A DNA stretch of 64,000 nucleotides from Acidobacteriota bacterium (lineage in GTDB: Bacteria; Acidobacteriota; UBA890; WLXD01): positions 1 to 64,000 of the forward strand of contig JAJCXT010000029.1 of assembly GCA_029263295.1 (NCBI GenBank), written 5' to 3'. Shown here piece by piece: positions 1-64,000 of this stretch; the first letter of the stretch is position 1; every line of letters begins with the position of its first letter. The notes under the pieces were generated by a model. The model saw nothing but the letters and a program-made list of their open reading frames with translations. It did not search any database and had not been told where the DNA came from. Made by a program: the position numbers and the translations under genes.

Positions 1-2329
1 TTCGCTGACGGCCCCCGTGATCATCATGACGCTCGGGATCGCCGACGGCGTCCATATCCTGGTAACGATCCTGCACCAGATGCGCGGTGGCGCCGCCAAG
101 AGCGACGCCATCCGCGAGAGCATGCGCGTCAACCTGATGCCAGTCGTGATTACCAGCGTAACCACGGTCATCGGCTTCCTGAGCCTCAACTTTTCCGATG
201 CTCCCCCCTACTGGTACCTGGGCAACATCACGGCAGTCGGCATTGGCGCCGCCCTCCTGTACTCGGCGTTCTTCCTGCCGGCCTTCCTACAGGTCGTGCC
301 GCTACGAGCACCTAGGGCCAGCAAGCGAAGCGGTGTCATCTCCCGCATCTTGGAGCCTGTCGCCGATCTCGTAACTCGCCGACACCGTCTGGTCCTGGCA
401 ACCGTGGGGACGATCCTGGTCGTTCTCATCGCGCTGGTGCCGACGATCGATCTGAACGACGAGTTCGTGAAGTACTTCGATCACCGCATCCAGTTCCGCC
501 CCGATGCGGAATGGGCCATCGACAACCTGTCGGGCATCTACCTGATCGAGTTCTCCGTGCCCGGCGACGGGCCCGGCGGCATCAACGAACCCGAGTACCT
601 CGACCGACTCGAGGCCTTCACTGTGTGGCTGCGCCAGCAGACAGAGGTCACTCATGTGTTCAGCTACGCGGACATCGCCAAGCGAATCAACAAGAACATG
701 CACGGCGACGACCCGGCCGAATACCGAATCCCGGCGGAGCGAAACTTGGCGGCGCAGAACCTGTTGCTGTACGAACTGTCGCTGCCCTACGGCCTCGACC
801 TGAACGATCGCATCGCCATCGACAAGTCGGCAACTCGGGTGACGGCGACTGTTGTGGAGATGCCGACCTCGCAGCTGCGCGGCTTCTTCAAGCGCGCCGA
901 TGCCTGGTTCGAGGCCGGAGCTCCGGCGGGTCTGCGGCCATCACCCACCGGGCCAGCAGCGATGTTCGCGTACATCTCGAAGCGCAACATCGACAGCATG
1001 CTGCTGGGCAACTCGGTCGCGCTCATGTTGATAGCCGTCGTGATAGTCGTGGCACTGCGCAGCTTCGGCCTCGGAATGATGAGCCTGATACCGAACGCCG
1101 TTCCGATTCTGGCCGCGTTCGGAGTCTGGGCAGTACTGGTAGGTCAGGTGGGCATGGCCGCGGCCACGGTCTCGGCGGCATCGCTCGGGATCGTGGTCGA
1201 CGACACCGTCCACTTCCTCACCAAGTACCTGCGAGCCCGACGGGAGAACGGCTACGACCGGCCGGAGGCAATCCGCTACGCCTTCGACACGGTCGGCACG
1301 GCCATCGTCTCGACCACCGTGATCCTGGCCTTCGGGTTCTCGGTTCTGGCGGCATCGGCCTTCCGCATCAACGCCCAGATGGGCCTGCTGACCACGATCA
1401 CCGTGCTGCTCGCACTGGCCACCGACCTACTCCTGCTGCCGGCCCTGTTGATGGTCGGGCACCGCTCCCCCTCGACCGTTCCCACCAAGGAGAACCTCGA
1501 CATGAACGACTCCGGTTTCACCCTCAGCAAACTCGTACCTGTCATCGCCATGCTGGCGCTGCTGGCTCCACTGGCCGCCTCGGGGGCCAGCGCCGCCAAC
1601 CTCACCCCGGCCGAGAAAGGCTGGGAGGTGGCCGCGCGCGCGGACCGTTCCGATCGTGGCTTCGGCGACAGCCTCGTCGATCTGCAGATGGTCCTGCGCA
1701 ACGCTGCCGGCAAGCAGACCACCCGCGACCTACGGATCTTCACCCTGGAGGTACCCAATGAAGAGGAAGGCGACAAGAGCCTCGTCGTGTTCGAGTCGCC
1801 TGCCGACATCGAAGGCACTGCATTGCTGTCGCACGCGCGCATCCTCGACCCCGATGACCAGTGGCTCTACCTGCCGGCGCTCAAGCGAGTGAAGCGCATC
1901 TCTTCGGTGAACAAATCCGGCCCGTTCGTGGGCAGCGAGTTCGCCTTCGAGGACTTCACTGCGCTCGAACTGGGCAAGTACACCTACGAGTGGATTCGTG
2001 AGGAGCCCTGCGGCGACCTGACCTGCGACGTGGTGGCGCGCTTCCCACGCTACGAGCACTCCGGTTACACCAAGCAGCTTTCCTGGGTCGACCAGGCTGC
2101 CTTTCAGGTGCGCAAGGTGGAGTTCTACGACCGCCGCGACAGTCTTCTGAAGACTCTCGAGATGACCGAGTACCGCGAGTACGAGGGCTCCTGGTGGCGT
2201 GCGCACCGATTCGCGATGGTGAACCACCAGACCGGCAAGTCCACGGACCTTGTTTACTCCGACTACCAGTTCGACACGGGCCTCGGAGACTCGGACTTCG
2301 TGCGCGGCGCACTCCAGCGAGTGCGGTAA
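1..2329 (+). CDS. MMPL/RND-superfamily exporter (5'-truncated by the window edge) continuous in frame with an outer-membrane lipoprotein-sorting (LolA-like) domain
   Basis: Frame is open from base 2 (SLTAPVIIMTLGIADGVHIL); RND motifs GIADGVHILV and GIVVDDTVHFLTKYL; after residue ~495 of the ORF a LolA-like sequence (FESPADIEGTALLSHARILDPDDQWLYLPALKRVKRISSVNKSGPFVGSEFAFEDF). Confidence 0.85.
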   Translation, partial: SLTAPVIIMTLGIADGVHILVTILHQMRGGAAKSDAIRESMRVNLMPVVITSVTTVIGFLSLNFSDAPPYWYLGNITAVGIGAALLYSAFFLPAFLQVVPLRAPRASKRSGVISRILEPVADLVTRRHRLVLATVGTILVVLIALVPTIDLNDEFVKYFDHRIQFRPDAEWAIDNLSGIYLIEFSVPGDGPGGINEPEYLDRLEAFTVWLRQQTEVTHVFSYADIAKRINKNMHGDDPAEYRIPAERNLAAQNLLLYELSLPYGLDLNDRIAIDKSATRVTATVVEMPTSQLRGFFKRADAWFEAGAPAGLRPSPTGPAAMFAYISKRNIDSMLLGNSVALMLIAVVIVVALRSFGLGMMSLIPNAVPILAAFGVWAVLVGQVGMAAATVSAASLGIVVDDTVHFLTKYLRARRENGYDRPEAIRYAFDTVGTAIVSTTVILAFGFSVLAASAFRINAQMGLLTTITVLLALATDLLLLPALLMVGHRSPSTVPTKENLDMNDSGFTLSKLVPVIAMLALLAPLAASGASAANLTPAEKGWEVAARADRSDRGFGDSLVDLQMVLRNAAGKQTTRDLRIFTLEVPNEEEGDKSLVVFESPADIEGTALLSHARILDPDDQWLYLPALKRVKRISSVNKSGPFVGSEFAFEDFTALELGKYTYEWIREEPCGDLTCDVVARFPRYEHSGYTKQLSWVDQAAFQVRKVEFYDRRDSLLKTLEMTEYREYEGSWWRAHRFAMVNHQTGKSTDLVYSDYQFDTGLGDSDFVRGALQRVR

Positions 2330-3526
2330 GTGCGCGCCGCGAAGTTCCTCATCGCCTTCCTGCTCGGGGCTGCCTTCGCGGCGGTCCCGGGGCAGGCGTT
2401 GGCCCAGGGGTTCGACGTGTCCGGGTTCCTGGCCGGCGAGCAGCGGCCCTTTCTGGAATCGGGCGCCCATGCGGGGCAGCTCTCGATGGGGCAGTTCTCT
2501 CTAGTGATGGCTCCCGAAATGCGCCTACGCACCGACAACCGCCGCCACACGTTCAAGTTCACTCCGTTCCTGCGCCTCGACGCACGCGACTCGAACCGCA
2601 CCCATTTCGATGTCCGGGAAGCTTATTGGCGCTTCGTGCGCCGCGACCTGGAAATCCTGGTCGGCGTCAACACGGTGTTCTGGGGCGTCACCGAGTCGCG
2701 GCATCTGGTCGACGTCATCAACCAGGTGGACTTCCTGGAGGACATCGACGGCGAGGACAAGCTCGGTCAGCCGATGATCAACGTCGGGTGGCAACGGAGC
2801 TGGGGCCGAATCGACGCGTTCGTGCTGTTCGGCTTCCGGGAGATGCGTTTCCCGGGGCAGTCCGGACGGCTTCGCCTGCCGCTGCCGATCGCCGACGATG
2901 CCCTGTACCCTGACGGGCGCAGCGACGTGGACCTGGCGCTGCGCTACTCCCACTACCTCGGCAAGTTCGATATCGGCGTGCACGTGTTTCGCGGCACCGG
3001 GCGCGAAGCCGCCTTCGTGCCCTCGAGCGCGGAGCGCGGACATCTGTCGGCCCTCTACCGCACGATCACCCAGGCAGGGGTCGACATCCAGTACACCCGC
3101 GAGGCCTGGCTCTGGAAGCTCGAGGCGATCGTGCGCGAGGGCGAGGGGCGAACCTTCGCAGCTATGGTCGGCGGCTTCGAGTACACGCTGTACCAGGCAC
3201 TCGGCGAAGGCGACATCGGGTTGCTGGCCGAGTACCTGTACGACGGGCGTGACGCCACCGCACCACCGACAAGTTTCGACAACGACCTCTTCGTCGGCAC
3301 CCGCCTGGCCTTCAACGACGTGTTCGACACCCAGTTGCTCGCGGGCGGCGTCGTCGACCTCAACGACGGCTCGCTGGCAACTCGCATAGAGGGCGCGCGA
3401 CGGCTCACGAACACGCTGAAGGTCGAGTTGGAGGGTCGTTTCTTCGTCAACGTCGCCGAGTCCAACGTCCTGTCGCTCTTCGCGCGCGACAGCTTCCTGA
3501 ATCTACGGCTAGCGTATTCCTTCTGA
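2330..3526 (+). CDS. Predicted outer-membrane beta-barrel protein (DUF1302-like), coupled to the MMPL gene
   Basis: GTG start directly after the upstream TAA; signal peptide; alternating beta-strand pattern ending in aromatic F (LRLAYSF). Confidence 0.65.
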   Translation: MRAAKFLIAFLLGAAFAAVPGQALAQGFDVSGFLAGEQRPFLESGAHAGQLSMGQFSLVMAPEMRLRTDNRRHTFKFTPFLRLDARDSNRTHFDVREAYWRFVRRDLEILVGVNTVFWGVTESRHLVDVINQVDFLEDIDGEDKLGQPMINVGWQRSWGRIDAFVLFGFREMRFPGQSGRLRLPLPIADDALYPDGRSDVDLALRYSHYLGKFDIGVHVFRGTGREAAFVPSSAERGHLSALYRTITQAGVDIQYTREAWLWKLEAIVREGEGRTFAAMVGGFEYTLYQALGEGDIGLLAEYLYDGRDATAPPTSFDNDLFVGTRLAFNDVFDTQLLAGGVVDLNDGSLATRIEGARRLTNTLKVELEGRFFVNVAESNVLSLFARDSFLNLRLAYSF

Positions 3527-3760
3527 TCGGCAAAGAAGGCCCTCGGCGACTGAATCTCCGGCCCGGAACTCGCCCATAGCCCGCTCGCCTCGAACGGATC
3601 GGACACGAGACCACAGCAGGGCAACCGGGACCGCCGGAACGAAGTCCGCCGCGACCAGCTGGACGACGGGAGCCTTGACGGCCCGCCCATAAACCTACAA
3701 AGTAGATAAATTCTTATCTCTACAATCTAGAGATTCCTTTGTCGGAGTGCGGGAACGGGC

Positions 3761-4105
3761 ATGAGCAAGACAGGCGTCCTGGGCGCGTTCGAGGAAATGG
3801 TGCTGCTGGCTGTGGTGCGCCAGGGCGACGAGGCGTTCGGGGTGTCGATCCGCCGTGAGTTGGAGGAACGCTCCGGGTCCGACGTGGCCATGGGAGCTGT
3901 CTATGCCACCCTCGATCGGCTGGAGAACAAGGGCCTGGTCAAGAGCCGGATCGGCGAGCCTCACGTCTCCCGCCGTGGTCGACCGCGTCGTTACTACGAC
4001 ATCCAACCTGCCGGTGCGAAGGAACTCGAACGCACCCTCAGTGTCCGTGACCGCATGTGGGAGGGCATCGAACTCCCGACCACCGTTCCGTCGGCCGACG
4101 CATGA
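3761..4105 (+). CDS. PadR family transcriptional regulator
   Basis: LGAFEEMVLLAVVRQGDEAFGVSIRRELEERSGSDVAMGAVYATLDRLENKGLV typical PadR wHTH. Confidence 0.9.
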   Translation: MSKTGVLGAFEEMVLLAVVRQGDEAFGVSIRRELEERSGSDVAMGAVYATLDRLENKGLVKSRIGEPHVSRRGRPRRYYDIQPAGAKELERTLSVRDRMWEGIELPTTVPSADA

Positions 4106-6735
4106 GCAACGTCCGTCCCCCGCGAGTCGCTGCCTGGCTGGTGCAGCGCGTGCTCACCCCGAGTCACGCGGACCGTGTGCTCGGCGACTTGGACGAGGAG
4201 TACGTGGAGCAGCAGTGGCCCGCCCACGGGCCATTGCGCGCAAGAATCTGGTACTGGCGCCAGGCGCTCCTGTCGATCCGCGCCCTGCGCAACAAGCCTT
4301 TCCCCGTTCTCCCCCGAGATCATTCGCCGATACAGAACTCCCTACTCGATATTCGATTCGCGCTACGTCAGCTGGCGGCGCGACCCACGTACACACTGGC
4401 TACCGTTCTCACGTTCGCGCTTGGGATTGGCGCCACAACGGCGATCTTCGCTATGGTCAACGGTGTGCTGCTTCGGCCGCTGCCCTACGACGGCGCAGAG
4501 AGCATCGTTCGCTACTGGGCACATAGCGATGACGGCGACACTCTCGACTTCTCCTTTCGCGTGAACGAGTACCGCGAACTGCGCAAGCATGACGACGTCT
4601 TCGAGTACGTCGGTGCCGAGTTTCCAGCCACCTTCACGCTGCTGCCCGAGGAGGGCGAACCCCGACAACTCCAGGCGCGACGGGTGTCGTCCGACTTCTT
4701 CCGTGTCTTCGGTGTAGAGCCTGCACTGGGGCGCATGTTCACCGTCGAGGAGACCGATGCCGGTGACGCTATCGTCGCGCTCGTGAGTCATGCGCTGTGG
4801 AGCCGCGACCTGGGCGGCGACGCGAACGTTATCGGTCGCACGATCGACCTCAGTGGAAATCCTTTCGAGGTGGTCGGCGTCCTGCCCGCCGACTATCAAC
4901 ACGTCAGCGGTGCAGACGTCGACGTCTTCTTCCCCTACAGCCTGGGCACATCACGCTGGACGGCCCACTGGCTCGATCTCTACGGGCGCCTGCAACCCGG
5001 CACAACACCGGCTGTGGCGGAGGAGCGAGTCAACACCGTGATCGATGCGGTCGCCGAGGCCGACGCCCGCACCGGCGGCTGGCACGCCACCGGCGAGTCC
5101 TTGCACGAGATGACCGTCGGCGACGTGCGGCCGGCGCTCTGGGCCACACTCGCCACCGTGGTTCTGGTAATGCTGATCGGTTGCGTGAATGTCGCAATGC
5201 TCACTCTGGCGCGCATGCGCGCACGCGTTCCGGAGCTGGCTCTGCGCTCCGCGTTGGGCGCGCGGCGCGGACGCATCATGCGGCAACTACTCGTGGAGAG
5301 TGTGCTGCTGTCACTGATCGGGGGCGCGGTCGGACTGGCCGTCGCGTTCGCAACTCTGGAGTTGCTGTTGCGCCTGGCGCCGGCAGCGATCCCCCGCCTC
5401 GATACCGTCGCACTCGATCCGGTGGTGCTGGGCAGCGCGGCAGCGGCAACGCTCCTCATCGGCCTCGTACTCGGTTTGGCTACCGGGTACAGGCCCGTCA
5501 CCGGTGATCCACAGATCGGCCTCGCGGGATCTGGCCGCGGTAGCACCCGGCGGGGCAGCACCCTCGGCTCGCTGGTGATCCTCGAGGTGGCCATGGCGAT
5601 CACACTACTGGTCGGGGCTGGTCTGATGGTGCGCACGCTCGACCGCCTGCAACGGGAAGATCTCGGATTCCGACGCGATGGAGTGCTGACGTTCCGCGTC
5701 GTGGTGCCCTCGACCCGCTATCCAGAATCGACCGACACCGTGGCCTTCTACGCCGAGTTGCGCGAGCGACTGCTGCGCCTCCCCGACGTGACCCACGTGG
5801 GAGCGGGCACCGACTTGCCCGTCTCTGGCGAAGGTGCCGTGAGTACGCTGCGCTCGGAAGACCGCATCCGCGGAGGGAACACGGAAGGAGTGACTTCTCT
5901 GCAACGCCGCGCCTCGACCGGCTTCCTGGAAACGCTGGGCGTCCCTCTGCTGGCAGGAAGGACCTTCGACCACACCGACACGCGCGACGGCACCACGGTG
6001 CTGGTGATCAGCGCTTCGCTCGCACGAGCGCTGTTCGGCGAAGATGACCCGATCGGACAACGTGTGAGCTTCCGGCGCGAGCCGGAGGATGACGACTGGA
6101 AGACTGTGATCGGTGTGGTCGGCGATGTCCGCTACCAAAGCGTCGACCAGATCGAAGAGCCTCAGCTCTACCAATTCCATCCACAGTCGGCAGCGCGGGA
6201 GATGGCGCTCGTTGTTCGGACCCGCGGCAATCCGCGCTCCTTCATCGACGCCGCCCACGCCGTGGTCAAGAACCTCGACCCGCAGGTACCCGTCTATGAG
6301 GCCCGTACTCTGCAGGCGATCACGAATGCCGCGATGGCTGACCGGCGCTTTGTTACCGTGCTGATCTCGCTGTTCGCCGCGGTGGCGCTGCTCCTCTCGA
6401 TGGCCGGAATCTACGGCGTGCTCGCCACTGTGGTGAGCCGGCAGAGGCAGGAGATCGGCGTGCGCATGGCGCTTGGAGCCTCGCCCTCGACCGTCACCGG
6501 CCAGGTCGTGCGGCGCGGTATGCGTTGGGTAGCGGCCGGAGTACTCCTCGGCCTGCTCGGCGCCGCTGGTGTGACGCGCCTGCTGTCGGCACTGCTCTAC
6601 GGGGTCGCTCCAACCGACCCGCTGACGTTCGCGGTCGGCGCCGGCATCCTGGCGGCCGTCGGCCTCGCTGCCAGCTATCTCCCGGCGCGGCGCGCGGCTC
6701 GTGTCGACCCCGTGGCGGCGCTGCGCCAGGAGTAG
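4102..6735 (+). CDS. ADOP-type ABC transporter permease (MacB/FtsX-like) with N-terminal prefix domain
   Basis: ATGA overlap with PadR; two MacB-PCD/FtsX halves; C-terminal [16 protein letters not shown]. Confidence 0.9.
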
Positions 6736-6845
6736 ATCTCGGCTGCCTCATCCGGCCCCAACTCGCGAGGGCGGTGGTAGAGTCGGCGGGCCTAACTCGC
6801 CCACCCCGGCCGCTATCGGGCCCGCGGCGAATCCGGAGCCAATGC

Positions 6846-8603
6846 ATGAAATCGATCCCCGCGACTCTACGCCCTACGCTCATCGCGGCCCTGCTGGTCG
6901 TGATGTTACCCGCCGCTCCTGACGTCGGGCTCAGCGCCCCACAACAGGCCGCACCGCTGCCCGCTGGCGAATTGGCGCACGGCATGTTCCTCGGCAGGTT
7001 CTCGCAGGAGAAGAACAGCGTCGAGATCAGCGGTGGCGATTTCCCACCGCTGATCTTCTCGATGGAGATTGAAGGCTCGGAGATCAGGCTGACCAGCACC
7101 GAGGCCCCCGAGGGCTGCAGGGGTCCGGGCCGCTACGGTTTCGACGTGGAAGACGGAGTGCTGCATCTGAACCTGATCTCGGACGAGTGCGGTCTCCGCC
7201 GCACTGTCCTCGACAACAGTGCCTGGCGGCCGTCGGATCGACCGTACACGTACCCCGAACGCGCCATCAAGATCACCACCGCCGACGAGCAACCTGATCT
7301 CCCGGAGGCAACCAGCGCCGAGGGGAGTTGGCCGTCCTTCAGAGGGCCCGCCGCCGCCGGCGTGGCCGAAGGCATGAATCTGCCCGAGACCTGGAACGGC
7401 GAATCCGGCGAGAACATCCTGTGGCAGGTCGCGATCCCCGGGCTCGCACACTCCAGTCCTGTGGTGTGGGGCGACCGGGTCTTCGTAACTTCGGCAATCA
7501 GCTCCGACGAGACCGCCACGTTCAAGCCTGGCCTCTACGGCGACGGCGACGCGTCGGGCGATCGCAGCGCTCAACGCTGGGTGGTACAAGCGTTCAACAA
7601 GCACAGCGGCGAGCTCATCTGGGAGCGCGTGGCCTACGAGGGCACGCCGAACGAGAAGCGCCACATCAAGTCGACCTACGCTAGCCCCACGCCGGCAACG
7701 GACGGGCGGGTTGTAGTGGCCTACTTCGGTTCGCAGGGATTGCACGCGTACGACGTGGACGGCAACTTCCTGTGGAGGATCGACCTCGGACATGTGAACG
7801 TCGGCGCCTACAACGCGCCGAACATCGAATGGGGCACCGCGAGCTCGCCGCATCTGTGGAACGGCCGTGTCTTCCTTCAGGTCGACACCCAGGAGGACGA
7901 CTTCCTGCTCTCGGTCGACGCAACGACCGGCGAGATCCTGTGGAAGACCGACCGTGACGAACTCCCCACCTGGGGTACACCAACAGTGGTAGGCACCAAC
8001 GGTGAGCCCGAGCTGGTCACCAACGGAGCCAACTTCATCCGCGGCAACAACCCGATCACCGGCGAGGAACTATGGCGCCTGGGCCGCAGTTCCAAGATCA
8101 CCGCGCCAACTCCGATCTTCACCCCGGAGCACATCGTCGTCGCCAGCGGGCGCGGCCCCGAGCGGCCCATCTTCGTGCTGCGTCACGGCGCCCGCGGCGA
8201 CCTCACGCTACCTGATGGCGAGACCAGCAGCGAGAACATCGTCTGGAGCATCGAGCGACGCGGCCCCTACATGCCCACGCCTCTCATCTACGAGGGCATC
8301 CTCTACGTGCTCGCCAACAACGGCGTGTTCGACGCCTACGATCTGCAGACTGGCGAGGAACTCTACCGCCAACGCATTCCTCACCTCGGCAGCGGCCTCT
8401 CGGCCTCACCGGTGGCGGCCGACGGCAAGATTTATCTGTCGTCGGAAGACGGCGACATCATCGTGGTGAAAGCCGGCCCGGAGTTCGACCACCTCGGCAC
8501 CAACTCGATGGGCGAACTACTGATGGCAACACCGGCGCTATCGGAGGGCGTGATGTACGTCCGCTCGGTCGACAGCCTCTTCGCAATCGGATCCTCACAC
8601 TAG
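6846..8603 (+). CDS. PQQ-like beta-propeller repeat (outer membrane protein assembly BamB-like) secreted protein
   Basis: Signal peptide after ATG 6846; repeats W-x-x-x-I/V-P-G / [18 protein letters not shown] / GEELWRLG. Confidence 0.75.
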
Positions 8604-8648
8604 AACGTCTGGCCACCCGCCAGCTTTAGCCCCTACGAGGAGCACAAC

Positions 8649-9692
8649 GTGACTGCTCTCCCCACAGGTCGACCGAACATCCGCCCGGTAGCGATCGCCG
8701 TTATGTTCGCTGCGGCACTAATGTCCGTTACCGGACCGGTGTCCGCGACGGCGCAGGGCAGCACTGACGAGCAACTCGAGCGGGCTCTGGCTCACCTGGT
8801 CGACGCGTTTCCCGGCCGTGCGGGCGTAGCCGTGCAGCATGTGGACTCCGGCGTGGGTGCGGGGATCGACGCGGGCACGCCCTACCCCATGGCCAGCACC
8901 TACAAGGTGCCGATCCTGGTGGAGATGATGGCGCGCATCGAGGCCGGCGACCTGACGCTCGACACGGAGATCGAGCTACACCCGTCAGACCAACACATCG
9001 GCAGCGGCTTGCTGCAGGACCTCTGGGCTCCTGGACTGACGCTGTCACTGCGCAACCTGGCCACGATGATGATCATCCTGTCGGACAACTCGGCAACCGA
9101 CATGATCATCGACCGGCTCGGGCCCGAGGCGATCACCGCGCGTATGCGATCGCTCGGGTACGACAGCATCCGCGTGGACCGCACCACGCTGGAGTTGATC
9201 GTCGACTACCTCGGCGTGCCGTACGAAGGCCTCGAAGAAGCCGACCGGAAAGAGATCGACGCGGTGCTGGCGCAGTTCGACTTCGACAGTTCCGCCGCCC
9301 AGTCCGCCGCCGAGGAGTTCTATGTCGACGGCCTCGACAACGCTTCGGCCGGTGAGATGAACGACCTGCTCGTGCGCATCGCACACGGTGACATCGTGAG
9401 CGCCGAGGGCAGTGAGACAATCATCGAAATCCTGAAGAAGACGCAGACCGGCGCCAACCGCCTGCGAGGTTTGCTGCCCGCAGGCGTCACGATCGCGCAC
9501 AAGACCGGCACGATCGGTCGCGTGGTCGACGACGTCGGGATTATCTGGCTGCCGGACGACCTGGGCCGCTTCGCGATCAGTGTGTACACGCTCTCGGACG
9601 ACGGCGTCGACACGGCCACGAGCGAGCGCCTGATCGCCGATCTGGCCAGGACGAGCTACGACTTCTTCCTGTTCCAGACCACATCTCACTGA
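8649..9692 (+). CDS. Class A beta-lactamase-like serine hydrolase
   Basis: GTG start, signal peptide; STYK, SDN (ILSDNSATD) and KTG (AHKTGTIG) motifs in order. Confidence 0.85.
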   Translation: MTALPTGRPNIRPVAIAVMFAAALMSVTGPVSATAQGSTDEQLERALAHLVDAFPGRAGVAVQHVDSGVGAGIDAGTPYPMASTYKVPILVEMMARIEAGDLTLDTEIELHPSDQHIGSGLLQDLWAPGLTLSLRNLATMMIILSDNSATDMIIDRLGPEAITARMRSLGYDSIRVDRTTLELIVDYLGVPYEGLEEADRKEIDAVLAQFDFDSSAAQSAAEEFYVDGLDNASAGEMNDLLVRIAHGDIVSAEGSETIIEILKKTQTGANRLRGLLPAGVTIAHKTGTIGRVVDDVGIIWLPDDLGRFAISVYTLSDDGVDTATSERLIADLARTSYDFFLFQTTSH

Positions 9693-9704
9693 GCGAGCCT
9701 GAAC

Positions 9705-12116
9705 GTGTTTGACGACTTTCGCTACGCCGCCCGATCCCTTTCCGCGTCACGCGGATTCCTCGCAGTCGTAGTCGTCACGCTGGCCGTTGGCATCGGGCTG
9801 AACTCCGCCATCTTCAGTGCCCTGTACGGGATCGTGCTGCGACCGCTGCCGTACGTCGCGCCGGAGCGCGTGATGACCCTGTGGGAGGCGAACCCGGAAC
9901 AGGGCCTCGATCAGGAACAGGTCTCGGGCGGCAACTTCCAGGATTGGCGCGATCAGGCGGACTCGTTCGAGTCGCTGGCCGCGTTCCGACGCGGATCGCG
10001 CGTGCTGACCGACGACGAGGTGCCCGTGCAGGTGGGTAGCGCGGTGGTCTCGCCTACCGCGTTCACGATGCTCGGCGTCGATGCCCTGCACGGTCGTGTA
10101 TTCGCGGCGGAAGAAGAGGCTGAGGAATTCGAGCACCTGGCGGTCCTGAGCCACGGCCTGTGGCAGCGGCACTATGGCAGCGACCCCGCGATCATCGACA
10201 CCGTGATTCAGCTCAGCGAGGAGTCCTACACGGTGGTGGGGGTAATGCCCCCGGGTTTCCACTTCCCTCCCGGGGAGAAGGACATCGAGGTGTGGACGCC
10301 GCTCGTGGTGTCGCCGGTGATGCTGCGGGTTCGCGCCATGCGCTTCTACGACGTGGTCGGGCGGCTCGATCCCGGGGTTAGCGAGCAGCAGGCCCACGCC
10401 GAACTGAAGGCGATCACCGATCAGATCTCGGCGACCAATCCTGAGTCCAACGAAGGTTGGACCGTCGACCTCATTCCCGCCCGCGAACAGCTTGTTGGCG
10501 GCATCGCCTCGACGCTGTGGCTGCTGTGGGCGGCGGCCGGGATCGTGCTGCTGATTGCCTGCGTCAATGTCGCAAGTCTGCTGCTGGCCCGCTCCGGCGA
10601 GCACCAGGCGGAGTACGCGGTTCGCGCGGCGCTCGGCGCGGGGAAGATCGCACTGCTGAAGCGTTCCCTGGCCGAGAGCCTGTTGCTTGCCGGCACTGGC
10701 GGCATCTGTGGGCTACTGGTCGGGTACGCCGGCGCTGGCTTGCTGCGGGCGCTGATGCCCGGCGGGATCCCGCGCGTCGATGAGATCGCTGTCGACACGA
10801 CGGTCATCATGGCAGCCGTGGGGCTATCGCTCGCGGCGGCGCTGGTCTTCGGCCTGGTGCCCGCCATACGCGCCATGACGCCGCGTCTGGGACTCGTGCT
10901 GCAGGAGAAAGGACGCGGCCACAGCGGCGGCCGTGCCTCGGCGCGAGCGCTCGATGTCTTGGTCGCCCTCGAAGTGGCGCTCGCGATCGTTCTCCTGGTC
11001 GGCGCCGGCCTGCTGATCCGCTCGTTCGGTCAACTGAGCAGTGTTGACCCTGGCTTCCGCACCGAGAGCACGGTGACCGTGGCGATCACACTGCCAGAAC
11101 CGAAGTACACCGACTCCGGTTTGCGCCGGCAGTTCTTCAACGAACTGGTCGACGTCGCCAGCACGCTCCCGGGCGTGAGGGGGGCCGGCGCCACCTCGGC
11201 GCTGCCAATGAGTTCCGTTGGCCTCGACTTCGACCTGCCGTTCCAGATTCTCGGCCAGCCGCCAATCGCCCAGTCCGACCGCCCCCGCGCCGAGTACCGC
11301 TCGGTGATCGCGGGCTACTTCGAGACCATGGGAATCCCGCTGCTGCGCGGCCGGCTCCTGGACCGTTTTGACCGCGAGCAGAACCGTCCCGTGATGGTGA
11401 TCAATGAGTCCATGGAACGCCTGTACTTCCAGGGTGCCGACGCGCTCGGGCAGGCGCTCGAGGTGCCCATGGCCGGCAATATCGAGATCGTCGGCGTGGT
11501 GGGCGATGTGCGCCACAACGGCCTCGGCGACTCCGTCAGACCTGAGATGTTCGTCTCCTACGAGCAGTTCTCACTGCGCGACATGGAGATCGTCGTCCAC
11601 ACGGACGGCGATGCGGCGCAGGTCATCGATGCGCTGCGGAGCGCGGCCGCGGAGCTGGACCCGGTGCAGCCGATTGGACGGGTCGCCAGCCTCGATCAAC
11701 TCGTCGATGAGTCCCTGGCCCAGGCGCGTTTCAACATGGCTCTGCTCACCGCGCTGGGGTTCTGCGCGCTGGTACTGGCCGCCATCGGCATCTACGGCAT
11801 CGTTTCCTACGGCGTTGTCCAGCGAACAGCCGAGATCGGCATCCGTAAGACCTTCGGCGCCGATGACGATGCCGTCCGCTACCTACTGCTATCGAAGGCA
11901 ATGCGTCTGACGCTCTCCGGCGTGGTGGTCGGCATGGTGGGCGCAGTGATCGGTGCGCGCTGGATCCGCAGCCTGCTATTCGGCATCGAACCTCTCGATC
12001 CGCTGACGCTGGCAGGCGTAACCGTTACGCTCCTGCTCGTCGCGTTCGTTTCCGCGGCGATCCCCGCGGCCCGCGCCGCACATATCGATCCGGCCATCGC
12101 GCTGCGGAGGCGCTAG
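9705..12116 (+). CDS. ADOP-type ABC transporter permease (short form, no prefix domain)
   Basis: MFDDFRYAARSLSASRGFLAVVVVTLAVGIGLNSAIFS; C-terminal ARAAHIDPAIALRRR. Confidence 0.9.
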   Translation: MFDDFRYAARSLSASRGFLAVVVVTLAVGIGLNSAIFSALYGIVLRPLPYVAPERVMTLWEANPEQGLDQEQVSGGNFQDWRDQADSFESLAAFRRGSRVLTDDEVPVQVGSAVVSPTAFTMLGVDALHGRVFAAEEEAEEFEHLAVLSHGLWQRHYGSDPAIIDTVIQLSEESYTVVGVMPPGFHFPPGEKDIEVWTPLVVSPVMLRVRAMRFYDVVGRLDPGVSEQQAHAELKAITDQISATNPESNEGWTVDLIPAREQLVGGIASTLWLLWAAAGIVLLIACVNVASLLLARSGEHQAEYAVRAALGAGKIALLKRSLAESLLLAGTGGICGLLVGYAGAGLLRALMPGGIPRVDEIAVDTTVIMAAVGLSLAAALVFGLVPAIRAMTPRLGLVLQEKGRGHSGGRASARALDVLVALEVALAIVLLVGAGLLIRSFGQLSSVDPGFRTESTVTVAITLPEPKYTDSGLRRQFFNELVDVASTLPGVRGAGATSALPMSSVGLDFDLPFQILGQPPIAQSDRPRAEYRSVIAGYFETMGIPLLRGRLLDRFDREQNRPVMVINESMERLYFQGADALGQALEVPMAGNIEIVGVVGDVRHNGLGDSVRPEMFVSYEQFSLRDMEIVVHTDGDAAQVIDALRSAAAELDPVQPIGRVASLDQLVDESLAQARFNMALLTALGFCALVLAAIGIYGIVSYGVVQRTAEIGIRKTFGADDDAVRYLLLSKAMRLTLSGVVVGMVGAVIGARWIRSLLFGIEPLDPLTLAGVTVTLLLVAFVSAAIPAARAAHIDPAIALRRR

Positions 12117-12119
12117 CCA

Positions 12120-13199
12120 ATGCGAAGGACCTCCATCGTCCCGACCCTGGCGCTGCTGGCGATCAGCAGCGCGGCCGTGCCGGGTTCGCTGGCCGCCCAG
12201 GACCAAGAAGCCGCGCCTGGCTGGATTGTCGGCGCCGCGCCACATCTGGACCTGTGGTTTCACGGATTGGCCGTCGTCGGGTTCGCCGGGTCCGGCCCGA
12301 TGCCGCTGTACGACTCGGAGTACGGCGCCGTTGTGGAGCGACTCAAGCAGGAACAAGGAGTCTTCCCCACCGTGCTCGATGAGCGCGCCCGTTCGCTGGC
12401 GTCCGACTTCGCATCCCATCCCGGCTTCGAACTGGCGCACTTTCTGCCCCTGTACTTCGTCTCTGCCGACAGGCCCCGGATGTTCGACGCCCTGCAGAAG
12501 GTCGCGCGCGACGGCAACGCCAACGCGGTAACCGACTTCCGCGCGAAGTTCGGTGCCGGCGTGGTCGCCCAGGTTCTCACGGAGGCTGACCAGCGCCAGG
12601 CTCTGGCAAACTACGCGCTGGTCCTGGAGCAGGAGTGGGGCGCCTTCTACGAGGACTTCTGGAACGAACTCGCATCGAGCCGGCAAGACCTGTACCAGGA
12701 ACTGCAACTCCGCTGGGACCACGAGCTCGCTCCCCGCCTCCAGGCCTATCTGCACGCCGCGCGCCTCGACCGCGGCGCGATCGTGGTGTCGCCGGTCATC
12801 GGCGCCGAAGGCCGGATCTTCGAAGGCGATCCCCGTCAGCGCGACGACAACCTGATCGTGGTCGGCTTTCCCCTCGGATCTGACGACCTCGACGCCGTCC
12901 TCGCCAACATCGTGCGCGAGCTCAGCTTCCCACTCCTGCGCCGCGTCCCGAACAGCACCACCACGGCCGGCCGGGACCCCGCTGAGGCCGCCGCCGAAAG
13001 CAGCCTCGCCGCCGTTCGCGCCGGCGCCCTTCTGCTACAACGCTACGCCCCGGATCAGGTAGAGGCCTACCAACGAAGCTTCGTCCGCGCCCGTGAACTC
13101 GAGCCGGAATCGGGTGCCGCGCTGGTCTCCCAATTCGAGAGGACCTTCGCGATTCCCGGTGACCTCTCGAGGGCCCTCACGGCCGAGGTCAACCGCTAG
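12120..13199 (+). CDS. Hypothetical secreted protein
   Basis: Long ORF with signal peptide 3 nt after upstream stop; no family recognised. Confidence 0.6.
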   Translation: MRRTSIVPTLALLAISSAAVPGSLAAQDQEAAPGWIVGAAPHLDLWFHGLAVVGFAGSGPMPLYDSEYGAVVERLKQEQGVFPTVLDERARSLASDFASHPGFELAHFLPLYFVSADRPRMFDALQKVARDGNANAVTDFRAKFGAGVVAQVLTEADQRQALANYALVLEQEWGAFYEDFWNELASSRQDLYQELQLRWDHELAPRLQAYLHAARLDRGAIVVSPVIGAEGRIFEGDPRQRDDNLIVVGFPLGSDDLDAVLANIVRELSFPLLRRVPNSTTTAGRDPAEAAAESSLAAVRAGALLLQRYAPDQVEAYQRSFVRARELEPESGAALVSQFERTFAIPGDLSRALTAEVNR

Positions 13200-13301
13200 C
13201 CTGCCCAGGCGATCCGCGGCTCATCGACCCGCCAGCTGGTTTCGAGAACTCGGCCACCCTCCACCCGGTCGATTTCGGCGAGAAGGCGCATATACATATA
13301 G

Positions 13302-13336
13302 AGATAATGCCATACGATATTCGTATCTAGTTATCT
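13302..13336. promoter_or_regulatory. 35-bp concentric interrupted dyad, candidate operator upstream of the DUF302/FadL/Mrp operon
   Basis: AGATAA-tgcc-ATACGA-TAT-TCGTAT-ctag-TTATCT; both arm pairs perfect and share one centre (13319); AT-rich island in GC-rich DNA. Confidence 0.6.
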
Positions 13337-13389
13337 GATTAACTACTCCCGGGCGGCTCCCGGCCACCCGGAAGGGAGGCGTAGCCACC

Positions 13390-14430
13390 ATGCTGTCCCT
13401 GCCCCCTCGCGCCTGGCGGATCCCGGCGGCAAGCCTGCTGGGGATGCTGGTCCTAGTTCTCACAACTCCCGCGATCGGAGCCGGTCTGCCCGCTCCGCAG
13501 GCGGACGGATCGTTCGGCGTTTTCGTGCGCCTGGGTGAGGCGTCTTCTGGCAGTTTTGAACAAGTTACAGCCGGCCTGCAGTCGGCGATCGAGCAGTCTG
13601 ACTGGCAGTTGCTGGCCGCCTACGACGCCGGCACTGATGAAGACTGCAGCTACCGCGCTCGCGTCTACGTGGTGCATTCGCCCGGTTACGACGACTCCGT
13701 GATGGCCAACGGCCACCTCGCCGCCTTCGCACTACCGGTCCGCGTGGCGGTCTACGAGGACGAGGGCGGAGTTCATGTCAGCGCCGTCAACGCGCCGTCG
13801 TTGACAAGGACCATCGTCTCCGAAGACGGTTTCGCCGAGCAGTCGGCGGCGGTCGTCGACTCTCTCGCCCAGATCGTCGGAAACGTCACCGGCGTCACCG
13901 CGTCGGCTGTGCAATACGGGCAGATGCGCGACGTCGGTCTGATCTCCAAGACCATGGGCATCATGGCTGGCGGTCCTTTTCCCAGCAAGGTCGAGACCAT
14001 CGTCACGGTCGACTCGGACGATGTGGCCGCGGTGGCAGATCAGCTCGTCACAGGGTTTGAAGACCTGGCCGATGACTGGAAGTGGAAGATCCGGCCTGTC
14101 TACAAACTCGACCTTTCGGCCCATGGGGTCGCGATCGTCGGCGTGACGAGCGATTCGGTTGAATCGCGGTCGTTCGGCATCGTCGGTGAAGGTCTCGAAG
14201 CCGACCGCTCGCGATACGCCTGTCCCGGCATCGCACACTCGGCGTCCTACCCGATCGAGTTGGTGCTGGTACGCGACGGCGACGAGGTGAACGTACTCAT
14301 CGTCGACACGATGTTCCGCATGAAGATGTACTTCGAGGACGCCGGCAAGGTGGCGTTCGCGATGAACATGCGCATGCCTGGTTCCATCGAGAACGAGATC
14401 CGCGACAAGGTCGAGGAGACAGTCCAGTAG
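13390..14430 (+). CDS. DUF302-like secreted protein
   Basis: Signal peptide, DUF302-like pattern (PVRVAVYEDEGGVHVSAVNAPSL). Confidence 0.55.
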   Translation: MLSLPPRAWRIPAASLLGMLVLVLTTPAIGAGLPAPQADGSFGVFVRLGEASSGSFEQVTAGLQSAIEQSDWQLLAAYDAGTDEDCSYRARVYVVHSPGYDDSVMANGHLAAFALPVRVAVYEDEGGVHVSAVNAPSLTRTIVSEDGFAEQSAAVVDSLAQIVGNVTGVTASAVQYGQMRDVGLISKTMGIMAGGPFPSKVETIVTVDSDDVAAVADQLVTGFEDLADDWKWKIRPVYKLDLSAHGVAIVGVTSDSVESRSFGIVGEGLEADRSRYACPGIAHSASYPIELVLVRDGDEVNVLIVDTMFRMKMYFEDAGKVAFAMNMRMPGSIENEIRDKVEETVQ

Positions 14431-14484
14431 ATCAATCGATTCCCATCAGCCAACTAGTTTCTCTAATCAACAGGAGCCGTAACG

Positions 14485-15879
14485 ATGCGTTACCGCGTTC
14501 TACTGAGTGCCCTGTTCGTCGCCGTGTTAATAGTGGCGACCCCGAGTCAGGCACTCGCAACTGATGGACACTTCCTCCACGGCGTCGGTGCCGTCAACTC
14601 CTCCATGGGTGGAGTCGGCATGGCCAGGGCAACGGACCTGCTCGGCGCCTTCGTCGTCAATCCCGCAGGCCTGATGGCCTTCGAGGGCACCCGCATTGAT
14701 CTCGGCTTCGAGATGTTCAAGCCCGACAGGACACTGTCAAGTTCCGTCACCGTGCCGTTTGGCCCGGGGCAGACGGCGACGTTTGCCGGCGAGACCAGAA
14801 GCACGAGTGACTGGACGCCGATTCCGGCGCTCGCCTGGAGCACGCGGGTCAGCGACAACGTCGTCGTCGGCTTCGCCGGGCTTGGCATTGGTGGTTTCGG
14901 GGTGGACTACGCCGCCAGCGGCGTACAGCCCCCCGGGATTCCGGACAATCCGGTTCTGGCGCCGCGGCCGAGCGGATTCGGCCAGGTCTACAGCAACTTC
15001 CAGCTGATGAAGATGGCACCCGCGGTTGCGTTCTCGCTCGCCGAGGACAAATTGTGGATTGGAATTGCCGCCAACATCGACTGGGCTGCGCTGAGCGTTG
15101 ACCCGTTCCCCGCTGCGGCTCCGGCAGTCTCCTTCGGACCCCGTGGCCCCGAGGCCTTCTTCTCGCGCGCTACGGCAGCCGCGACGGCGTTCGGCTTTGG
15201 CTATCAGATCGGTGCGATCTACAACATCAACGACATGATCAGTGTCGGCGCCGCGTACACCAGCACGCAGAACTTCGGCGACTTCGAGTGGAACTCGATG
15301 TGGGAAAACCCCAACATCACGTCCGGCGCGCAGGCCTTTGGCACGCCGCGGACCATCGCGTTCAACCTCGACGTTCCCGCGGTACTCGGCGGTGGCGTTG
15401 CGATTCAGGCACTGCCCAATCTGTCGCTGGCCGTCGACTTCAAGCGTATCTACTACGCGAGCACCGACGGATTCAAACTCGACAACCCGCAGCAGCCCTT
15501 TAACCCTGATGGCTCGGTGGCCGGCTTCGGTTGGACAGACATCAACGTCTGGGCCCTGGGTGGCCAATACAAGGTCTCCGACAGTCTCGCCCTACGGGCC
15601 GGATACAACCACAGCGACAACCCGGTGCCGGATGCACTGTCGATGATCAACGTGGCGGCCCCGGCAATCGTTCAGAACCACATCACGCTGGGCCTCGGTT
15701 GGGCGTTCAACCGCAAGGCGGCGGTGAACCTCGGTTACTACCACGTCAGCAGCAACTCGGTCAGTGGACCGATCTACGGCCCCTTCGGTCCGATCCCGGG
15801 CTCTGATGTGACCACCGCGATGAAGGAAGATTCTGTTCTGATCAGCTTCTCCTTCGGAACTCGGGGTAGCATCTTCTAG
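14485..15879 (+). CDS. OmpP1/FadL/TodX family outer-membrane transporter
   Basis: HGVGAVNSSMGGVGMARATDLLGAFVVNPAGLMAF signature; beta-barrel C-terminus. Confidence 0.88.
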   Translation: MRYRVLLSALFVAVLIVATPSQALATDGHFLHGVGAVNSSMGGVGMARATDLLGAFVVNPAGLMAFEGTRIDLGFEMFKPDRTLSSSVTVPFGPGQTATFAGETRSTSDWTPIPALAWSTRVSDNVVVGFAGLGIGGFGVDYAASGVQPPGIPDNPVLAPRPSGFGQVYSNFQLMKMAPAVAFSLAEDKLWIGIAANIDWAALSVDPFPAAAPAVSFGPRGPEAFFSRATAAATAFGFGYQIGAIYNINDMISVGAAYTSTQNFGDFEWNSMWENPNITSGAQAFGTPRTIAFNLDVPAVLGGGVAIQALPNLSLAVDFKRIYYASTDGFKLDNPQQPFNPDGSVAGFGWTDINVWALGGQYKVSDSLALRAGYNHSDNPVPDALSMINVAAPAIVQNHITLGLGWAFNRKAAVNLGYYHVSSNSVSGPIYGPFGPIPGSDVTTAMKEDSVLISFSFGTRGSIF

Positions 15880-16698
15880 GTGGAGCCAGCACAAGCACCT
15901 GACAAGATTCAGCTACCGATAGCCAACGTCCTTGCCGTCGCCTCCGCGAAAGGGGGCGTCGGCAAGACGACGTGTGCGGTCAATCTGACGATTGCCCTGG
16001 CAGGCCTGGGGCATCGCGTTGGGCTCCTCGACGCCGACATCTACGGCCCGAATGTGCCGATGATGCTAGGAGTCGACGGGGCGCCCGACACCGACGGAAC
16101 GAGGTTGATTCCGCGCGAGGCCCATGGCGTCAAGATGATGTCGCTGGGTCTCGTTCTGCGTCCCGACCAACCGGTGGTCTGGCGCGGGCCACTGCTCCAC
16201 ACTGCGTTGCGCGAGATGCTCACCGATGTGGCCTGGGGTGCGCTCGACTACCTGCTAATCGACATGCCTCCGGGCACCGGGGACGTGCAACTGTCGCTGG
16301 CACAGTCCGTCGACATCACTGGAGCGGTGATCGTCACCACGCCGCAGGAGGTGGCGGTGGCCGACGTTCGACGCGGCCTGACGGCCTTCGGCCGGCTCGG
16401 GGTACCCCTGCTCGGGGTGATCGAGAACATGAGCGGCTTCGCGTGCCCGCACTGCGGCGGCGAGACAGACATCATGGACCGCGGCGGCGGCCGCCGGGTG
16501 GCCCACGAGCTCAAGCTGGCGTTCCTCGGGGAAGTGCCGCTCGACAAGGCGGTGCGCTCAGGCGGAGATCAGGGTGAACCGATCACCAGCGCCAATCCTG
16601 AATCCCCGATTGCGCAGGCGTTCGTCGCCATCGCAGGCGCGCTCCAGTCGACGGTGAACGCGATCAACCCACCGCCACCGGAACGCGCGGCGCAGTGA
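15880..16698 (+). CDS. mrp: Mrp/NBP35 family P-loop ATPase (Fe-S carrier)
   Basis: SAKGGVGKTTCAVNL, DADIYGPNVPMMLG, IDMPPGTGDVQLSL, CPHCGG; GTG start directly after FadL stop. Confidence 0.9.
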   Translation: MEPAQAPDKIQLPIANVLAVASAKGGVGKTTCAVNLTIALAGLGHRVGLLDADIYGPNVPMMLGVDGAPDTDGTRLIPREAHGVKMMSLGLVLRPDQPVVWRGPLLHTALREMLTDVAWGALDYLLIDMPPGTGDVQLSLAQSVDITGAVIVTTPQEVAVADVRRGLTAFGRLGVPLLGVIENMSGFACPHCGGETDIMDRGGGRRVAHELKLAFLGEVPLDKAVRSGGDQGEPITSANPESPIAQAFVAIAGALQSTVNAINPPPPERAAQ

Positions 16699-17758
16699 GA
16701 GTCCGACGGTGGATCTCGGGTAGCAGTTCCACGCCCTCGTCGAAGTCCACGATGCGGTTGATCACGTAGAACAGATACATCGTCGTCAGCCAGGCCGTGA
16801 ACTCCCGCTTCGAGCCGAGGTGCTGGCGCAGATTGAGCATGATCCAGGAGAAGTGCCCCCAGACGTCGAAACAGGACTCGCAGGCCCGGTCGACGCTGGT
16901 GCAGCAACGGCGCGTGGTGAGCAGGTCGGCGTTGTAGGCCACGAAGTGCCGGTTGAACGGCTTGCCGTTGGCCAGGCGCTCCCGATTGACGGGGTGATCG
17001 ACGCTCAGCGATGTGCACACCTCGTGCCCCCAGCGATCGCCGTACAGGGTGCCCGTGGAGACGACCTTGCTGACGTAATCCGACAGCAGGATGTGATCGG
17101 GATATTCCGCGATCATTCGCTGCACCTCGCGGTGAACCTCATCGAAGCCGCGCCGATGGTCCAGCTCGCCCCCCACGCCGGTGAGATCGCCGTAGAAGTT
17201 GAATAGCACGCGGTTGCCGTTCTCCACGCACTGCCTGACGACACCGGGAACCTCGTGCGCATTGCCAGGAGTGAGGGTGTAGTACCAGAACGCGCGCGGA
17301 TCATCGCGGTAGTTCTTCAGGGCGTGCGCGAAGACCTCGTCGCCGCCACGCAATCGCCGATCGGTCTCATGGTCGCCCCAGACCGCCACTCCAATCGGCA
17401 TCTGCTCGAGACCGTCGTAGGGAATTCGAAGCGTCCCGTTAGTGGCAACGCTCATCCAGAAGTTCTCGTAGATCTTGCGCAACCGGCCCAGCTCCAGCGC
17501 GGGCTCTCCCCCGACGACGGTGACGAAGTTCGTTCCGCGTGACTTCTCGCGCTCGATGAACGCGTCGAAGTTCCGCTCGTCCACCGGCGCCGCGGTTTGA
17601 TCCATCCCCTCGGCGAAGAAGTAGCAGCCCTGGCAACGCAGATTGCAGGCATGGGTCAGATCCACCGAGATCGAACGAATCGGCCCGACCGCGCGCACCT
17701 GCTCATACATCTGCGACAGGAACGGATCCGCCAGATACTCACGCAGCGGGCTCGCCAT
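16664..17758 (-). CDS. Radical SAM protein of unknown specificity, lipoate-assembly arm
   Basis: CNLRCQGCYFF radical-SAM motif; VVGGEPALE; C-terminal extra Cys set (EVCTSLSVDH; RRCCTSVDRACESC). Confidence 0.8.
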   Translation of the reverse strand: MASPLREYLADPFLSQMYEQVRAVGPIRSISVDLTHACNLRCQGCYFFAEGMDQTAAPVDERNFDAFIEREKSRGTNFVTVVGGEPALELGRLRKIYENFWMSVATNGTLRIPYDGLEQMPIGVAVWGDHETDRRLRGGDEVFAHALKNYRDDPRAFWYYTLTPGNAHEVPGVVRQCVENGNRVLFNFYGDLTGVGGELDHRRGFDEVHREVQRMIAEYPDHILLSDYVSKVVSTGTLYGDRWGHEVCTSLSVDHPVNRERLANGKPFNRHFVAYNADLLTTRRCCTSVDRACESCFDVWGHFSWIMLNLRQHLGSKREFTAWLTTMYLFYVINRIVDFDEGVELLPEIHRRTLTAPRVPVAVG

Positions 17759-17760
17759 GG

Positions 17761-18642
17761 CTACCCCACCACCAGTTGAGCGTCGCCCTCATCGGCGTGA
17801 ACGAACACTCCCGCGGCGATCTTCAGTCGTGCCATCGGCTGGGCTGGCTGCTCGTCGGCGTGCATGGCGAGGTACTCGGGCGAACGCATCTTACGACTGA
17901 AAGCACGCGTGAGGTCCCACTCCGCTTCGGTCGGCTCGCCCGCCTCCAGCGGACGGTTCAGACAGCGACCGAACTCCTGCGTCAACGTGGCTTCCAGTCC
18001 GTCGGTGTCGAACTCCGGCAGGCGTTCCTCGAGCGTGATCAAGCGCTCTCGCAGCGTCTCGCCAGCGAGCCGCCGGAACGGCTCTCCGGGAGCGTTCCAG
18101 ACCGCGGTCATCGTTTCGAAGTCGAAGCTCATCAGAATGTTCCCGACCACCACGCAGGCCTCGCCGAGCCTAGCGCCGCCAACGCCGGCAACGCGGCGGC
18201 CGTCGACTTCGATTTCATTGTCGGCCCGCAACGTGGCATCCAGGCCGAACCGGCGCAACGTCGCCACCGGCGCCGCCAGCAGACGTTCGTAGATGGCCCC
18301 GCTAGCCGACGCGAGCCGGGAATGATGGAAAATGCACTGGTAGAAGAGCTGGCCGGAGTCGAGATAGGTCAGACCGCCGCCTACGCGCCGGCGGAACACC
18401 GGCAGATCACGTCGCCGGCACTCGTCCGTGTCGATGAACTCCTCGAGCCGCTGGTGATAACCGAGCGACAGGTACGGCGTACGCGGCCGGCACACGATCA
18501 CCGTGTCCGGCGTGCCGGCCGTCATCCCTTCGGCGATCCCGTGGTAGAGCGCCTGGCTCAGGGGTGAGTCCACGATGCCAAGCCGCAGCAGCCGCACTGG
18601 GGGCTGCTCAGCGGGACTCGGGGTGGATACAGGTTCGTTCAT
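17761..18642 (-). CDS. LplA-like (BPL_LplA_LipB fold) lipoate-protein ligase paralogue, conserved Lys position is Arg
   Basis: FRRRVGGGLTYLDSGQL and NEIEVDGRRVAGVGG; start at MNEPVSTPSP, 5 nt beyond the LipS1 stop codon edge. Confidence 0.75.
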   Translation of the reverse strand: MNEPVSTPSPAEQPPVRLLRLGIVDSPLSQALYHGIAEGMTAGTPDTVIVCRPRTPYLSLGYHQRLEEFIDTDECRRRDLPVFRRRVGGGLTYLDSGQLFYQCIFHHSRLASASGAIYERLLAAPVATLRRFGLDATLRADNEIEVDGRRVAGVGGARLGEACVVVGNILMSFDFETMTAVWNAPGEPFRRLAGETLRERLITLEERLPEFDTDGLEATLTQEFGRCLNRPLEAGEPTEAEWDLTRAFSRKMRSPEYLAMHADEQPAQPMARLKIAAGVFVHADEGDAQLVVG

Positions 18643-18646
18643 CGAG

Positions 18647-19735
18647 TCAGCGGATCTCCCGCAGCTGGATCTGGTGGCGGATCTGCTCGATGTCGCGCTC
18701 CTCGGGCGCGAACGGGTAGTCACGATACTCCTCGCCCGGACGGTAGGAGCCGTAGGGACGGTTGCAGGCCACCTCGCCAGCGCGATCCGGGCAGCCGTCG
18801 GTCATGAACGGCGTGCCGGATCGCAGCACTTGCTCCAGCGTCTCGTTGTCGGCGCCGAGTCCGGTCAGGCTGCCGTCGGCATCAAGTTCGACCTGTTCGC
18901 GATCCAGGTCCTGGTGCTCGATCAGGTGCTTCACCAGCTGGATGCGCCGGAGCCGCTTGATCGGCGCGCGCGGCTCGTCCTGCATCGCCGTTCCCGGCTC
19001 TGGGTTGAAGGAGAACAGGTAGCCGGCGATCTGCTCCGAATGCAACTGGTAGAACAGATCGATCAACTCGGCGTCGGTCTCACCCAGGCCGACGATCACG
19101 TGGCAGTTGACGTTGAGCGGTCCGTAGATTTCACGTGCGGCCCGGACGATGTCCCAGTGCTGGATCCAGCTATGCGGTCCGCGCGCTCCGGCTCCACGAG
19201 TACGGTAGAAGAGTTCCTCGGTGGCGGCGTCTAGCCCGACCCCGATAATGTCGACGCCCACATCCTTGAGCCGGTGCAACCGCTCGACGTCGAGCGTGGT
19301 CGTGCTCACCAGCGCCGACAGCGGGACCTCGGGCGCGGCGCGGTGCACCACCTCCGTCATCTCCACCAGGTCATCGTAGGCGCGCGGGTCCTGAACCTGC
19401 GACAGGCACACGCGCCCCACAGTGCCGGACGCTTCCTTGGCAGCGATCGCGTCGGCCACTTCCTCGGTCCGGTACACCGGCCAGGCAACGCGGATGAACG
19501 TGTTGTCCTCGGGCGTTCCCGGCCTTTCGCGCGCCAGACCGCAATAGGTGCAGTTGGCGAAACAACCCTCGGGATAGGTCTGCAGCAGATTGATGCAGCC
19601 ACAACTGCAGCCGCGGTCGAAGCCGCCGGGCTTGAGCCCGAGTTCGATAGCCGCCGCCATACTCAGGCGAACGTACTCGGGACTGATCTGGAACTGCTCG
19701 GCTTGCAGCTCGTAGGGAACGGTTACTCTCGCCAC
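18647..19735 (-). CDS. lipS1: LipS1-type lipoyl synthase (radical SAM)
   Basis: CSCGCINLLQTYPEGCFANCTYCGLARERPG plus neighbouring lipS2 and ligase genes. Confidence 0.82.
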   Translation of the reverse strand: MARVTVPYELQAEQFQISPEYVRLSMAAAIELGLKPGGFDRGCSCGCINLLQTYPEGCFANCTYCGLARERPGTPEDNTFIRVAWPVYRTEEVADAIAAKEASGTVGRVCLSQVQDPRAYDDLVEMTEVVHRAAPEVPLSALVSTTTLDVERLHRLKDVGVDIIGVGLDAATEELFYRTRGAGARGPHSWIQHWDIVRAAREIYGPLNVNCHVIVGLGETDAELIDLFYQLHSEQIAGYLFSFNPEPGTAMQDEPRAPIKRLRRIQLVKHLIEHQDLDREQVELDADGSLTGLGADNETLEQVLRSGTPFMTDGCPDRAGEVACNRPYGSYRPGEEYRDYPFAPEERDIEQIRHQIQLREIR

Positions 19736-19823
19736 GGGATCGTCCTTGTCGTCGGCCGGAACCTTCTTGCCGGTCGGGGGTTGGCGACCGGTCGGTACCT
19801 AGTTGTCGTTGAGCGGCTGGCGG

Positions 19824-20810
19824 TCACCACTGGACCCCGCAGCAGGCATTGATGAATTCCGGTTCGAGACCGAGCTGCCGAGCATGCTCGACGATACCCT
19901 CGGCCGGGTACGCGACGCCGTTGAAACCAGCCTCGAGTGCCATCTGGTCGATCGCGATCTTGTCCGAGCCCAACGGGCGGGCGCAGCCGAGCATCACTGG
20001 CGTCGTGGGCAACGCCTTCCGCGCCTGCTCGAAGAACGGTCCGATCTCCGCCAACGGCGGCGGGTCACACATACTCATAGGGGTGCCGGTGAGCGGCATG
20101 AGTACGACCAACACGAGCACCTTGGGTGGGTGGCGAGCGATCATCTCGAGCGCTGGCTGCTCGCCGAGCATCCGGCCGAAGTGCAATCCGAGAATGATGT
20201 GCGGGATGGTCGGAACCTCATTGCGCTCGAGCCGTTCGAGCACGTCCTCGTAGTCCTGGGGCGTGGCATCCATGTGGTACACGTCGTTGATCGTGTCCTG
20301 GTGACCGATGATGTCGACCATGGCGCCGTCGACTCCCACCTCGGCAAGCCCCGCGCATACCTCCTCGTCAGGCAGGCCGGGATGCACGCGGATGGTCAGG
20401 TCGAGTTCGCGACGGACCCGCACCATGTCGGCGATGTGTGGGCCGAGCGGGACGCAACCCTTCAGATCGCTTCCACCCGACACCAGCACGCCGCGCGCGC
20501 CGCGCTCAGCCAGGCCGGCGCACAGTTCGTACAGGGAACCGTTCGTACTCGGCAGGTCAGCCATGCCGACGAGCATGTTGGTGGCGCAGTGATCGCACGA
20601 AAGCGCACAGGCTGTGCCCGTGACGCTGATCGAGACGAACTCCGCCGCGTCGTGGCCGCTGTACTCGGAGGTCCGGTAGCGCTTAAGGCCAGGCGCATGG
20701 AACAAGACCTGGTCGGGGAAGTTGCCTCGACGCAGATCCATGCAAACTGGATCGATCATCGGACGGCTCGATGTCTTGGCAGGAGCTGGACTGGAGGCAG
20801 TATCAGGCAT
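19824..20810 (-). CDS. lipS2: LipS2-type lipoyl synthase (radical SAM)
   Basis: VSISVTGTACALSCDHCATNML motif; gene order next to lipS1 and ligase. Confidence 0.82.
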   Translation of the reverse strand: MPDTASSPAPAKTSSRPMIDPVCMDLRRGNFPDQVLFHAPGLKRYRTSEYSGHDAAEFVSISVTGTACALSCDHCATNMLVGMADLPSTNGSLYELCAGLAERGARGVLVSGGSDLKGCVPLGPHIADMVRVRRELDLTIRVHPGLPDEEVCAGLAEVGVDGAMVDIIGHQDTINDVYHMDATPQDYEDVLERLERNEVPTIPHIILGLHFGRMLGEQPALEMIARHPPKVLVLVVLMPLTGTPMSMCDPPPLAEIGPFFEQARKALPTTPVMLGCARPLGSDKIAIDQMALEAGFNGVAYPAEGIVEHARQLGLEPEFINACCGVQW

Positions 20811-21951
20811 GTTGGGTTCCCGGAGTCACGAAGCAACCGTAAGGATCGGATGAAGGGTCGGGCACGGTGTCCGGCTCGGCCGGAGGTTGCGCCTGCCTCG
20901 TCGCCTGGAGAATCGCTGCAACTAGCGTTTCGAGCGGCAGCGCTTCGAGGCACTGTCCCCAGCGCGCGTAGACGGGCGCCAGGGTCGCGCGAATCGCAGC
21001 TGGATCGCCAGAGTGCCAGCGCAGCGATCCCTCGAGGTCGGCCACCGACGCCTCGGGAGCGAAGAAGTCGCCGCTGAGATACACAGCCTTGATCAGCTTG
21101 CCGGCGAGCGTGGCGCGCACCTCCAGCAGGCCTCCCGGCGTCCTGACCCGGGAAGCGCCCAGCAGATCGGGCACCTCGGTGCGCTGGAAGACCCATTCCC
21201 CGGTGCCGTACCTGGAACGCTCCAGGGCTGCGATCGCTTCCGCCTCCGACGCGCTCCACTCGCCGGGCGCGAGCGCAATGTCGAACGCGCTCGCGTAGCC
21301 CTCCGCCACCTGGCCGCGGACGCGATCGAAGGGCAGGTCCGCGCCCAGAATCGACCTCAGGGTACGGGTGCGCGACGCCACCGAAGCGATGTCCTTGTCG
21401 GCGATCTTCTCGAACGGTATCCGCAACACCTGCAGCATCAGCGCTACGTCCAGATCGACCAGCAGCGAGGCATGAAACAGCAGCCCGCCGCTGCGGTCGC
21501 GGTAAATCCCGAGCCCGGCGATCTTGCGACCCTCTATCTCCAGATCATTCTTGCGGCGGAACGCCGCGTCGATACCGAGACCCTCCAAGGCCTGACGCAA
21601 CCCCGAGGAGAACCGTTCCATGAGCTGACGGGCGCCGCCATAGGCATGCCGGTCGCGGCCCGGCACCGTGAGAGCCACCCCGAGCTGATCGGCCCCCATG
21701 ATGATGGCGCCGCCGCCGGTGGGCCGCCGGTTCACGGCGATCCCGTGCTCGCGGCAGAAGTCCAGATGAAGCTCCTGCTCGACGTTCTGGAAACGGCCGA
21801 CCAGGGCACAGTGCGAGCGATAGCTGTACAGACGAAGCGTAGGTGGCGACTCCCCGCATCCAACTCGCCGGGCTAGCGTCTCGTCGGCGGCCAGACCGAA
21901 CCCCGCCTCCACTTCGTCGTCGAGCAGCAGTCGCCAAGCTTGGTCGTTCAT
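20803..21951 (-). CDS. Lipoate-protein ligase with LplA and LplB-like domains (sLpl(AB) type)
   Basis: NRRPTGGGAIIMG, KNDLEIEGRKIAGLG (Lys present), C-terminal accessory domain (GLLEVRATLAGKLIKAVYLSGDFF); overlaps LipS2 start by 8 nt. Confidence 0.85.
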   Translation of the reverse strand: MNDQAWRLLLDDEVEAGFGLAADETLARRVGCGESPPTLRLYSYRSHCALVGRFQNVEQELHLDFCREHGIAVNRRPTGGGAIIMGADQLGVALTVPGRDRHAYGGARQLMERFSSGLRQALEGLGIDAAFRRKNDLEIEGRKIAGLGIYRDRSGGLLFHASLLVDLDVALMLQVLRIPFEKIADKDIASVASRTRTLRSILGADLPFDRVRGQVAEGYASAFDIALAPGEWSASEAEAIAALERSRYGTGEWVFQRTEVPDLLGASRVRTPGGLLEVRATLAGKLIKAVYLSGDFFAPEASVADLEGSLRWHSGDPAAIRATLAPVYARWGQCLEALPLETLVAAILQATRQAQPPAEPDTVPDPSSDPYGCFVTPGTQHA

Positions 21952-21973
21952 CTCAGTCGGACTCCGTCGCAGG

Positions 21974-22420
21974 TCAGTCGATCCACCCTTCGGCCCGATA
22001 ACGCTCAACCTCCGCCGCGACCCATTCATCAAGGGCCGGGCCCGAGATCAAATGCGCCGACTCCCCCGGCCAGTCCGTCGGCTCGATGGTCACCAGCCAG
22101 CCGGTGCCATACGGATCGCTGTTGACTGGCGACGGGTCACGCAGCAGGAGGTCGTTGCGCTCGACGACCACTCCGCTCAACGGAGAAACGAGTTCGGTGG
22201 TCATCTTGGCCGCCTCCAGCGTTCCCATCGCGTCGCCGCGTTCGATGCGGCTGCCGACGTCGGGCAAGGCGACGTAGGCGAGTTCGCCGAGCGCTTCCAG
22301 TCCCAGCCGGTCGATGCCGATCGAGGTGCGGCTCGACTCATCGTCGCGACAAGCCCAGAAATGACTCGCGGCGTCGTAGTGCCGTTGCCGCGGGAAATCA
22401 AAGCCGGCAATGGTCTGCAT
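21974..22420 (-). CDS. lbpA2: GcvH-like lipoate-binding protein (LbpA2 type)
   Basis: GELAYVALPDVGSRIERGDAMGTLEAAKMTTELVSPLSG lipoyl-domain motif; GGAG Shine-Dalgarno before MQTIAG. Confidence 0.8.
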   Translation of the reverse strand: MQTIAGFDFPRQRHYDAASHFWACRDDESSRTSIGIDRLGLEALGELAYVALPDVGSRIERGDAMGTLEAAKMTTELVSPLSGVVVERNDLLLRDPSPVNSDPYGTGWLVTIEPTDWPGESAHLISGPALDEWVAAEVERYRAEGWID

Positions 22421-22536
22421 CAAGCACTCCATGTCTGGTCGCGATGGACACGATCTGCGGGCGAGCGATTTTGCGAAACCCCGACCGAATGTATTATGGA
22501 TCTGGTCTCTGATGTCCAGGCTGCGGCGAGGTCTGC

Positions 22537-22551
22537 GACAGTCCGACTGTC
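22537..22551. promoter_or_regulatory. Perfect 15-bp palindrome upstream of the ArsR-type gene
   Basis: GACAGTC-C-GACTGTC, 21 nt before ATG 22573, downstream of a TTGCGA...TATTAT promoter-like pair (22471-22497). Confidence 0.5.
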
Positions 22552-22572
22552 ACCCAGGACAAAGGAGTGCTG

Positions 22573-22875
22573 ATGACTTCGATCCCGATCGACCGGGTTG
22601 CGGAAGACGACTTGGTCCGAATGGCGGGCGTCATCAAGTGCCTCGGCCACCCCTTGAGGCTCCGCCTGCTCGAAGCTCTCGAGGATGGGGAGCGGTCCGT
22701 TTCGGACCTGCAGGCGGGCACCGGTGCGACACAGGCTGCCGTGTCCCAGCAACTCGCTATCCTGCGCGGGCGCGGTGTCGTCGACCATCGGCGCGAAGGG
22801 CCGAACGTTTACTACTGGATCATCGAGCCGCGCGTGAGCGTAATCCTCGACTGTGTCCGCAATTGCGCGCCCTGA
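22573..22875 (+). CDS. ArsR-family regulator (sHdrR-like)
   Basis: ArsR wHTH (CLGHPLRLRLLEALEDGERSVSDLQAGTGATQAAVSQQLAILRGRGVV); Cys at IKC and C-terminal CVRNC; AAGGAG SD; located between the two sHdr-locus arms. Confidence 0.8.
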   Translation: MTSIPIDRVAEDDLVRMAGVIKCLGHPLRLRLLEALEDGERSVSDLQAGTGATQAAVSQQLAILRGRGVVDHRREGPNVYYWIIEPRVSVILDCVRNCAP

Positions 22876-22912
22876 CCGAGTCAATGTACTCTCCTGCGGT
22901 GTTGCCTCTCTC

Positions 22913-22966
22913 TTGACGGAGACCTGCAACGCTACATAGGATATGCACTTAATGCTATAGGTGCAT
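22913..22966 (+). promoter_or_regulatory. Predicted promoter and operator for the tusA-shdr operon
   Basis: TTGACG (22913-22918)-N18-TAGGAT (22937-22942), immediately followed by dyad ATGCAC (22943-22948)-N12-GTGCAT (22961-22966). Confidence 0.55.
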
Positions 22967-23112
22967 GAATGGGCCATGATGGACGCTGCCATGGGCCCCG
23001 CCCACTCTCTTGCTCCGGGGGAAGACCTTCGACCGGCCGCGAGTTCGACGGAAACGACGTTCTTCGCCCCCACCGGAGATATCCGGGCTGGACCGACGGC
23101 AGGGAGGCGAAG

Positions 23113-23355
23113 TTGACTGAACCCGATCTCGTGATCGCGCTGGATTTGGACTGCCGCGGCATGAATTGCCCGCTGCCGATCCTCAAGACCAAGAAGGCCA
23201 TCACCGGCCTCGCCACGGGAGACGTTCTCCGGGTGGTTTCCACGGACCCCGGCTCCATTGCCGATATGGCCGCGTTCAGTCGCCGCACCGGCAACGAGAT
23301 CATCGAACAGAGCGAAGGAGCTGGGGAATACACTTTCCTGTTCCGCAAGGGATAG
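23113..23355 (+). CDS. tusA: TusA family sulfur carrier protein
   Basis: CRGMNCPLPILKTKKAI (CPxP motif); TTG start with GGGAGG upstream is the best start seen. Confidence 0.85.
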   Translation: MTEPDLVIALDLDCRGMNCPLPILKTKKAITGLATGDVLRVVSTDPGSIADMAAFSRRTGNEIIEQSEGAGEYTFLFRKG

Positions 23356-23383
23356 CAGACCCGACGCAACGAGGAGGGAGCGC

Positions 23384-23902
23384 ATGAATAACGGAGACCG
23401 TCCGAAGAGGATGGCCCTGATCGCCTCCAAGGGAACGCTCGACTGGGCGTACCCGCCATTCATTCTCGCGTCGACCGCCGTGGCGCTGGACATGGAGGTG
23501 GCGATCTTCTTTACCTTCTACGGCCTGCCGCTGCTGATGAAGGACCTGAAGGCGTCTGTTTCGCCGCACGCGAACCCGGCCATGCCGATGAAGATGCCGT
23601 TCGGACCAGAGGGTCTTCGGGACTTCAATTGGCCCGTACCCAACCTCATCTCGGGTAACGTACCGGGCTTCGACTCCATGGCCACGTCGCTCATGAAGCA
23701 GACCTTCAAGAAGAAGGGCGTAGCAACGATCGAGGAGCTCCGCGAGATTTCAATCGAATCGGGCGCCAGACTGATCGGCTGCCAGATGACGATGGATGTC
23801 TTCGGCTTCGAGAAGGAACAGTTCATCGACGGCGTCGAGATCGGTGGCGCCGCCACCTTCCTCGAATACGCCGCAGACTCGGATATCAGCCTGTTTATCT
23901 AG
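23384..23902 (+). CDS. DsrE2-like sulfurtransferase
   Basis: VAIFFTFYGLPLLMK and GCQMTMDVFGF patterns of DsrE2 family. Confidence 0.8.
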   Translation: MNNGDRPKRMALIASKGTLDWAYPPFILASTAVALDMEVAIFFTFYGLPLLMKDLKASVSPHANPAMPMKMPFGPEGLRDFNWPVPNLISGNVPGFDSMATSLMKQTFKKKGVATIEELREISIESGARLIGCQMTMDVFGFEKEQFIDGVEIGGAATFLEYAADSDISLFI

Positions 23903-23953
23903 ACCCAGCCTACCCGCAGCAAGCCTGCCCGCCGCGGCACCAGGAGACCCTGT

Positions 23954-24328
23954 ATGGATGATGAGGGAGCTGTCGTCGTCTTCGTGACCTCAGGTCCGGA
24001 CCTGCCGCAGCGCTGCGCGACGCCGTTCTACATGGCCAACGTCGCCGCGGCGATGGACAACGACGCCGAGGTGATTTTCCAGATCGACGGCGTGCTGCTG
24101 ATGAAGAAGGGCGTTGCCGAGAACATCGTCGCCAAGGAAGGCGGCAAGCGCATCATCGACTTCATCCGCGAGGCCAAGGAAGCGGGTGTCGAGATGTACG
24201 TGTGCTCTGCCGCGCTGCAGCTCCACGACATGACCGAAGACGATCTGATCGAGGAGTGCGATGGCGTGGTCGGCGCCGCCTACATGACCGATCAAGGTAT
24301 GGACGCTTCGTTGGTGCTCTGCTACTAG
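23954..24328 (+). CDS. DsrE/DsrE3-like sulfurtransferase
   Basis: DsrE fold pattern with Cys in MYVCSAALQLHDMTEDDLIEECDG. Confidence 0.75.
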   Translation: MDDEGAVVVFVTSGPDLPQRCATPFYMANVAAAMDNDAEVIFQIDGVLLMKKGVAENIVAKEGGKRIIDFIREAKEAGVEMYVCSAALQLHDMTEDDLIEECDGVVGAAYMTDQGMDASLVLCY

Positions 24329-24355
24329 AACGGACTGCTATCGAAAGGACGCATC

Positions 24356-24820
24356 ATGGCTGAACTGAGCAACTGTCGGCTGCCCGACGATCTGCACTAC
24401 CACGTCGAGTACAACGTCTGGATGCGCGACAACGGCGACGGCACCTGGGACCTCGGCATGACCGATATCGCCCAGTCGCTGGCGGGCTCGATCATCCATT
24501 GCCGCCCCAAGAAGGCCGGCAAGAAAGTGAAGGCCGGCCGCAGCATCGCCACGGTCGAGAGCGGCAAGTGGGTGGGACCCGTGAAGGCGCCCTTTGCGGC
24601 CGAGATCGTCGCCCGCAACGACGACGCCGAGGCCGACGCCACGGTGATCAACCGCAGCCCCTACAACGGCGGCTGGATCGTGAGAATGAAACCGCTCGAA
24701 GGCGAGGACCCTCTCGCCACACTGGTGCAGGGCGAGGCGGTAATCGAGGGATTCACGGCCTACATGGCCGAGAAGGAACTCGAGGAATGTGTTCACTGCG
24801 ACGGCTTTGAATGTGACTAG
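24356..24820 (+). CDS. lbpA1: GcvH-like lipoate-binding protein (LbpA1 type)
   Basis: DLGMTDIAQSLAGSIIHCRPKKAGKKVKAGRSIATVESGKWVGPVKAPFAAEIVARN; adjacent to shdrC1. Confidence 0.88.
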   Translation: MAELSNCRLPDDLHYHVEYNVWMRDNGDGTWDLGMTDIAQSLAGSIIHCRPKKAGKKVKAGRSIATVESGKWVGPVKAPFAAEIVARNDDAEADATVINRSPYNGGWIVRMKPLEGEDPLATLVQGEAVIEGFTAYMAEKELEECVHCDGFECD

Positions 24821-24868
24821 CAGGTCCGCCCTGGCAAGAGCCGACCACCGCTGAGAGGACACCGCCCC

Positions 24869-25588
24869 ATGGACGCCATCTACGCCGACGCCAAGTACCA
24901 GGAAGTACCGCGCGAGGAGAAGCAGCGGCTATTCGATGAAGTCAAAGCCGACATGCGGTGGAACGAGACGCTGTACGGCTGCTACGAGTGCGGCATCTGT
25001 GTTGCCGCCTGCCCCTCGGCACGCTTCTACGACTTCTCGCCGCGCGTCTTCGCTCAGGTCATGGCGCGTGAGGATGTCGATAGCTTCTACGAGCTGCTCA
25101 ACGACTCCGTGTGGGACTGCTCGCAGTGCTTCTCGTGCACCCGCTGCCCGCGGCAAAACAACCCTGGCGGCATCATCACGATCATGCGCGAGGTCGCGGT
25201 CAACAACGGCCTGACCTCCGCCAAGGATGCGCTGCAGGCGTATAGCCGCATCATCTACAAGGTCATGTCCACGGGCACGCAGGTCGCGCCGGACATGCTG
25301 CAACCGGACTTCTTTCCCGACTGGGGCCCGGACGTAGTGGCCGTGGCCGACAACCTCGATGTCTGGCGCCGCATGGTGCCGCCGGAAACGCTACACACCA
25401 CCGAGCTGGCGTGGGACGTGAGCGAGAAGACCCGGCTCGAGCTGTACATGATCTGGAAGCTCACGGGGAATCTCGAAATGATCGAGCAGATCGACGAGGG
25501 CATCTTCATGATTCTCGAGGAGGTCATGGAGGAGCTGCTCGAAGAGAACGGCTACGACATCGATGATTTCGAGTCCGTGATCGACTGA
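24869..25588 (+). CDS. shdrC1: sHdrC1, Fe-S subunit
   Basis: CYECGICVAACPSA and CSQCFSCTRCPRQ motifs; gene order. Confidence 0.87.
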   Translation: MDAIYADAKYQEVPREEKQRLFDEVKADMRWNETLYGCYECGICVAACPSARFYDFSPRVFAQVMAREDVDSFYELLNDSVWDCSQCFSCTRCPRQNNPGGIITIMREVAVNNGLTSAKDALQAYSRIIYKVMSTGTQVAPDMLQPDFFPDWGPDVVAVADNLDVWRRMVPPETLHTTELAWDVSEKTRLELYMIWKLTGNLEMIEQIDEGIFMILEEVMEELLEENGYDIDDFESVID

Positions 25589-25604
25589 CCGGAGAAAGGA
25601 ACAT

Positions 25605-26816
25605 ATGGACCAACTGCCAGTTCTCAACAACCCGGTCAACGGTGTACCCGCCAAGGCCAAGGACCGCGTCTTCGACCGCGAGGGCAAGCTGCCCAAGACC
25701 TATTACAAGGAGCAGCTGTTCGAACTCGAGGCCAAAGGCGAGATCGAGATCCACCGCATCACCGACGAGCAGGACCCCGTCCAGGTCGAGACCAAGTTCG
25801 GCCGCATGAAGACGATCCCGCGCGCCAAGACCTGGCACCACAAGTCCTGTGGTCAGTGCGGGCATATCCCGGGCTACTCGACGTCGATCTTCTGGCTGCA
25901 ACGGCAGTTCGGCTACGACTACCACGACCCGCGCGACCAGAGTTCGTGCACGGCCTGGAACTACTACGCCTCCGCGACGTCCAACCCCGCCGCGCAGGCG
26001 GCAGTGGCGCTGCGCAACTTTGCTCAGGCCAAGGATGACGGCTACTTCCCGCTCATCCACTGCGGCACCAGCTACGGCCACTACAAGGAGGTGCGCGAGG
26101 AACTCATCCACCATCCTGAGCTGCGCGACCAAGTCAAACGAGTCATGGACCGGCTGAAGATGCCGATGGTCTTCCCCGAGGAAGTGGTGCACTACTCCGA
26201 GTGGGTGCACGTGATGCGCCACGAGATCGCCGCGCGCAAGACGCTCGATCTGAGCGACATCAACATCACCGTTCATCCCGCCTGCCACTACCACAAGCTG
26301 GTGGTGGAAGACGCGATCTACGACGAGGAGATGTACGAGGGACAGCGCACGGCAATCGTCTCCGCGTTGACCACCGCACTGGGAGCCAACCTGCGCGATT
26401 ACTCCACCTTCCACGACTGCTGTGGATTCGGCTTCCGCCACATCCTGGTGAGTCGCGATTTCTCGCGCTCGTTCGCCACCCTGCGCAAGATCGAGCGCAT
26501 GAAAGAGGAGGCGGACCCCGACGTCGTGCTTACTCACGACACGGGCTGCGTCACCACGCTCGACAAGAGCCAGTTCGCCACGCAGGCGCATGGCTGCAAC
26601 GTCGGCATTCCGGTGATGGCCGACTCGCAGTTCGCCGCTCTGGCCATGGGCGCCCATCCTTACAAGGTCTGCCAGTTGCACTGGCACGGCGTCGACATGA
26701 AGCCTTTGATGGAGAAGATGGGTATCGATCACGAGACGGCCTGGGCCGAGTTCGAAGAAGATGCCAAGCGAGTCGAATCAGGCGAGATCGACTTTTTGTC
26801 CTGGGAGGACTGCTAA
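25605..26816 (+). CDS. shdrB1: sHdrB1, CCG-type subunit
   Basis: CGQCGHIPG, HPACHYHKLV, FHDCCGFGF, HDTGCVTTL Cys clusters. Confidence 0.87.
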   Translation: MDQLPVLNNPVNGVPAKAKDRVFDREGKLPKTYYKEQLFELEAKGEIEIHRITDEQDPVQVETKFGRMKTIPRAKTWHHKSCGQCGHIPGYSTSIFWLQRQFGYDYHDPRDQSSCTAWNYYASATSNPAAQAAVALRNFAQAKDDGYFPLIHCGTSYGHYKEVREELIHHPELRDQVKRVMDRLKMPMVFPEEVVHYSEWVHVMRHEIAARKTLDLSDINITVHPACHYHKLVVEDAIYDEEMYEGQRTAIVSALTTALGANLRDYSTFHDCCGFGFRHILVSRDFSRSFATLRKIERMKEEADPDVVLTHDTGCVTTLDKSQFATQAHGCNVGIPVMADSQFAALAMGAHPYKVCQLHWHGVDMKPLMEKMGIDHETAWAEFEEDAKRVESGEIDFLSWEDC

Positions 26817-27877
26817 TGGACCACAACCCGATTCTCGTAATCGGCGGCGGACCGGCTGGACTCGAGGCCGCGCGCGGCGCGGCGGAGCTCGGCTACAAGA
26901 CACTGCTTGTGGAAAAGGCTGGCGTGCTCGGAGGCACACCGATTCAAGCCGACTACGCGGCGTTGACCCCGGACATGGAGAATACCGAGGTCGCGATGAA
27001 GCGGATGACGGACGCGGTCGAAGACGATCCGCTCGTCGATATCCGCATGGAGACAGTCGTCACGGGAGCAAGCGGCGAGGTCCCTGATCTGACCGTGACC
27101 CTCAACGGTCCCAGCGGTGAGGAGCAGGTGCAGGTCGGCTCGGTGATCGTGGCAACGGGCTTCCAGCACTTCGATCCAGGCCGCGAAACACAGATGTACG
27201 GCTACTACGAGTACGACGACGTCATCACGCTCGTGGACACCGAGCGCATGCTCAAGGCTGGCAACTTCGTCCGCCCGTCGACGGGCGAAACGCCCAAGCG
27301 CGTCTGCTTCATCCAGTGCGTCGGCAGCCGTGACCGCCAGATCGGCAACCAATGGTGCTCGAAGGTGTGCTGTGGGATCGCCTGCAAGGAAGCCATCGAG
27401 ATCCGCCACATGGTGCCGGATTGCCAGGTGTTCGTCTTCTACATCGACATGCGCATGTACGGCTTCTGGGAAGACGAGATCTATTGGAAGGCGCAGGAGG
27501 AGTCGAAGGTCAGCTTCATCCGCGGCATCGTCACCGAGATCACCAAGCGCGGCGACACGGTGGTGGTCAAGGGAGAGGACACCACCAAGGGACGCCCCGA
27601 GGAGGTGGCGATGGACGTGGTGATTCTGTCCGTTGGCAAGGAGCCCTCCGCAGGCACGGTACAGATGGCCGAGATCTTCGGCCTACCGCTGGAATCCCAC
27701 GGCTTCATCGAGACCACCGGCGGCGCCCTGAATACCGTGGCGACGAGCGTCCCGGGCGTCTTCGCCGTTGGGGCGAGTGTCGGCCCCGCCGATCTCGAAG
27801 ACTCCGTCTCGAGCGCCGGAGCGGCGGCTATGAAAGCGGCTGGGTTCCTGCGCAAGCACGCCCTGGCCAACGCCTGA
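26816..27877 (+). CDS. shdrA: sHdrA, FAD / Fe-S subunit
   Basis: ILVIGGGPAGLEAARGAAELGYKTLLVEK; FIQCVGSRD...WCSKVCCGIACKEAIEI; TAATG overlap with shdrB1. Confidence 0.88.
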   Translation: MDHNPILVIGGGPAGLEAARGAAELGYKTLLVEKAGVLGGTPIQADYAALTPDMENTEVAMKRMTDAVEDDPLVDIRMETVVTGASGEVPDLTVTLNGPSGEEQVQVGSVIVATGFQHFDPGRETQMYGYYEYDDVITLVDTERMLKAGNFVRPSTGETPKRVCFIQCVGSRDRQIGNQWCSKVCCGIACKEAIEIRHMVPDCQVFVFYIDMRMYGFWEDEIYWKAQEESKVSFIRGIVTEITKRGDTVVVKGEDTTKGRPEEVAMDVVILSVGKEPSAGTVQMAEIFGLPLESHGFIETTGGALNTVATSVPGVFAVGASVGPADLEDSVSSAGAAAMKAAGFLRKHALANA

Positions 27878-27893
27878 GTCGAGGTCCGATCGC

Positions 27894-28646
27894 ATGCTGC
27901 ATGAACCGCTGAGCGTCGAACAGGTAGTGGACTCCGGGGCTGCCCTGGAGTTCATGAAGGAGGCCTCCAAACTGGCCACCACTGCCGAACTCGACGACAT
28001 AGGGCAGCGCCTGGAACGCAAGAGCCTGGCCTTCCAGGAACTGCTGGCTCCCGACCGCATCGGAGATCTCGACGAGCTCGCGCTCAAGCGACTCGTCGGC
28101 ATGATCTTCTCGCTGCGACGGAAGTCGGGCCGGCTCGTGCGGCGCAATGGCCTCGACGCTGTCCGTTCGGAGCTGCAGGAGTTGCTGTATGGATCCGGCG
28201 AGCCGCCCGCCCGCTTCGAACGTTTCGTCGGGAGCATTGAAGGCGTCGAGCCGGCCATGGTCATCTCATTGGGCAGCGAAGCGCTCCACTACACGCAGCC
28301 AGAGCAGTACTGGCTGTGGACCCACTGGATCTGGAACCCGAAGACCGGCACCGGTGCGCTACCGCTGGTAACCACCGACGCCGACCTGCAGGGAGAGACC
28401 ACGGGCGACATCTTCGACAAGGTCTCCCGGGCGACCGCCGCGATCCATGCTGGCGGCGAGATCGACGGCTATTCGCGCGCCGGACTCGGCCCCTTCAGCA
28501 CCGACGTATTTCTCGCGTGTGTCTACGCCGTGTACATGTACACCGTGTTCCGCGTGAAGCTGTCGCAGGAATTCAATCGCATTCTCCCGGAGCTCCCCGA
28601 ACTCGTGCAGCGGGTGCTCGGCGTCCAACATCTCGGAGACAACTGA
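27894..28646 (+). CDS. sHdrH-like conserved protein of sHdr operons
   Basis: Position between shdrA and the C2/B2-like gene; ALHYTQPEQYWLWTHWIWNPKTGTGALPLV. Confidence 0.7.
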   Translation: MLHEPLSVEQVVDSGAALEFMKEASKLATTAELDDIGQRLERKSLAFQELLAPDRIGDLDELALKRLVGMIFSLRRKSGRLVRRNGLDAVRSELQELLYGSGEPPARFERFVGSIEGVEPAMVISLGSEALHYTQPEQYWLWTHWIWNPKTGTGALPLVTTDADLQGETTGDIFDKVSRATAAIHAGGEIDGYSRAGLGPFSTDVFLACVYAVYMYTVFRVKLSQEFNRILPELPELVQRVLGVQHLGDN

Positions 28647-28648
28647 AC

Positions 28649-29959
28649 ATGACGGAGCGATACAACCTCACCGTCAATACCGGACGAGAGAAGGACCAGT
28701 CATTCGTCGAGAAGGAAAGCGCCGTCATCGAAGGCATCGATGTCTCGGGGCGCTGGAACCGCATGTTCGTGCCCCGCGAGATCCAGGATTACGACCTGAC
28801 GAACATGCACAAGCTGACGGCGATTCCCGGCGCCGAGTCGATGGGCTGGTGCTACCAATGCGCCCAGTGCATGCCCGCCTGCCCGGTGGACACCGCCGGC
28901 GGCGACTACGGCCCGCGCAAGATCTTCCGGCGCCTGGAACTGGGCATGGACTTGCTCGACAGCCGCGACCTGTGGCTGTGCACTACCTGCGCCAATTGCT
29001 TGCGCGTCTGTCCGAAGGAAGTCGACATGATCAAGATCATGCCGGTGGCAAGGGCGGCGGCGGTGCTCGAGGGCAACGTGCCGGCGGAACTGCTGGAGAT
29101 GTTCCAGAACGTCGCGGAGTACGGCAACCCGATGGGTCAGTCGGCCCGCAAGCGCGCAGCGTGGATCCGCAAGTCTGACGCTGAGATCCGAGTACTCCCG
29201 AAGGATCCCGGCCCGGTCGACGTTCTCTGGTTCGTCGGCGACTTCTACGCGTACCACGGCCGCGGAGTGGATGCGGCGAACGCGATGGCGCGTGTGTTCA
29301 ACGCGCTAGACGTAGACTTCGGCGTCCTCGGCGCTGACGAACGCACCGACGGCGACTCGCAGCGGCTCGCCGGTGAGCCCGGGCTGTACGAAGAACTCGC
29401 TGAGCACAACATTGAGCAGTTCAAGCAGCACGAGCACGAACGCATCGTGGTGAGCGGCCCGCACGCGTACAACGCTATCAAGAACGAGTATCCGGCCATG
29501 GGCGGCGAGTTCGAGGTGGAGCACTACACGCAGTTCCTGGCCGACCAGATCGACGAGCTGAAGCCGCTGCTGACGGGGTCGTTCGGCAACAGGAAGGTCA
29601 CTTTCCACGACCCCTGTTACCTGGGCAGGCACAACGGCGAGTACGATGCACCGCGCGACCTGCTCGAGGCGGTGCCCGACCTCGACCTGATCGAGATGTA
29701 CCGCTGCAAGGAGCAGGGCTACTGCTGCGGCGGCGGTGGCGGTGGCATGTGGCTGGACGGGTTCGCTGCGGAGCAGCAGTCCGAGCGCCTGTCGGAAAAT
29801 CGAGTGAAGGAAGCGGTGATGGTCGGCGCCGATGTGCTGGCTGTCTGCTGCCCGTACGAAGTCTCGCGCTTCGAGGACGCCGTCAAGTCGACGAACAATG
29901 ACGGCAAGCTCGAGGTCCTGGACATTATCGAGATCCTCGACCAGTGCATGGGCGCATAG
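28649..29959 (+). CDS. sHdrC2-sHdrB2-like single polypeptide (HdrD-like: 2x[4Fe-4S] ferredoxin plus CCG domains)
   Basis: CYQCAQCMPACPVD, CTTCANCLRVCPKEVD; C-terminal HDPCYLGRHNGEYDAPR / GYCCGGGGGGMWLDG. Confidence 0.82.
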   Translation: MTERYNLTVNTGREKDQSFVEKESAVIEGIDVSGRWNRMFVPREIQDYDLTNMHKLTAIPGAESMGWCYQCAQCMPACPVDTAGGDYGPRKIFRRLELGMDLLDSRDLWLCTTCANCLRVCPKEVDMIKIMPVARAAAVLEGNVPAELLEMFQNVAEYGNPMGQSARKRAAWIRKSDAEIRVLPKDPGPVDVLWFVGDFYAYHGRGVDAANAMARVFNALDVDFGVLGADERTDGDSQRLAGEPGLYEELAEHNIEQFKQHEHERIVVSGPHAYNAIKNEYPAMGGEFEVEHYTQFLADQIDELKPLLTGSFGNRKVTFHDPCYLGRHNGEYDAPRDLLEAVPDLDLIEMYRCKEQGYCCGGGGGGMWLDGFAAEQQSERLSENRVKEAVMVGADVLAVCCPYEVSRFEDAVKSTNNDGKLEVLDIIEILDQCMGA

Positions 29960-30036
29960 GCGAACATCAGTCTGCGCTGGTCTGCTTACGAAGAACTGAT
30001 AGACATCCGAGAAACTGAAAGGCGGAGGTTTCCCCT

Positions 30037-30780
30037 GTGAATACGGTGGTATTGCTCAAACGTGTGCCCGACCTGGTCGAAGATCTGGAGGTCGACAGCA
30101 GCGGTACGGCGCTCGACAGCGAGCACCTGAAGCTCACTCTTAACGAATTCGACGACCATGCGCTGGAGCAGGCTCTGCTGCTCAAGGAAGGTGGCGGCGG
30201 AGAGGTCACGGCCGTAGCGCTCGATAGCGAGGACGTCGACAAGATGCTGTTCACGGCTCTGGCCAAAGGCGCCGATCGAGCGCTGAAGATCACCGGGACA
30301 GGCGCCGTGAACGGCACGAGCGAACTCGCCGAGGTCTTCGCTCAGGCGCTGGGTTCGGTCAACTACGACCTCGTGCTGACCGGCGTACAAGCCTCCGATG
30401 ATATCGATGGGCAGTTGGCACCAACCGTTGCCGCGAAGCTCAGCGTACCCTGCATCGAGGTCATCACCGGCGTCGAAGCCGGCGACGGTTCGGTGACCGT
30501 GCACAAGGAATACGCGGGCGGCGTGCTGGCCGAATTCGAAATGACGCTGCCCGGTGTGCTCGGCATCCAGGCAGCGGCGCAGAGCCCGCGTTATGCGCCC
30601 GTATCGAAGGTCCGCCAGATTCAGGACTCCGCAACACTCGACGAGGTTGCTGGCGCCGGTGGGGACAACGGTAAGTTCTCCATCGTCGTCATGACTCCGC
30701 CCGAGACTGGCGAAGGTGCGCAGATGCTCGAGAGCGTCGAAGAGTTGATCGCGGTTCTGGACTCCAAGGGAGTGATCTGA
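30037..30780 (+). CDS. etfB: Electron transfer flavoprotein beta subunit
   Basis: VVLLKRVPD...LTLNEFDDHALEQALLLKE; DLVLTGVQASDDIDGQLAP; GTG start. Confidence 0.9.
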   Translation: MNTVVLLKRVPDLVEDLEVDSSGTALDSEHLKLTLNEFDDHALEQALLLKEGGGGEVTAVALDSEDVDKMLFTALAKGADRALKITGTGAVNGTSELAEVFAQALGSVNYDLVLTGVQASDDIDGQLAPTVAAKLSVPCIEVITGVEAGDGSVTVHKEYAGGVLAEFEMTLPGVLGIQAAAQSPRYAPVSKVRQIQDSATLDEVAGAGGDNGKFSIVVMTPPETGEGAQMLESVEELIAVLDSKGVI

Positions 30781-31736
30781 TGAGCCAGGACGTACTGGTA
30801 GTTGCGGAGCATGGGCAGGGCAAGTTCGACGACATCACCTTCGAGATGCTGGGCGCGGGTAAGGCGCTCGCAGCGCAGACCGGCGGCGCCTGCGTCGTCG
30901 CGCTGATAGGCGGCAGCGATCTCGCCTCGCAACTGGGTGCGGCCGACAAGGTCGTAACGGTCGACGGCGAAGGCCTCGAGAACTTCAACCCCGAATCACA
31001 CAGCGCGGCGCTCGCCGCAATCGTTGAGAGCACCTCGCCCCGCGTGGTGATGATCGGCTACACGTCGATGGGCATGGATCTCGCCAGCGCCCTGTCGGTG
31101 AAGGCGGACATGGCGCTCGCCGCCTCGTGCCTGGAGGTGCAGGCGGGCGACACGGTGACCGCTGTCAGCCAATTGTACGGCGGCAAGCTCAACGTGAAGA
31201 CCGACCTCGGAGCTGGGCCGTGCGTGGTGAGCATGCTCGCCGGTAGTTCACCGGCCGACGCGGGCAAGGGTGACGGCGCCCCCGCAACCGAGACCGTGGC
31301 GGCACCCGCCACTGACGGCAAGGTCCGCTTCGTGCGGCTGATCGAACCCGAGGCCGGCGATGTGGACATCACCGCGCAGGACATCCTCGTGGCGATTGGC
31401 CGTGGTATCGGCACCAAGGACGATATCGAAGTGGCCGAGGAGCTCGCCGAGGAACTCGACGCCGCGATCGCTGCGTCGCGCCCGATCGTCGACTCCGGCT
31501 GGTTGCCGAAGAATCGCCAGGTTGGCAAGTCGGGTGTGAAGGTAACGCCCAAGGTCTACATCGCTCTGGGCATCTCCGGCGCGCCCGAACACATCGAGGG
31601 CATGAAAGGCGCCGCGACGATCATCGCCATCAACACCGACAAGAACGCGCCGATCTTCAACGTGGCGCACTATGGAATGGTCGAGGATCTCTTCGACGTC
31701 TGCGAGGAACTCACGGAAGAGTTGCAAGACCGCTAG
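30780..31736 (+). CDS. etfA: Electron transfer flavoprotein alpha subunit
   Basis: Etf_alpha C-terminus: SGWLPKNRQVGKSGVKVTPKVYIALGISGAPEHIEGMKGAATIIAINTDKNAPIF. Confidence 0.92.
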   Translation: MSQDVLVVAEHGQGKFDDITFEMLGAGKALAAQTGGACVVALIGGSDLASQLGAADKVVTVDGEGLENFNPESHSAALAAIVESTSPRVVMIGYTSMGMDLASALSVKADMALAASCLEVQAGDTVTAVSQLYGGKLNVKTDLGAGPCVVSMLAGSSPADAGKGDGAPATETVAAPATDGKVRFVRLIEPEAGDVDITAQDILVAIGRGIGTKDDIEVAEELAEELDAAIAASRPIVDSGWLPKNRQVGKSGVKVTPKVYIALGISGAPEHIEGMKGAATIIAINTDKNAPIFNVAHYGMVEDLFDVCEELTEELQDR

Positions 31737-31771
31737 CGTGAAACAGCCGAAAGCACCCGAGCGGAGGGGAA

Positions 31772-33856
31772 ATGCTGGGACCTACTGAGCGCATCGCCTT
31801 TCTGCTGTTGGTCATCGTCTGCGGTGGTCTGGCGACTCACGGTTTCCTGCGCATTGCCAGGATCGTCCGGCTCGGCAAGGCGGCCGAGCGGACCGACGGG
31901 CTCGCGGGGCGCCTGATCAATGCGCTGATCGATGTCGGCCTGCAGCGCACGATCGCGAAAGCACGACCGCTGGTGAGCCTCGCTCACGGCTTCGTGTTCT
32001 TCGGCTTCTCCTTCTACATCCTCGTCAACGTAAATGACCTGATCGAAGCGTACGTCGACGGCTGGACGACGATCGGGGCGGGGACGCTGGCGGGGGTGTT
32101 CAACCTGCTGTCGGATCTATTCAGCGTGCTGATCCTGATCGGCATGCTGTCGTTGCTGGTGCGGCGGTTCGTGGCCAAACCCAAGACGCTGGAGTTCAAC
32201 TCCAACGTCTTGCTGCAGGCGAAGGCGGCAGGTGGCGGGGTTCGACGGGACTCGTTGATCGTTGGCGTGTTCATCCTCATCCATGTGGGCGCCCGCTGGC
32301 TCGGTACAGCGTTCCATCTGGCCCACAACGGACACGGGGATCCATGGTTGCCTACCGCCAGCGTGGTCGCGCAAGGCTTCGCGGGCATGTCGCCCGACAC
32401 GCTGGAGCTGGCGATGCACATCTGCTGGTGGCTCGCGATGGGCCTGATCATGGTGTTCCTCCCCTACTTCCCCCGCAGCAAGCACCTGCATCTGATGATC
32501 GCGCCGCTGAATCTGGCTCTGCACAAGTCGACGCCGCACGGCGAGCTCGACGATGTGATCGATGCGTCCGCGCCAGGCGCGAAGACGTTGACCGATCTGC
32601 CCTGGCCGTCGCTGCTCGACAGCTACTCCTGCATCATGTGTAACCGCTGTCAGGAGGTGTGCCCGGCACACGAGTCCGGCACTCCGCTCAGCCCGGCGGC
32701 GCTCGAGATCAACAAGCGCTACTGGCTCAACGCCAACAGCAGTTCGCTGCTGGCCGGCGGTGAGTCGCCTATGCTGCTCGACTTCGCAACGTCCTCGGAG
32801 GCCGTCTGGTCATGCACGACCTGCTACGCGTGCGTGGAGATCTGCCCGGTCGGCAATGCGCCGATGTTCGATCTGGTGGAGATGCGTCGCTCCATCGTTT
32901 TCGAGGGCAACGCACCGGACGACCTGGCCGAGGTTCTGCGCAGTCTCGACGAGAAAGGCAACTCGTTCGGGCAATCGGCACGACGCCGAGCGAAGTGGAC
33001 TCGGGGTCTGGACTTCAAGATTCCCGACGCCCGCAAGCAACCTGTTGAGTACCTCTGGTTCGTCGGCGACTTCGCCTCCTATGATCCGCAGTGCCAGGAG
33101 ATCAGCCGTACGGTCGCGCGAATACTGCACGCCGCTGGCGTCGACTTCGGCATCCTCTACGAAGGCGAACGATCTGCCGGCAACGACGTGCGGCGAACCG
33201 GCGAAGAAGGGCTATTCGAAGCGCTCACGGAGCAGAACGTCGAGACGCTGGCGGCCTGCGAGTTCGAGCGCATCTTCACCACGGATCCGCACACCTTCAA
33301 CGCGCTCAAGAACGAGTACGGCGACGGCGTCACCGTGCCAGTTGAGCACTACACGACCCTCCTGCTACGCCTGGTCGAGTCGGAGGAGATTCAGCTCGGT
33401 GATGGCAGCCGCGGCAAGGCCACGTACCACGACCCTTGCTTCCTGGGCCGCTACAACGGCGGCTTCGATGCTCCTCGCGCGCTCATCGAAGCCTGCGGGA
33501 CGGAACTGGTGGAAATGCCGCGTAACCGCGAGCAGTCCTTCTGCTGCGGTGCAGGTGGCGGGCGGATCTGGATGAAAGACCAGGACGGCATCACCGAGCG
33601 GCCGAGCGACAATCGCATTCGCGAGGCGATGAGCCTGGGCGCGATCGACTACTTCGTCGTCTCCTGCCCTAAGGATCTGACCATGTACCGCGACGCGGTG
33701 AAGTCGACCGGCAACGACGGCAAGATCGAAGTGCGCGACATCGTTGAATTCGTCGCCGACGCCATGGGACTGAACGACGAGCCCGGCGATGGAGCCGAGG
33801 CGATTCCGCGAGCCGGCGACGAAGCTGAAGCGGGGGCCGCGCCCGCGAATGGATGA
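31772..33856 (+). CDS. Membrane HdrD/EtfD-like ETF:quinone oxidoreductase (EMO type)
   Basis: Multiple N-terminal TM helices (NarI/HdrE-like), CIMCNRCQEVCP and CTTCYACVEICP, C-terminal HDPCFLGRYNGGFDAPRALIEACGTELVEMPRNREQSFCCGAGGGRIWMKD. Confidence 0.85.
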   Translation: MLGPTERIAFLLLVIVCGGLATHGFLRIARIVRLGKAAERTDGLAGRLINALIDVGLQRTIAKARPLVSLAHGFVFFGFSFYILVNVNDLIEAYVDGWTTIGAGTLAGVFNLLSDLFSVLILIGMLSLLVRRFVAKPKTLEFNSNVLLQAKAAGGGVRRDSLIVGVFILIHVGARWLGTAFHLAHNGHGDPWLPTASVVAQGFAGMSPDTLELAMHICWWLAMGLIMVFLPYFPRSKHLHLMIAPLNLALHKSTPHGELDDVIDASAPGAKTLTDLPWPSLLDSYSCIMCNRCQEVCPAHESGTPLSPAALEINKRYWLNANSSSLLAGGESPMLLDFATSSEAVWSCTTCYACVEICPVGNAPMFDLVEMRRSIVFEGNAPDDLAEVLRSLDEKGNSFGQSARRRAKWTRGLDFKIPDARKQPVEYLWFVGDFASYDPQCQEISRTVARILHAAGVDFGILYEGERSAGNDVRRTGEEGLFEALTEQNVETLAACEFERIFTTDPHTFNALKNEYGDGVTVPVEHYTTLLLRLVESEEIQLGDGSRGKATYHDPCFLGRYNGGFDAPRALIEACGTELVEMPRNREQSFCCGAGGGRIWMKDQDGITERPSDNRIREAMSLGAIDYFVVSCPKDLTMYRDAVKSTGNDGKIEVRDIVEFVADAMGLNDEPGDGAEAIPRAGDEAEAGAAPANG

Positions 33857-34304
33857 TCCGCGTGATGCGCTTGCCCGAGGTGTGGCGGACCGAACCCGGA
33901 CCCTGCTGCTGACCCTCAACCGGCAGGACCGGCTGGAGTCCGCCGACGTCTTCGTCGACTGGCTGGGCAAGGCCTGTGCGGAGCGCGATCTCGATACCCC
34001 GGCACGGGAGATGTTCCTGCGAGCGCTGCGCGCGTCAGGAGATCCGGTCAATTTCGAGATCCTGATGATGCTCAATGAGTTCGAACCTGTGGAACTGCCC
34101 GAGCTGATGGAGCGCACCGGCCTCCATCGAGTTGCCGCCTCCGAACGCGTCAACGACCTGGCCCAGGCTGGCCTGGCCGTGCGCGAGATGATCAACGACG
34201 AGATTCGCGGCACCACGCTCGGCATCGCCCTGGTCGCGCTGGTCAACGAAACAGCGGCCACCGCCGGCGACGCGCTCGCCAAGGAACTGGCTCCCGACAG
34301 CTAG
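33849..34304 (+). CDS. Small winged-helix/HTH-like protein at end of the shdr-etf-EMO operon
   Basis: ATG overlaps EMO stop by 8 nt; FEILMMLNEFEPVELPELMERTGLHRVAASERVNDLAQAGLA looks like wHTH. Confidence 0.55.
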   Translation: MDDPRDALARGVADRTRTLLLTLNRQDRLESADVFVDWLGKACAERDLDTPAREMFLRALRASGDPVNFEILMMLNEFEPVELPELMERTGLHRVAASERVNDLAQAGLAVREMINDEIRGTTLGIALVALVNETAATAGDALAKELAPDS

Positions 34305-34332
34305 TTCGTACCGCCGTGCTCGGTGTGCCTGG

Positions 34333-34740
34333 CTAGGACTCGTTGGAGGCGTGGTTTCCTCTGCTGGCGGCCACCAGGACAGCCCCGACGACGAGCACCA
34401 TGCCTGCGGCGACGACCACCTTTCCCCAGATGTGAGCCTGCGGGATCGAGAAGGTCAGCCAGACAAGCGAGTGGGCAATGCCCGCCAAGACGAAGGTCCA
34501 GGCAGCGAACCGGCGCATGTTCTGCCCTTTGCTGGTCGCACAGCGCGACTCCGACAGTGGGCCGAGGTTCTTGGGCATGAAGTTCGCGAACACCACCAGT
34601 ACCAGGCCGGTGGCTACTCCCATCACGCGATCGGACGTGTCCGGCTCGAAGAAGCCCGTGCCCTCAGCGTAGTTGGCTGCGAAGGCCAGGGCCAGAAGGA
34701 GACCCGCCGTTATCAGTGCGCCTTTGGTTTTCATCGTCAT
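34333..34740 (-). CDS. Four-TM membrane protein (SdpI-operon-like partner of the ArsR gene)
   Basis: Hydrophobic helices; ATGA overlap with upstream ArsR gene. Confidence 0.6.
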   Translation of the reverse strand: MTMKTKGALITAGLLLALAFAANYAEGTGFFEPDTSDRVMGVATGLVLVVFANFMPKNLGPLSESRCATSKGQNMRRFAAWTFVLAGIAHSLVWLTFSIPQAHIWGKVVVAAGMVLVVGAVLVAASRGNHASNES

Positions 34741-35057
34741 ACATCCTTTGTAGTCGTGCCACCGGCGGCCACGAAGCTGTCGCCGGTGTCCAGCTTGATC
34801 TCGACGCCGAACACCTGCGCGAAGCCCATCAGGGCTTCTTCGAGCACGGACATGTTCAGGTGATAGGTAATCGTCTTGCCCTGTTTGTCCGCCGAGACCA
34901 GCCCAGCCTCGCGTAGCACCGCGAAGTGGGCCGACATCGTCGGCTTCGATACGGTGAAGTGACCGGCCAACTCGCCCGCCGTCATCGGCCGCTGCCGCAG
35001 AAGTTGCAGCACGCGGCGACGCGTCGGATCCGATAGAGCCTTGAAGACTTTGTTCAT
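34737..35057 (-). CDS. ArsR/SdpR-family repressor
   Basis: FKALSDPTRRRVLQLLRQRPMTAGELAGHFTVSKPTMSAHFAVLREAGLVSADKQGKTITYHL. Confidence 0.9.
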   Translation of the reverse strand: MNKVFKALSDPTRRRVLQLLRQRPMTAGELAGHFTVSKPTMSAHFAVLREAGLVSADKQGKTITYHLNMSVLEEALMGFAQVFGVEIKLDTGDSFVAAGGTTTKDV

Positions 35058-35060
35058 GAG

Positions 35061-35082
35061 TAGATAATTAGCTAATCATCTA
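35061..35082. promoter_or_regulatory. 22-bp near-perfect palindrome, candidate ArsR autoregulatory operator
   Basis: TAGATAATTAGCTAATCATCTA; one mismatched pair; 3 nt upstream of the ArsR start. Confidence 0.7.
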
Positions 35083-35288
35083 ATTGTTGTCAAGTCACTT
35101 TGTTCGCGACGTCGTTTCTGGCCGAGCCGGCCAGAGTCACCATCGTGCGAGCTACGCTCAGCGGACGCGACAAATCCGTTGCACACGGCCGTGTCCTGAC
35201 GCTGGAATCGAACATGGTCGAACACTTTCGCGTGCACGATCGCGACTTGCCGTTGCGCAGCCGCGCCCCGGTCATCGAGAGTGTAGAG

Positions 35289-36434
35289 ATGATCAAGTTT
35301 GGCGTTCCGTGGACAATCGCGGTGATCGTGGTCGCGGCGGGCGTGACCGGTTGCTTCCAGGATGAGTCGGGCGAGCAACTCTCTCCCGGCGAGCCGGCAG
35401 CCTTCGTCGCCGACGATACCGTCGAGTTCCGCATCCTCGTGCCCGAGGCCTACGAACTCGCCAACGTAGCGCTCGCCCTCACGAAGCACGGCCGCGAAAG
35501 GCCCGGCTCAGTGATCCGTCGAGGCGCTTACTACGAGCGGATGCTGCAGCACTTCGAGCCTCACTCGAGGCACGCACTCATCGAGTTACTCGAGGAGCCG
35601 GTAGCGGCGTCGTTCTCCAACTACTACGGGTTCCGGGAGAACGCTTTCTCCTACGCGTTCGACGGAGCCGAGCTGCTGCACACCGGCGACCATCACGACA
35701 TCTGGAGTCCGGATCTGTTCACCAACGATCTCGATACGGTCGAAGCATTTGCCGCGGCAACCGACTTCCGGAAGTTCTACGAAGCCGAGAGCACCACGTA
35801 CGCTCAACAAGTCGATCGTTATGGGAAACTCGTGGACCTGGCCCGTATGGCGGGCTGGCTGCACACCCGTTTTCCGGACCGACGGATGGACGCGTACACC
35901 GTGGTCTTCTCGCCGCTGATCGGTGGCAGCCACAGCACACGTAACTTCGCGGCGGACGGGCGCCGCGAGGCCGTGATGTTCATCGCGGGCCCCGACCTGC
36001 CGCTGGGGGAGATGAGCGACGCAGCACGCAGCGGAGTGCACGAGCGCGTGGTCTTCACGGAGATAGATCACAACTATGTGAACGAAGTCACCGACGCGTT
36101 CATCGACGACGTGCGCAGCACCTTCCGAGACTGGCGCGCCTGGAACACCAAGCAGGGGTACCGGTCGCCGTACGCCACCTTCAACGAGTACATGACCTGG
36201 GGCGTGTTCACGCTGTATGCGGCCGACACGTATGACGCCCCGACGTTCCGTGCGGTGGTGGCTCGCAGTGAGCGCGTCATGTACGGACGCGGGTTCGTAC
36301 ACTTTCGCGCATTCAATCGCGAACTGCTACGGCTGTACCGAGAGCGGCGGCCCGAGACCGTGGCTGAGCTCTACGCACCTATCCTGGTGTGGGCGCGTAA
36401 ATTCCCCGGACCCCGGGGATCGTCGGAAGACTGA
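35289..36434 (+). CDS. DUF4932-like lipoprotein
   Basis: Lipobox-like VTGC; FSPLIGGSHSTRNFAADGRREAVMFIAGP pattern; start at MIKFGVPW. Confidence 0.6.
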   Translation: MIKFGVPWTIAVIVVAAGVTGCFQDESGEQLSPGEPAAFVADDTVEFRILVPEAYELANVALALTKHGRERPGSVIRRGAYYERMLQHFEPHSRHALIELLEEPVAASFSNYYGFRENAFSYAFDGAELLHTGDHHDIWSPDLFTNDLDTVEAFAAATDFRKFYEAESTTYAQQVDRYGKLVDLARMAGWLHTRFPDRRMDAYTVVFSPLIGGSHSTRNFAADGRREAVMFIAGPDLPLGEMSDAARSGVHERVVFTEIDHNYVNEVTDAFIDDVRSTFRDWRAWNTKQGYRSPYATFNEYMTWGVFTLYAADTYDAPTFRAVVARSERVMYGRGFVHFRAFNRELLRLYRERRPETVAELYAPILVWARKFPGPRGSSED

Positions 36435-36450
36435 AACGTCACGACGCTCG

Positions 36451-36540
36451 TCACTCCTCCTGAAGCACCGCCAGCGGGTCGACGCGCGAGGCACGAATCG
36501 CAGGGATCCAGCTCGCGGTCGCCGCCACGGCGACCGCTAT
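36451..36540 (-). pseudogene. C-terminal remnant of an ADOP/MacB-type permease
   Basis: Minus-strand translation IAVAVAATASWIPAIRASRVDPLAVLQEE* matches the terminal motif of the intact ADOPs (e.g. [21 protein letters not shown]); no upstream permease body. Confidence 0.7.
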
Positions 36541-36550
36541 CAAGCACGTT

Positions 36551-36593
36551 GTAGTACATATCTGTTCGTTGTGCTAGGCTGGATATGTACTAC
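36551..36593. promoter_or_regulatory. Perfect 12-bp inverted repeat, candidate PadR operator
   Basis: GTAGTACATATC-N19-GATATGTACTAC, 24 nt before the PadR ATG. Confidence 0.75.
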
Positions 36594-36617
36594 GTCGTAG
36601 CCAAAAGGTAGCGTCAC

Positions 36618-36962
36618 ATGTCTGGACCCCAACTGGGCCGTTTCGAAGAGTTGGTGCTGTTCGCCATCGTCTCGCTGGAAAAGGACGCCTATGGTGCAGC
36701 GATTCGCAGAGAGATCGAAGCTCGCACGGGACGCCACGTCTCCACCGGCGCCCTCTACACAGTTCTAGGGCGCCTCGAACAACGCGATCTCGTGCGGTCC
36801 CACGTTGGTTCTCCGCGCGCCGAGCGCGGCGGGCGGAGACGCAAGTACTACGACCTCCTTCCTGCTGGCGCCGAACTGCTCCGACGATCACACGACGAGT
36901 TCCAGCGCATGGCGTCGGGGCTGGCGACGAAGCTGCCGCCGCTTGGCGGGGAATCACTGTGA
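36618..36962 (+). CDS. PadR family transcriptional regulator
   Basis: LGRFEELVLFAIVSLEKDAYGAAIRREIEARTGRHVSTGALYTVLGRLEQRDLV. Confidence 0.9.
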   Translation: MSGPQLGRFEELVLFAIVSLEKDAYGAAIRREIEARTGRHVSTGALYTVLGRLEQRDLVRSHVGSPRAERGGRRRKYYDLLPAGAELLRRSHDEFQRMASGLATKLPPLGGESL

Positions 36963-39706
36963 CCCACCAGCGCAACACCGATAGGCCCGGCGCGCCTGGA
37001 CCGCCTCTCGCCCGGTTTGCCGCCTGGCTGATTCATCGCGGCAAGGCGTCGCGCGAAGCCGAGTTCGTGCTCGGAGACCTACACGAAGATCACCGCCGCA
37101 TCGCCGCCGACCACGGTTCGGCCCGGGCCGCAGCCTGGTACTGGACGCAGGTCGTCGTGACGTGTCTGTCGCGACGCAAGACTTCTGCTTTGGACCTCCC
37201 CGAGAAAGACGAATCCGCCATGATTGAACAGACATTTCGCGACCTGGCAGGCGCACTGCGCTCAGCTCGCACGCGGCCCGGTTTCAGCCTGCTAGTCGTG
37301 CTGACTCTGGCGGTGGGAATCGGCGCCACGACGGCCATCTTCAGCGTCGTCAACGCGGTCGTGCTGCAGGCCTTGCCGTACCCAGAGGCGGACCGGCTGG
37401 CGATCCTTCTCGAGACGCTCAACGAGACCCACGCCAATCGCGTGCCGACGTCGTTCCTGACCTACCAGGACTGGAAGACCGCGGATTCGTTCGACGAGAT
37501 GGCGGTGGTGGCACCGTTCAACACGATGATTCTGACGGGCCCGGACGAGACGCTCAGGCTGCGGGCGAATCTCGCCTCCTCGGCATACTTCGACCTGATG
37601 GGCGTGACGCCTGCGCACGGAAGGTTCTACGGGCCGGAATACGACAACCCGGACAGCGCTGCCGATGTCGTGGTGATCAGTCACGGCCTCTGGCAACGAC
37701 GATTCGGCGAGCGCGAAGACGTGATCGGCGAGCAGGTGAGCCTCAACGGCACCGACTATTCGGTCATCGGTGTGGCGTCAGCGGGATTCGTGGACCTGTA
37801 CTCCGGCGGAACGCCGACCGATATCTGGGTGCCGCTGACGGCGTACAAGCAACTCGGAAGTGCCACCGCGCTCGAGCGGCGCGTCGTTCGCCCGTTTCAG
37901 GCGCTCGGTCGTCTCGCCTCCAGCGTCTCGGTAGAGGCCGCGCAACAGGAAATGGACGGTATCGCCCGCGGCATTCAGGAGGCGAGTCCGGCCGTGATGG
38001 GCACCCAAGGCGTGGCCGTCATACCGATGCGTGAGCAACTGGTGGGCGGTCTCAACGCGCCGCTGCTGACCCTCCTCGTCGGCAGCAGCTTCCTGCTACT
38101 GATGGGCTGCATCAACGTGGCCAGCCTGATGCTCTTCCGTGGCACGGCGCGAGCGCGCGAAATCGCTATCCGTCAGGCGATGGGGGCTACGCGCGGCCGC
38201 CTGGTGCGCCTGTTGGTAACCGAAGCATTGGTGCTCGCGGCAGCCGGTGGCGCGCTGGGCCTCCTCATCGCCGAGGGTGGCGTCGGCATACTACTGAACC
38301 TGAACGCCGTGCCCTTGCCCGCCTACATCGACGTCGGCTTGGATCTCGTCGTGCTCGGCGTCACGGTCGCGGTGATCCTCCTGGCTGGGGTGGGCGTCGG
38401 TCTGTTGCCCGCCCTGCGAACCACCGCGAACGACATCGGCACCGTGCTCACGGAGTCGGACCTGCGCACGGCAGGCCACTCGAGCAGACGGTCGGCGAAC
38501 GTGCTGGTGGTCGCCGAGGTCGCCGTAGCGATGGTGTTGATGGTCGGGTCCGGGCTGATGCTGAGGAGCTTCCAGCACCTGAGCGGTGCCGATCTGGGTT
38601 TCCGCACCGACGACATCATGAGCGTCCGGGTGAACCTCCCCCGGACCGACTACCCCACGGAGGAACTCGTGTTCGGGTTCCGCGAAAGGCTCGTTGAACA
38701 ACTCCGCTCGCATCCGGGCATGGAATTCGCTGCGACCTGGGGACCGGGACTGCCAGGCCAGGCCGGTTCGTACACGACGGCCGTGCCGGAAGGGAAGATC
38801 GTCGAATCTCAACTGGAAGCGGACCTGACCCGATTGCACATGATTACCCCCGGCGCGCTGGCCCGCCTCGACATCCCGCTCCTGGCCGGTCGTCTGCTGA
38901 ACGACACGGACACCATCGGCTCGCAAAGCGTTGCCGTGATCAGCTCGACGCTGGCCGAAACCCTGTGGCCTGGCGAGGACTCCATCGGTCGTCGAATGAA
39001 CAGCGTGATCCCGCCCGACCGCGATCCCGCCGACTACCCGCCGTATGAAGTCGTTGGTGTTGTGGCGGACGCCAGCCTCGGCGGCCGACTGGTAGGCAAC
39101 TTCGGCGTCCCGCCGCTCAACGACATGTACGTGCCGTTTCAGCAGAAGAAGATGCGCAACAACATCTCTTCGTTCGCCGTGCTGACCGGGATGTCGGGCG
39201 ATACCGACGCGGCGATGCAATTGATCCGCGACGCCGTGCGGGAAACCGATCCCAACGTGCCGGTCTTCAACCCGCAGGACCTCGAGACCGCCGCCACAGC
39301 CGAGCTCGTGCTGTCGCGCTTCATCGCCCTGTTGATGGGCATCTTCGGATCGATCTCGCTGCTTCTGGCCGCCATCGGCATCTACGGCATCCTGTCGCAG
39401 TCGGTCGCTGCGCGGACACGCGAGATCGGCGTGCGCAAAGCCCTGGGGGCCGAGTCGTCAGCCACAGCCTGGCTCGTAGTTAGCTACGGCATGCGCCTGT
39501 CCCTGATCGGCGTAGTCGTCGGCCTGGCGCTCGCGGTCGGGTTGTCGCGTTACGTCAGCAGCCTGCTATACGGAATCGCGGGAACAGACCCCGTGACGCT
39601 CGTAGGAACCGTCGCCACTCTTCTGGCTGTGGCGCTGCTTGCCAGCTACGTGCCCACCCGCCGGGCGCTGCGCGTCGATCCGGTCGACTCACTGCGGGCC
39701 GACTGA
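36959..39706 (+). CDS. ADOP-type ABC transporter permease with N-terminal prefix domain
   Basis: GTGA overlap with PadR; prefix LARFAAWLIHRGKASREAEFVLGDLHEDHRR; C-terminal TRRALRVDPVDSLRAD. Confidence 0.9.
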   Translation: MTHQRNTDRPGAPGPPLARFAAWLIHRGKASREAEFVLGDLHEDHRRIAADHGSARAAAWYWTQVVVTCLSRRKTSALDLPEKDESAMIEQTFRDLAGALRSARTRPGFSLLVVLTLAVGIGATTAIFSVVNAVVLQALPYPEADRLAILLETLNETHANRVPTSFLTYQDWKTADSFDEMAVVAPFNTMILTGPDETLRLRANLASSAYFDLMGVTPAHGRFYGPEYDNPDSAADVVVISHGLWQRRFGEREDVIGEQVSLNGTDYSVIGVASAGFVDLYSGGTPTDIWVPLTAYKQLGSATALERRVVRPFQALGRLASSVSVEAAQQEMDGIARGIQEASPAVMGTQGVAVIPMREQLVGGLNAPLLTLLVGSSFLLLMGCINVASLMLFRGTARAREIAIRQAMGATRGRLVRLLVTEALVLAAAGGALGLLIAEGGVGILLNLNAVPLPAYIDVGLDLVVLGVTVAVILLAGVGVGLLPALRTTANDIGTVLTESDLRTAGHSSRRSANVLVVAEVAVAMVLMVGSGLMLRSFQHLSGADLGFRTDDIMSVRVNLPRTDYPTEELVFGFRERLVEQLRSHPGMEFAATWGPGLPGQAGSYTTAVPEGKIVESQLEADLTRLHMITPGALARLDIPLLAGRLLNDTDTIGSQSVAVISSTLAETLWPGEDSIGRRMNSVIPPDRDPADYPPYEVVGVVADASLGGRLVGNFGVPPLNDMYVPFQQKKMRNNISSFAVLTGMSGDTDAAMQLIRDAVRETDPNVPVFNPQDLETAATAELVLSRFIALLMGIFGSISLLLAAIGIYGILSQSVAARTREIGVRKALGAESSATAWLVVSYGMRLSLIGVVVGLALAVGLSRYVSSLLYGIAGTDPVTLVGTVATLLAVALLASYVPTRRALRVDPVDSLRAD

Positions 39707-39806
39707 CCCTACCGGCTGATAACTCGACGCCGGCGGCGCTGGCGCAGGACGAGGTCGCGGAGATAGTCTGACGGGCGTTCCGTCGGCTGATCTACGAGGC
39801 CCCTCG

Positions 39807-41087
39807 ATGAAGAACCCCGCTGCTGCCATCGTCCTGACCGTGAGTCTGGCCGCCACCATCCCAGCCACGGCGCAGGATTCCCTGCGCGTCCTTCATTGCG
39901 GCGCGCTGATCGACGGCGTGAGCGAGAGCGTCGCGGCGGATGTCTTCGTGGTGGTGGAAGGTGACCGTATCGTGTCGGTCGCGGACTCCGCGCCTGAAGG
40001 GGCGGAGGTTGTCGATCTGAGCGACGCCACCTGTTTGCCGGGCATGGTCGATGCTCACTCGCACCCACTGATCCAGACGGACAGCTACCAGATCGATCAT
40101 CTGCGTGACTCCTCGGCGACCAAGGCGCTCAAAGGGCTCGCCGCGGTGCAGGCGAATCTGCACGAGGGCTGGACCACGCTCCGCATCGCGGGTGACGCCG
40201 ACGTCTACTACGCGCATCTGGACATCGGCAGAGCGATCGACGCCGGCACCTTCCTCGGCCCGCGCATCACCGGCGCCGGGCACTACATGTCGGTAACCGG
40301 GGGCGGTGGCGACATGAGCCAGATCGCGCCCGAGCAGTACGTGGTCGCAGATGGCCTCGTGGTCGACGGCGTGGCGGAGGTGCAGAAGGCCGTGCGTGAG
40401 GAGATCAAGTACGGCAGCGACTGGATCAAGCTGCTGGTGACGGGCGCGTTCATGTCGACCAGCGACAGCCCTCAGAACGTGCAATTCAGCCCTGAAGAGC
40501 TGCAGGCTGCGGTCGACGAGGCATCGCGCCGCAACCGTCCCGTGATGGCCCACGCGCACGCCACCGCTGGCATCAAGATGGCCATCGCGGCCGGCGTGCG
40601 CTCGATCGAGCACGGCACCTTCATGGATGCCGAGGCGATGGACATGATGCTCGCCGCGGACATCTGGTGGGTGCCCACGGTCTACATCGGGCGCTACTAC
40701 CTCGAAGAAGGCTCAGATGCGGAGGACCTCGAGAAGATGATCGAGCTATCGCGCCTCTACCAGGTGGACTCCGAGGAGCGCATCAGCGAGGGCATCCGAC
40801 GGGGAGTGAAGATCGCGATCGGGTCCGACTTCGGTGGCTATCTTCAGAAACGTAACGTTCGCGAGGTCGAGATGATGGTCGAACTGGGCATGACGCCCAT
40901 GCAGGCGATCCAGGCCGCCACCATCGTCGGCGCCGAATTGCTCGGCTGGGAAGACCGGATCGGCAGCATCGAAAATGGCAAACTGGCAGACATCATTGCC
41001 GTCGGTGGCGATCCTCTGACGGACATCCAGGCACTGCGCAACGTGCGCTTCGTGATGGTGGGTGGCCAGGTCGCACGCGGGCACTGA
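39807..41087 (+). CDS. Secreted amidohydrolase family protein
   Basis: CLPGMVDAHSHPLI; VMAHAHATAGIKMAIAAGVRSIEHGTFMD; IAIGSDFGG. Confidence 0.87.
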   Translation: MKNPAAAIVLTVSLAATIPATAQDSLRVLHCGALIDGVSESVAADVFVVVEGDRIVSVADSAPEGAEVVDLSDATCLPGMVDAHSHPLIQTDSYQIDHLRDSSATKALKGLAAVQANLHEGWTTLRIAGDADVYYAHLDIGRAIDAGTFLGPRITGAGHYMSVTGGGGDMSQIAPEQYVVADGLVVDGVAEVQKAVREEIKYGSDWIKLLVTGAFMSTSDSPQNVQFSPEELQAAVDEASRRNRPVMAHAHATAGIKMAIAAGVRSIEHGTFMDAEAMDMMLAADIWWVPTVYIGRYYLEEGSDAEDLEKMIELSRLYQVDSEERISEGIRRGVKIAIGSDFGGYLQKRNVREVEMMVELGMTPMQAIQAATIVGAELLGWEDRIGSIENGKLADIIAVGGDPLTDIQALRNVRFVMVGGQVARGH

Positions 41088-41152
41088 TCTACCAATAGGA
41101 TCCAGGGGTCAGTTAGGGCCCTTTTCGAGATGGTGTCGTCATTCGCGAGTCT

Positions 41153-43519
41153 ATGGTGGGGAAAGGGCCGGGTGCGAGTGCGCTCTGGCCTGCGTGGATC
41201 CTGCGCCACGGACGCGTCATCTTCGCGCTGCTGACGGTCATCAGCCTCGCCGCGGTGCCTCTCGCGGTCCAGATCCGCTTCGACTTCAACTTCCAGGAGT
41301 ACTTCCCGGAGAGTGACCCCGTGCGCGACGACTACCGTCGCCTGGTGGCCGACTTCCCGGCGGAGGAGTCGGAGTTCATCGTCCTGATCCAGGACGATGA
41401 CGTGTTCACCCGCGGTGGCGCTCAGGCTCTTGTCGCCCTGACCGGCGCACTCGAACAGGCCGAGTGGTTCGCCCAGGTCACAAGCCCGATGAACCTGCCG
41501 CCAAGCGTCTTCGGCACTTTCCGCGACACCTACCGGCTCATGCTCGCCGATGGACCGGCGACCGACGCCGACTACGCCGAGCTCCGCGAACGCATGACAG
41601 GCCATCCGCTGCTGCGAGCGAACCTCGTCGACGACCAAGGCAACGTCGTGGTGCTCCGCGCCGTCCTGAAACCCGAGTACGTCACCGACGGTGGGCGCGA
41701 GGGGGCCCGGCGCTACCTGGTGGATCTTCTGCCGGAGTACGAAGCTCAGTTCGACGAGGTCATCTACACCGGCTTCTCCGGCGTCCGGGCCGACTTCGCC
41801 CGCGTGATGCAACGTGAGCAGCAGATCCTGTTCCCGGTTGTGGTGGTGGCGCTACTGCTCGTACTGGTGTTCTTCCTCGGCTGTTCCTGGCTGGTGATGC
41901 TGCCGCTGCTCACCTCCACCGCCGCGCTCACCTGGACGCTGGCAATCATGGTGCTGCAGGACACGCCGTTCACGATTCTCTCGACCGGCACGCCGATTCT
42001 GCTGCTGATCCTCGGTATCTCCGACTCGCTGCACATCTTCTACCGCTACCGTGCGGCAGTCACCGACGGAATGGCGCAAGACGATGCGGTGATCGTCACC
42101 TTCACCGAACTCGGGCGGGCGTGCCTCTTCACCAGCCTCACCACCGCAGTGGGCTTCATCGCCCTGACGGCCACCAACCTGCCCGTGCTGAGCGATTTCG
42201 GCCTCTACACCGGTCTCGGGATCGTGCTCAACTACGTGGTGATGATGACGGCGCTGCCGATCATGCTGGCGAGCCCTCTGGCACGGGGAGTCACTCCCTG
42301 CGGCGCGGCGCTGGCTTTCGAGCTGCACCTGCCGGCGAGCCTGGTGGAGATCTCGCGACACCCGCGCGTCTGGGTGCCGATCTTCGTGCTCGGCGTGGCG
42401 CTGCCCTCGGTCGGCATCATCAACCTGCACGAGGACACACGCGTTCACCAGGGCCTGGCGCAACGCAACTGGCTCGACCACAAGATTCGCCGGGCCGAAG
42501 ACATGGTCGGCGGTTTGCTCCCCTTTGGTGTGGTCCTCCAACTCGACGAAGATGCCTCGCTGACCTCGCGCGCCACGTTGGCCGAAGTGGAGGCAATTCA
42601 GCGCTACCTCGAGCGCCAGAACGACGTGGTCGGCTCGGCTGCTTCCGTGTTCGATCTGGCCAAGTTCACCCACTACATCGACCAGGAGAAGCTCAAGGCC
42701 AGTCCGATGTTCGTCGACCTCGGCGATCTCGACGAAAGTCCGGCCGACTGGGACGCGGAGTGGCTCGATGTAGTCGGCGGCAGGCTGAGCGCGCGACTGA
42801 TCGAGCTGCGTGATGAGGAGCCGTTACTGGTGGATGGCGTGATGAACTTCGACACCCACCGGCTGCTGATTCGCTGTCGGCTCTACGATGTGAGTTCGTC
42901 CCGCCTGCGCGCGTTCTTCGGCGAACTCGACACGTTCCTCCAGCGCCGCCGCGACGATGGAATGCCCTTCGCATGGACCATGGCGGGCCTCCCGAATCTC
43001 TCGCTAAGCCTGTCGGAGCGGGTCATCAGGTACATGCTGGGCACCTTCGGGCTATCGCTACTGGTGATCCTGACCGGCTTCGCGGTCGCCTTCCGCTGCC
43101 CGCGCATGGCGTCCATCAGCCTGCTGCCCAACGTCATCCCGCTGTTCATCATCCTGGGCTTCCTCGGCTGGCTCGGGATTCCGCTGCAGCCCTCGATCAT
43201 CATCATCTTCAGCATCGTCTACGGCATCGCGGTGAACGACACGATCCACTTCATCGCGCGCTTCGCGTTCGAGCGGCACGGGCAGTCGACTGGCGGCGCG
43301 ACCGAGGCCGCCCTGGCCGCGACTACCGCGCCCATGGTGGCCAGCTCCGCGGTATTGGTAGTCGGATTCGCGGTGCTGACTTTCTCGGAGTTCCTCGGCC
43401 TCGCCTACCTCGGCCTGCTGCTCGGCCTCGGCATCTTCGCAGCCCTGATTGCCGACCTCCTGTTGCTCCCCCTGGCGCTCAAACGCTGGGTCCCGCCACC
43501 GCGTGACACGCGGTTGTAG
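41153..43519 (+). CDS. MMPL/RND-superfamily exporter
   Basis: ILGISDSLHIFYRYR and VYGIAVNDTIHFIARFAFERHG motifs; 12-TM pattern. Confidence 0.88.
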   Translation: MVGKGPGASALWPAWILRHGRVIFALLTVISLAAVPLAVQIRFDFNFQEYFPESDPVRDDYRRLVADFPAEESEFIVLIQDDDVFTRGGAQALVALTGALEQAEWFAQVTSPMNLPPSVFGTFRDTYRLMLADGPATDADYAELRERMTGHPLLRANLVDDQGNVVVLRAVLKPEYVTDGGREGARRYLVDLLPEYEAQFDEVIYTGFSGVRADFARVMQREQQILFPVVVVALLLVLVFFLGCSWLVMLPLLTSTAALTWTLAIMVLQDTPFTILSTGTPILLLILGISDSLHIFYRYRAAVTDGMAQDDAVIVTFTELGRACLFTSLTTAVGFIALTATNLPVLSDFGLYTGLGIVLNYVVMMTALPIMLASPLARGVTPCGAALAFELHLPASLVEISRHPRVWVPIFVLGVALPSVGIINLHEDTRVHQGLAQRNWLDHKIRRAEDMVGGLLPFGVVLQLDEDASLTSRATLAEVEAIQRYLERQNDVVGSAASVFDLAKFTHYIDQEKLKASPMFVDLGDLDESPADWDAEWLDVVGGRLSARLIELRDEEPLLVDGVMNFDTHRLLIRCRLYDVSSSRLRAFFGELDTFLQRRRDDGMPFAWTMAGLPNLSLSLSERVIRYMLGTFGLSLLVILTGFAVAFRCPRMASISLLPNVIPLFIILGFLGWLGIPLQPSIIIIFSIVYGIAVNDTIHFIARFAFERHGQSTGGATEAALAATTAPMVASSAVLVVGFAVLTFSEFLGLAYLGLLLGLGIFAALIADLLLLPLALKRWVPPPRDTRL

Positions 43520-43605
43520 TTGCCGGACGATCGGCAGAGAATCCGGCGGACTGTTCCCCTTCCAACGGATCGCCCCAAAGGCGGGCGGTCAGAGGAGTCC
43601 GTTCG

Positions 43606-44037
43606 ATGCTCAGCGAGTTCAAGAAATTTGCGCTCAAAGGCAACATGCTCGACATGGCGGTGGGCATCGTTGTCGGCGCTGCTTTCGCGACTATCATCGG
43701 CTCCCTCGTCGGCGACGTCATCATGCCGGTCGTGGGCCTCCTCGTCGGCGGCGTCGACTTCTCCGAGATGTACGTCGTCCTCAGGGAGGGCTCCGCCGCT
43801 GGCCCCTACCTGACCCTGGCTGCCGCCAAGGAAGCCGGCGCCGTGACGATGAACTGGGGCCTGTTCGTTAACGCGATCATCAACTTCCTGATCGTGGCCT
43901 TCGCGCTATTCATGGTGATCCGCGGTTTCAACAAGATGAAGCAGCAAGAGGAAGAGAAACCCGCCGCGCCGCCGGCGCCCTCGAACGAAGAGGTGCTGCT
44001 CACCGAGATTCGCGACTCCCTGAGGGCCCGCGACTGA
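43606..44037 (+). CDS. mscL: Large-conductance mechanosensitive channel
   Basis: EFKKFALKGNMLDMAVGIVVGAAFATIIGSLVGDVIMPVVGLLVGGVDF. Confidence 0.96.
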   Translation: MLSEFKKFALKGNMLDMAVGIVVGAAFATIIGSLVGDVIMPVVGLLVGGVDFSEMYVVLREGSAAGPYLTLAAAKEAGAVTMNWGLFVNAIINFLIVAFALFMVIRGFNKMKQQEEEKPAAPPAPSNEEVLLTEIRDSLRARD

Positions 44038-44137
44038 CGCAGACTGCTGGGGTCTTAGCCCTCTCGGCGTACTTAGTCATGTCCTGATGGCGATCAACCG
44101 CGCACCGGCTCGCCAGCGCGACTTCTACCTGCCGGCG

Positions 44138-46771
44138 CTACTCGCCGCGCAGTGTCACGAGAGGATCGACCCGCGTTGCCTGTGACGCCGGCACCAGGCT
44201 CGCGGCAATGGCCACCATCGCCAAGAGCGCGGCCACCAGCGAGTAGGTGATCGGGTCGAGCGGATTGACGCCGTACAGCTGGCTAGCGAGCAGATTGCCC
44301 AGAGCCGCCGATCCGGCGAAGCCGATGGCTGCTCCCAGGCCAGCGAGCACGATGCCGTGCCGCAGGACCATCCGCATCACGTCGCCCGGACTGGCGCCCA
44401 TCGCCAGACGCACTCCGATCTCATGCTTGCGCTGCGTGACGCTGTACGACACCAGGCCATAGATGCCGGTGGCCGACAGCAACAGAGCAATCCCGCCGAA
44501 GATCCACAGAAGCGTGGTGAAGAACCGCGCCTGCCAGATGGACTCGTCAACGGCTTGGCGCATGGTCATGACGTCGTAGAGGGCCTGGTTCGGATCGAGA
44601 TCGCGGATCTCGGCCTGCGCCGATGCCATCAGACTGGTCGCGCCACCGCTGCCACGAACCACCCAGGTCATGCGGCCGTAGAACTCGGACCAGCGCTCAT
44701 AGGGGTAGAAGATCTCCGCTTCTGTCTCATCGGTGACGTCACGCTGTTTCGTGCTCTCCGTCACGCCGACAACTTCGATCCAGGTGTCTTCCATGTAACC
44801 GAAACGAAAACGCTTGCCAATCGGGTCGGCGCCGGGCCAGAAGCGATCGGCGAAGACGTCGTTCACGAGGGCCACCTCCGGTGCCTCCTCGGCGCCATCG
44901 CCAGCGACCAGGCCGCGACCTCGCAGCACCGCGATACCGGCCGCCTCTGTGTACCCGGCAGTAACTGCGTGAATGAACCCACTCGGTTCGGCGTCGTCAT
45001 CCGCGGGCACGACCCCTTCCACGATGAAGCTCGAGATATTCCAGCCGCCACGCAGAGGCGGCTGGGTGATTCCACCGACCGCGAGCACACCCGGAAGGGC
45101 CAGCAGCCGCTCCTTCGCCTCGCGATAGAACGCGAGACGCTCAGCCCCGCTGCCATAGTTGGCGTCGGCGAAGGAGGTCGTCATGATGAACGCCGAATCG
45201 TCGTAACCCGTCTCGGCGCCAGCAATCTCCAGGAAGCTGCGAATCATCAACCCGGCACCCACCAGCAGGACGATCGCGAGAGCGACCTCGGCCACGACGA
45301 TGGTGGAACGGGTGCGCTGCTTGCGAGCCGTGGCCGAGCCCTGAGCGGACGCTTCCTTGAGCGAGACGTTCAGGCTGGCGCGGCTCGCCTTCAACGCGGG
45401 AGCCAGGCCGAACACCAGCGTGGCGAAGATCGAGACACCCGCGGCATAGGTGACGACGCGCCAATCCACCGTAAACACGACCCACTCGGGCATCGGCACC
45501 GGGATCATCGCGGTCAACGAACCCACTCCCCACACACCCAGGCCCAGGCCCATGAGCGCACCGCCAAGCGACAGCAACGCGCTCTCTGTGAACATCTGCC
45601 GGACGAGACGCAGGGCATTGGCCCCCATCGCGGCGCGCACGGCGATCTCCCTCTCACGAACCGCAGCCCGCGCCAGCAGGAGATTGGCGACGTTGGCGCA
45701 CACGATCAGCAAGACGAACCCGACGGCGCCCAGCAACAGTGCCATCGGGCCCCGGATGCTACCGGCGCGCGATTCATACAGGCCGATCAAGCGAACGCCA
45801 ACACCGGCGTTGGTGGCATCGAACTCTGTGGCGAGTGCCGCCGCCAGCGTCGAAGCCTCCTCTTGCGCCTGGGCAATGCTGCTTGCCGGCGCGAGTCGGG
45901 CGATGACGTTCGCCCAGCGGCTGCCACGTCGCTGGCTGTCGGGATCGAGCCGCAACGTCACCCAGAGGTTGGCTTCGTCCGGATAGCCGCCCCCCGTGGG
46001 CATCACGCCGATAACGGTGAACGGTTCCGCGTCAATGGTCACCGTGCTGCCAACGATGTCGGTGGCTGCACCAAAACTATTTCGCCACAGCGACTCCCCT
46101 AAGACCACAACGCTGGCTGCACCCTGCAGATCCTCCCCTGGGCGAAACGTGCGACCGAGCAGCGGCTGGACGCCCAAGACGTCGAAGAGCGACGCGGTCA
46201 CCTGTGCACCCTGTACGTAGACGGTCTCCTCGGCTCCACCGAGATTGAAGGGCTCGCGATCCACCGCAGCGAAATTGGCGATGAGTTCGCTCGACCGCGC
46301 TAGGTCCACGTAGTCCGGAAACGACATGTGAGCCACGCGCCCAGACGACTCATCGAGGCTTCGCACCCGCACGAGTTGCTCCCCATCCGGGTACGGATAC
46401 GGATGAAGCAACATCGCGTTGGCCAGACTGAAGACCGCGATGTTCGCGCCGATCCCGATGGCAAGGGTGGAAATGGCGATCGCGGTGAATGCTGGCGCCT
46501 TGAGCAAGGAACGCATAGCGAAACGAAGATCCTGGGCGAGCACGTCAGTCCTCCAGTCCTTTCGCCGTAACCAAACGGCGTGTTGAACCGATCCGAGGGA
46601 GCGACGAACCAGGTCGGTGCGGTTTTCTCTTCGAGGGTGTTGGCGAGAACGAGAGTCCGAGCCGCTGTGCCACAGCTCGGATGTCCACTCGCGGCGCCAG
46701 TCGGCCCGGAGCCAGCGCGGAACGATCCAGCTCGACAGGCCGACGATCAGTAGTGAGAGGCGGTACTTCAC
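44138..46771 (-). CDS. ADOP-type ABC transporter permease with N-terminal prefix domain
   Basis: MRSLLKAPAFTAIAISTLAIGIGANIAVFSLANAML; C-terminal SQATRVDPLVTLRGE. Confidence 0.9.
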   Translation of the reverse strand: MKYRLSLLIVGLSSWIVPRWLRADWRREWTSELWHSGSDSRSRQHPRRENRTDLVRRSLGSVQHAVWLRRKDWRTDVLAQDLRFAMRSLLKAPAFTAIAISTLAIGIGANIAVFSLANAMLLHPYPYPDGEQLVRVRSLDESSGRVAHMSFPDYVDLARSSELIANFAAVDREPFNLGGAEETVYVQGAQVTASLFDVLGVQPLLGRTFRPGEDLQGAASVVVLGESLWRNSFGAATDIVGSTVTIDAEPFTVIGVMPTGGGYPDEANLWVTLRLDPDSQRRGSRWANVIARLAPASSIAQAQEEASTLAAALATEFDATNAGVGVRLIGLYESRAGSIRGPMALLLGAVGFVLLIVCANVANLLLARAAVREREIAVRAAMGANALRLVRQMFTESALLSLGGALMGLGLGVWGVGSLTAMIPVPMPEWVVFTVDWRVVTYAAGVSIFATLVFGLAPALKASRASLNVSLKEASAQGSATARKQRTRSTIVVAEVALAIVLLVGAGLMIRSFLEIAGAETGYDDSAFIMTTSFADANYGSGAERLAFYREAKERLLALPGVLAVGGITQPPLRGGWNISSFIVEGVVPADDDAEPSGFIHAVTAGYTEAAGIAVLRGRGLVAGDGAEEAPEVALVNDVFADRFWPGADPIGKRFRFGYMEDTWIEVVGVTESTKQRDVTDETEAEIFYPYERWSEFYGRMTWVVRGSGGATSLMASAQAEIRDLDPNQALYDVMTMRQAVDESIWQARFFTTLLWIFGGIALLLSATGIYGLVSYSVTQRKHEIGVRLAMGASPGDVMRMVLRHGIVLAGLGAAIGFAGSAALGNLLASQLYGVNPLDPITYSLVAALLAMVAIAASLVPASQATRVDPLVTLRGE

Positions 46772-46776
46772 GGGCC

Positions 46777-47112
46777 CTAGCCCTCCACCTTCACGGCGTC
46801 GCCGTCGGCGATGTCAGCCGCCGACAGGTCGGTGAGAGCGCGCATGCGCTGCAGTTCACCTTTCAGCCGCTCCTTCCCGCGAACTGTGACCTCGTAATAG
46901 CGGCGCGGCGGGCGCTTCTTACCGTGGGCGATCTCCTGGTCCTCCCAGCGTGATCGCGCGAGGCCACTCTCGTCGAGGCGGCCAAGGATCGGATACACCG
47001 TGCCGCTCGGCAGGTCCGTGGCGTCCATGATGTCGAAGCCGTAGCGATAACCCCGGGCAATGGCCTGCAGGACACTCAATGTGGCAAACGTCATCGTCTC
47101 TCGGCGACCCAT
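46777..47112 (-). CDS. PadR family transcriptional regulator
   Basis: MTFATLSVLQAIARGYRYGFDIMDATDLPSGTVYPILGRLDESGLARSRWED. Confidence 0.9.
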   Translation of the reverse strand: MGRRETMTFATLSVLQAIARGYRYGFDIMDATDLPSGTVYPILGRLDESGLARSRWEDQEIAHGKKRPPRRYYEVTVRGKERLKGELQRMRALTDLSAADIADGDAVKVEG

Positions 47113-47135
47113 TTTGATCCTCTCATTCGTTTGAT

Positions 47136-47162
47136 ACCTATGTAGAGCCAACACCTATATAG
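47136..47162. promoter_or_regulatory. Tandem near-palindromic boxes upstream of PadR
   Basis: ACCTATGTAG and ACCTATATAG with 17-nt start-to-start spacing; core CTATATAG is palindromic. Confidence 0.5.
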
Positions 47163-47250
47163 CAGAACAATCTAGCGAAGGTCAAGGAACGATCCGCTAC
47201 CCTCTCGGTATCCATCGCTCGGAACCGCTGACCGAAGACCGTGAGGGACT

Positions 47251-49101
47251 ATGAAGACTCGCTCCGCGATCGCTTCGAGAATCAGTCCGCCACTCGCCCT
47301 GACGCTGCTGCTGCTCACTGCAGGCTGCACCCAGCCGGCGGAGGAGGAGCCGGCGCGAATGCAGGTCCGCGAGGAGGCTCCACCGGTCGGCTACTTCAAG
47401 ATCGACCTCTCGAGGAGTGCCGAGGACGCGGGTAGGGTCATCCAGGTCGAAGCGTTCCGCCACGTCATGACTTCAGGCCGGCCCGTGGCGGCGGCCATGG
47501 AGTATCTCGCTATTGCCTACGCGGAGGACGAGGTGCTGGCGGCGATGCCGTTCAGCTTCCCGACGGAGACGCATCGTGAGTGGCTGAACGCGGAGGGCAG
47601 TTACGTCAGCGGGCTAACGATTCCAGTGCAGGCCTCCACGACGTCGCTAATGCTGCCGGAGCAACCCGGGATGACGCGCATCGACCTGCTAGACGGTAGC
47701 GGCACCGTACTCGCCAGCCTCGACCCGTTGACCGCCGAAACCACCGTCGCCGCCGCCCCCAGCCTGTTCGTGCGCTCGGCGTATGCGGCAACCGAGATCT
47801 TGTTCGGTCACATCGAGGTGATCACGGAGACGGGTCAGCTCCCGACCGGATACGGCGCCGTGATCAACAACCCCGAGGTGTCTCAGGTTGAAGAGCTGAA
47901 CGGCCTGACACCAGAAGCACGCACCAAGCTCACCAACGCCCTGGCGCAGCTCCCCCCGACGCTGCGGGGCTCCATCGCGCGGATTTCGATCGCGAGCTAC
48001 CAGAATGACGGTTGCGATACGCCCGACGAGTGCAGCAACGGCTGGGTCGGAGGTGATGCCTACGGCAACTGGATCATGCTGAACAAGCGGCTCTTCGCTG
48101 GCGACGAAGATAAGTTGGCATCCACCCTCGCCCACGAGGCAACTCACTGCTTCCATGCACTCGTGGACTTCGACCACGACGCCTTGACCGACCCGGCGGC
48201 GAACTACGCCTTCATCCAGATCACGCCCGAGGCCGAGCAGGCGGCAAAGAACGCACGCGGGCGCCTCCTGGACGGGACGATCAGCCGTGTGCTTCGACGC
48301 CTTCAGTCGACGGCGGGACAGGTGGCCTTCGCCTACAAGGACTATGGCGCGACCGAGTACGGCAGCGACGGCGAAGCGGTGCGCGACGCCTTCAAGTCCA
48401 ACTACGGGTCGACGGATCCGCGCGAAGACCTCGCGGAGTTGGTCGCGATGTTCGTGACCAACGAGCACACCGGCCACGCCTACTGCACTCAGTTCCAGGG
48501 TCTCGACAACGAGATCCCGCCCGAGAACGCGCTGGCGTTCGCCAAGCTGAACCTGGCACGCGGCCTCGGCCTTCTCGATGAGTCCATGTACGAGGCGTGC
48601 GTGGGCAACGCCGACCCGGTGGACGGCGAGATGATCGTCATGGGGAGTCGCAAGTACGAGAACGACCTCAACGTGGGAATGCAGCAGGTGTCCCACGAAG
48701 ATCTGGACTACGACTGGCTGATGATCCGCATCCAGGGTGTCACCGACGACGCCCAACTCGAGATCCGCGCCCGGGTCCGCAGGGCCGACGCGAACGCGAT
48801 TGGATCGCCCATCGGCTTCTACGAGATGGACACCGCCGGCTCCTATGGGTTGGCCGCCGACCGCCTCATTCCGATCGCCGCACAGAACGTCATCACGTTC
48901 CAGCGCACCGACACGAGCAACTCCACCGAATTGGCCGCCTACACACGTATCTCCGGCGGTGGATTCCTACTGATCACAGACTTCAGTCCCGAGCTCAAGA
49001 AGGGCTACGTCTTCTTCGTCCCCTTCCACAGCATCATCGAACTGGAGCCGCCCGCCACCGACGTGCTGGACGTCATCTGGTTCCAGATCGAGGAAGAGTA
49101 G
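47251..49101 (+). CDS. Putative lipoprotein with HExxH metallopeptidase-like motif
   Basis: Lipobox TAGC; LASTLAHEATHCFHALVDF. Confidence 0.55.
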   Translation: MKTRSAIASRISPPLALTLLLLTAGCTQPAEEEPARMQVREEAPPVGYFKIDLSRSAEDAGRVIQVEAFRHVMTSGRPVAAAMEYLAIAYAEDEVLAAMPFSFPTETHREWLNAEGSYVSGLTIPVQASTTSLMLPEQPGMTRIDLLDGSGTVLASLDPLTAETTVAAAPSLFVRSAYAATEILFGHIEVITETGQLPTGYGAVINNPEVSQVEELNGLTPEARTKLTNALAQLPPTLRGSIARISIASYQNDGCDTPDECSNGWVGGDAYGNWIMLNKRLFAGDEDKLASTLAHEATHCFHALVDFDHDALTDPAANYAFIQITPEAEQAAKNARGRLLDGTISRVLRRLQSTAGQVAFAYKDYGATEYGSDGEAVRDAFKSNYGSTDPREDLAELVAMFVTNEHTGHAYCTQFQGLDNEIPPENALAFAKLNLARGLGLLDESMYEACVGNADPVDGEMIVMGSRKYENDLNVGMQQVSHEDLDYDWLMIRIQGVTDDAQLEIRARVRRADANAIGSPIGFYEMDTAGSYGLAADRLIPIAAQNVITFQRTDTSNSTELAAYTRISGGGFLLITDFSPELKKGYVFFVPFHSIIELEPPATDVLDVIWFQIEEE

Positions 49102-49173
49102 CTCTGCGGGGCATGCCGCGTACCCGCCCCGCCGATGACTGCAACGGAGATGGACGACGGCCTTGCCGATTCA

Positions 49174-49195
49174 GCCTACCTACTATATGGTAGGC
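49174..49195. promoter_or_regulatory. Inverted repeat, candidate TetR operator
   Basis: GCCTACC-N8-GGTAGGC, ends 3 nt before the TetR ATG (49199). Confidence 0.65.
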
Positions 49196-49198
49196 ACT

Positions 49199-49759
49199 AT
49201 GGATACAAGAACCGCGCTACTCGACTCGGCTGAACGAGCGTCCCGCATGCACGGGTACGACGGCTTCAGCTACGCCGACCTCGCGCAAGAGGTCGGCATT
49301 CGCAAGGCGAGTATCCACCACCACTTCCCGACGAAGGCGAGTCTCGCGGAAGCGCTTCTGGAGCGATATCGGCGGCGCTTCGCGGCCACGTTGGACTCCA
49401 TTGCCACCCGTCATGCCACGGCCGGCAAGCGTCTCCGGGCCTACTTGAAGACCTATCGCGACGCTCTGGCAGGCGGCGAGATGGTCTGCTTGTGCGTGGC
49501 GTTCAGTCCGGGCCGCGACAGTCTCAGCGACCCGGTGCTCGACGAGCTGAAGATCTTCGAAGAGCAGAGCATTGCCTGGTTGACGGAGGTCTTCGAACTG
49601 GGCCGGACGGACGGGTCGATCTCGTCCGTAGCGGCCCCACAGGCTGAAGCTGCGGCTTGTCTCGCTCTGCTCGAGGGGGCGCAACTGCTGGCGCGAGCCG
49701 GTAAGAACGTCTCGCGATTCGACGCGGCCGTAGCGGTGATGAAGAGTCGCATCCAGTAA
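49199..49759 (+). CDS. TetR family transcriptional regulator
   Basis: YADLAQEVGIRKASIHHHFPTKASLAEALLERYRRRF. Confidence 0.92.
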   Translation: MDTRTALLDSAERASRMHGYDGFSYADLAQEVGIRKASIHHHFPTKASLAEALLERYRRRFAATLDSIATRHATAGKRLRAYLKTYRDALAGGEMVCLCVAFSPGRDSLSDPVLDELKIFEEQSIAWLTEVFELGRTDGSISSVAAPQAEAAACLALLEGAQLLARAGKNVSRFDAAVAVMKSRIQ

Positions 49760-49803
49760 AAAAATTTGGCAACTTACCCAACCAACTAGTAGGAAGATCG
49801 ACA

Positions 49804-50574
49804 ATGGAATTCTCCAACAAGACAGTGATCATCACCGGCGGCGGTTCCGGCATCGGCAAGGAAGTAGCGCGCCAGTTCGTGGCGCGCGGTGCCAACGTCG
49901 TCATCAACGGGCGGGACGCGAACAAGCTCGCCGCCGCTGCGGCCGAGATTGACCCGTCGGGTTCGCACATCCATGTCGTCGCGGGCGACATCTCCCGGCC
50001 CGAGACAGCCCGACAGATTACGAAAGAGACGGAAGCCCGCTTTGGCGGCGTCGATATCCTTGTCAACAACGCGGGCGTATTCGAGCCGAAACCGTTCCTC
50101 GAACTCAGCGAGGACGACTACGACCGCTTCGTCGACATCATCCTGAAAGGCAAGTTCTTCATGGCCCAGGAAGCGGCCAAGGCGATGCGAACCCGTGGTG
50201 GTGGAACGATCGTCCAAACCGGATCGATGTGGGCACTGCAGGCCGTCGGGGCAACTCCGTCCGCGGCCTATTCGGCCGCGAACGCCGGTGTACATCAGCT
50301 AGTCAAGAACCTCGCGATCGAACTCGCTCCCGACAACATCCGGATCAATGCGGTGGCCCCCGCCGTGGTGGAGACTCCCGTCTACAACACGTTCATGACC
50401 GATGAACAGGTCGCTGCGACTCTGCCGACGTTTGATGCGTTCCACCCCCTCGGCCGCAATGGGCAGCCGATTGACGTGGCCGAAGCGATCCTGTTTCTCG
50501 CCTCGGACAAAGCGGCCTGGGTTACCGGGACGGTGCTGCCGGTAGACGGTGGTGTGATGGCTGGGCGCCACTAA
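49804..50574 (+). CDS. Short-chain dehydrogenase/reductase (SDR)
   Basis: TGGGSGIGK, NNAG, SMWALQAVGATPSAAYSAANAG, YxxxN-type active-site pattern. Confidence 0.9.
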   Translation: MEFSNKTVIITGGGSGIGKEVARQFVARGANVVINGRDANKLAAAAAEIDPSGSHIHVVAGDISRPETARQITKETEARFGGVDILVNNAGVFEPKPFLELSEDDYDRFVDIILKGKFFMAQEAAKAMRTRGGGTIVQTGSMWALQAVGATPSAAYSAANAGVHQLVKNLAIELAPDNIRINAVAPAVVETPVYNTFMTDEQVAATLPTFDAFHPLGRNGQPIDVAEAILFLASDKAAWVTGTVLPVDGGVMAGRH

Positions 50575-50748
50575 CCGGACGATCCGACGACCTGCGCGCG
50601 GGGGCGGAGCCGAGATAGGCCACAACGCGACGAAACGAAACGGGTCGCCGTTGCGTCTAACAGGGCGGAGGGAGCACTCTGTCCGTAGACTGGTGCTCCA
50701 CAGCAGCCGGCGCCCCCCCGCGCCCGGCGCCATCAACCGGAGATCTTC

Positions 50749-51519
50749 ATGCTCGGTAAGCTCGGTCGGATCTTCGGAATGGGGCGGCCCGACGAGGTAA
50801 TCACCGTCAAACAGGGCGGCGACTCGGCGGGCGACGACGGCCCGCTCATTCGCCTGAGCGGCGTGTCCAAGGTCCTCGGGGCCGGCGACTCGCGCACCCA
50901 GGCGCTCGAGAACGTCGACCTCGAAATCACGCGGGGCGAGTTTCTGAGCGTCAACGGGCCGTCCGGCTGTGGCAAGACGACGCTGCTATCGATCATGGGC
51001 CTGCTCGACTCACCCAGCGAAGGCACCTACCAGCTCAACGGCCACGAGGCGACGAAGCTCTCCGCCTCTCAGCGAGCCCATGTTCGTAACAGCGAGATCG
51101 GCTTCATCTTTCAGAGCTTCAACCTGATCGGCGATCTGAGTGTCGCCGAGAACGTCGATCTGCCTCTCAGCTATCTGGGGATCCCGAGCCGCGAGCGCCG
51201 CGACCGCGTGATGGAAGCCCTGGACCGGTTCAACCTGGCCGAGTTTGCCAGCCGCCACCCGAGTGAACTCTCGGGCGGGCACCAACAACGAGTAGCCGTG
51301 GCGCGCGCCGTGGTCGGCCGGCCCGAGATCTTGCTGGCCGACGAGCCCACCGGCAATCTCAACTCGGAACAGGCCGAGGTGGTCATCGAGATGCTCAGCG
51401 AACTGCACGCTGGGGGTGCCACGATCTGCCTCGTCTCGCACGACCCGCGCTGGAGCGAAGTGGCCCGTAGGACGGTGAGTCTGTTCGACGGGACGATCGT
51501 TGATCCCGATTTCATCTGA
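50749..51519 (+). CDS. ABC transporter ATP-binding protein (LolD/MacB type), stand-alone
   Basis: Walker A GPSGCGKTT, LSGGHQQRVAVARA, Walker B ILLADEPTGNL. Confidence 0.92.
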   Translation: MLGKLGRIFGMGRPDEVITVKQGGDSAGDDGPLIRLSGVSKVLGAGDSRTQALENVDLEITRGEFLSVNGPSGCGKTTLLSIMGLLDSPSEGTYQLNGHEATKLSASQRAHVRNSEIGFIFQSFNLIGDLSVAENVDLPLSYLGIPSRERRDRVMEALDRFNLAEFASRHPSELSGGHQQRVAVARAVVGRPEILLADEPTGNLNSEQAEVVIEMLSELHAGGATICLVSHDPRWSEVARRTVSLFDGTIVDPDFI

Positions 51520-51616
51520 GGATGACGACGGTCCGCGACGCGCTTTGTTGCTCCGCATTCTCACCGCTCGCTCTTGATGCTAGGGTCTCGCTGACCCTTC
51601 AACTGGAGACGCAGGC

Positions 51617-51985
51617 ATGGACAGGATCTTCTTCGCGATGGGAGCCGCCTCCGCACTGATCGCCGTGGCCGCGGGGGCGTTCGGGGCGCACGGCCTCGAA
51701 GGGCGCCTGACGGTGGACCGGCTCGCCACGTTCGAGACGGCGGCCCGCTACCAGATGTATCACGCGCTTGCACTGATGGCCGTGGCCTGGGCCAGCACCC
51801 GCTGGCCGGGCGCGCTCACAACCAACGCGGGCTGGTTGTTCGTCGCCGGCACCGTGCTCTTCTCGGGCAGCCTCTACGTTCTGAGCCTCACCGGCATCCG
51901 CTGGCTCGGCGCCATCACTCCCCTGGGTGGTGTGGCCTTCCTGGCTGGCTGGGCGTGCCTGGTCTGGGCGGCGGCGAAGGGATGA
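51617..51985 (+). CDS. DUF423 family membrane protein
   Basis: GAFGAHGLEGRL...YQMYHALALM; LYVLSLTGIRWLGAITPLGGVAFLAGW. Confidence 0.9.
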   Translation: MDRIFFAMGAASALIAVAAGAFGAHGLEGRLTVDRLATFETAARYQMYHALALMAVAWASTRWPGALTTNAGWLFVAGTVLFSGSLYVLSLTGIRWLGAITPLGGVAFLAGWACLVWAAAKG

Positions 51986-53265
51986 TGGAGGCTCGCGTGA
52001 AGCACCGTGTCGTCTGGGCTCTGATTCTTCTGTCGCTCGCACCGCTTGCTGCAAGTGCGCAGGAACCGTTCGATGTCGCGGCTGCAACCGACGCGTACCT
52101 GTCACAACTGTCGCCGGAGCAGAAAGCGAGTTCGGACGCCTACTTCGAGGGCGGCTACTGGCTAATCCTCTGGGTCTTCCTGTACGGCGCCGTGGAGATG
52201 TGGCTGTTGCTCGGCCTCGGATGGTCGGCCCGCATGCGCGACCTGGCCGAGCGCGTCACGTCGAAGGCACCCCTGCGGACGGCGCTCTACGCGGTCCAGT
52301 TCGTGCTCCTGACTGCGGTGCTCGACTTCCCGCTCACCTGGTACACCGGGTTCTTTCGCGAGCACCAGTACGAACTCGCCAACCAGACGTTCGGTCCCTG
52401 GTTCGGCCAGCAGATGATCGGCCTGGGGCTCGGTTTGGTGGTTGTTCCGCTGCTGCTGATGGCCCTGTACGGAGTATTCCGGCGAGCCCCGCAGACCTGG
52501 TGGCTGTGGGGGAGCGCGGTCATGATGGCGTTCCTGGTAATCGGGATGCTACTGGCGCCGGTCTACATCTCTCCGCTGTTCAACACCTACACCCCGGTCG
52601 AACGCCCGGATGTGCGCGACCCGGTCCTGGAGATGGCGCGTGCCAACGGCGTACCCGTGGACAACGTTTACGTATTCGACGCCTCGGTTCAGAGCACGCG
52701 CATCAGCGCCAACGTCAGCGGCATCCTCGGCACGATGCGAGTGAGCCTCAACGACAACCTGCTCAATCGGACGTCGGTGCCGGAGATCAAGGCGGTCATG
52801 GGCCATGAACTGGGCCACTACGTGCTCAACCACGCTTACGAAGGGTTGATGTTCTTCACGCTCGTGATTCTCGGCGCCTTCGGATTCCTGAGGTTCACGT
52901 ACGACTGGGCGCTGGCCCGCTGGGGCGACGGCTGGGGAGTACGGGGGATCGCCGATCCCGCAGGCCTGCCGCTGCTGATTCTCCTGATGTCGATCTACGG
53001 CTTCGCGCTCACGCCGGTGCTGAACACCTACATCCGCGTCAACGAGGCCGAAGCCGACATCTTCGGCCTCAACGCCGCCCGCGAGCCCGACGGCTTTGCT
53101 ACCACGGCCCTGAAGCTGAGCGAGTACCGCAAGCTCAACCCCGGTCCGATCGAGGAATTTCTCTTTTTCGACCACCCGAGCGGCCGGGCACGCATCCAGA
53201 TGGCGATGCAATGGAAGGCCGAGCACCTCGACGAAGTGGATGAGTCCGGCGGCGCAGCCGAGTAG
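51982..53265 (+). CDS. M48 family (Ste24-like CAAX) metalloprotease
   Basis: MGHELGHYVLNH; NEAEADIFGLNAAREPDGF; ATGA overlap. Confidence 0.92.
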   Translation: MMEARVKHRVVWALILLSLAPLAASAQEPFDVAAATDAYLSQLSPEQKASSDAYFEGGYWLILWVFLYGAVEMWLLLGLGWSARMRDLAERVTSKAPLRTALYAVQFVLLTAVLDFPLTWYTGFFREHQYELANQTFGPWFGQQMIGLGLGLVVVPLLLMALYGVFRRAPQTWWLWGSAVMMAFLVIGMLLAPVYISPLFNTYTPVERPDVRDPVLEMARANGVPVDNVYVFDASVQSTRISANVSGILGTMRVSLNDNLLNRTSVPEIKAVMGHELGHYVLNHAYEGLMFFTLVILGAFGFLRFTYDWALARWGDGWGVRGIADPAGLPLLILLMSIYGFALTPVLNTYIRVNEAEADIFGLNAAREPDGFATTALKLSEYRKLNPGPIEEFLFFDHPSGRARIQMAMQWKAEHLDEVDESGGAAE

Positions 53266-53430
53266 CTTCCCGCTACTACGGCTTCATGCACCACCCGCCG
53301 GGACTCTACTGACGCGGTCGCCGCGCATGGCCGCACAATCAGAATGGCGCTCGGACAATGAGGAGTCAGGGACCGCCAAGTGCGGCAGGCCGAACTATCT
53401 GGTAGGCGCCCGGGTTGCTAGGGTCGGTGC

Positions 53431-54195
53431 ATGGGAGTGCAGTATCGCTATCAGAACTGGCGCCGTGAGGGCACGCGCAGCTTGCTGCACGGCTTGACCC
53501 TGCGCGCGACCAAGTCGCTGCTCCCGTATCGAGAGTTGCGTGTCATGCAGCTCTCCATGGATCGACTGACGCCGCCCGACGCTCCACTCGCCGAGCTACC
53601 GTACGAGACCCGTTTTCTTGACGCGAGCGAGGTAGCACGGTTCTCCGATCAGGCGCCCGCGTTGAGGGCGAAGTTCACGAACGAAGCGGAGGCGCGTGGA
53701 GATCGTTGCTACGCCATCATCGATGGCGAGAGACTCGCTTCCTTCGGCTGGTACGCGACCCGCCCCCTTGTTGTCGCTTTCGGCATGTACATCCACTTCG
53801 ATCCCTCCTACGTCTACATGCACACGGGTTACACCCACCCCGATTACCGGGGACAGCGGCTGCACGGCATCGGCAAGGCGAAGGCCTTGCGGGTGCTGGC
53901 GGATGAAGGCATCCGGGGGATGCTCTCGTGCGTGGACGCCGACAACGTGAACTCGCTGCGTTCCTGCCAGCGTCTGGGCTGCCGTCCTTGCGGGGTCATT
54001 CGCGTCCTCAGAGGAGGGAACCGGCCCTGGAGTCTTATCTCGGCAGGATGCGCCGAGTACGGTGTCAGCCTGTCGCCAATGCCCGATCGCGCAGCGTTGC
54101 CATCTCAGTCCGTGCCGGAGCCCGCCACGGAGTGGGTACCGAACCGTCGCAGAGAGGCACCCGGTCCGTTTCCGATCGAGCGCAGGCCTGCTTAG
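53431..54195 (+). CDS. GNAT-like acetyltransferase
   Basis: MHTGYTHPDYRGQRLHGIGKAKALRVLADEGIRGMLSCVDADNVNSLRSCQRLG. Confidence 0.7.
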   Translation: MGVQYRYQNWRREGTRSLLHGLTLRATKSLLPYRELRVMQLSMDRLTPPDAPLAELPYETRFLDASEVARFSDQAPALRAKFTNEAEARGDRCYAIIDGERLASFGWYATRPLVVAFGMYIHFDPSYVYMHTGYTHPDYRGQRLHGIGKAKALRVLADEGIRGMLSCVDADNVNSLRSCQRLGCRPCGVIRVLRGGNRPWSLISAGCAEYGVSLSPMPDRAALPSQSVPEPATEWVPNRRREAPGPFPIERRPA

Positions 54196-54210
54196 ACGCG
54201 GGGGGTGGTC

Positions 54211-54606
54211 TCAGCCCATCGGGGGCAGCCCGCCGAACTGCGGCAGGTCGTCGTTGATCTCGTCCCAGGGCGCCTTGTGGTCGACCATCATGTGGAACTG
54301 CGACTCGAACGCGGAACCATCTTCGAGGGACCCGGCATGGACGACGACGAACTCGTCCGCGGAGCCGAACACGCCGGAGCCGCACGTCGTGCAGTGGTGC
54401 CGTGTCGTGAAGCCCTCCTCGACGTAGGTGCCAAGCAGGTCCTCGCCGGCCACGACCTGGAACTTGTCGGGAGCCACGATGAAACCCGCCACGCTGGCTC
54501 CACCGCTGACCCGCTGGCACCGCGTGCAGTGGCATTCGCCGGCCACCGTGATCGCCGCATCAACCTCGTACCGGACACCGCCACACAGACAACCTCCCTT
54601 CAACAC
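54211..54606 (-). CDS. GFA (CENP-V/GFA) family protein
   Basis: GGCLCGGVRYEVDAAITVAGECHCTRCQRVSG...HHCTTCGSGVFG. Confidence 0.93.
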   Translation of the reverse strand: MLKGGCLCGGVRYEVDAAITVAGECHCTRCQRVSGGASVAGFIVAPDKFQVVAGEDLLGTYVEEGFTTRHHCTTCGSGVFGSADEFVVVHAGSLEDGSAFESQFHMMVDHKAPWDEINDDLPQFGGLPPMG

Positions 54607-54792
54607 GACGCTTCCTCCTTTGCTTGTTGTTCGCGAGCGATCCTCGCCAGGCTAGCGTACTGGCAAGGGTCACTGCTCGGCCAGTTGGTGCCTATCTGAA
54701 TGCCGCCCTGCTAGAATCCGCGACCTCAGCCTGCGGCCGTCATCTCAAGGCTAGTTCGGGCTCTCCAGCAGACTTCCCCGAGGCTGCCCAGC

Positions 54793-57243
54793 ATGTTCCA
54801 CGATCTCAGGTACGCCGTTCGATCGCTGCGGCGCGTGCCCGGATACTCGGCGGTGATCGTGGTGACGCTGGCGCTTGCGATCGGTGCCACCACGACGATC
54901 TACAGCGTCGTCAACGGCGTGTTGCTGCGGCCGCTGCCCTTCGCCGATCAGGAACGGCTGGTAACACTCTGGCAGCGGGCGCCGGGTGTCGGCGTTGACG
55001 AGGACTGGTTCTCGCCAGCTCAGTACTTCGACATCCGCGAGGGCACCTCGAGCCTCGAGCATGTTGCGTTGGCGTTCGGCCAGGAGATGACGCTCACCGG
55101 CGACGGCATCGCCCCAACGCGGGTGGGAGGGCTCAGGGTGTCGTCGTCATTCTTCGATGTCCTGGGCATCACGCCGGAGTCAGGCCGTCGCCTGGCGGCG
55201 GAGGACGACGCGCCCGGCGCGACGCAGAAGGTGCTGCTCGGCCATGAGCTGTTCGCGCAGCAATTCGGAAGAGACCCCGGCATCGTTGGCCGAACGATCA
55301 TGCTCGACGGGCAGAGCCTGGAGATCGTCGGCGTGATGCCTGCGCTAGCGCTCGACGCTGACATCATGCCGACGCTCCTCACGGTGCCGGTTTTCGACCT
55401 GTTCCTGTCGTTCCCGCTCGAGGATCCCCAGGCCACAACGCGCGGGTCGGAAAACTACAACCTCATCGGCAAGCTGGCCACTGGGGCATCGCTTTCGCAG
55501 CTCGACACCGAACTGCTCGCCGTGGCTGAGGAACTCTCGAAGGACCCGGGCAGCCTGGGGGCCGGACTTTCCGCCGGAAGCGAGTACCTCATTGGCGTGG
55601 TGCCCCTCCTGGATGAGGTGACCGCCGGAGTCGCCGGCCCGCTCATGCTGCTACTTGGGGCGACAGCGGTTCTGTTGCTCATCGCCTGCGCCAACGTCGC
55701 CAACCTGCTGCTGACGCGGGCCGCCACGCGGGGCCGCGAGCTCAGTATCCGGTCGGCCCTCGGAGCGCCGAGTTCTCGGCTAATCACCCAGGCCATGCTC
55801 GAGAGCCTCGTACTCTCCGGATCAGGTGGCGCCGTTGGAGTAATCATCGCGCTGGTGGCGGTGCGAGCCCTGCACGTGGCCGCACCCGCAGACCTCCCGC
55901 GCCTGAGCGAAGTGGCCATAGATCCAGGCGTGATGTTGTTCGCTGGGCTCCTGTGCCTGGTATCGAGCCTGCTGTTTGGAGTCGGGCCTGCGCTACGCAG
56001 CGCGGCCGCGAGTCCCGGCGACGTCCTGCGCGAGAATGCCGCCGGAGTACGCGCGCGATCGATATGGCGGCGCGGCGGTTCGCGCGTTCTGGTGGTCGCG
56101 CAGGTTGCCCTGTCGATGCTGCTCGTGATCGGAGCCGGCCTGCTGATGCGTACGTTCTGGGACCTGCAAACCGTTGACCCGGGCTTCGAGCCGGACCGAG
56201 CTCTCACCTTCCGCGTCTCGCTGGCTGGCGAGAAGTACCGCGACCGCACCGCGCGCGCCAACTTCTTCGAGCAGCTGTTCGAACGCCTGGCCGCGACTCC
56301 CGGTGTGACCGCTGCCGGTGGCAGCTCGCTGTTGCCACTGACACGCGGTCTGGCCTGGACCGACTTCGTCGTCGAAGGCTTCAACGCGGACAATCCCGAC
56401 GCCCGCATTGTTGCCGACGTGATGACCGTCACCCCTGGCTACTTCGAAGCAATGGACACCGACATCGTCGCCGGCCGCGCGTTCGAAGCGCTCGATGGGG
56501 CCGAGCCCCCCGTCGTCATGGTGAACCGACACTTCGCCGAGCGGTTCTGGCCGGCCGAGGAAGCGGTGGGCAAGTGGGTTTCCGACGACCAGATAGGCCA
56601 GACGACGATCATCGGCGTGGTCGAGACGATGCGCCACTACGGGCTCGCCGCCGACACCCGACCCGCCGTCTACTACCCGCATCGAGGCCGTCCCACTCGC
56701 GGTCTGTTCGGCGTGATTGGAGTCTCCGGAGAGGTCGACGTGGTGACGCTGACGCCCGCAGTGATCGATGCGGTCAGTGATCTCGACGAGCAACTCGCTG
56801 TGTCGAACATCGATTCGATGCGCGGCCGCTTCAACGAGTCGCTCGCCCAGCAGCGCGTACTCATGTGGCTGCTCAACTTCTTCGGCGTCACCGCCCTGAC
56901 CCTGGCCACGGTCGGGTTGTACGGAGTGCTGTCGTTCGCCGTGGCGACGCACACCCGTGAAGTCGGCATTCGCAAGGCGCTCGGAGCTCGACCCCGACAC
57001 CTCTACACTCTCGTGCTGCGCGGCGCGGCGATAGTGACCCTGTCGGGTGTCGCACTGGGTGTTGTCGCCGCAGTCGGCGCCGCGCGCGTGATCGGGAGCT
57101 CGGTGTTCGGAATCGGGGCCAACGATCCGCTGTCGTTCGCCGCGGCCATCATGATCGTCTTGCCAGTCGCGTTTGCTGCCAGCCTGATACCGGCACGCCG
57201 AGCCGCACGCATTGACCCGATGCTGGCGCTCAAACAGGAATAG
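54793..57243 (+). CDS. ADOP-type ABC transporter permease (short form)
   Basis: MFHDLRYAVRSLRRVPGYSAVIVVTLALAIGATTTIYS; C-terminal ARRAARIDPMLALKQE. Confidence 0.9.
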   Translation: MFHDLRYAVRSLRRVPGYSAVIVVTLALAIGATTTIYSVVNGVLLRPLPFADQERLVTLWQRAPGVGVDEDWFSPAQYFDIREGTSSLEHVALAFGQEMTLTGDGIAPTRVGGLRVSSSFFDVLGITPESGRRLAAEDDAPGATQKVLLGHELFAQQFGRDPGIVGRTIMLDGQSLEIVGVMPALALDADIMPTLLTVPVFDLFLSFPLEDPQATTRGSENYNLIGKLATGASLSQLDTELLAVAEELSKDPGSLGAGLSAGSEYLIGVVPLLDEVTAGVAGPLMLLLGATAVLLLIACANVANLLLTRAATRGRELSIRSALGAPSSRLITQAMLESLVLSGSGGAVGVIIALVAVRALHVAAPADLPRLSEVAIDPGVMLFAGLLCLVSSLLFGVGPALRSAAASPGDVLRENAAGVRARSIWRRGGSRVLVVAQVALSMLLVIGAGLLMRTFWDLQTVDPGFEPDRALTFRVSLAGEKYRDRTARANFFEQLFERLAATPGVTAAGGSSLLPLTRGLAWTDFVVEGFNADNPDARIVADVMTVTPGYFEAMDTDIVAGRAFEALDGAEPPVVMVNRHFAERFWPAEEAVGKWVSDDQIGQTTIIGVVETMRHYGLAADTRPAVYYPHRGRPTRGLFGVIGVSGEVDVVTLTPAVIDAVSDLDEQLAVSNIDSMRGRFNESLAQQRVLMWLLNFFGVTALTLATVGLYGVLSFAVATHTREVGIRKALGARPRHLYTLVLRGAAIVTLSGVALGVVAAVGAARVIGSSVFGIGANDPLSFAAAIMIVLPVAFAASLIPARRAARIDPMLALKQE

Positions 57244-57253
57244 CGGCGCCCAC

Positions 57254-57940
57254 CTACTCCGTGAACTCCATGCCTTGGTAGAACACCTGCACCAAGTAGC
57301 TGGTCGTGGGATGCATCTTAATGAAAGCCACGAAGATCCTCGCATTGGGGGGCTGGGCAAGCGGCGCGATGCGGATCAACCGCTGCTCCATCTGGAACTG
57401 CCTCGGGGCGTCGTCCGCGCCCATCTCGAACTCCTCGCCAGTGGGAGCGAAACGATCGGGCACGAGGGCCGTAAACTCCTCCGCGCTCATTCCCGCCTCC
57501 AGCGGGTAGCCCGTGTCCACCTGAGCAGAACCAAAGCGCTCGGTGACATGCCGATAGGCTCGATGGAAGGCGAGGAGTACGTCGTCGTAGTCGTAGTCGT
57601 CGCCGTGGTCGAACCAGAGGCGAATCATGTAGAGCTGATCCGCGGAGTTGAACACGAAGGAGATCCGTTCCAGCCCGGGCTCGAGATCCGTGAAGGTCTC
57701 GACCCCGCCGATCGATGTCCGCACGGGGTCGTACGGCGCATGCGCATCGATCGCCACCACCTCGGCCTGGCTCATCCCGAATTGCCACGGGCCGTAACCT
57801 GCCAGTGGCTCCGTAGCTCCTCCGATTCCCTGAGGCACCAGCGGCGCCGCGAACAGGCTCGCGGCGACCACGCCGACTAGCGCCACCGGCAACAGCGCAT
57901 GGCGCCACACGTCAAACGCGCCAGCCCTCGAAGATCCCAT
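57254..57940 (-). CDS. Hypothetical membrane-anchored/secreted protein
   Basis: Single N-terminal hydrophobic segment; coherent ORF; convergent with ADOP. Confidence 0.55.
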   Translation of the reverse strand: MGSSRAGAFDVWRHALLPVALVGVVAASLFAAPLVPQGIGGATEPLAGYGPWQFGMSQAEVVAIDAHAPYDPVRTSIGGVETFTDLEPGLERISFVFNSADQLYMIRLWFDHGDDYDYDDVLLAFHRAYRHVTERFGSAQVDTGYPLEAGMSAEEFTALVPDRFAPTGEEFEMGADDAPRQFQMEQRLIRIAPLAQPPNARIFVAFIKMHPTTSYLVQVFYQGMEFTE

Positions 57941-58167
57941 TCCGCGCTCCCGTCCAGTTTCGTTGCCCCGGCGCTGTCGCAGGTCCGCGACGGCTCTCAG
58001 AGTGAGAACCTGCGAACCCCGATTCTTACGAGGGGACGAGCCCGCGTCTCTTGCGCCGACAGGCGGCACAGGGGGAGGTTCCGGACCCGTCGAGCCCTCG
58101 GCAAGTCGCCGCCGGTTCCTAGTAACATCGGCATCGCTTGCCCATTCCCCGAATCCAGGACGGCATC

Positions 58168-59859
58168 ATGCTTCGAGTTTCACGCACTGTTGGCATCGTC
58201 ATGGCGCTTGGCGCCGCTCTTACGCTGGCTGCGCAGGAACCCGCCGAATCGTCACCGGAGGACCGCGTCGATGAGGTCTTCGAGCGCTACGACTCCACCA
58301 GCGGCCCGGGTTGCGCCGTCTCTGTGATCAGGGACGGCGAGATCGTCTACAAGCAGGGCTACGGCATGGCGAACCTCGACCACGACGTGCCAATCCGCAC
58401 CGACACCGTCTTCCACGTGGCGAGCGTGTCGAAGGAATTCACCGCCGCCTCCATTGCCTTGCTGGCGATGGAAGGGAAACTGTCGCTCGATGATCCGATT
58501 CAGAAGCACCTGCCGTGGCTGCCCGACTTCGGCCACCTCATTACCGTCCGCAACCTGGTGCATCACAACAGCGGGATCCGGGATCAGTGGTCGCTACTGC
58601 AGATGTCCGGATGGCGCTACTCACAGGACCTGATTACCGACGACGACGTCAGATACCTGCTCGAGAAGCAGCGCGATCTCAACTTCCTGCCGGGCGACGA
58701 GTACCTGTACTCGAACAGCGGCTACACGCTGATGGCGCAGATCGTCAAGGCAGTTAGCGGCCAGACGCTACGGGAGTTCACGATGGAGCGGATCTTCGAG
58801 CCCCTCGGGATGACGCGGACGCACTTCCGCGACAACTTCGCCGAGATCGTCAAGGACCAGGCGTATGGCTACAGCTGGGACGGGGAGCGTTCCGTGTACG
58901 AACTGAGCGTCACCAACTTCGACACGGTGGGCGCGACCAGCCTGCTCACCACCGTGGAGGACATGGCGCGGTGGGATCGAAACTTCATCGATCCCGTGGT
59001 CGGAGGACAGGTGTTTCTCGACCTGATTCACCAGCGCGGCAAGCTCAACAGCGGCGAGGACCAGGACTACGCGTTCGGCCTTTCCCACGGTACCTACCGT
59101 GGGTTGCCGACGGTCGGGCACGGCGGCGCCGACGCCGGCTACCGCGCCAACTTCGTTCGCTTCCCCGAGCAGGGCTACAGCTTCGTGGCGCTGTGCAATC
59201 AGGCGCAGGCCAACCCTGGCGGGCTAGCGCGCGAGGTCGCTGACATCTATCTCGAGGAGCATCTGGAACCTGTCGCGGCCGCGCAGCCCGAAGAAAACGA
59301 GGGGGCCGTCGCCGTGGCGCTTTCCGATGAGGAATTGGCGCGCGTGGAAGGCACCTACTGGTTCGAGGACAACGCGCTCGCGATCGAGATCAAGCGCCAC
59401 GAGGAAGCCGTCCAGCTGGTCGTCGGCACACAGCAATTCGAGATGATCCACACGGGCGACGGAGTGTTCCGCGCCCCGGAGATCGGCCGCACGCTTCGAT
59501 TCGAACCCACCACGGGGGTGGTCGAGAAGATGCTCCTGCTGGCCACGGACGACGCGGAGGACATCGACACGGCCGCGAAGCTGGCTGCGTTCGATGTCGA
59601 GAGCGCGGACCTGACGGAGTACGCCGGCCAGTACGGCAGCCCCGAGCTACCGGTGACCTACTACCTGGAACTGAACGAGGGCCAGCTGACCCTCAGCTGG
59701 CTCAAGGGCGACGCCGACGACCTACTACTGGTCGGCGAGGACCTGATGGTCGGCGATGCCGGCAGCCTCGAGTTCGAGCGGGGCGCAACCGGCGAGGTCA
59801 CAGGGTTCGTCCTCGACTCGGGCCGGGTCAGGAACTTCCGCTTCGAGAGAATCCGATAG
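58168..59859 (+). CDS. Class C beta-lactamase-like serine hydrolase
   Basis: SVSKEFTA (SxxK), YSNSGYTLMAQIV, GHGGADAGYRANF. Confidence 0.9.
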   Translation: MLRVSRTVGIVMALGAALTLAAQEPAESSPEDRVDEVFERYDSTSGPGCAVSVIRDGEIVYKQGYGMANLDHDVPIRTDTVFHVASVSKEFTAASIALLAMEGKLSLDDPIQKHLPWLPDFGHLITVRNLVHHNSGIRDQWSLLQMSGWRYSQDLITDDDVRYLLEKQRDLNFLPGDEYLYSNSGYTLMAQIVKAVSGQTLREFTMERIFEPLGMTRTHFRDNFAEIVKDQAYGYSWDGERSVYELSVTNFDTVGATSLLTTVEDMARWDRNFIDPVVGGQVFLDLIHQRGKLNSGEDQDYAFGLSHGTYRGLPTVGHGGADAGYRANFVRFPEQGYSFVALCNQAQANPGGLAREVADIYLEEHLEPVAAAQPEENEGAVAVALSDEELARVEGTYWFEDNALAIEIKRHEEAVQLVVGTQQFEMIHTGDGVFRAPEIGRTLRFEPTTGVVEKMLLLATDDAEDIDTAAKLAAFDVESADLTEYAGQYGSPELPVTYYLELNEGQLTLSWLKGDADDLLLVGEDLMVGDAGSLEFERGATGEVTGFVLDSGRVRNFRFERIR

Positions 59860-59901
59860 CGGCTTCCACCTAGGAGCCTCTTCGCGCGGCACCTTGTTCT
59901 G

Positions 59902-59937
59902 CGAGACAATAAACTGATAGTGTCTTTTTATGTCTCG
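59902..59937. promoter_or_regulatory. Inverted repeat overlapping the PadR start codon
   Basis: CGAGACA-N22-TGTCTCG with an extra TGTCT at 59921-59925; ATG is at 59930. Confidence 0.5.
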
Positions 59938-60280
59938 TAAAGAGTCTCGTCACTCCCGGCCAGAAGTTCTCGGCGGCTTCGAGCACCAGGTGCTGCTGGC
60001 CGTTGCGCGCCTCGACGGCCTGACCTCCTCGGTGCCCATCGTGCTCGAGTTGCAGGCACGGACCGGCCGTGAAGTCGCGGCGGCTTCGGTGTTCGTAACG
60101 CTGCGCCGACTCGAGCGTCGCGGTTACCTGTCCTCGTTCGTCGGTGATCCCGTGCCCGGTCAGGCCGGGCGCCCCCGTCGCCTCTTCCGTCTCCTGCCCG
60201 AGGGGCTCGAGGCTGTGCGCGAGGCCGGCGAGGTATTACGACGGCTCTCCGAAGGCCTCTCGCTCGGAGATCTGGCGTGA
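59930..60280 (+). CDS. PadR-like transcriptional regulator
   Basis: VLGGFEHQVLLAVARLDGLTSSVPIVLELQARTGREVAAASVFVTLRRLERRGYL. Confidence 0.85.
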   Translation: MSRKESRHSRPEVLGGFEHQVLLAVARLDGLTSSVPIVLELQARTGREVAAASVFVTLRRLERRGYLSSFVGDPVPGQAGRPRRLFRLLPEGLEAVREAGEVLRRLSEGLSLGDLA

Positions 60281-62988
60281 GGAACTCGCCGTCCGAGATC
60301 CCCGCCGTCTACGTAGCCTTTCTTCACCTGTCCCTGTGGCCGTGGCTGAAGCGTGCCGACCGGGACGATGTGGTGCGCGATATCGCCGACCTGCGCACCG
60401 CCTATCTGGCCGAATCGGGGAGCCGCGGGCTGGCGCGCTACACCTGGCGGCAGCTGCTCCAGTTTCCGACCCAACTCGCCCTCCCACACCGTCGCCTGCA
60501 CACTCTCCCCCATCGCAGAGAAACCACCATGGACTCCGTCGTCGCCGACCTCCGCATGGCCGTTCGGACGCTCCGGCGCTCCCCCCTGCTCACATTCACC
60601 GTGGTCGCCATCCTCGCTGTGGCTATCAGCGCCAACAGCACGATCTTCAGCGTCGTCTACGCGGTGCTCATCCGGCCATTGCCGTTTCCCGAGCCGGATC
60701 GGATCGTCGCCCTGTGGAACACCGACGCCGAAGGTACCCGTTCACGGCTGGCGCCAGGCACGCTGGTCGATGCCCGCGAGTTGGACGCTCTCGAACCCGT
60801 GGGCGCGTTCATGAGCCGAAACGCGACGCTGACTCCGCCCGATGGCGAACCCGAGATCCTGCAGGGGGCGCGGGTCACGCAAGGCTACTTCGAAACTCTC
60901 GCGCGCGCCCCGCTGGCCGGGCGGATCTTCGAGCCGCACCATTACCAGCGCGGTGAAAAGCCGGTGATGGTCCTCGGCCACGACGTCTGGATGCGTCGTT
61001 TCCAGGGAGACCGCCGCCTGATCGGACGCGATGTGCTCTTCGGCGAGACGCAGTACGAGATCATCGCGGTCATGCCACCGGGCGTATACCCGTCCACGGC
61101 GAGCATTGAAGGCACGCTACCGCTACGGCCGGGCGGCCCTGACTTCTGGGTGCCGATCCGATTCCAGGACGAGTTCTACGGCAACCGCCGGACCCGCATT
61201 CTTGGCGTCATCGCGCGCCTGGCTCCTTCGATCACGATCAGCCAGGCACAGGAGGCCGTCGCCGCCCGCGGCGCCGCTCTGGTCGCCGATGGGCGCCTGC
61301 CGGAAGGTGGCGGGCTCACGTTGACGTCGTTTCGGCACGAGGCCGTCGGCACCGTGCAGCGCGCGTTGACGTTGCTGCTGCTGACCGTAGCCGCCCTGCT
61401 ACTGATCGCCGCCTCCAACGTCGCCGCGCTGCTCCTGACGCGGGCCGAAGCGCGCCAGAGTGAACTCGCTGTACGCGCCGCCCTAGGCGCCGGCCGGTGG
61501 CGCCTGGTTCGCCTGCAGCTGATGGAGACCCTCCTGCTTGCCACCGCCGGCGGCACAGTTGGAATCGCCGCAACGCCGCGGCTGCTCGGCCTGCTCCGCA
61601 ACGCGATTCCCACTCGAATCCCGCGCCTCGAAACCGCAGCATCCGGTACCGAAGTCGTCGCTTTCACCGCTTTGATCGTACTTGGCATCACGTTGCTTTC
61701 CGGACTGGTCCCGGCAGTGGTCGCCACCCGCAGCGGCCTGCTGCGAGCGTTGCTGCGCACGACCAGTACGGGAACCGCTCAAGGCGGGCGACGGCGACTG
61801 CAGTCCACGCTGGTTGCCGCCCAGACGGCCATGGCAGTGGTACTCGTGATCGTCTCCGTGCTGCTGGTGCGCAGCTTCCTGCAACTCGGGGCGGTCGACC
61901 TCGGATTCGACAAAGCGAATGTGATGACCGTCAGCGTGGCGGCTCCCGATACGATCGCGGCGGTTGCCGCGACGACGCGGGCGTTCTGGCTGTCTCTGCG
62001 GCAGACGCTGGACGAAATTCCGGGCGTGGCCGTGGCCGGGCTGGGCTCCGACCGACCCGTGGAACGCAGTTGGGTAGATGGCTTCCGCATCGAAGGGAGT
62101 CCAGACGACTCCGGAGACAGTCCGCACGCGAGCCTGCGACAGATCGGACCCGGCTATCTCGAGGCACTCGACATACCAGTCATCGCCGGGCGCGGCGTCA
62201 CCGCGTCCGATCGTGCCGATACGGTGCAGGTGGCCTTGATCAATGAGGCCGCCGCCAACGCGTTCTTCGCCGGCACCGACCCGATCGGGCAGCGGATCAC
62301 GATTCCGTCGCTGGAGCGAATCGGCTTCCAGGGCGAGGTCGCGGCCACGCGCGAGATCGTCGGCGTGGTCGGAGATGTCCACCACCTCGGGCCGACCGCG
62401 GCCGCGGACCCGTCCATCTACCTGGCGCTGCAGCAGTTCGAGTCCTACTCAACCATCGCGATCATTCGCGAGGATGGATCCCGCGCCGATACAGCCGCGG
62501 CCGTCCAACAGGCTCTGCGCGAGATCGACCCCGCACTCGCCATCCGCGGCATCGAGCGCTTGCCGCTGCTGGTGAGCGACTTCACGGCGCGGGAACGATT
62601 CGCCACGGTGCTGGTCAGCTCGTTCGGAATCATCGGATTGGTGCTGTCGGCCATGGGCCTGTACGTGCTGGTCGCTCGCGCGGTGGCCTTCCGCACGCGG
62701 GAGTACGGACTGCGACTGGCCATCGGAGCGCCGCCGACCGCCCTCCTGCGCGACGTCTTCTCGACCGCGCTCCGGCCGGTAGTAGTCGGCGTCTTGGTTG
62801 GGATGGCGGTGGCCGCACCGGTCACCACGGCCATGCGCAGCCAGCTGTTCGGAGTGGAGCCCCTCGACCCGATGAGCTTCGCGACCGCCCCGCTCGTGCT
62901 GCTGCTGGTGGCGTTGCTGGCAGTGCTGCTATGCGCCCGGCGCGCCCTCGGCGTCGACCCGGCTCACGCGCTGCGCGCCGACGGCTGA
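60277..62988 (+). CDS. ADOP-type ABC transporter permease with N-terminal prefix domain
   Basis: GTGA overlap with PadR; LRRSPLLTFTVVAILAVAISANSTIFSVVYAVLI; C-terminal ARRALGVDPAHALRADG. Confidence 0.9.
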   Translation: MRNSPSEIPAVYVAFLHLSLWPWLKRADRDDVVRDIADLRTAYLAESGSRGLARYTWRQLLQFPTQLALPHRRLHTLPHRRETTMDSVVADLRMAVRTLRRSPLLTFTVVAILAVAISANSTIFSVVYAVLIRPLPFPEPDRIVALWNTDAEGTRSRLAPGTLVDARELDALEPVGAFMSRNATLTPPDGEPEILQGARVTQGYFETLARAPLAGRIFEPHHYQRGEKPVMVLGHDVWMRRFQGDRRLIGRDVLFGETQYEIIAVMPPGVYPSTASIEGTLPLRPGGPDFWVPIRFQDEFYGNRRTRILGVIARLAPSITISQAQEAVAARGAALVADGRLPEGGGLTLTSFRHEAVGTVQRALTLLLLTVAALLLIAASNVAALLLTRAEARQSELAVRAALGAGRWRLVRLQLMETLLLATAGGTVGIAATPRLLGLLRNAIPTRIPRLETAASGTEVVAFTALIVLGITLLSGLVPAVVATRSGLLRALLRTTSTGTAQGGRRRLQSTLVAAQTAMAVVLVIVSVLLVRSFLQLGAVDLGFDKANVMTVSVAAPDTIAAVAATTRAFWLSLRQTLDEIPGVAVAGLGSDRPVERSWVDGFRIEGSPDDSGDSPHASLRQIGPGYLEALDIPVIAGRGVTASDRADTVQVALINEAAANAFFAGTDPIGQRITIPSLERIGFQGEVAATREIVGVVGDVHHLGPTAAADPSIYLALQQFESYSTIAIIREDGSRADTAAAVQQALREIDPALAIRGIERLPLLVSDFTARERFATVLVSSFGIIGLVLSAMGLYVLVARAVAFRTREYGLRLAIGAPPTALLRDVFSTALRPVVVGVLVGMAVAAPVTTAMRSQLFGVEPLDPMSFATAPLVLLLVALLAVLLCARRALGVDPAHALRADG

Positions 62989-63172
62989 GTCGCACCGGGA
63001 TACTAGAGGGGATTCGGCCGGGTTTCGGGCCGGGACGAGGTCGCCGATCGTGGTACCGCGCCGCACCGCGCTCTCCTTGAGCGACGATGCTGACGAAGAG
63101 GGCTTGACGCGTTACTTATTGATACCCTAAGGTTACATTTAGTCACCCATGATACGCCTCAAAGGAATCGAT

Positions 63173-63670
63173 ATGAGCGCAGAGAACACACCCAACGTCG
63201 CCGATGTCGCCGACAGCCACCGCCGTCGTCTTATGTTCGCCGTCCTGCTGATGGCAGTGATCTCGGCCACGCGAGCGGCGTCAGATGTCCTGGAGGCAGG
63301 CGCCATGATCTACCTGAAGGGAATCATGGCGGTCTCGGCGATCGGCATCGTGGCGGCGCTTGCCACACTCGTCTACTGGAAGCTCTTCAAGCTGCCGGCC
63401 GGCCAACGAGAACTGTACCTGAGTCCCGACGGATTCGTGACCGATGCGCTGGAGCGAGCCAAGAACGCCTCATGGTTGGTCACGTTCCTGCTGGTTTCCG
63501 TCGCGGCAGGCCTGGACCGAATGCTGAGCCGCTCCCCCTGGGTCGACCTGCCGAGCGTCTTCTACTTCAACCTGATCTCGGCGCTCATGCTGGGCACGCT
63601 GGGATCCGTGTTCTTCTTCCTCGATCGCGACGCCGGCAACGTCGAGCCAGAATGGGACGCCAGTGCATAA
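63173..63670 (+). CDS. Small multi-TM membrane protein paired with XRE regulator
   Basis: Four hydrophobic segments; 8-nt overlap with downstream HTH gene. Confidence 0.6.
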   Translation: MSAENTPNVADVADSHRRRLMFAVLLMAVISATRAASDVLEAGAMIYLKGIMAVSAIGIVAALATLVYWKLFKLPAGQRELYLSPDGFVTDALERAKNASWLVTFLLVSVAAGLDRMLSRSPWVDLPSVFYFNLISALMLGTLGSVFFFLDRDAGNVEPEWDASA

Positions 63671-63872
63671 GCCGACCCTGTCGAATCGCATCCGTGTGTA
63701 TCGTGCCGAGCACCGGCTCAGCCAGGCCGACCTGGCGGCGGCAATCGGCGTCTCGCGCAAGACGATCAACACGATCGAGGTCGGTAGATTCGTGCCCTCC
63801 ACGATCATCGCGCTGCTGATCGCGCGCCATTTCGAAGTCCCGGTGGAGGAGATCTTCTCGCTGCAGAGGTAG
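63663..63872 (+). CDS. XRE/YgzD-type HTH regulator
   Basis: NRIRVYRAEHRLSQADLAAAIGVSRKTINTIEVGRFVPS. Confidence 0.92.
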   Translation: MHKPTLSNRIRVYRAEHRLSQADLAAAIGVSRKTINTIEVGRFVPSTIIALLIARHFEVPVEEIFSLQR

Positions 63873-63931
63873 CCCCTCACCGGCCCAAGTGTCCTGACGC
63901 GGCCGCGAATCGCCGCGTCCCAGGCCAGGGC

Positions 63932-63966
63932 CACGGTCACGGTCACAGTCACGGTCACGGTCACGT
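63932..63966. repeat. Hexanucleotide tandem repeat (CACGGT)n
   Basis: CACGGT CACGGT CACAGT CACGGT CACGGT CACGT; five units with one variant. Confidence 0.85.
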
Positions 63967-64000
63967 CGGACGATCTACCAAATACGGGCGCCAGGCCAGC

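Follow-up and report, generated by a model that had tools for sequence, protein, structure and literature searches.

An LplA-like subfamily with arginine in place of the catalytic lysine: a candidate hand-over partner of LbpA in the lipoate assembly cassette of sHdr sulfur oxidisers

A lipoate assembly cassette beside an sHdr cluster

The window, by which we mean the whole 64,000-nucleotide stretch analysed here, carries on its minus strand a cassette transcribed in the order lbpA, sLpl(AB), lipS1, lipS2, a gene for a second LplA-like protein that we call V, and a radical SAM gene. Its first gene (21974..22432), which also comes first at the other loci where the contig reaches that far, encodes the GcvH-like lipoate-binding protein LbpA (PF01597), and is followed by that for an sLpl(AB)-type lipoate:protein ligase (20803..21951; PF21948, 141 bits) that has the canonical ND...K residues and is about 50-57% identical to its cassette orthologues. 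Next come genes for the two lipoyl synthase subunits, of LipS1 type at 19824..20810 (NF053742, 220.3 bits, just under the cut-off of 230) and of LipS2 type at 18647..19735 (NF053743, 203.5 bits, under the cut-off of 270), both in conserved order. Divergently, on the plus strand, an sHdr cluster (23384..29959) encodes DsrE2, which scores above its NCBIfam cut-off, a second LbpA (24356-24820; PF01597) and HdrC/B/A-like proteins identified by Hdr-like matches, a gene set typical of sHdr sulfur oxidation. Genes for a TusA-like protein and a regulator of ArsR type, recognised by eye from the sequence, also lie on this strand. Tanabe et al. (2023, PMC10332631) described sLpl(AB), LipS1/S2, LipT, LipX and LipY, and Cao et al. 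(2018, PMC6067878) the sHdr ligase; in the parts of these two papers covered here sLpl(AB) is a proven ligase and no Arg-type paralogue is mentioned. Nor did we find a paper on an Arg-type LplA in the open-access literature, which is not proof that none has been published.

The gene for V (17761..18642, minus strand) runs from an ATG at 18642 to a TAG at 17761-17763 and encodes 293 amino acids. The product matches the Pfam profile LplA-B_cat (PF21948) with 93.5 bits against a cut-off of 27, and is claimed by none of the NCBIfam models at their own cut-offs. An AlphaFold2 model of V (pLDDT 89, pTM 0.87) has the LplA fold, its best PDB matches in Foldseek being Thermoplasma acidophilum LplA with TM-scores of 0.82-0.88 over the target. 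In the window genome, which is 78% complete, no PF21948 protein was found besides V and sLpl(AB). The C-terminal domain of the window copy is shortened, with 17 residues in the alignment against 54-85 in the orthologues. An LplB-like domain is retained at the C-terminus of full-length orthologues, as in LplA, and for one of these orthologues (L004) a high-confidence fold was obtained and the alignment spans the whole of LplA including that domain. Another orthologue (L006, 2651-3721, plus strand) contains in its C-terminal domain a 22-residue stretch that is exactly duplicated in tandem, with ISRGVFIRAEELTVGEYQLRAT present twice.

V lies directly after lipS2 at all 22 loci that encode it, with lbpA-sLpl(AB)-lipS1 upstream wherever the contig reaches, and the genomes with the cassette encode two or three LbpA proteins. 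In the window V ends 2 bp before the start codon of the radical SAM gene (16664..17758, minus strand), whose product has a radical SAM signature, with matches mostly under curated cut-offs, and is claimed by no NCBIfam model at cut-off. Among 19 other genomes searched, this gene was found in only one, a further member of the window's phylum (G457), where it encodes a protein of 67% identity and also follows V directly; the remaining 18 yielded no copy. The two copies adjoining V (in the window and at L114, 8321-9379, minus strand) belong to two different families of the phylum, and the radical SAM gene may form a sixth component of the cassette that is specific to this phylum. At several Chloroflexota loci (L003, L004, L005, L006, L013) genes for Fe-S proteins and a large oxidoreductase, resembling those of a molybdoenzyme complex, lie directly or one to two genes past V, and these are possibly tied to sulfur metabolism.

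Residue replacements at the catalytic site of V

The first-pass annotation had drawn attention to V on account of a single residue, an arginine where LplA-like enzymes have their catalytic lysine. This replacement is confirmed here. V has the motif NEIEVDGRRVAGVGG, with the codons CGC CGC, where the sLpl(AB) of the same cluster has NDLEIEGRKIAGLG. In a profile alignment of V and nine orthologues with Thermoplasma LplA (2ars/3r07), Arg150 (codon 18193..18195, minus strand) falls on the lysine of GEKKIMG and Glu143 (18214..18216, minus strand) on the aspartate of the ligase ND motif. Our final alignment of 73 sequences, consisting of 22 Arg-type proteins and 51 Lys-type relatives, has the residue pair Glu/Arg at positions 143 and 150 in all 22 of the former and Asp/Lys in all 51 of the latter, with zero exceptions. 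A sample of PF21948 proteins from the window's phylum, nearly all of them LipB-type, likewise has lysine at the catalytic position (30/30). V thus departs from the LplA-type motif (R/K)K(I/L/V)xG, as defined in PMC3904984, and from the ND that precedes the lysine strand.

Two further positions separate V from the Lys-type ligases. Residue 192 (codon 18067..18069, minus strand), the site of a lysine in the adenylate-binding segment of the ligases (45 of 51), is leucine in V and in 20 of the 22 clade members, the remaining two having a phenylalanine and a gap; residue 182 (18097..18099, minus strand) is tryptophan in 22/22 and in 0/51 of the Lys-type ligases, which have leucine or methionine there. 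A replacement lysine, the finding that the first-pass annotation had named as counting against its reading, was looked for and none was found in the V clade, where the sole invariant lysine, K274, lies in the C-terminal domain and is common to the Lys-type ligases. The loss of the catalytic lysine throughout the clade, the lack of any other invariant lysine in the catalytic domain and the loss of the second ligase lysine give good support to the earlier suggestion that V is not an ordinary ligase. The roles put forward with that suggestion, namely ligand binding without catalysis, a specificity or chaperone subunit, or other chemistry, are candidate roles for V.

Other parts of the LplA architecture are retained. 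The lipoate-binding loop RRRVGGGLTYLD (residues 84-95; 18358..18393, minus strand) is of the LplA type RRxxGGG, with RR and GGG invariant in the V clade, and the glycine-rich strand is likewise shared with the LplA of E. coli and T. acidophilum; N142 (18/19), G153 and G155 are also kept. Since the catalytic lysine is absent and the second lysine is missing as well, V would be unlikely to activate lipoate or octanoate in the ordinary way. In E. coli LplA the lysine is described as hydrogen-bonding the lipoyl carbonyl and as indispensable for adenylation as well as transfer (PMC7186572); the same residue is reported to perform both LplA reactions and, in LipB, to be one partner of the Cys/Lys dyad (PMC9307952), and the corresponding lysine of biotin ligases to be critical for adenylation (PMC2384007). 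The biotin protein ligase of Pyrococcus horikoshii has D104 and K111 at the same seven-residue spacing as E143 and R150 of V, and mutant structures have been deposited for both residues according to their entry titles; V differs from it in having the Glu/Arg pair and a lipoate-type loop, and overall similarity is low.

These data bear on whether V could be a working ATP-dependent ligase in which Arg150 and Glu143 replace the Lys-Asp pair, with another specificity for the acyl group or the acceptor, for example for one of several LbpA proteins. The joint change of two positions that both remain charged would fit such an enzyme, as would the retention of RR, GGG, N142, G153 and G155, the C-terminal domain of the full-length orthologues and the presence of two or three LbpA proteins per genome. 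We nevertheless consider an active ligase unlikely, given that neither half reaction of E. coli LplA is reported to proceed without the lysine (PMC7186572), that the adenylate-loop lysine has gone too, and that the window copy is without most of the C-terminal domain.

One residue of the loop points in another direction. Thr92 is invariant in the V clade (22/22) and in the LipB-type proteins (29/29), the ligases having valine, isoleucine or leucine there, and with the shared fold it forms the likeness of V to the LipB octanoyltransferase. V might accordingly be read as an ATP-independent acyl- or amidotransferase resembling LipB, LipM or LipL, moving octanoyl or lipoyl groups from ACP, CoA or the LbpA of the cassette to the LbpA proteins of sHdr. 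Besides the threonine, the loss of residues linked to adenylation, the presence of Cys103 in 19 of 22 clade members and the failure to find LipB or LipM in the 78% complete window genome would be in keeping with a transferase. Against it, no cysteine of V aligns with the LipB nucleophile (the PCG position, where the window copy has alanine), Cys103 is absent from 3/22, Cys163 is variable (7/22) and the dyad lysine is gone. A LipB-type Cys/Lys dyad is ruled out, neither residue being present, and we regard the transferase as distinctly improbable.

Origin, conservation and distribution of the Arg type

The 22 Arg-type proteins, including the V of the window, come from genome contigs (12 loci), Chloroflexota, SAR324 and the further genome of the window's phylum mentioned above (G457), so that two genomes of that phylum are represented beside Chloroflexota and SAR324. 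In a tree built without alignment columns 143 and 150 they form one clade with support of 100/100, whose sister group consists of Lys-type ligases from three genomes (G314, G356 and G711; 98/95). Judged by this tree, the Arg type has a single origin, out of a Lys-type ligase. Membership of V in sLpl(AB) is ruled out by the separate clade: the two share the superfamily, the cassette and the pathway but are only about 21-27% identical, and sLpl(AB) keeps ND...K. A search for viral relatives of V found none.

Over a total branch length within the Arg clade of roughly 9-10 substitutions per site, neither position 143 nor position 150 ever reverts. Pairwise dN/dS among V genes is about 0.07-0.2, except for one near-identical pair, and is similar to that of sLpl(AB). 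The conservation of the replacement in 22/22 members and the low dN/dS rule out an isolated mutation or a decaying gene at the level of the clade; on this evidence from sequence comparison, the Arg type is a family trait under purifying selection. For the window copy taken by itself, the shortened C-terminus and a long branch (0.8) could reflect degeneration.

Within the V clade the fraction of invariant positions is 0.68 in the pocket against 0.16 in the rest of the domain. The Lys-type ligases conserve the pocket too (0.57 against 0.06 for the rest), so pocket conservation alone cannot separate binding from catalysis. It does bear on a third alternative, in which V has lost catalysis altogether and serves as a structural or regulatory pseudoenzyme, stabilising sLpl(AB)-LipS1-LipS2 and binding no lipoyl ligand. 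Loss of two ligase lysines and strict co-location with the genes of the pathway would agree with a pseudoenzyme of this kind, which we think very doubtful all the same: conservation in the clade is strongest in the lipoate loop and pocket, for which a pure scaffold would have no need. The conserved pocket favours a ligand-binding role for V over that of a plain scaffold.

Within the window's phylum the cassette has a scattered distribution: of 396 genomes, 2 gave V-type matches, and neither of two genomes from the genus of the window did. This distribution suggests that the cassette has been horizontally transferred. Of 301 sampled Chloroflexota, all three with a window-type LipS2 have V, against none of the four with a divergent LipS2. 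Two of the genomes of the sister group (G314 and G356) also have a cassette with lbpA, lipS1, sLpl(AB) and lipS2, and in these the Lys-type sister gene occupies its opposite end. The ancestor of V was therefore probably an additional ligase of Lys type within a lipoate assembly cassette of this sort.

Lys-type ligases occur in other settings as well. Many Chloroflexota have one that exceeds V in length and differs from sLpl(AB), directly beside tandem lbpA genes (loci L028, L033, L037, L040, L051, L052 and similar), and most of the sampled genomes with this gene have no match to the window LipS2 at E 1e-40. In two Anaerolinea genomes (L024, L025), genes resembling those for the large subunit, the small subunit and the Hyp maturation proteins of a [NiFe]-hydrogenase, assigned by a look at the sequence, lie between sHdr-like genes and the lipoate cassette (L024, 874-13713), accompanied by a separate Lys-type ligase.

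A possible role for V in the hand-over of LbpA

Relative to LplA, then, V combines four replacements (catalytic lysine to arginine, ND to NE, adenylate-loop lysine to leucine, leucine 182 to tryptophan) with a conserved pocket and a fixed place in the cassette. The reading that we prefer, with a probability of about one half, is that V represents a fixed and functional Arg-type subfamily within the sLpl(AB)-LipS1/LipS2 cassette of sHdr sulfur oxidisers and would serve as a hand-over partner of LbpA. V would be unable to carry out the normal ATP-dependent activation and transfer of lipoate or octanoate, both of which are done by sLpl(AB). The conservation of the pocket speaks for continued binding of an octanoyl or lipoyl group, and most likely V would use this pocket to bind the octanoyl or lipoyl arm, or an activated form of it, together with LbpA. 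It may therefore act as a partner between sLpl(AB) and LipS1/LipS2 that receives, holds or hands on the modified LbpA.

Several points weigh against such an accessory role. Arginine could cover part of the function of the lysine, in binding carboxylate and phosphate, and the coupled change of aspartate to glutamate could signal a ligase that has been retuned and is still active. Holding or handing over LbpA goes beyond what can be read from sequence, and the C-terminal truncation and branch length of the window copy could equal degeneration. A bolder version, somewhat unlikely in our view, is that V is an enzyme that uses the Arg-Glu pair for Lys-Asp in a chemistry new to the superfamily, which would be an ATP-independent transfer or hand-over of octanoyl or lipoyl groups between LbpA proteins and an unrecognised step of LipS1/LipS2 assembly.

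A clade in which the lysine has been replaced and the pocket kept, and which is associated with one lipoate assembly pathway, points to a component of that pathway that has so far gone unrecognised. The Arg-type clade also constitutes a natural test of the role of the Lys-Asp pair. Annotation pipelines would call V a lipoate ligase, and ligases would thereby be miscounted in sulfur oxidisers.
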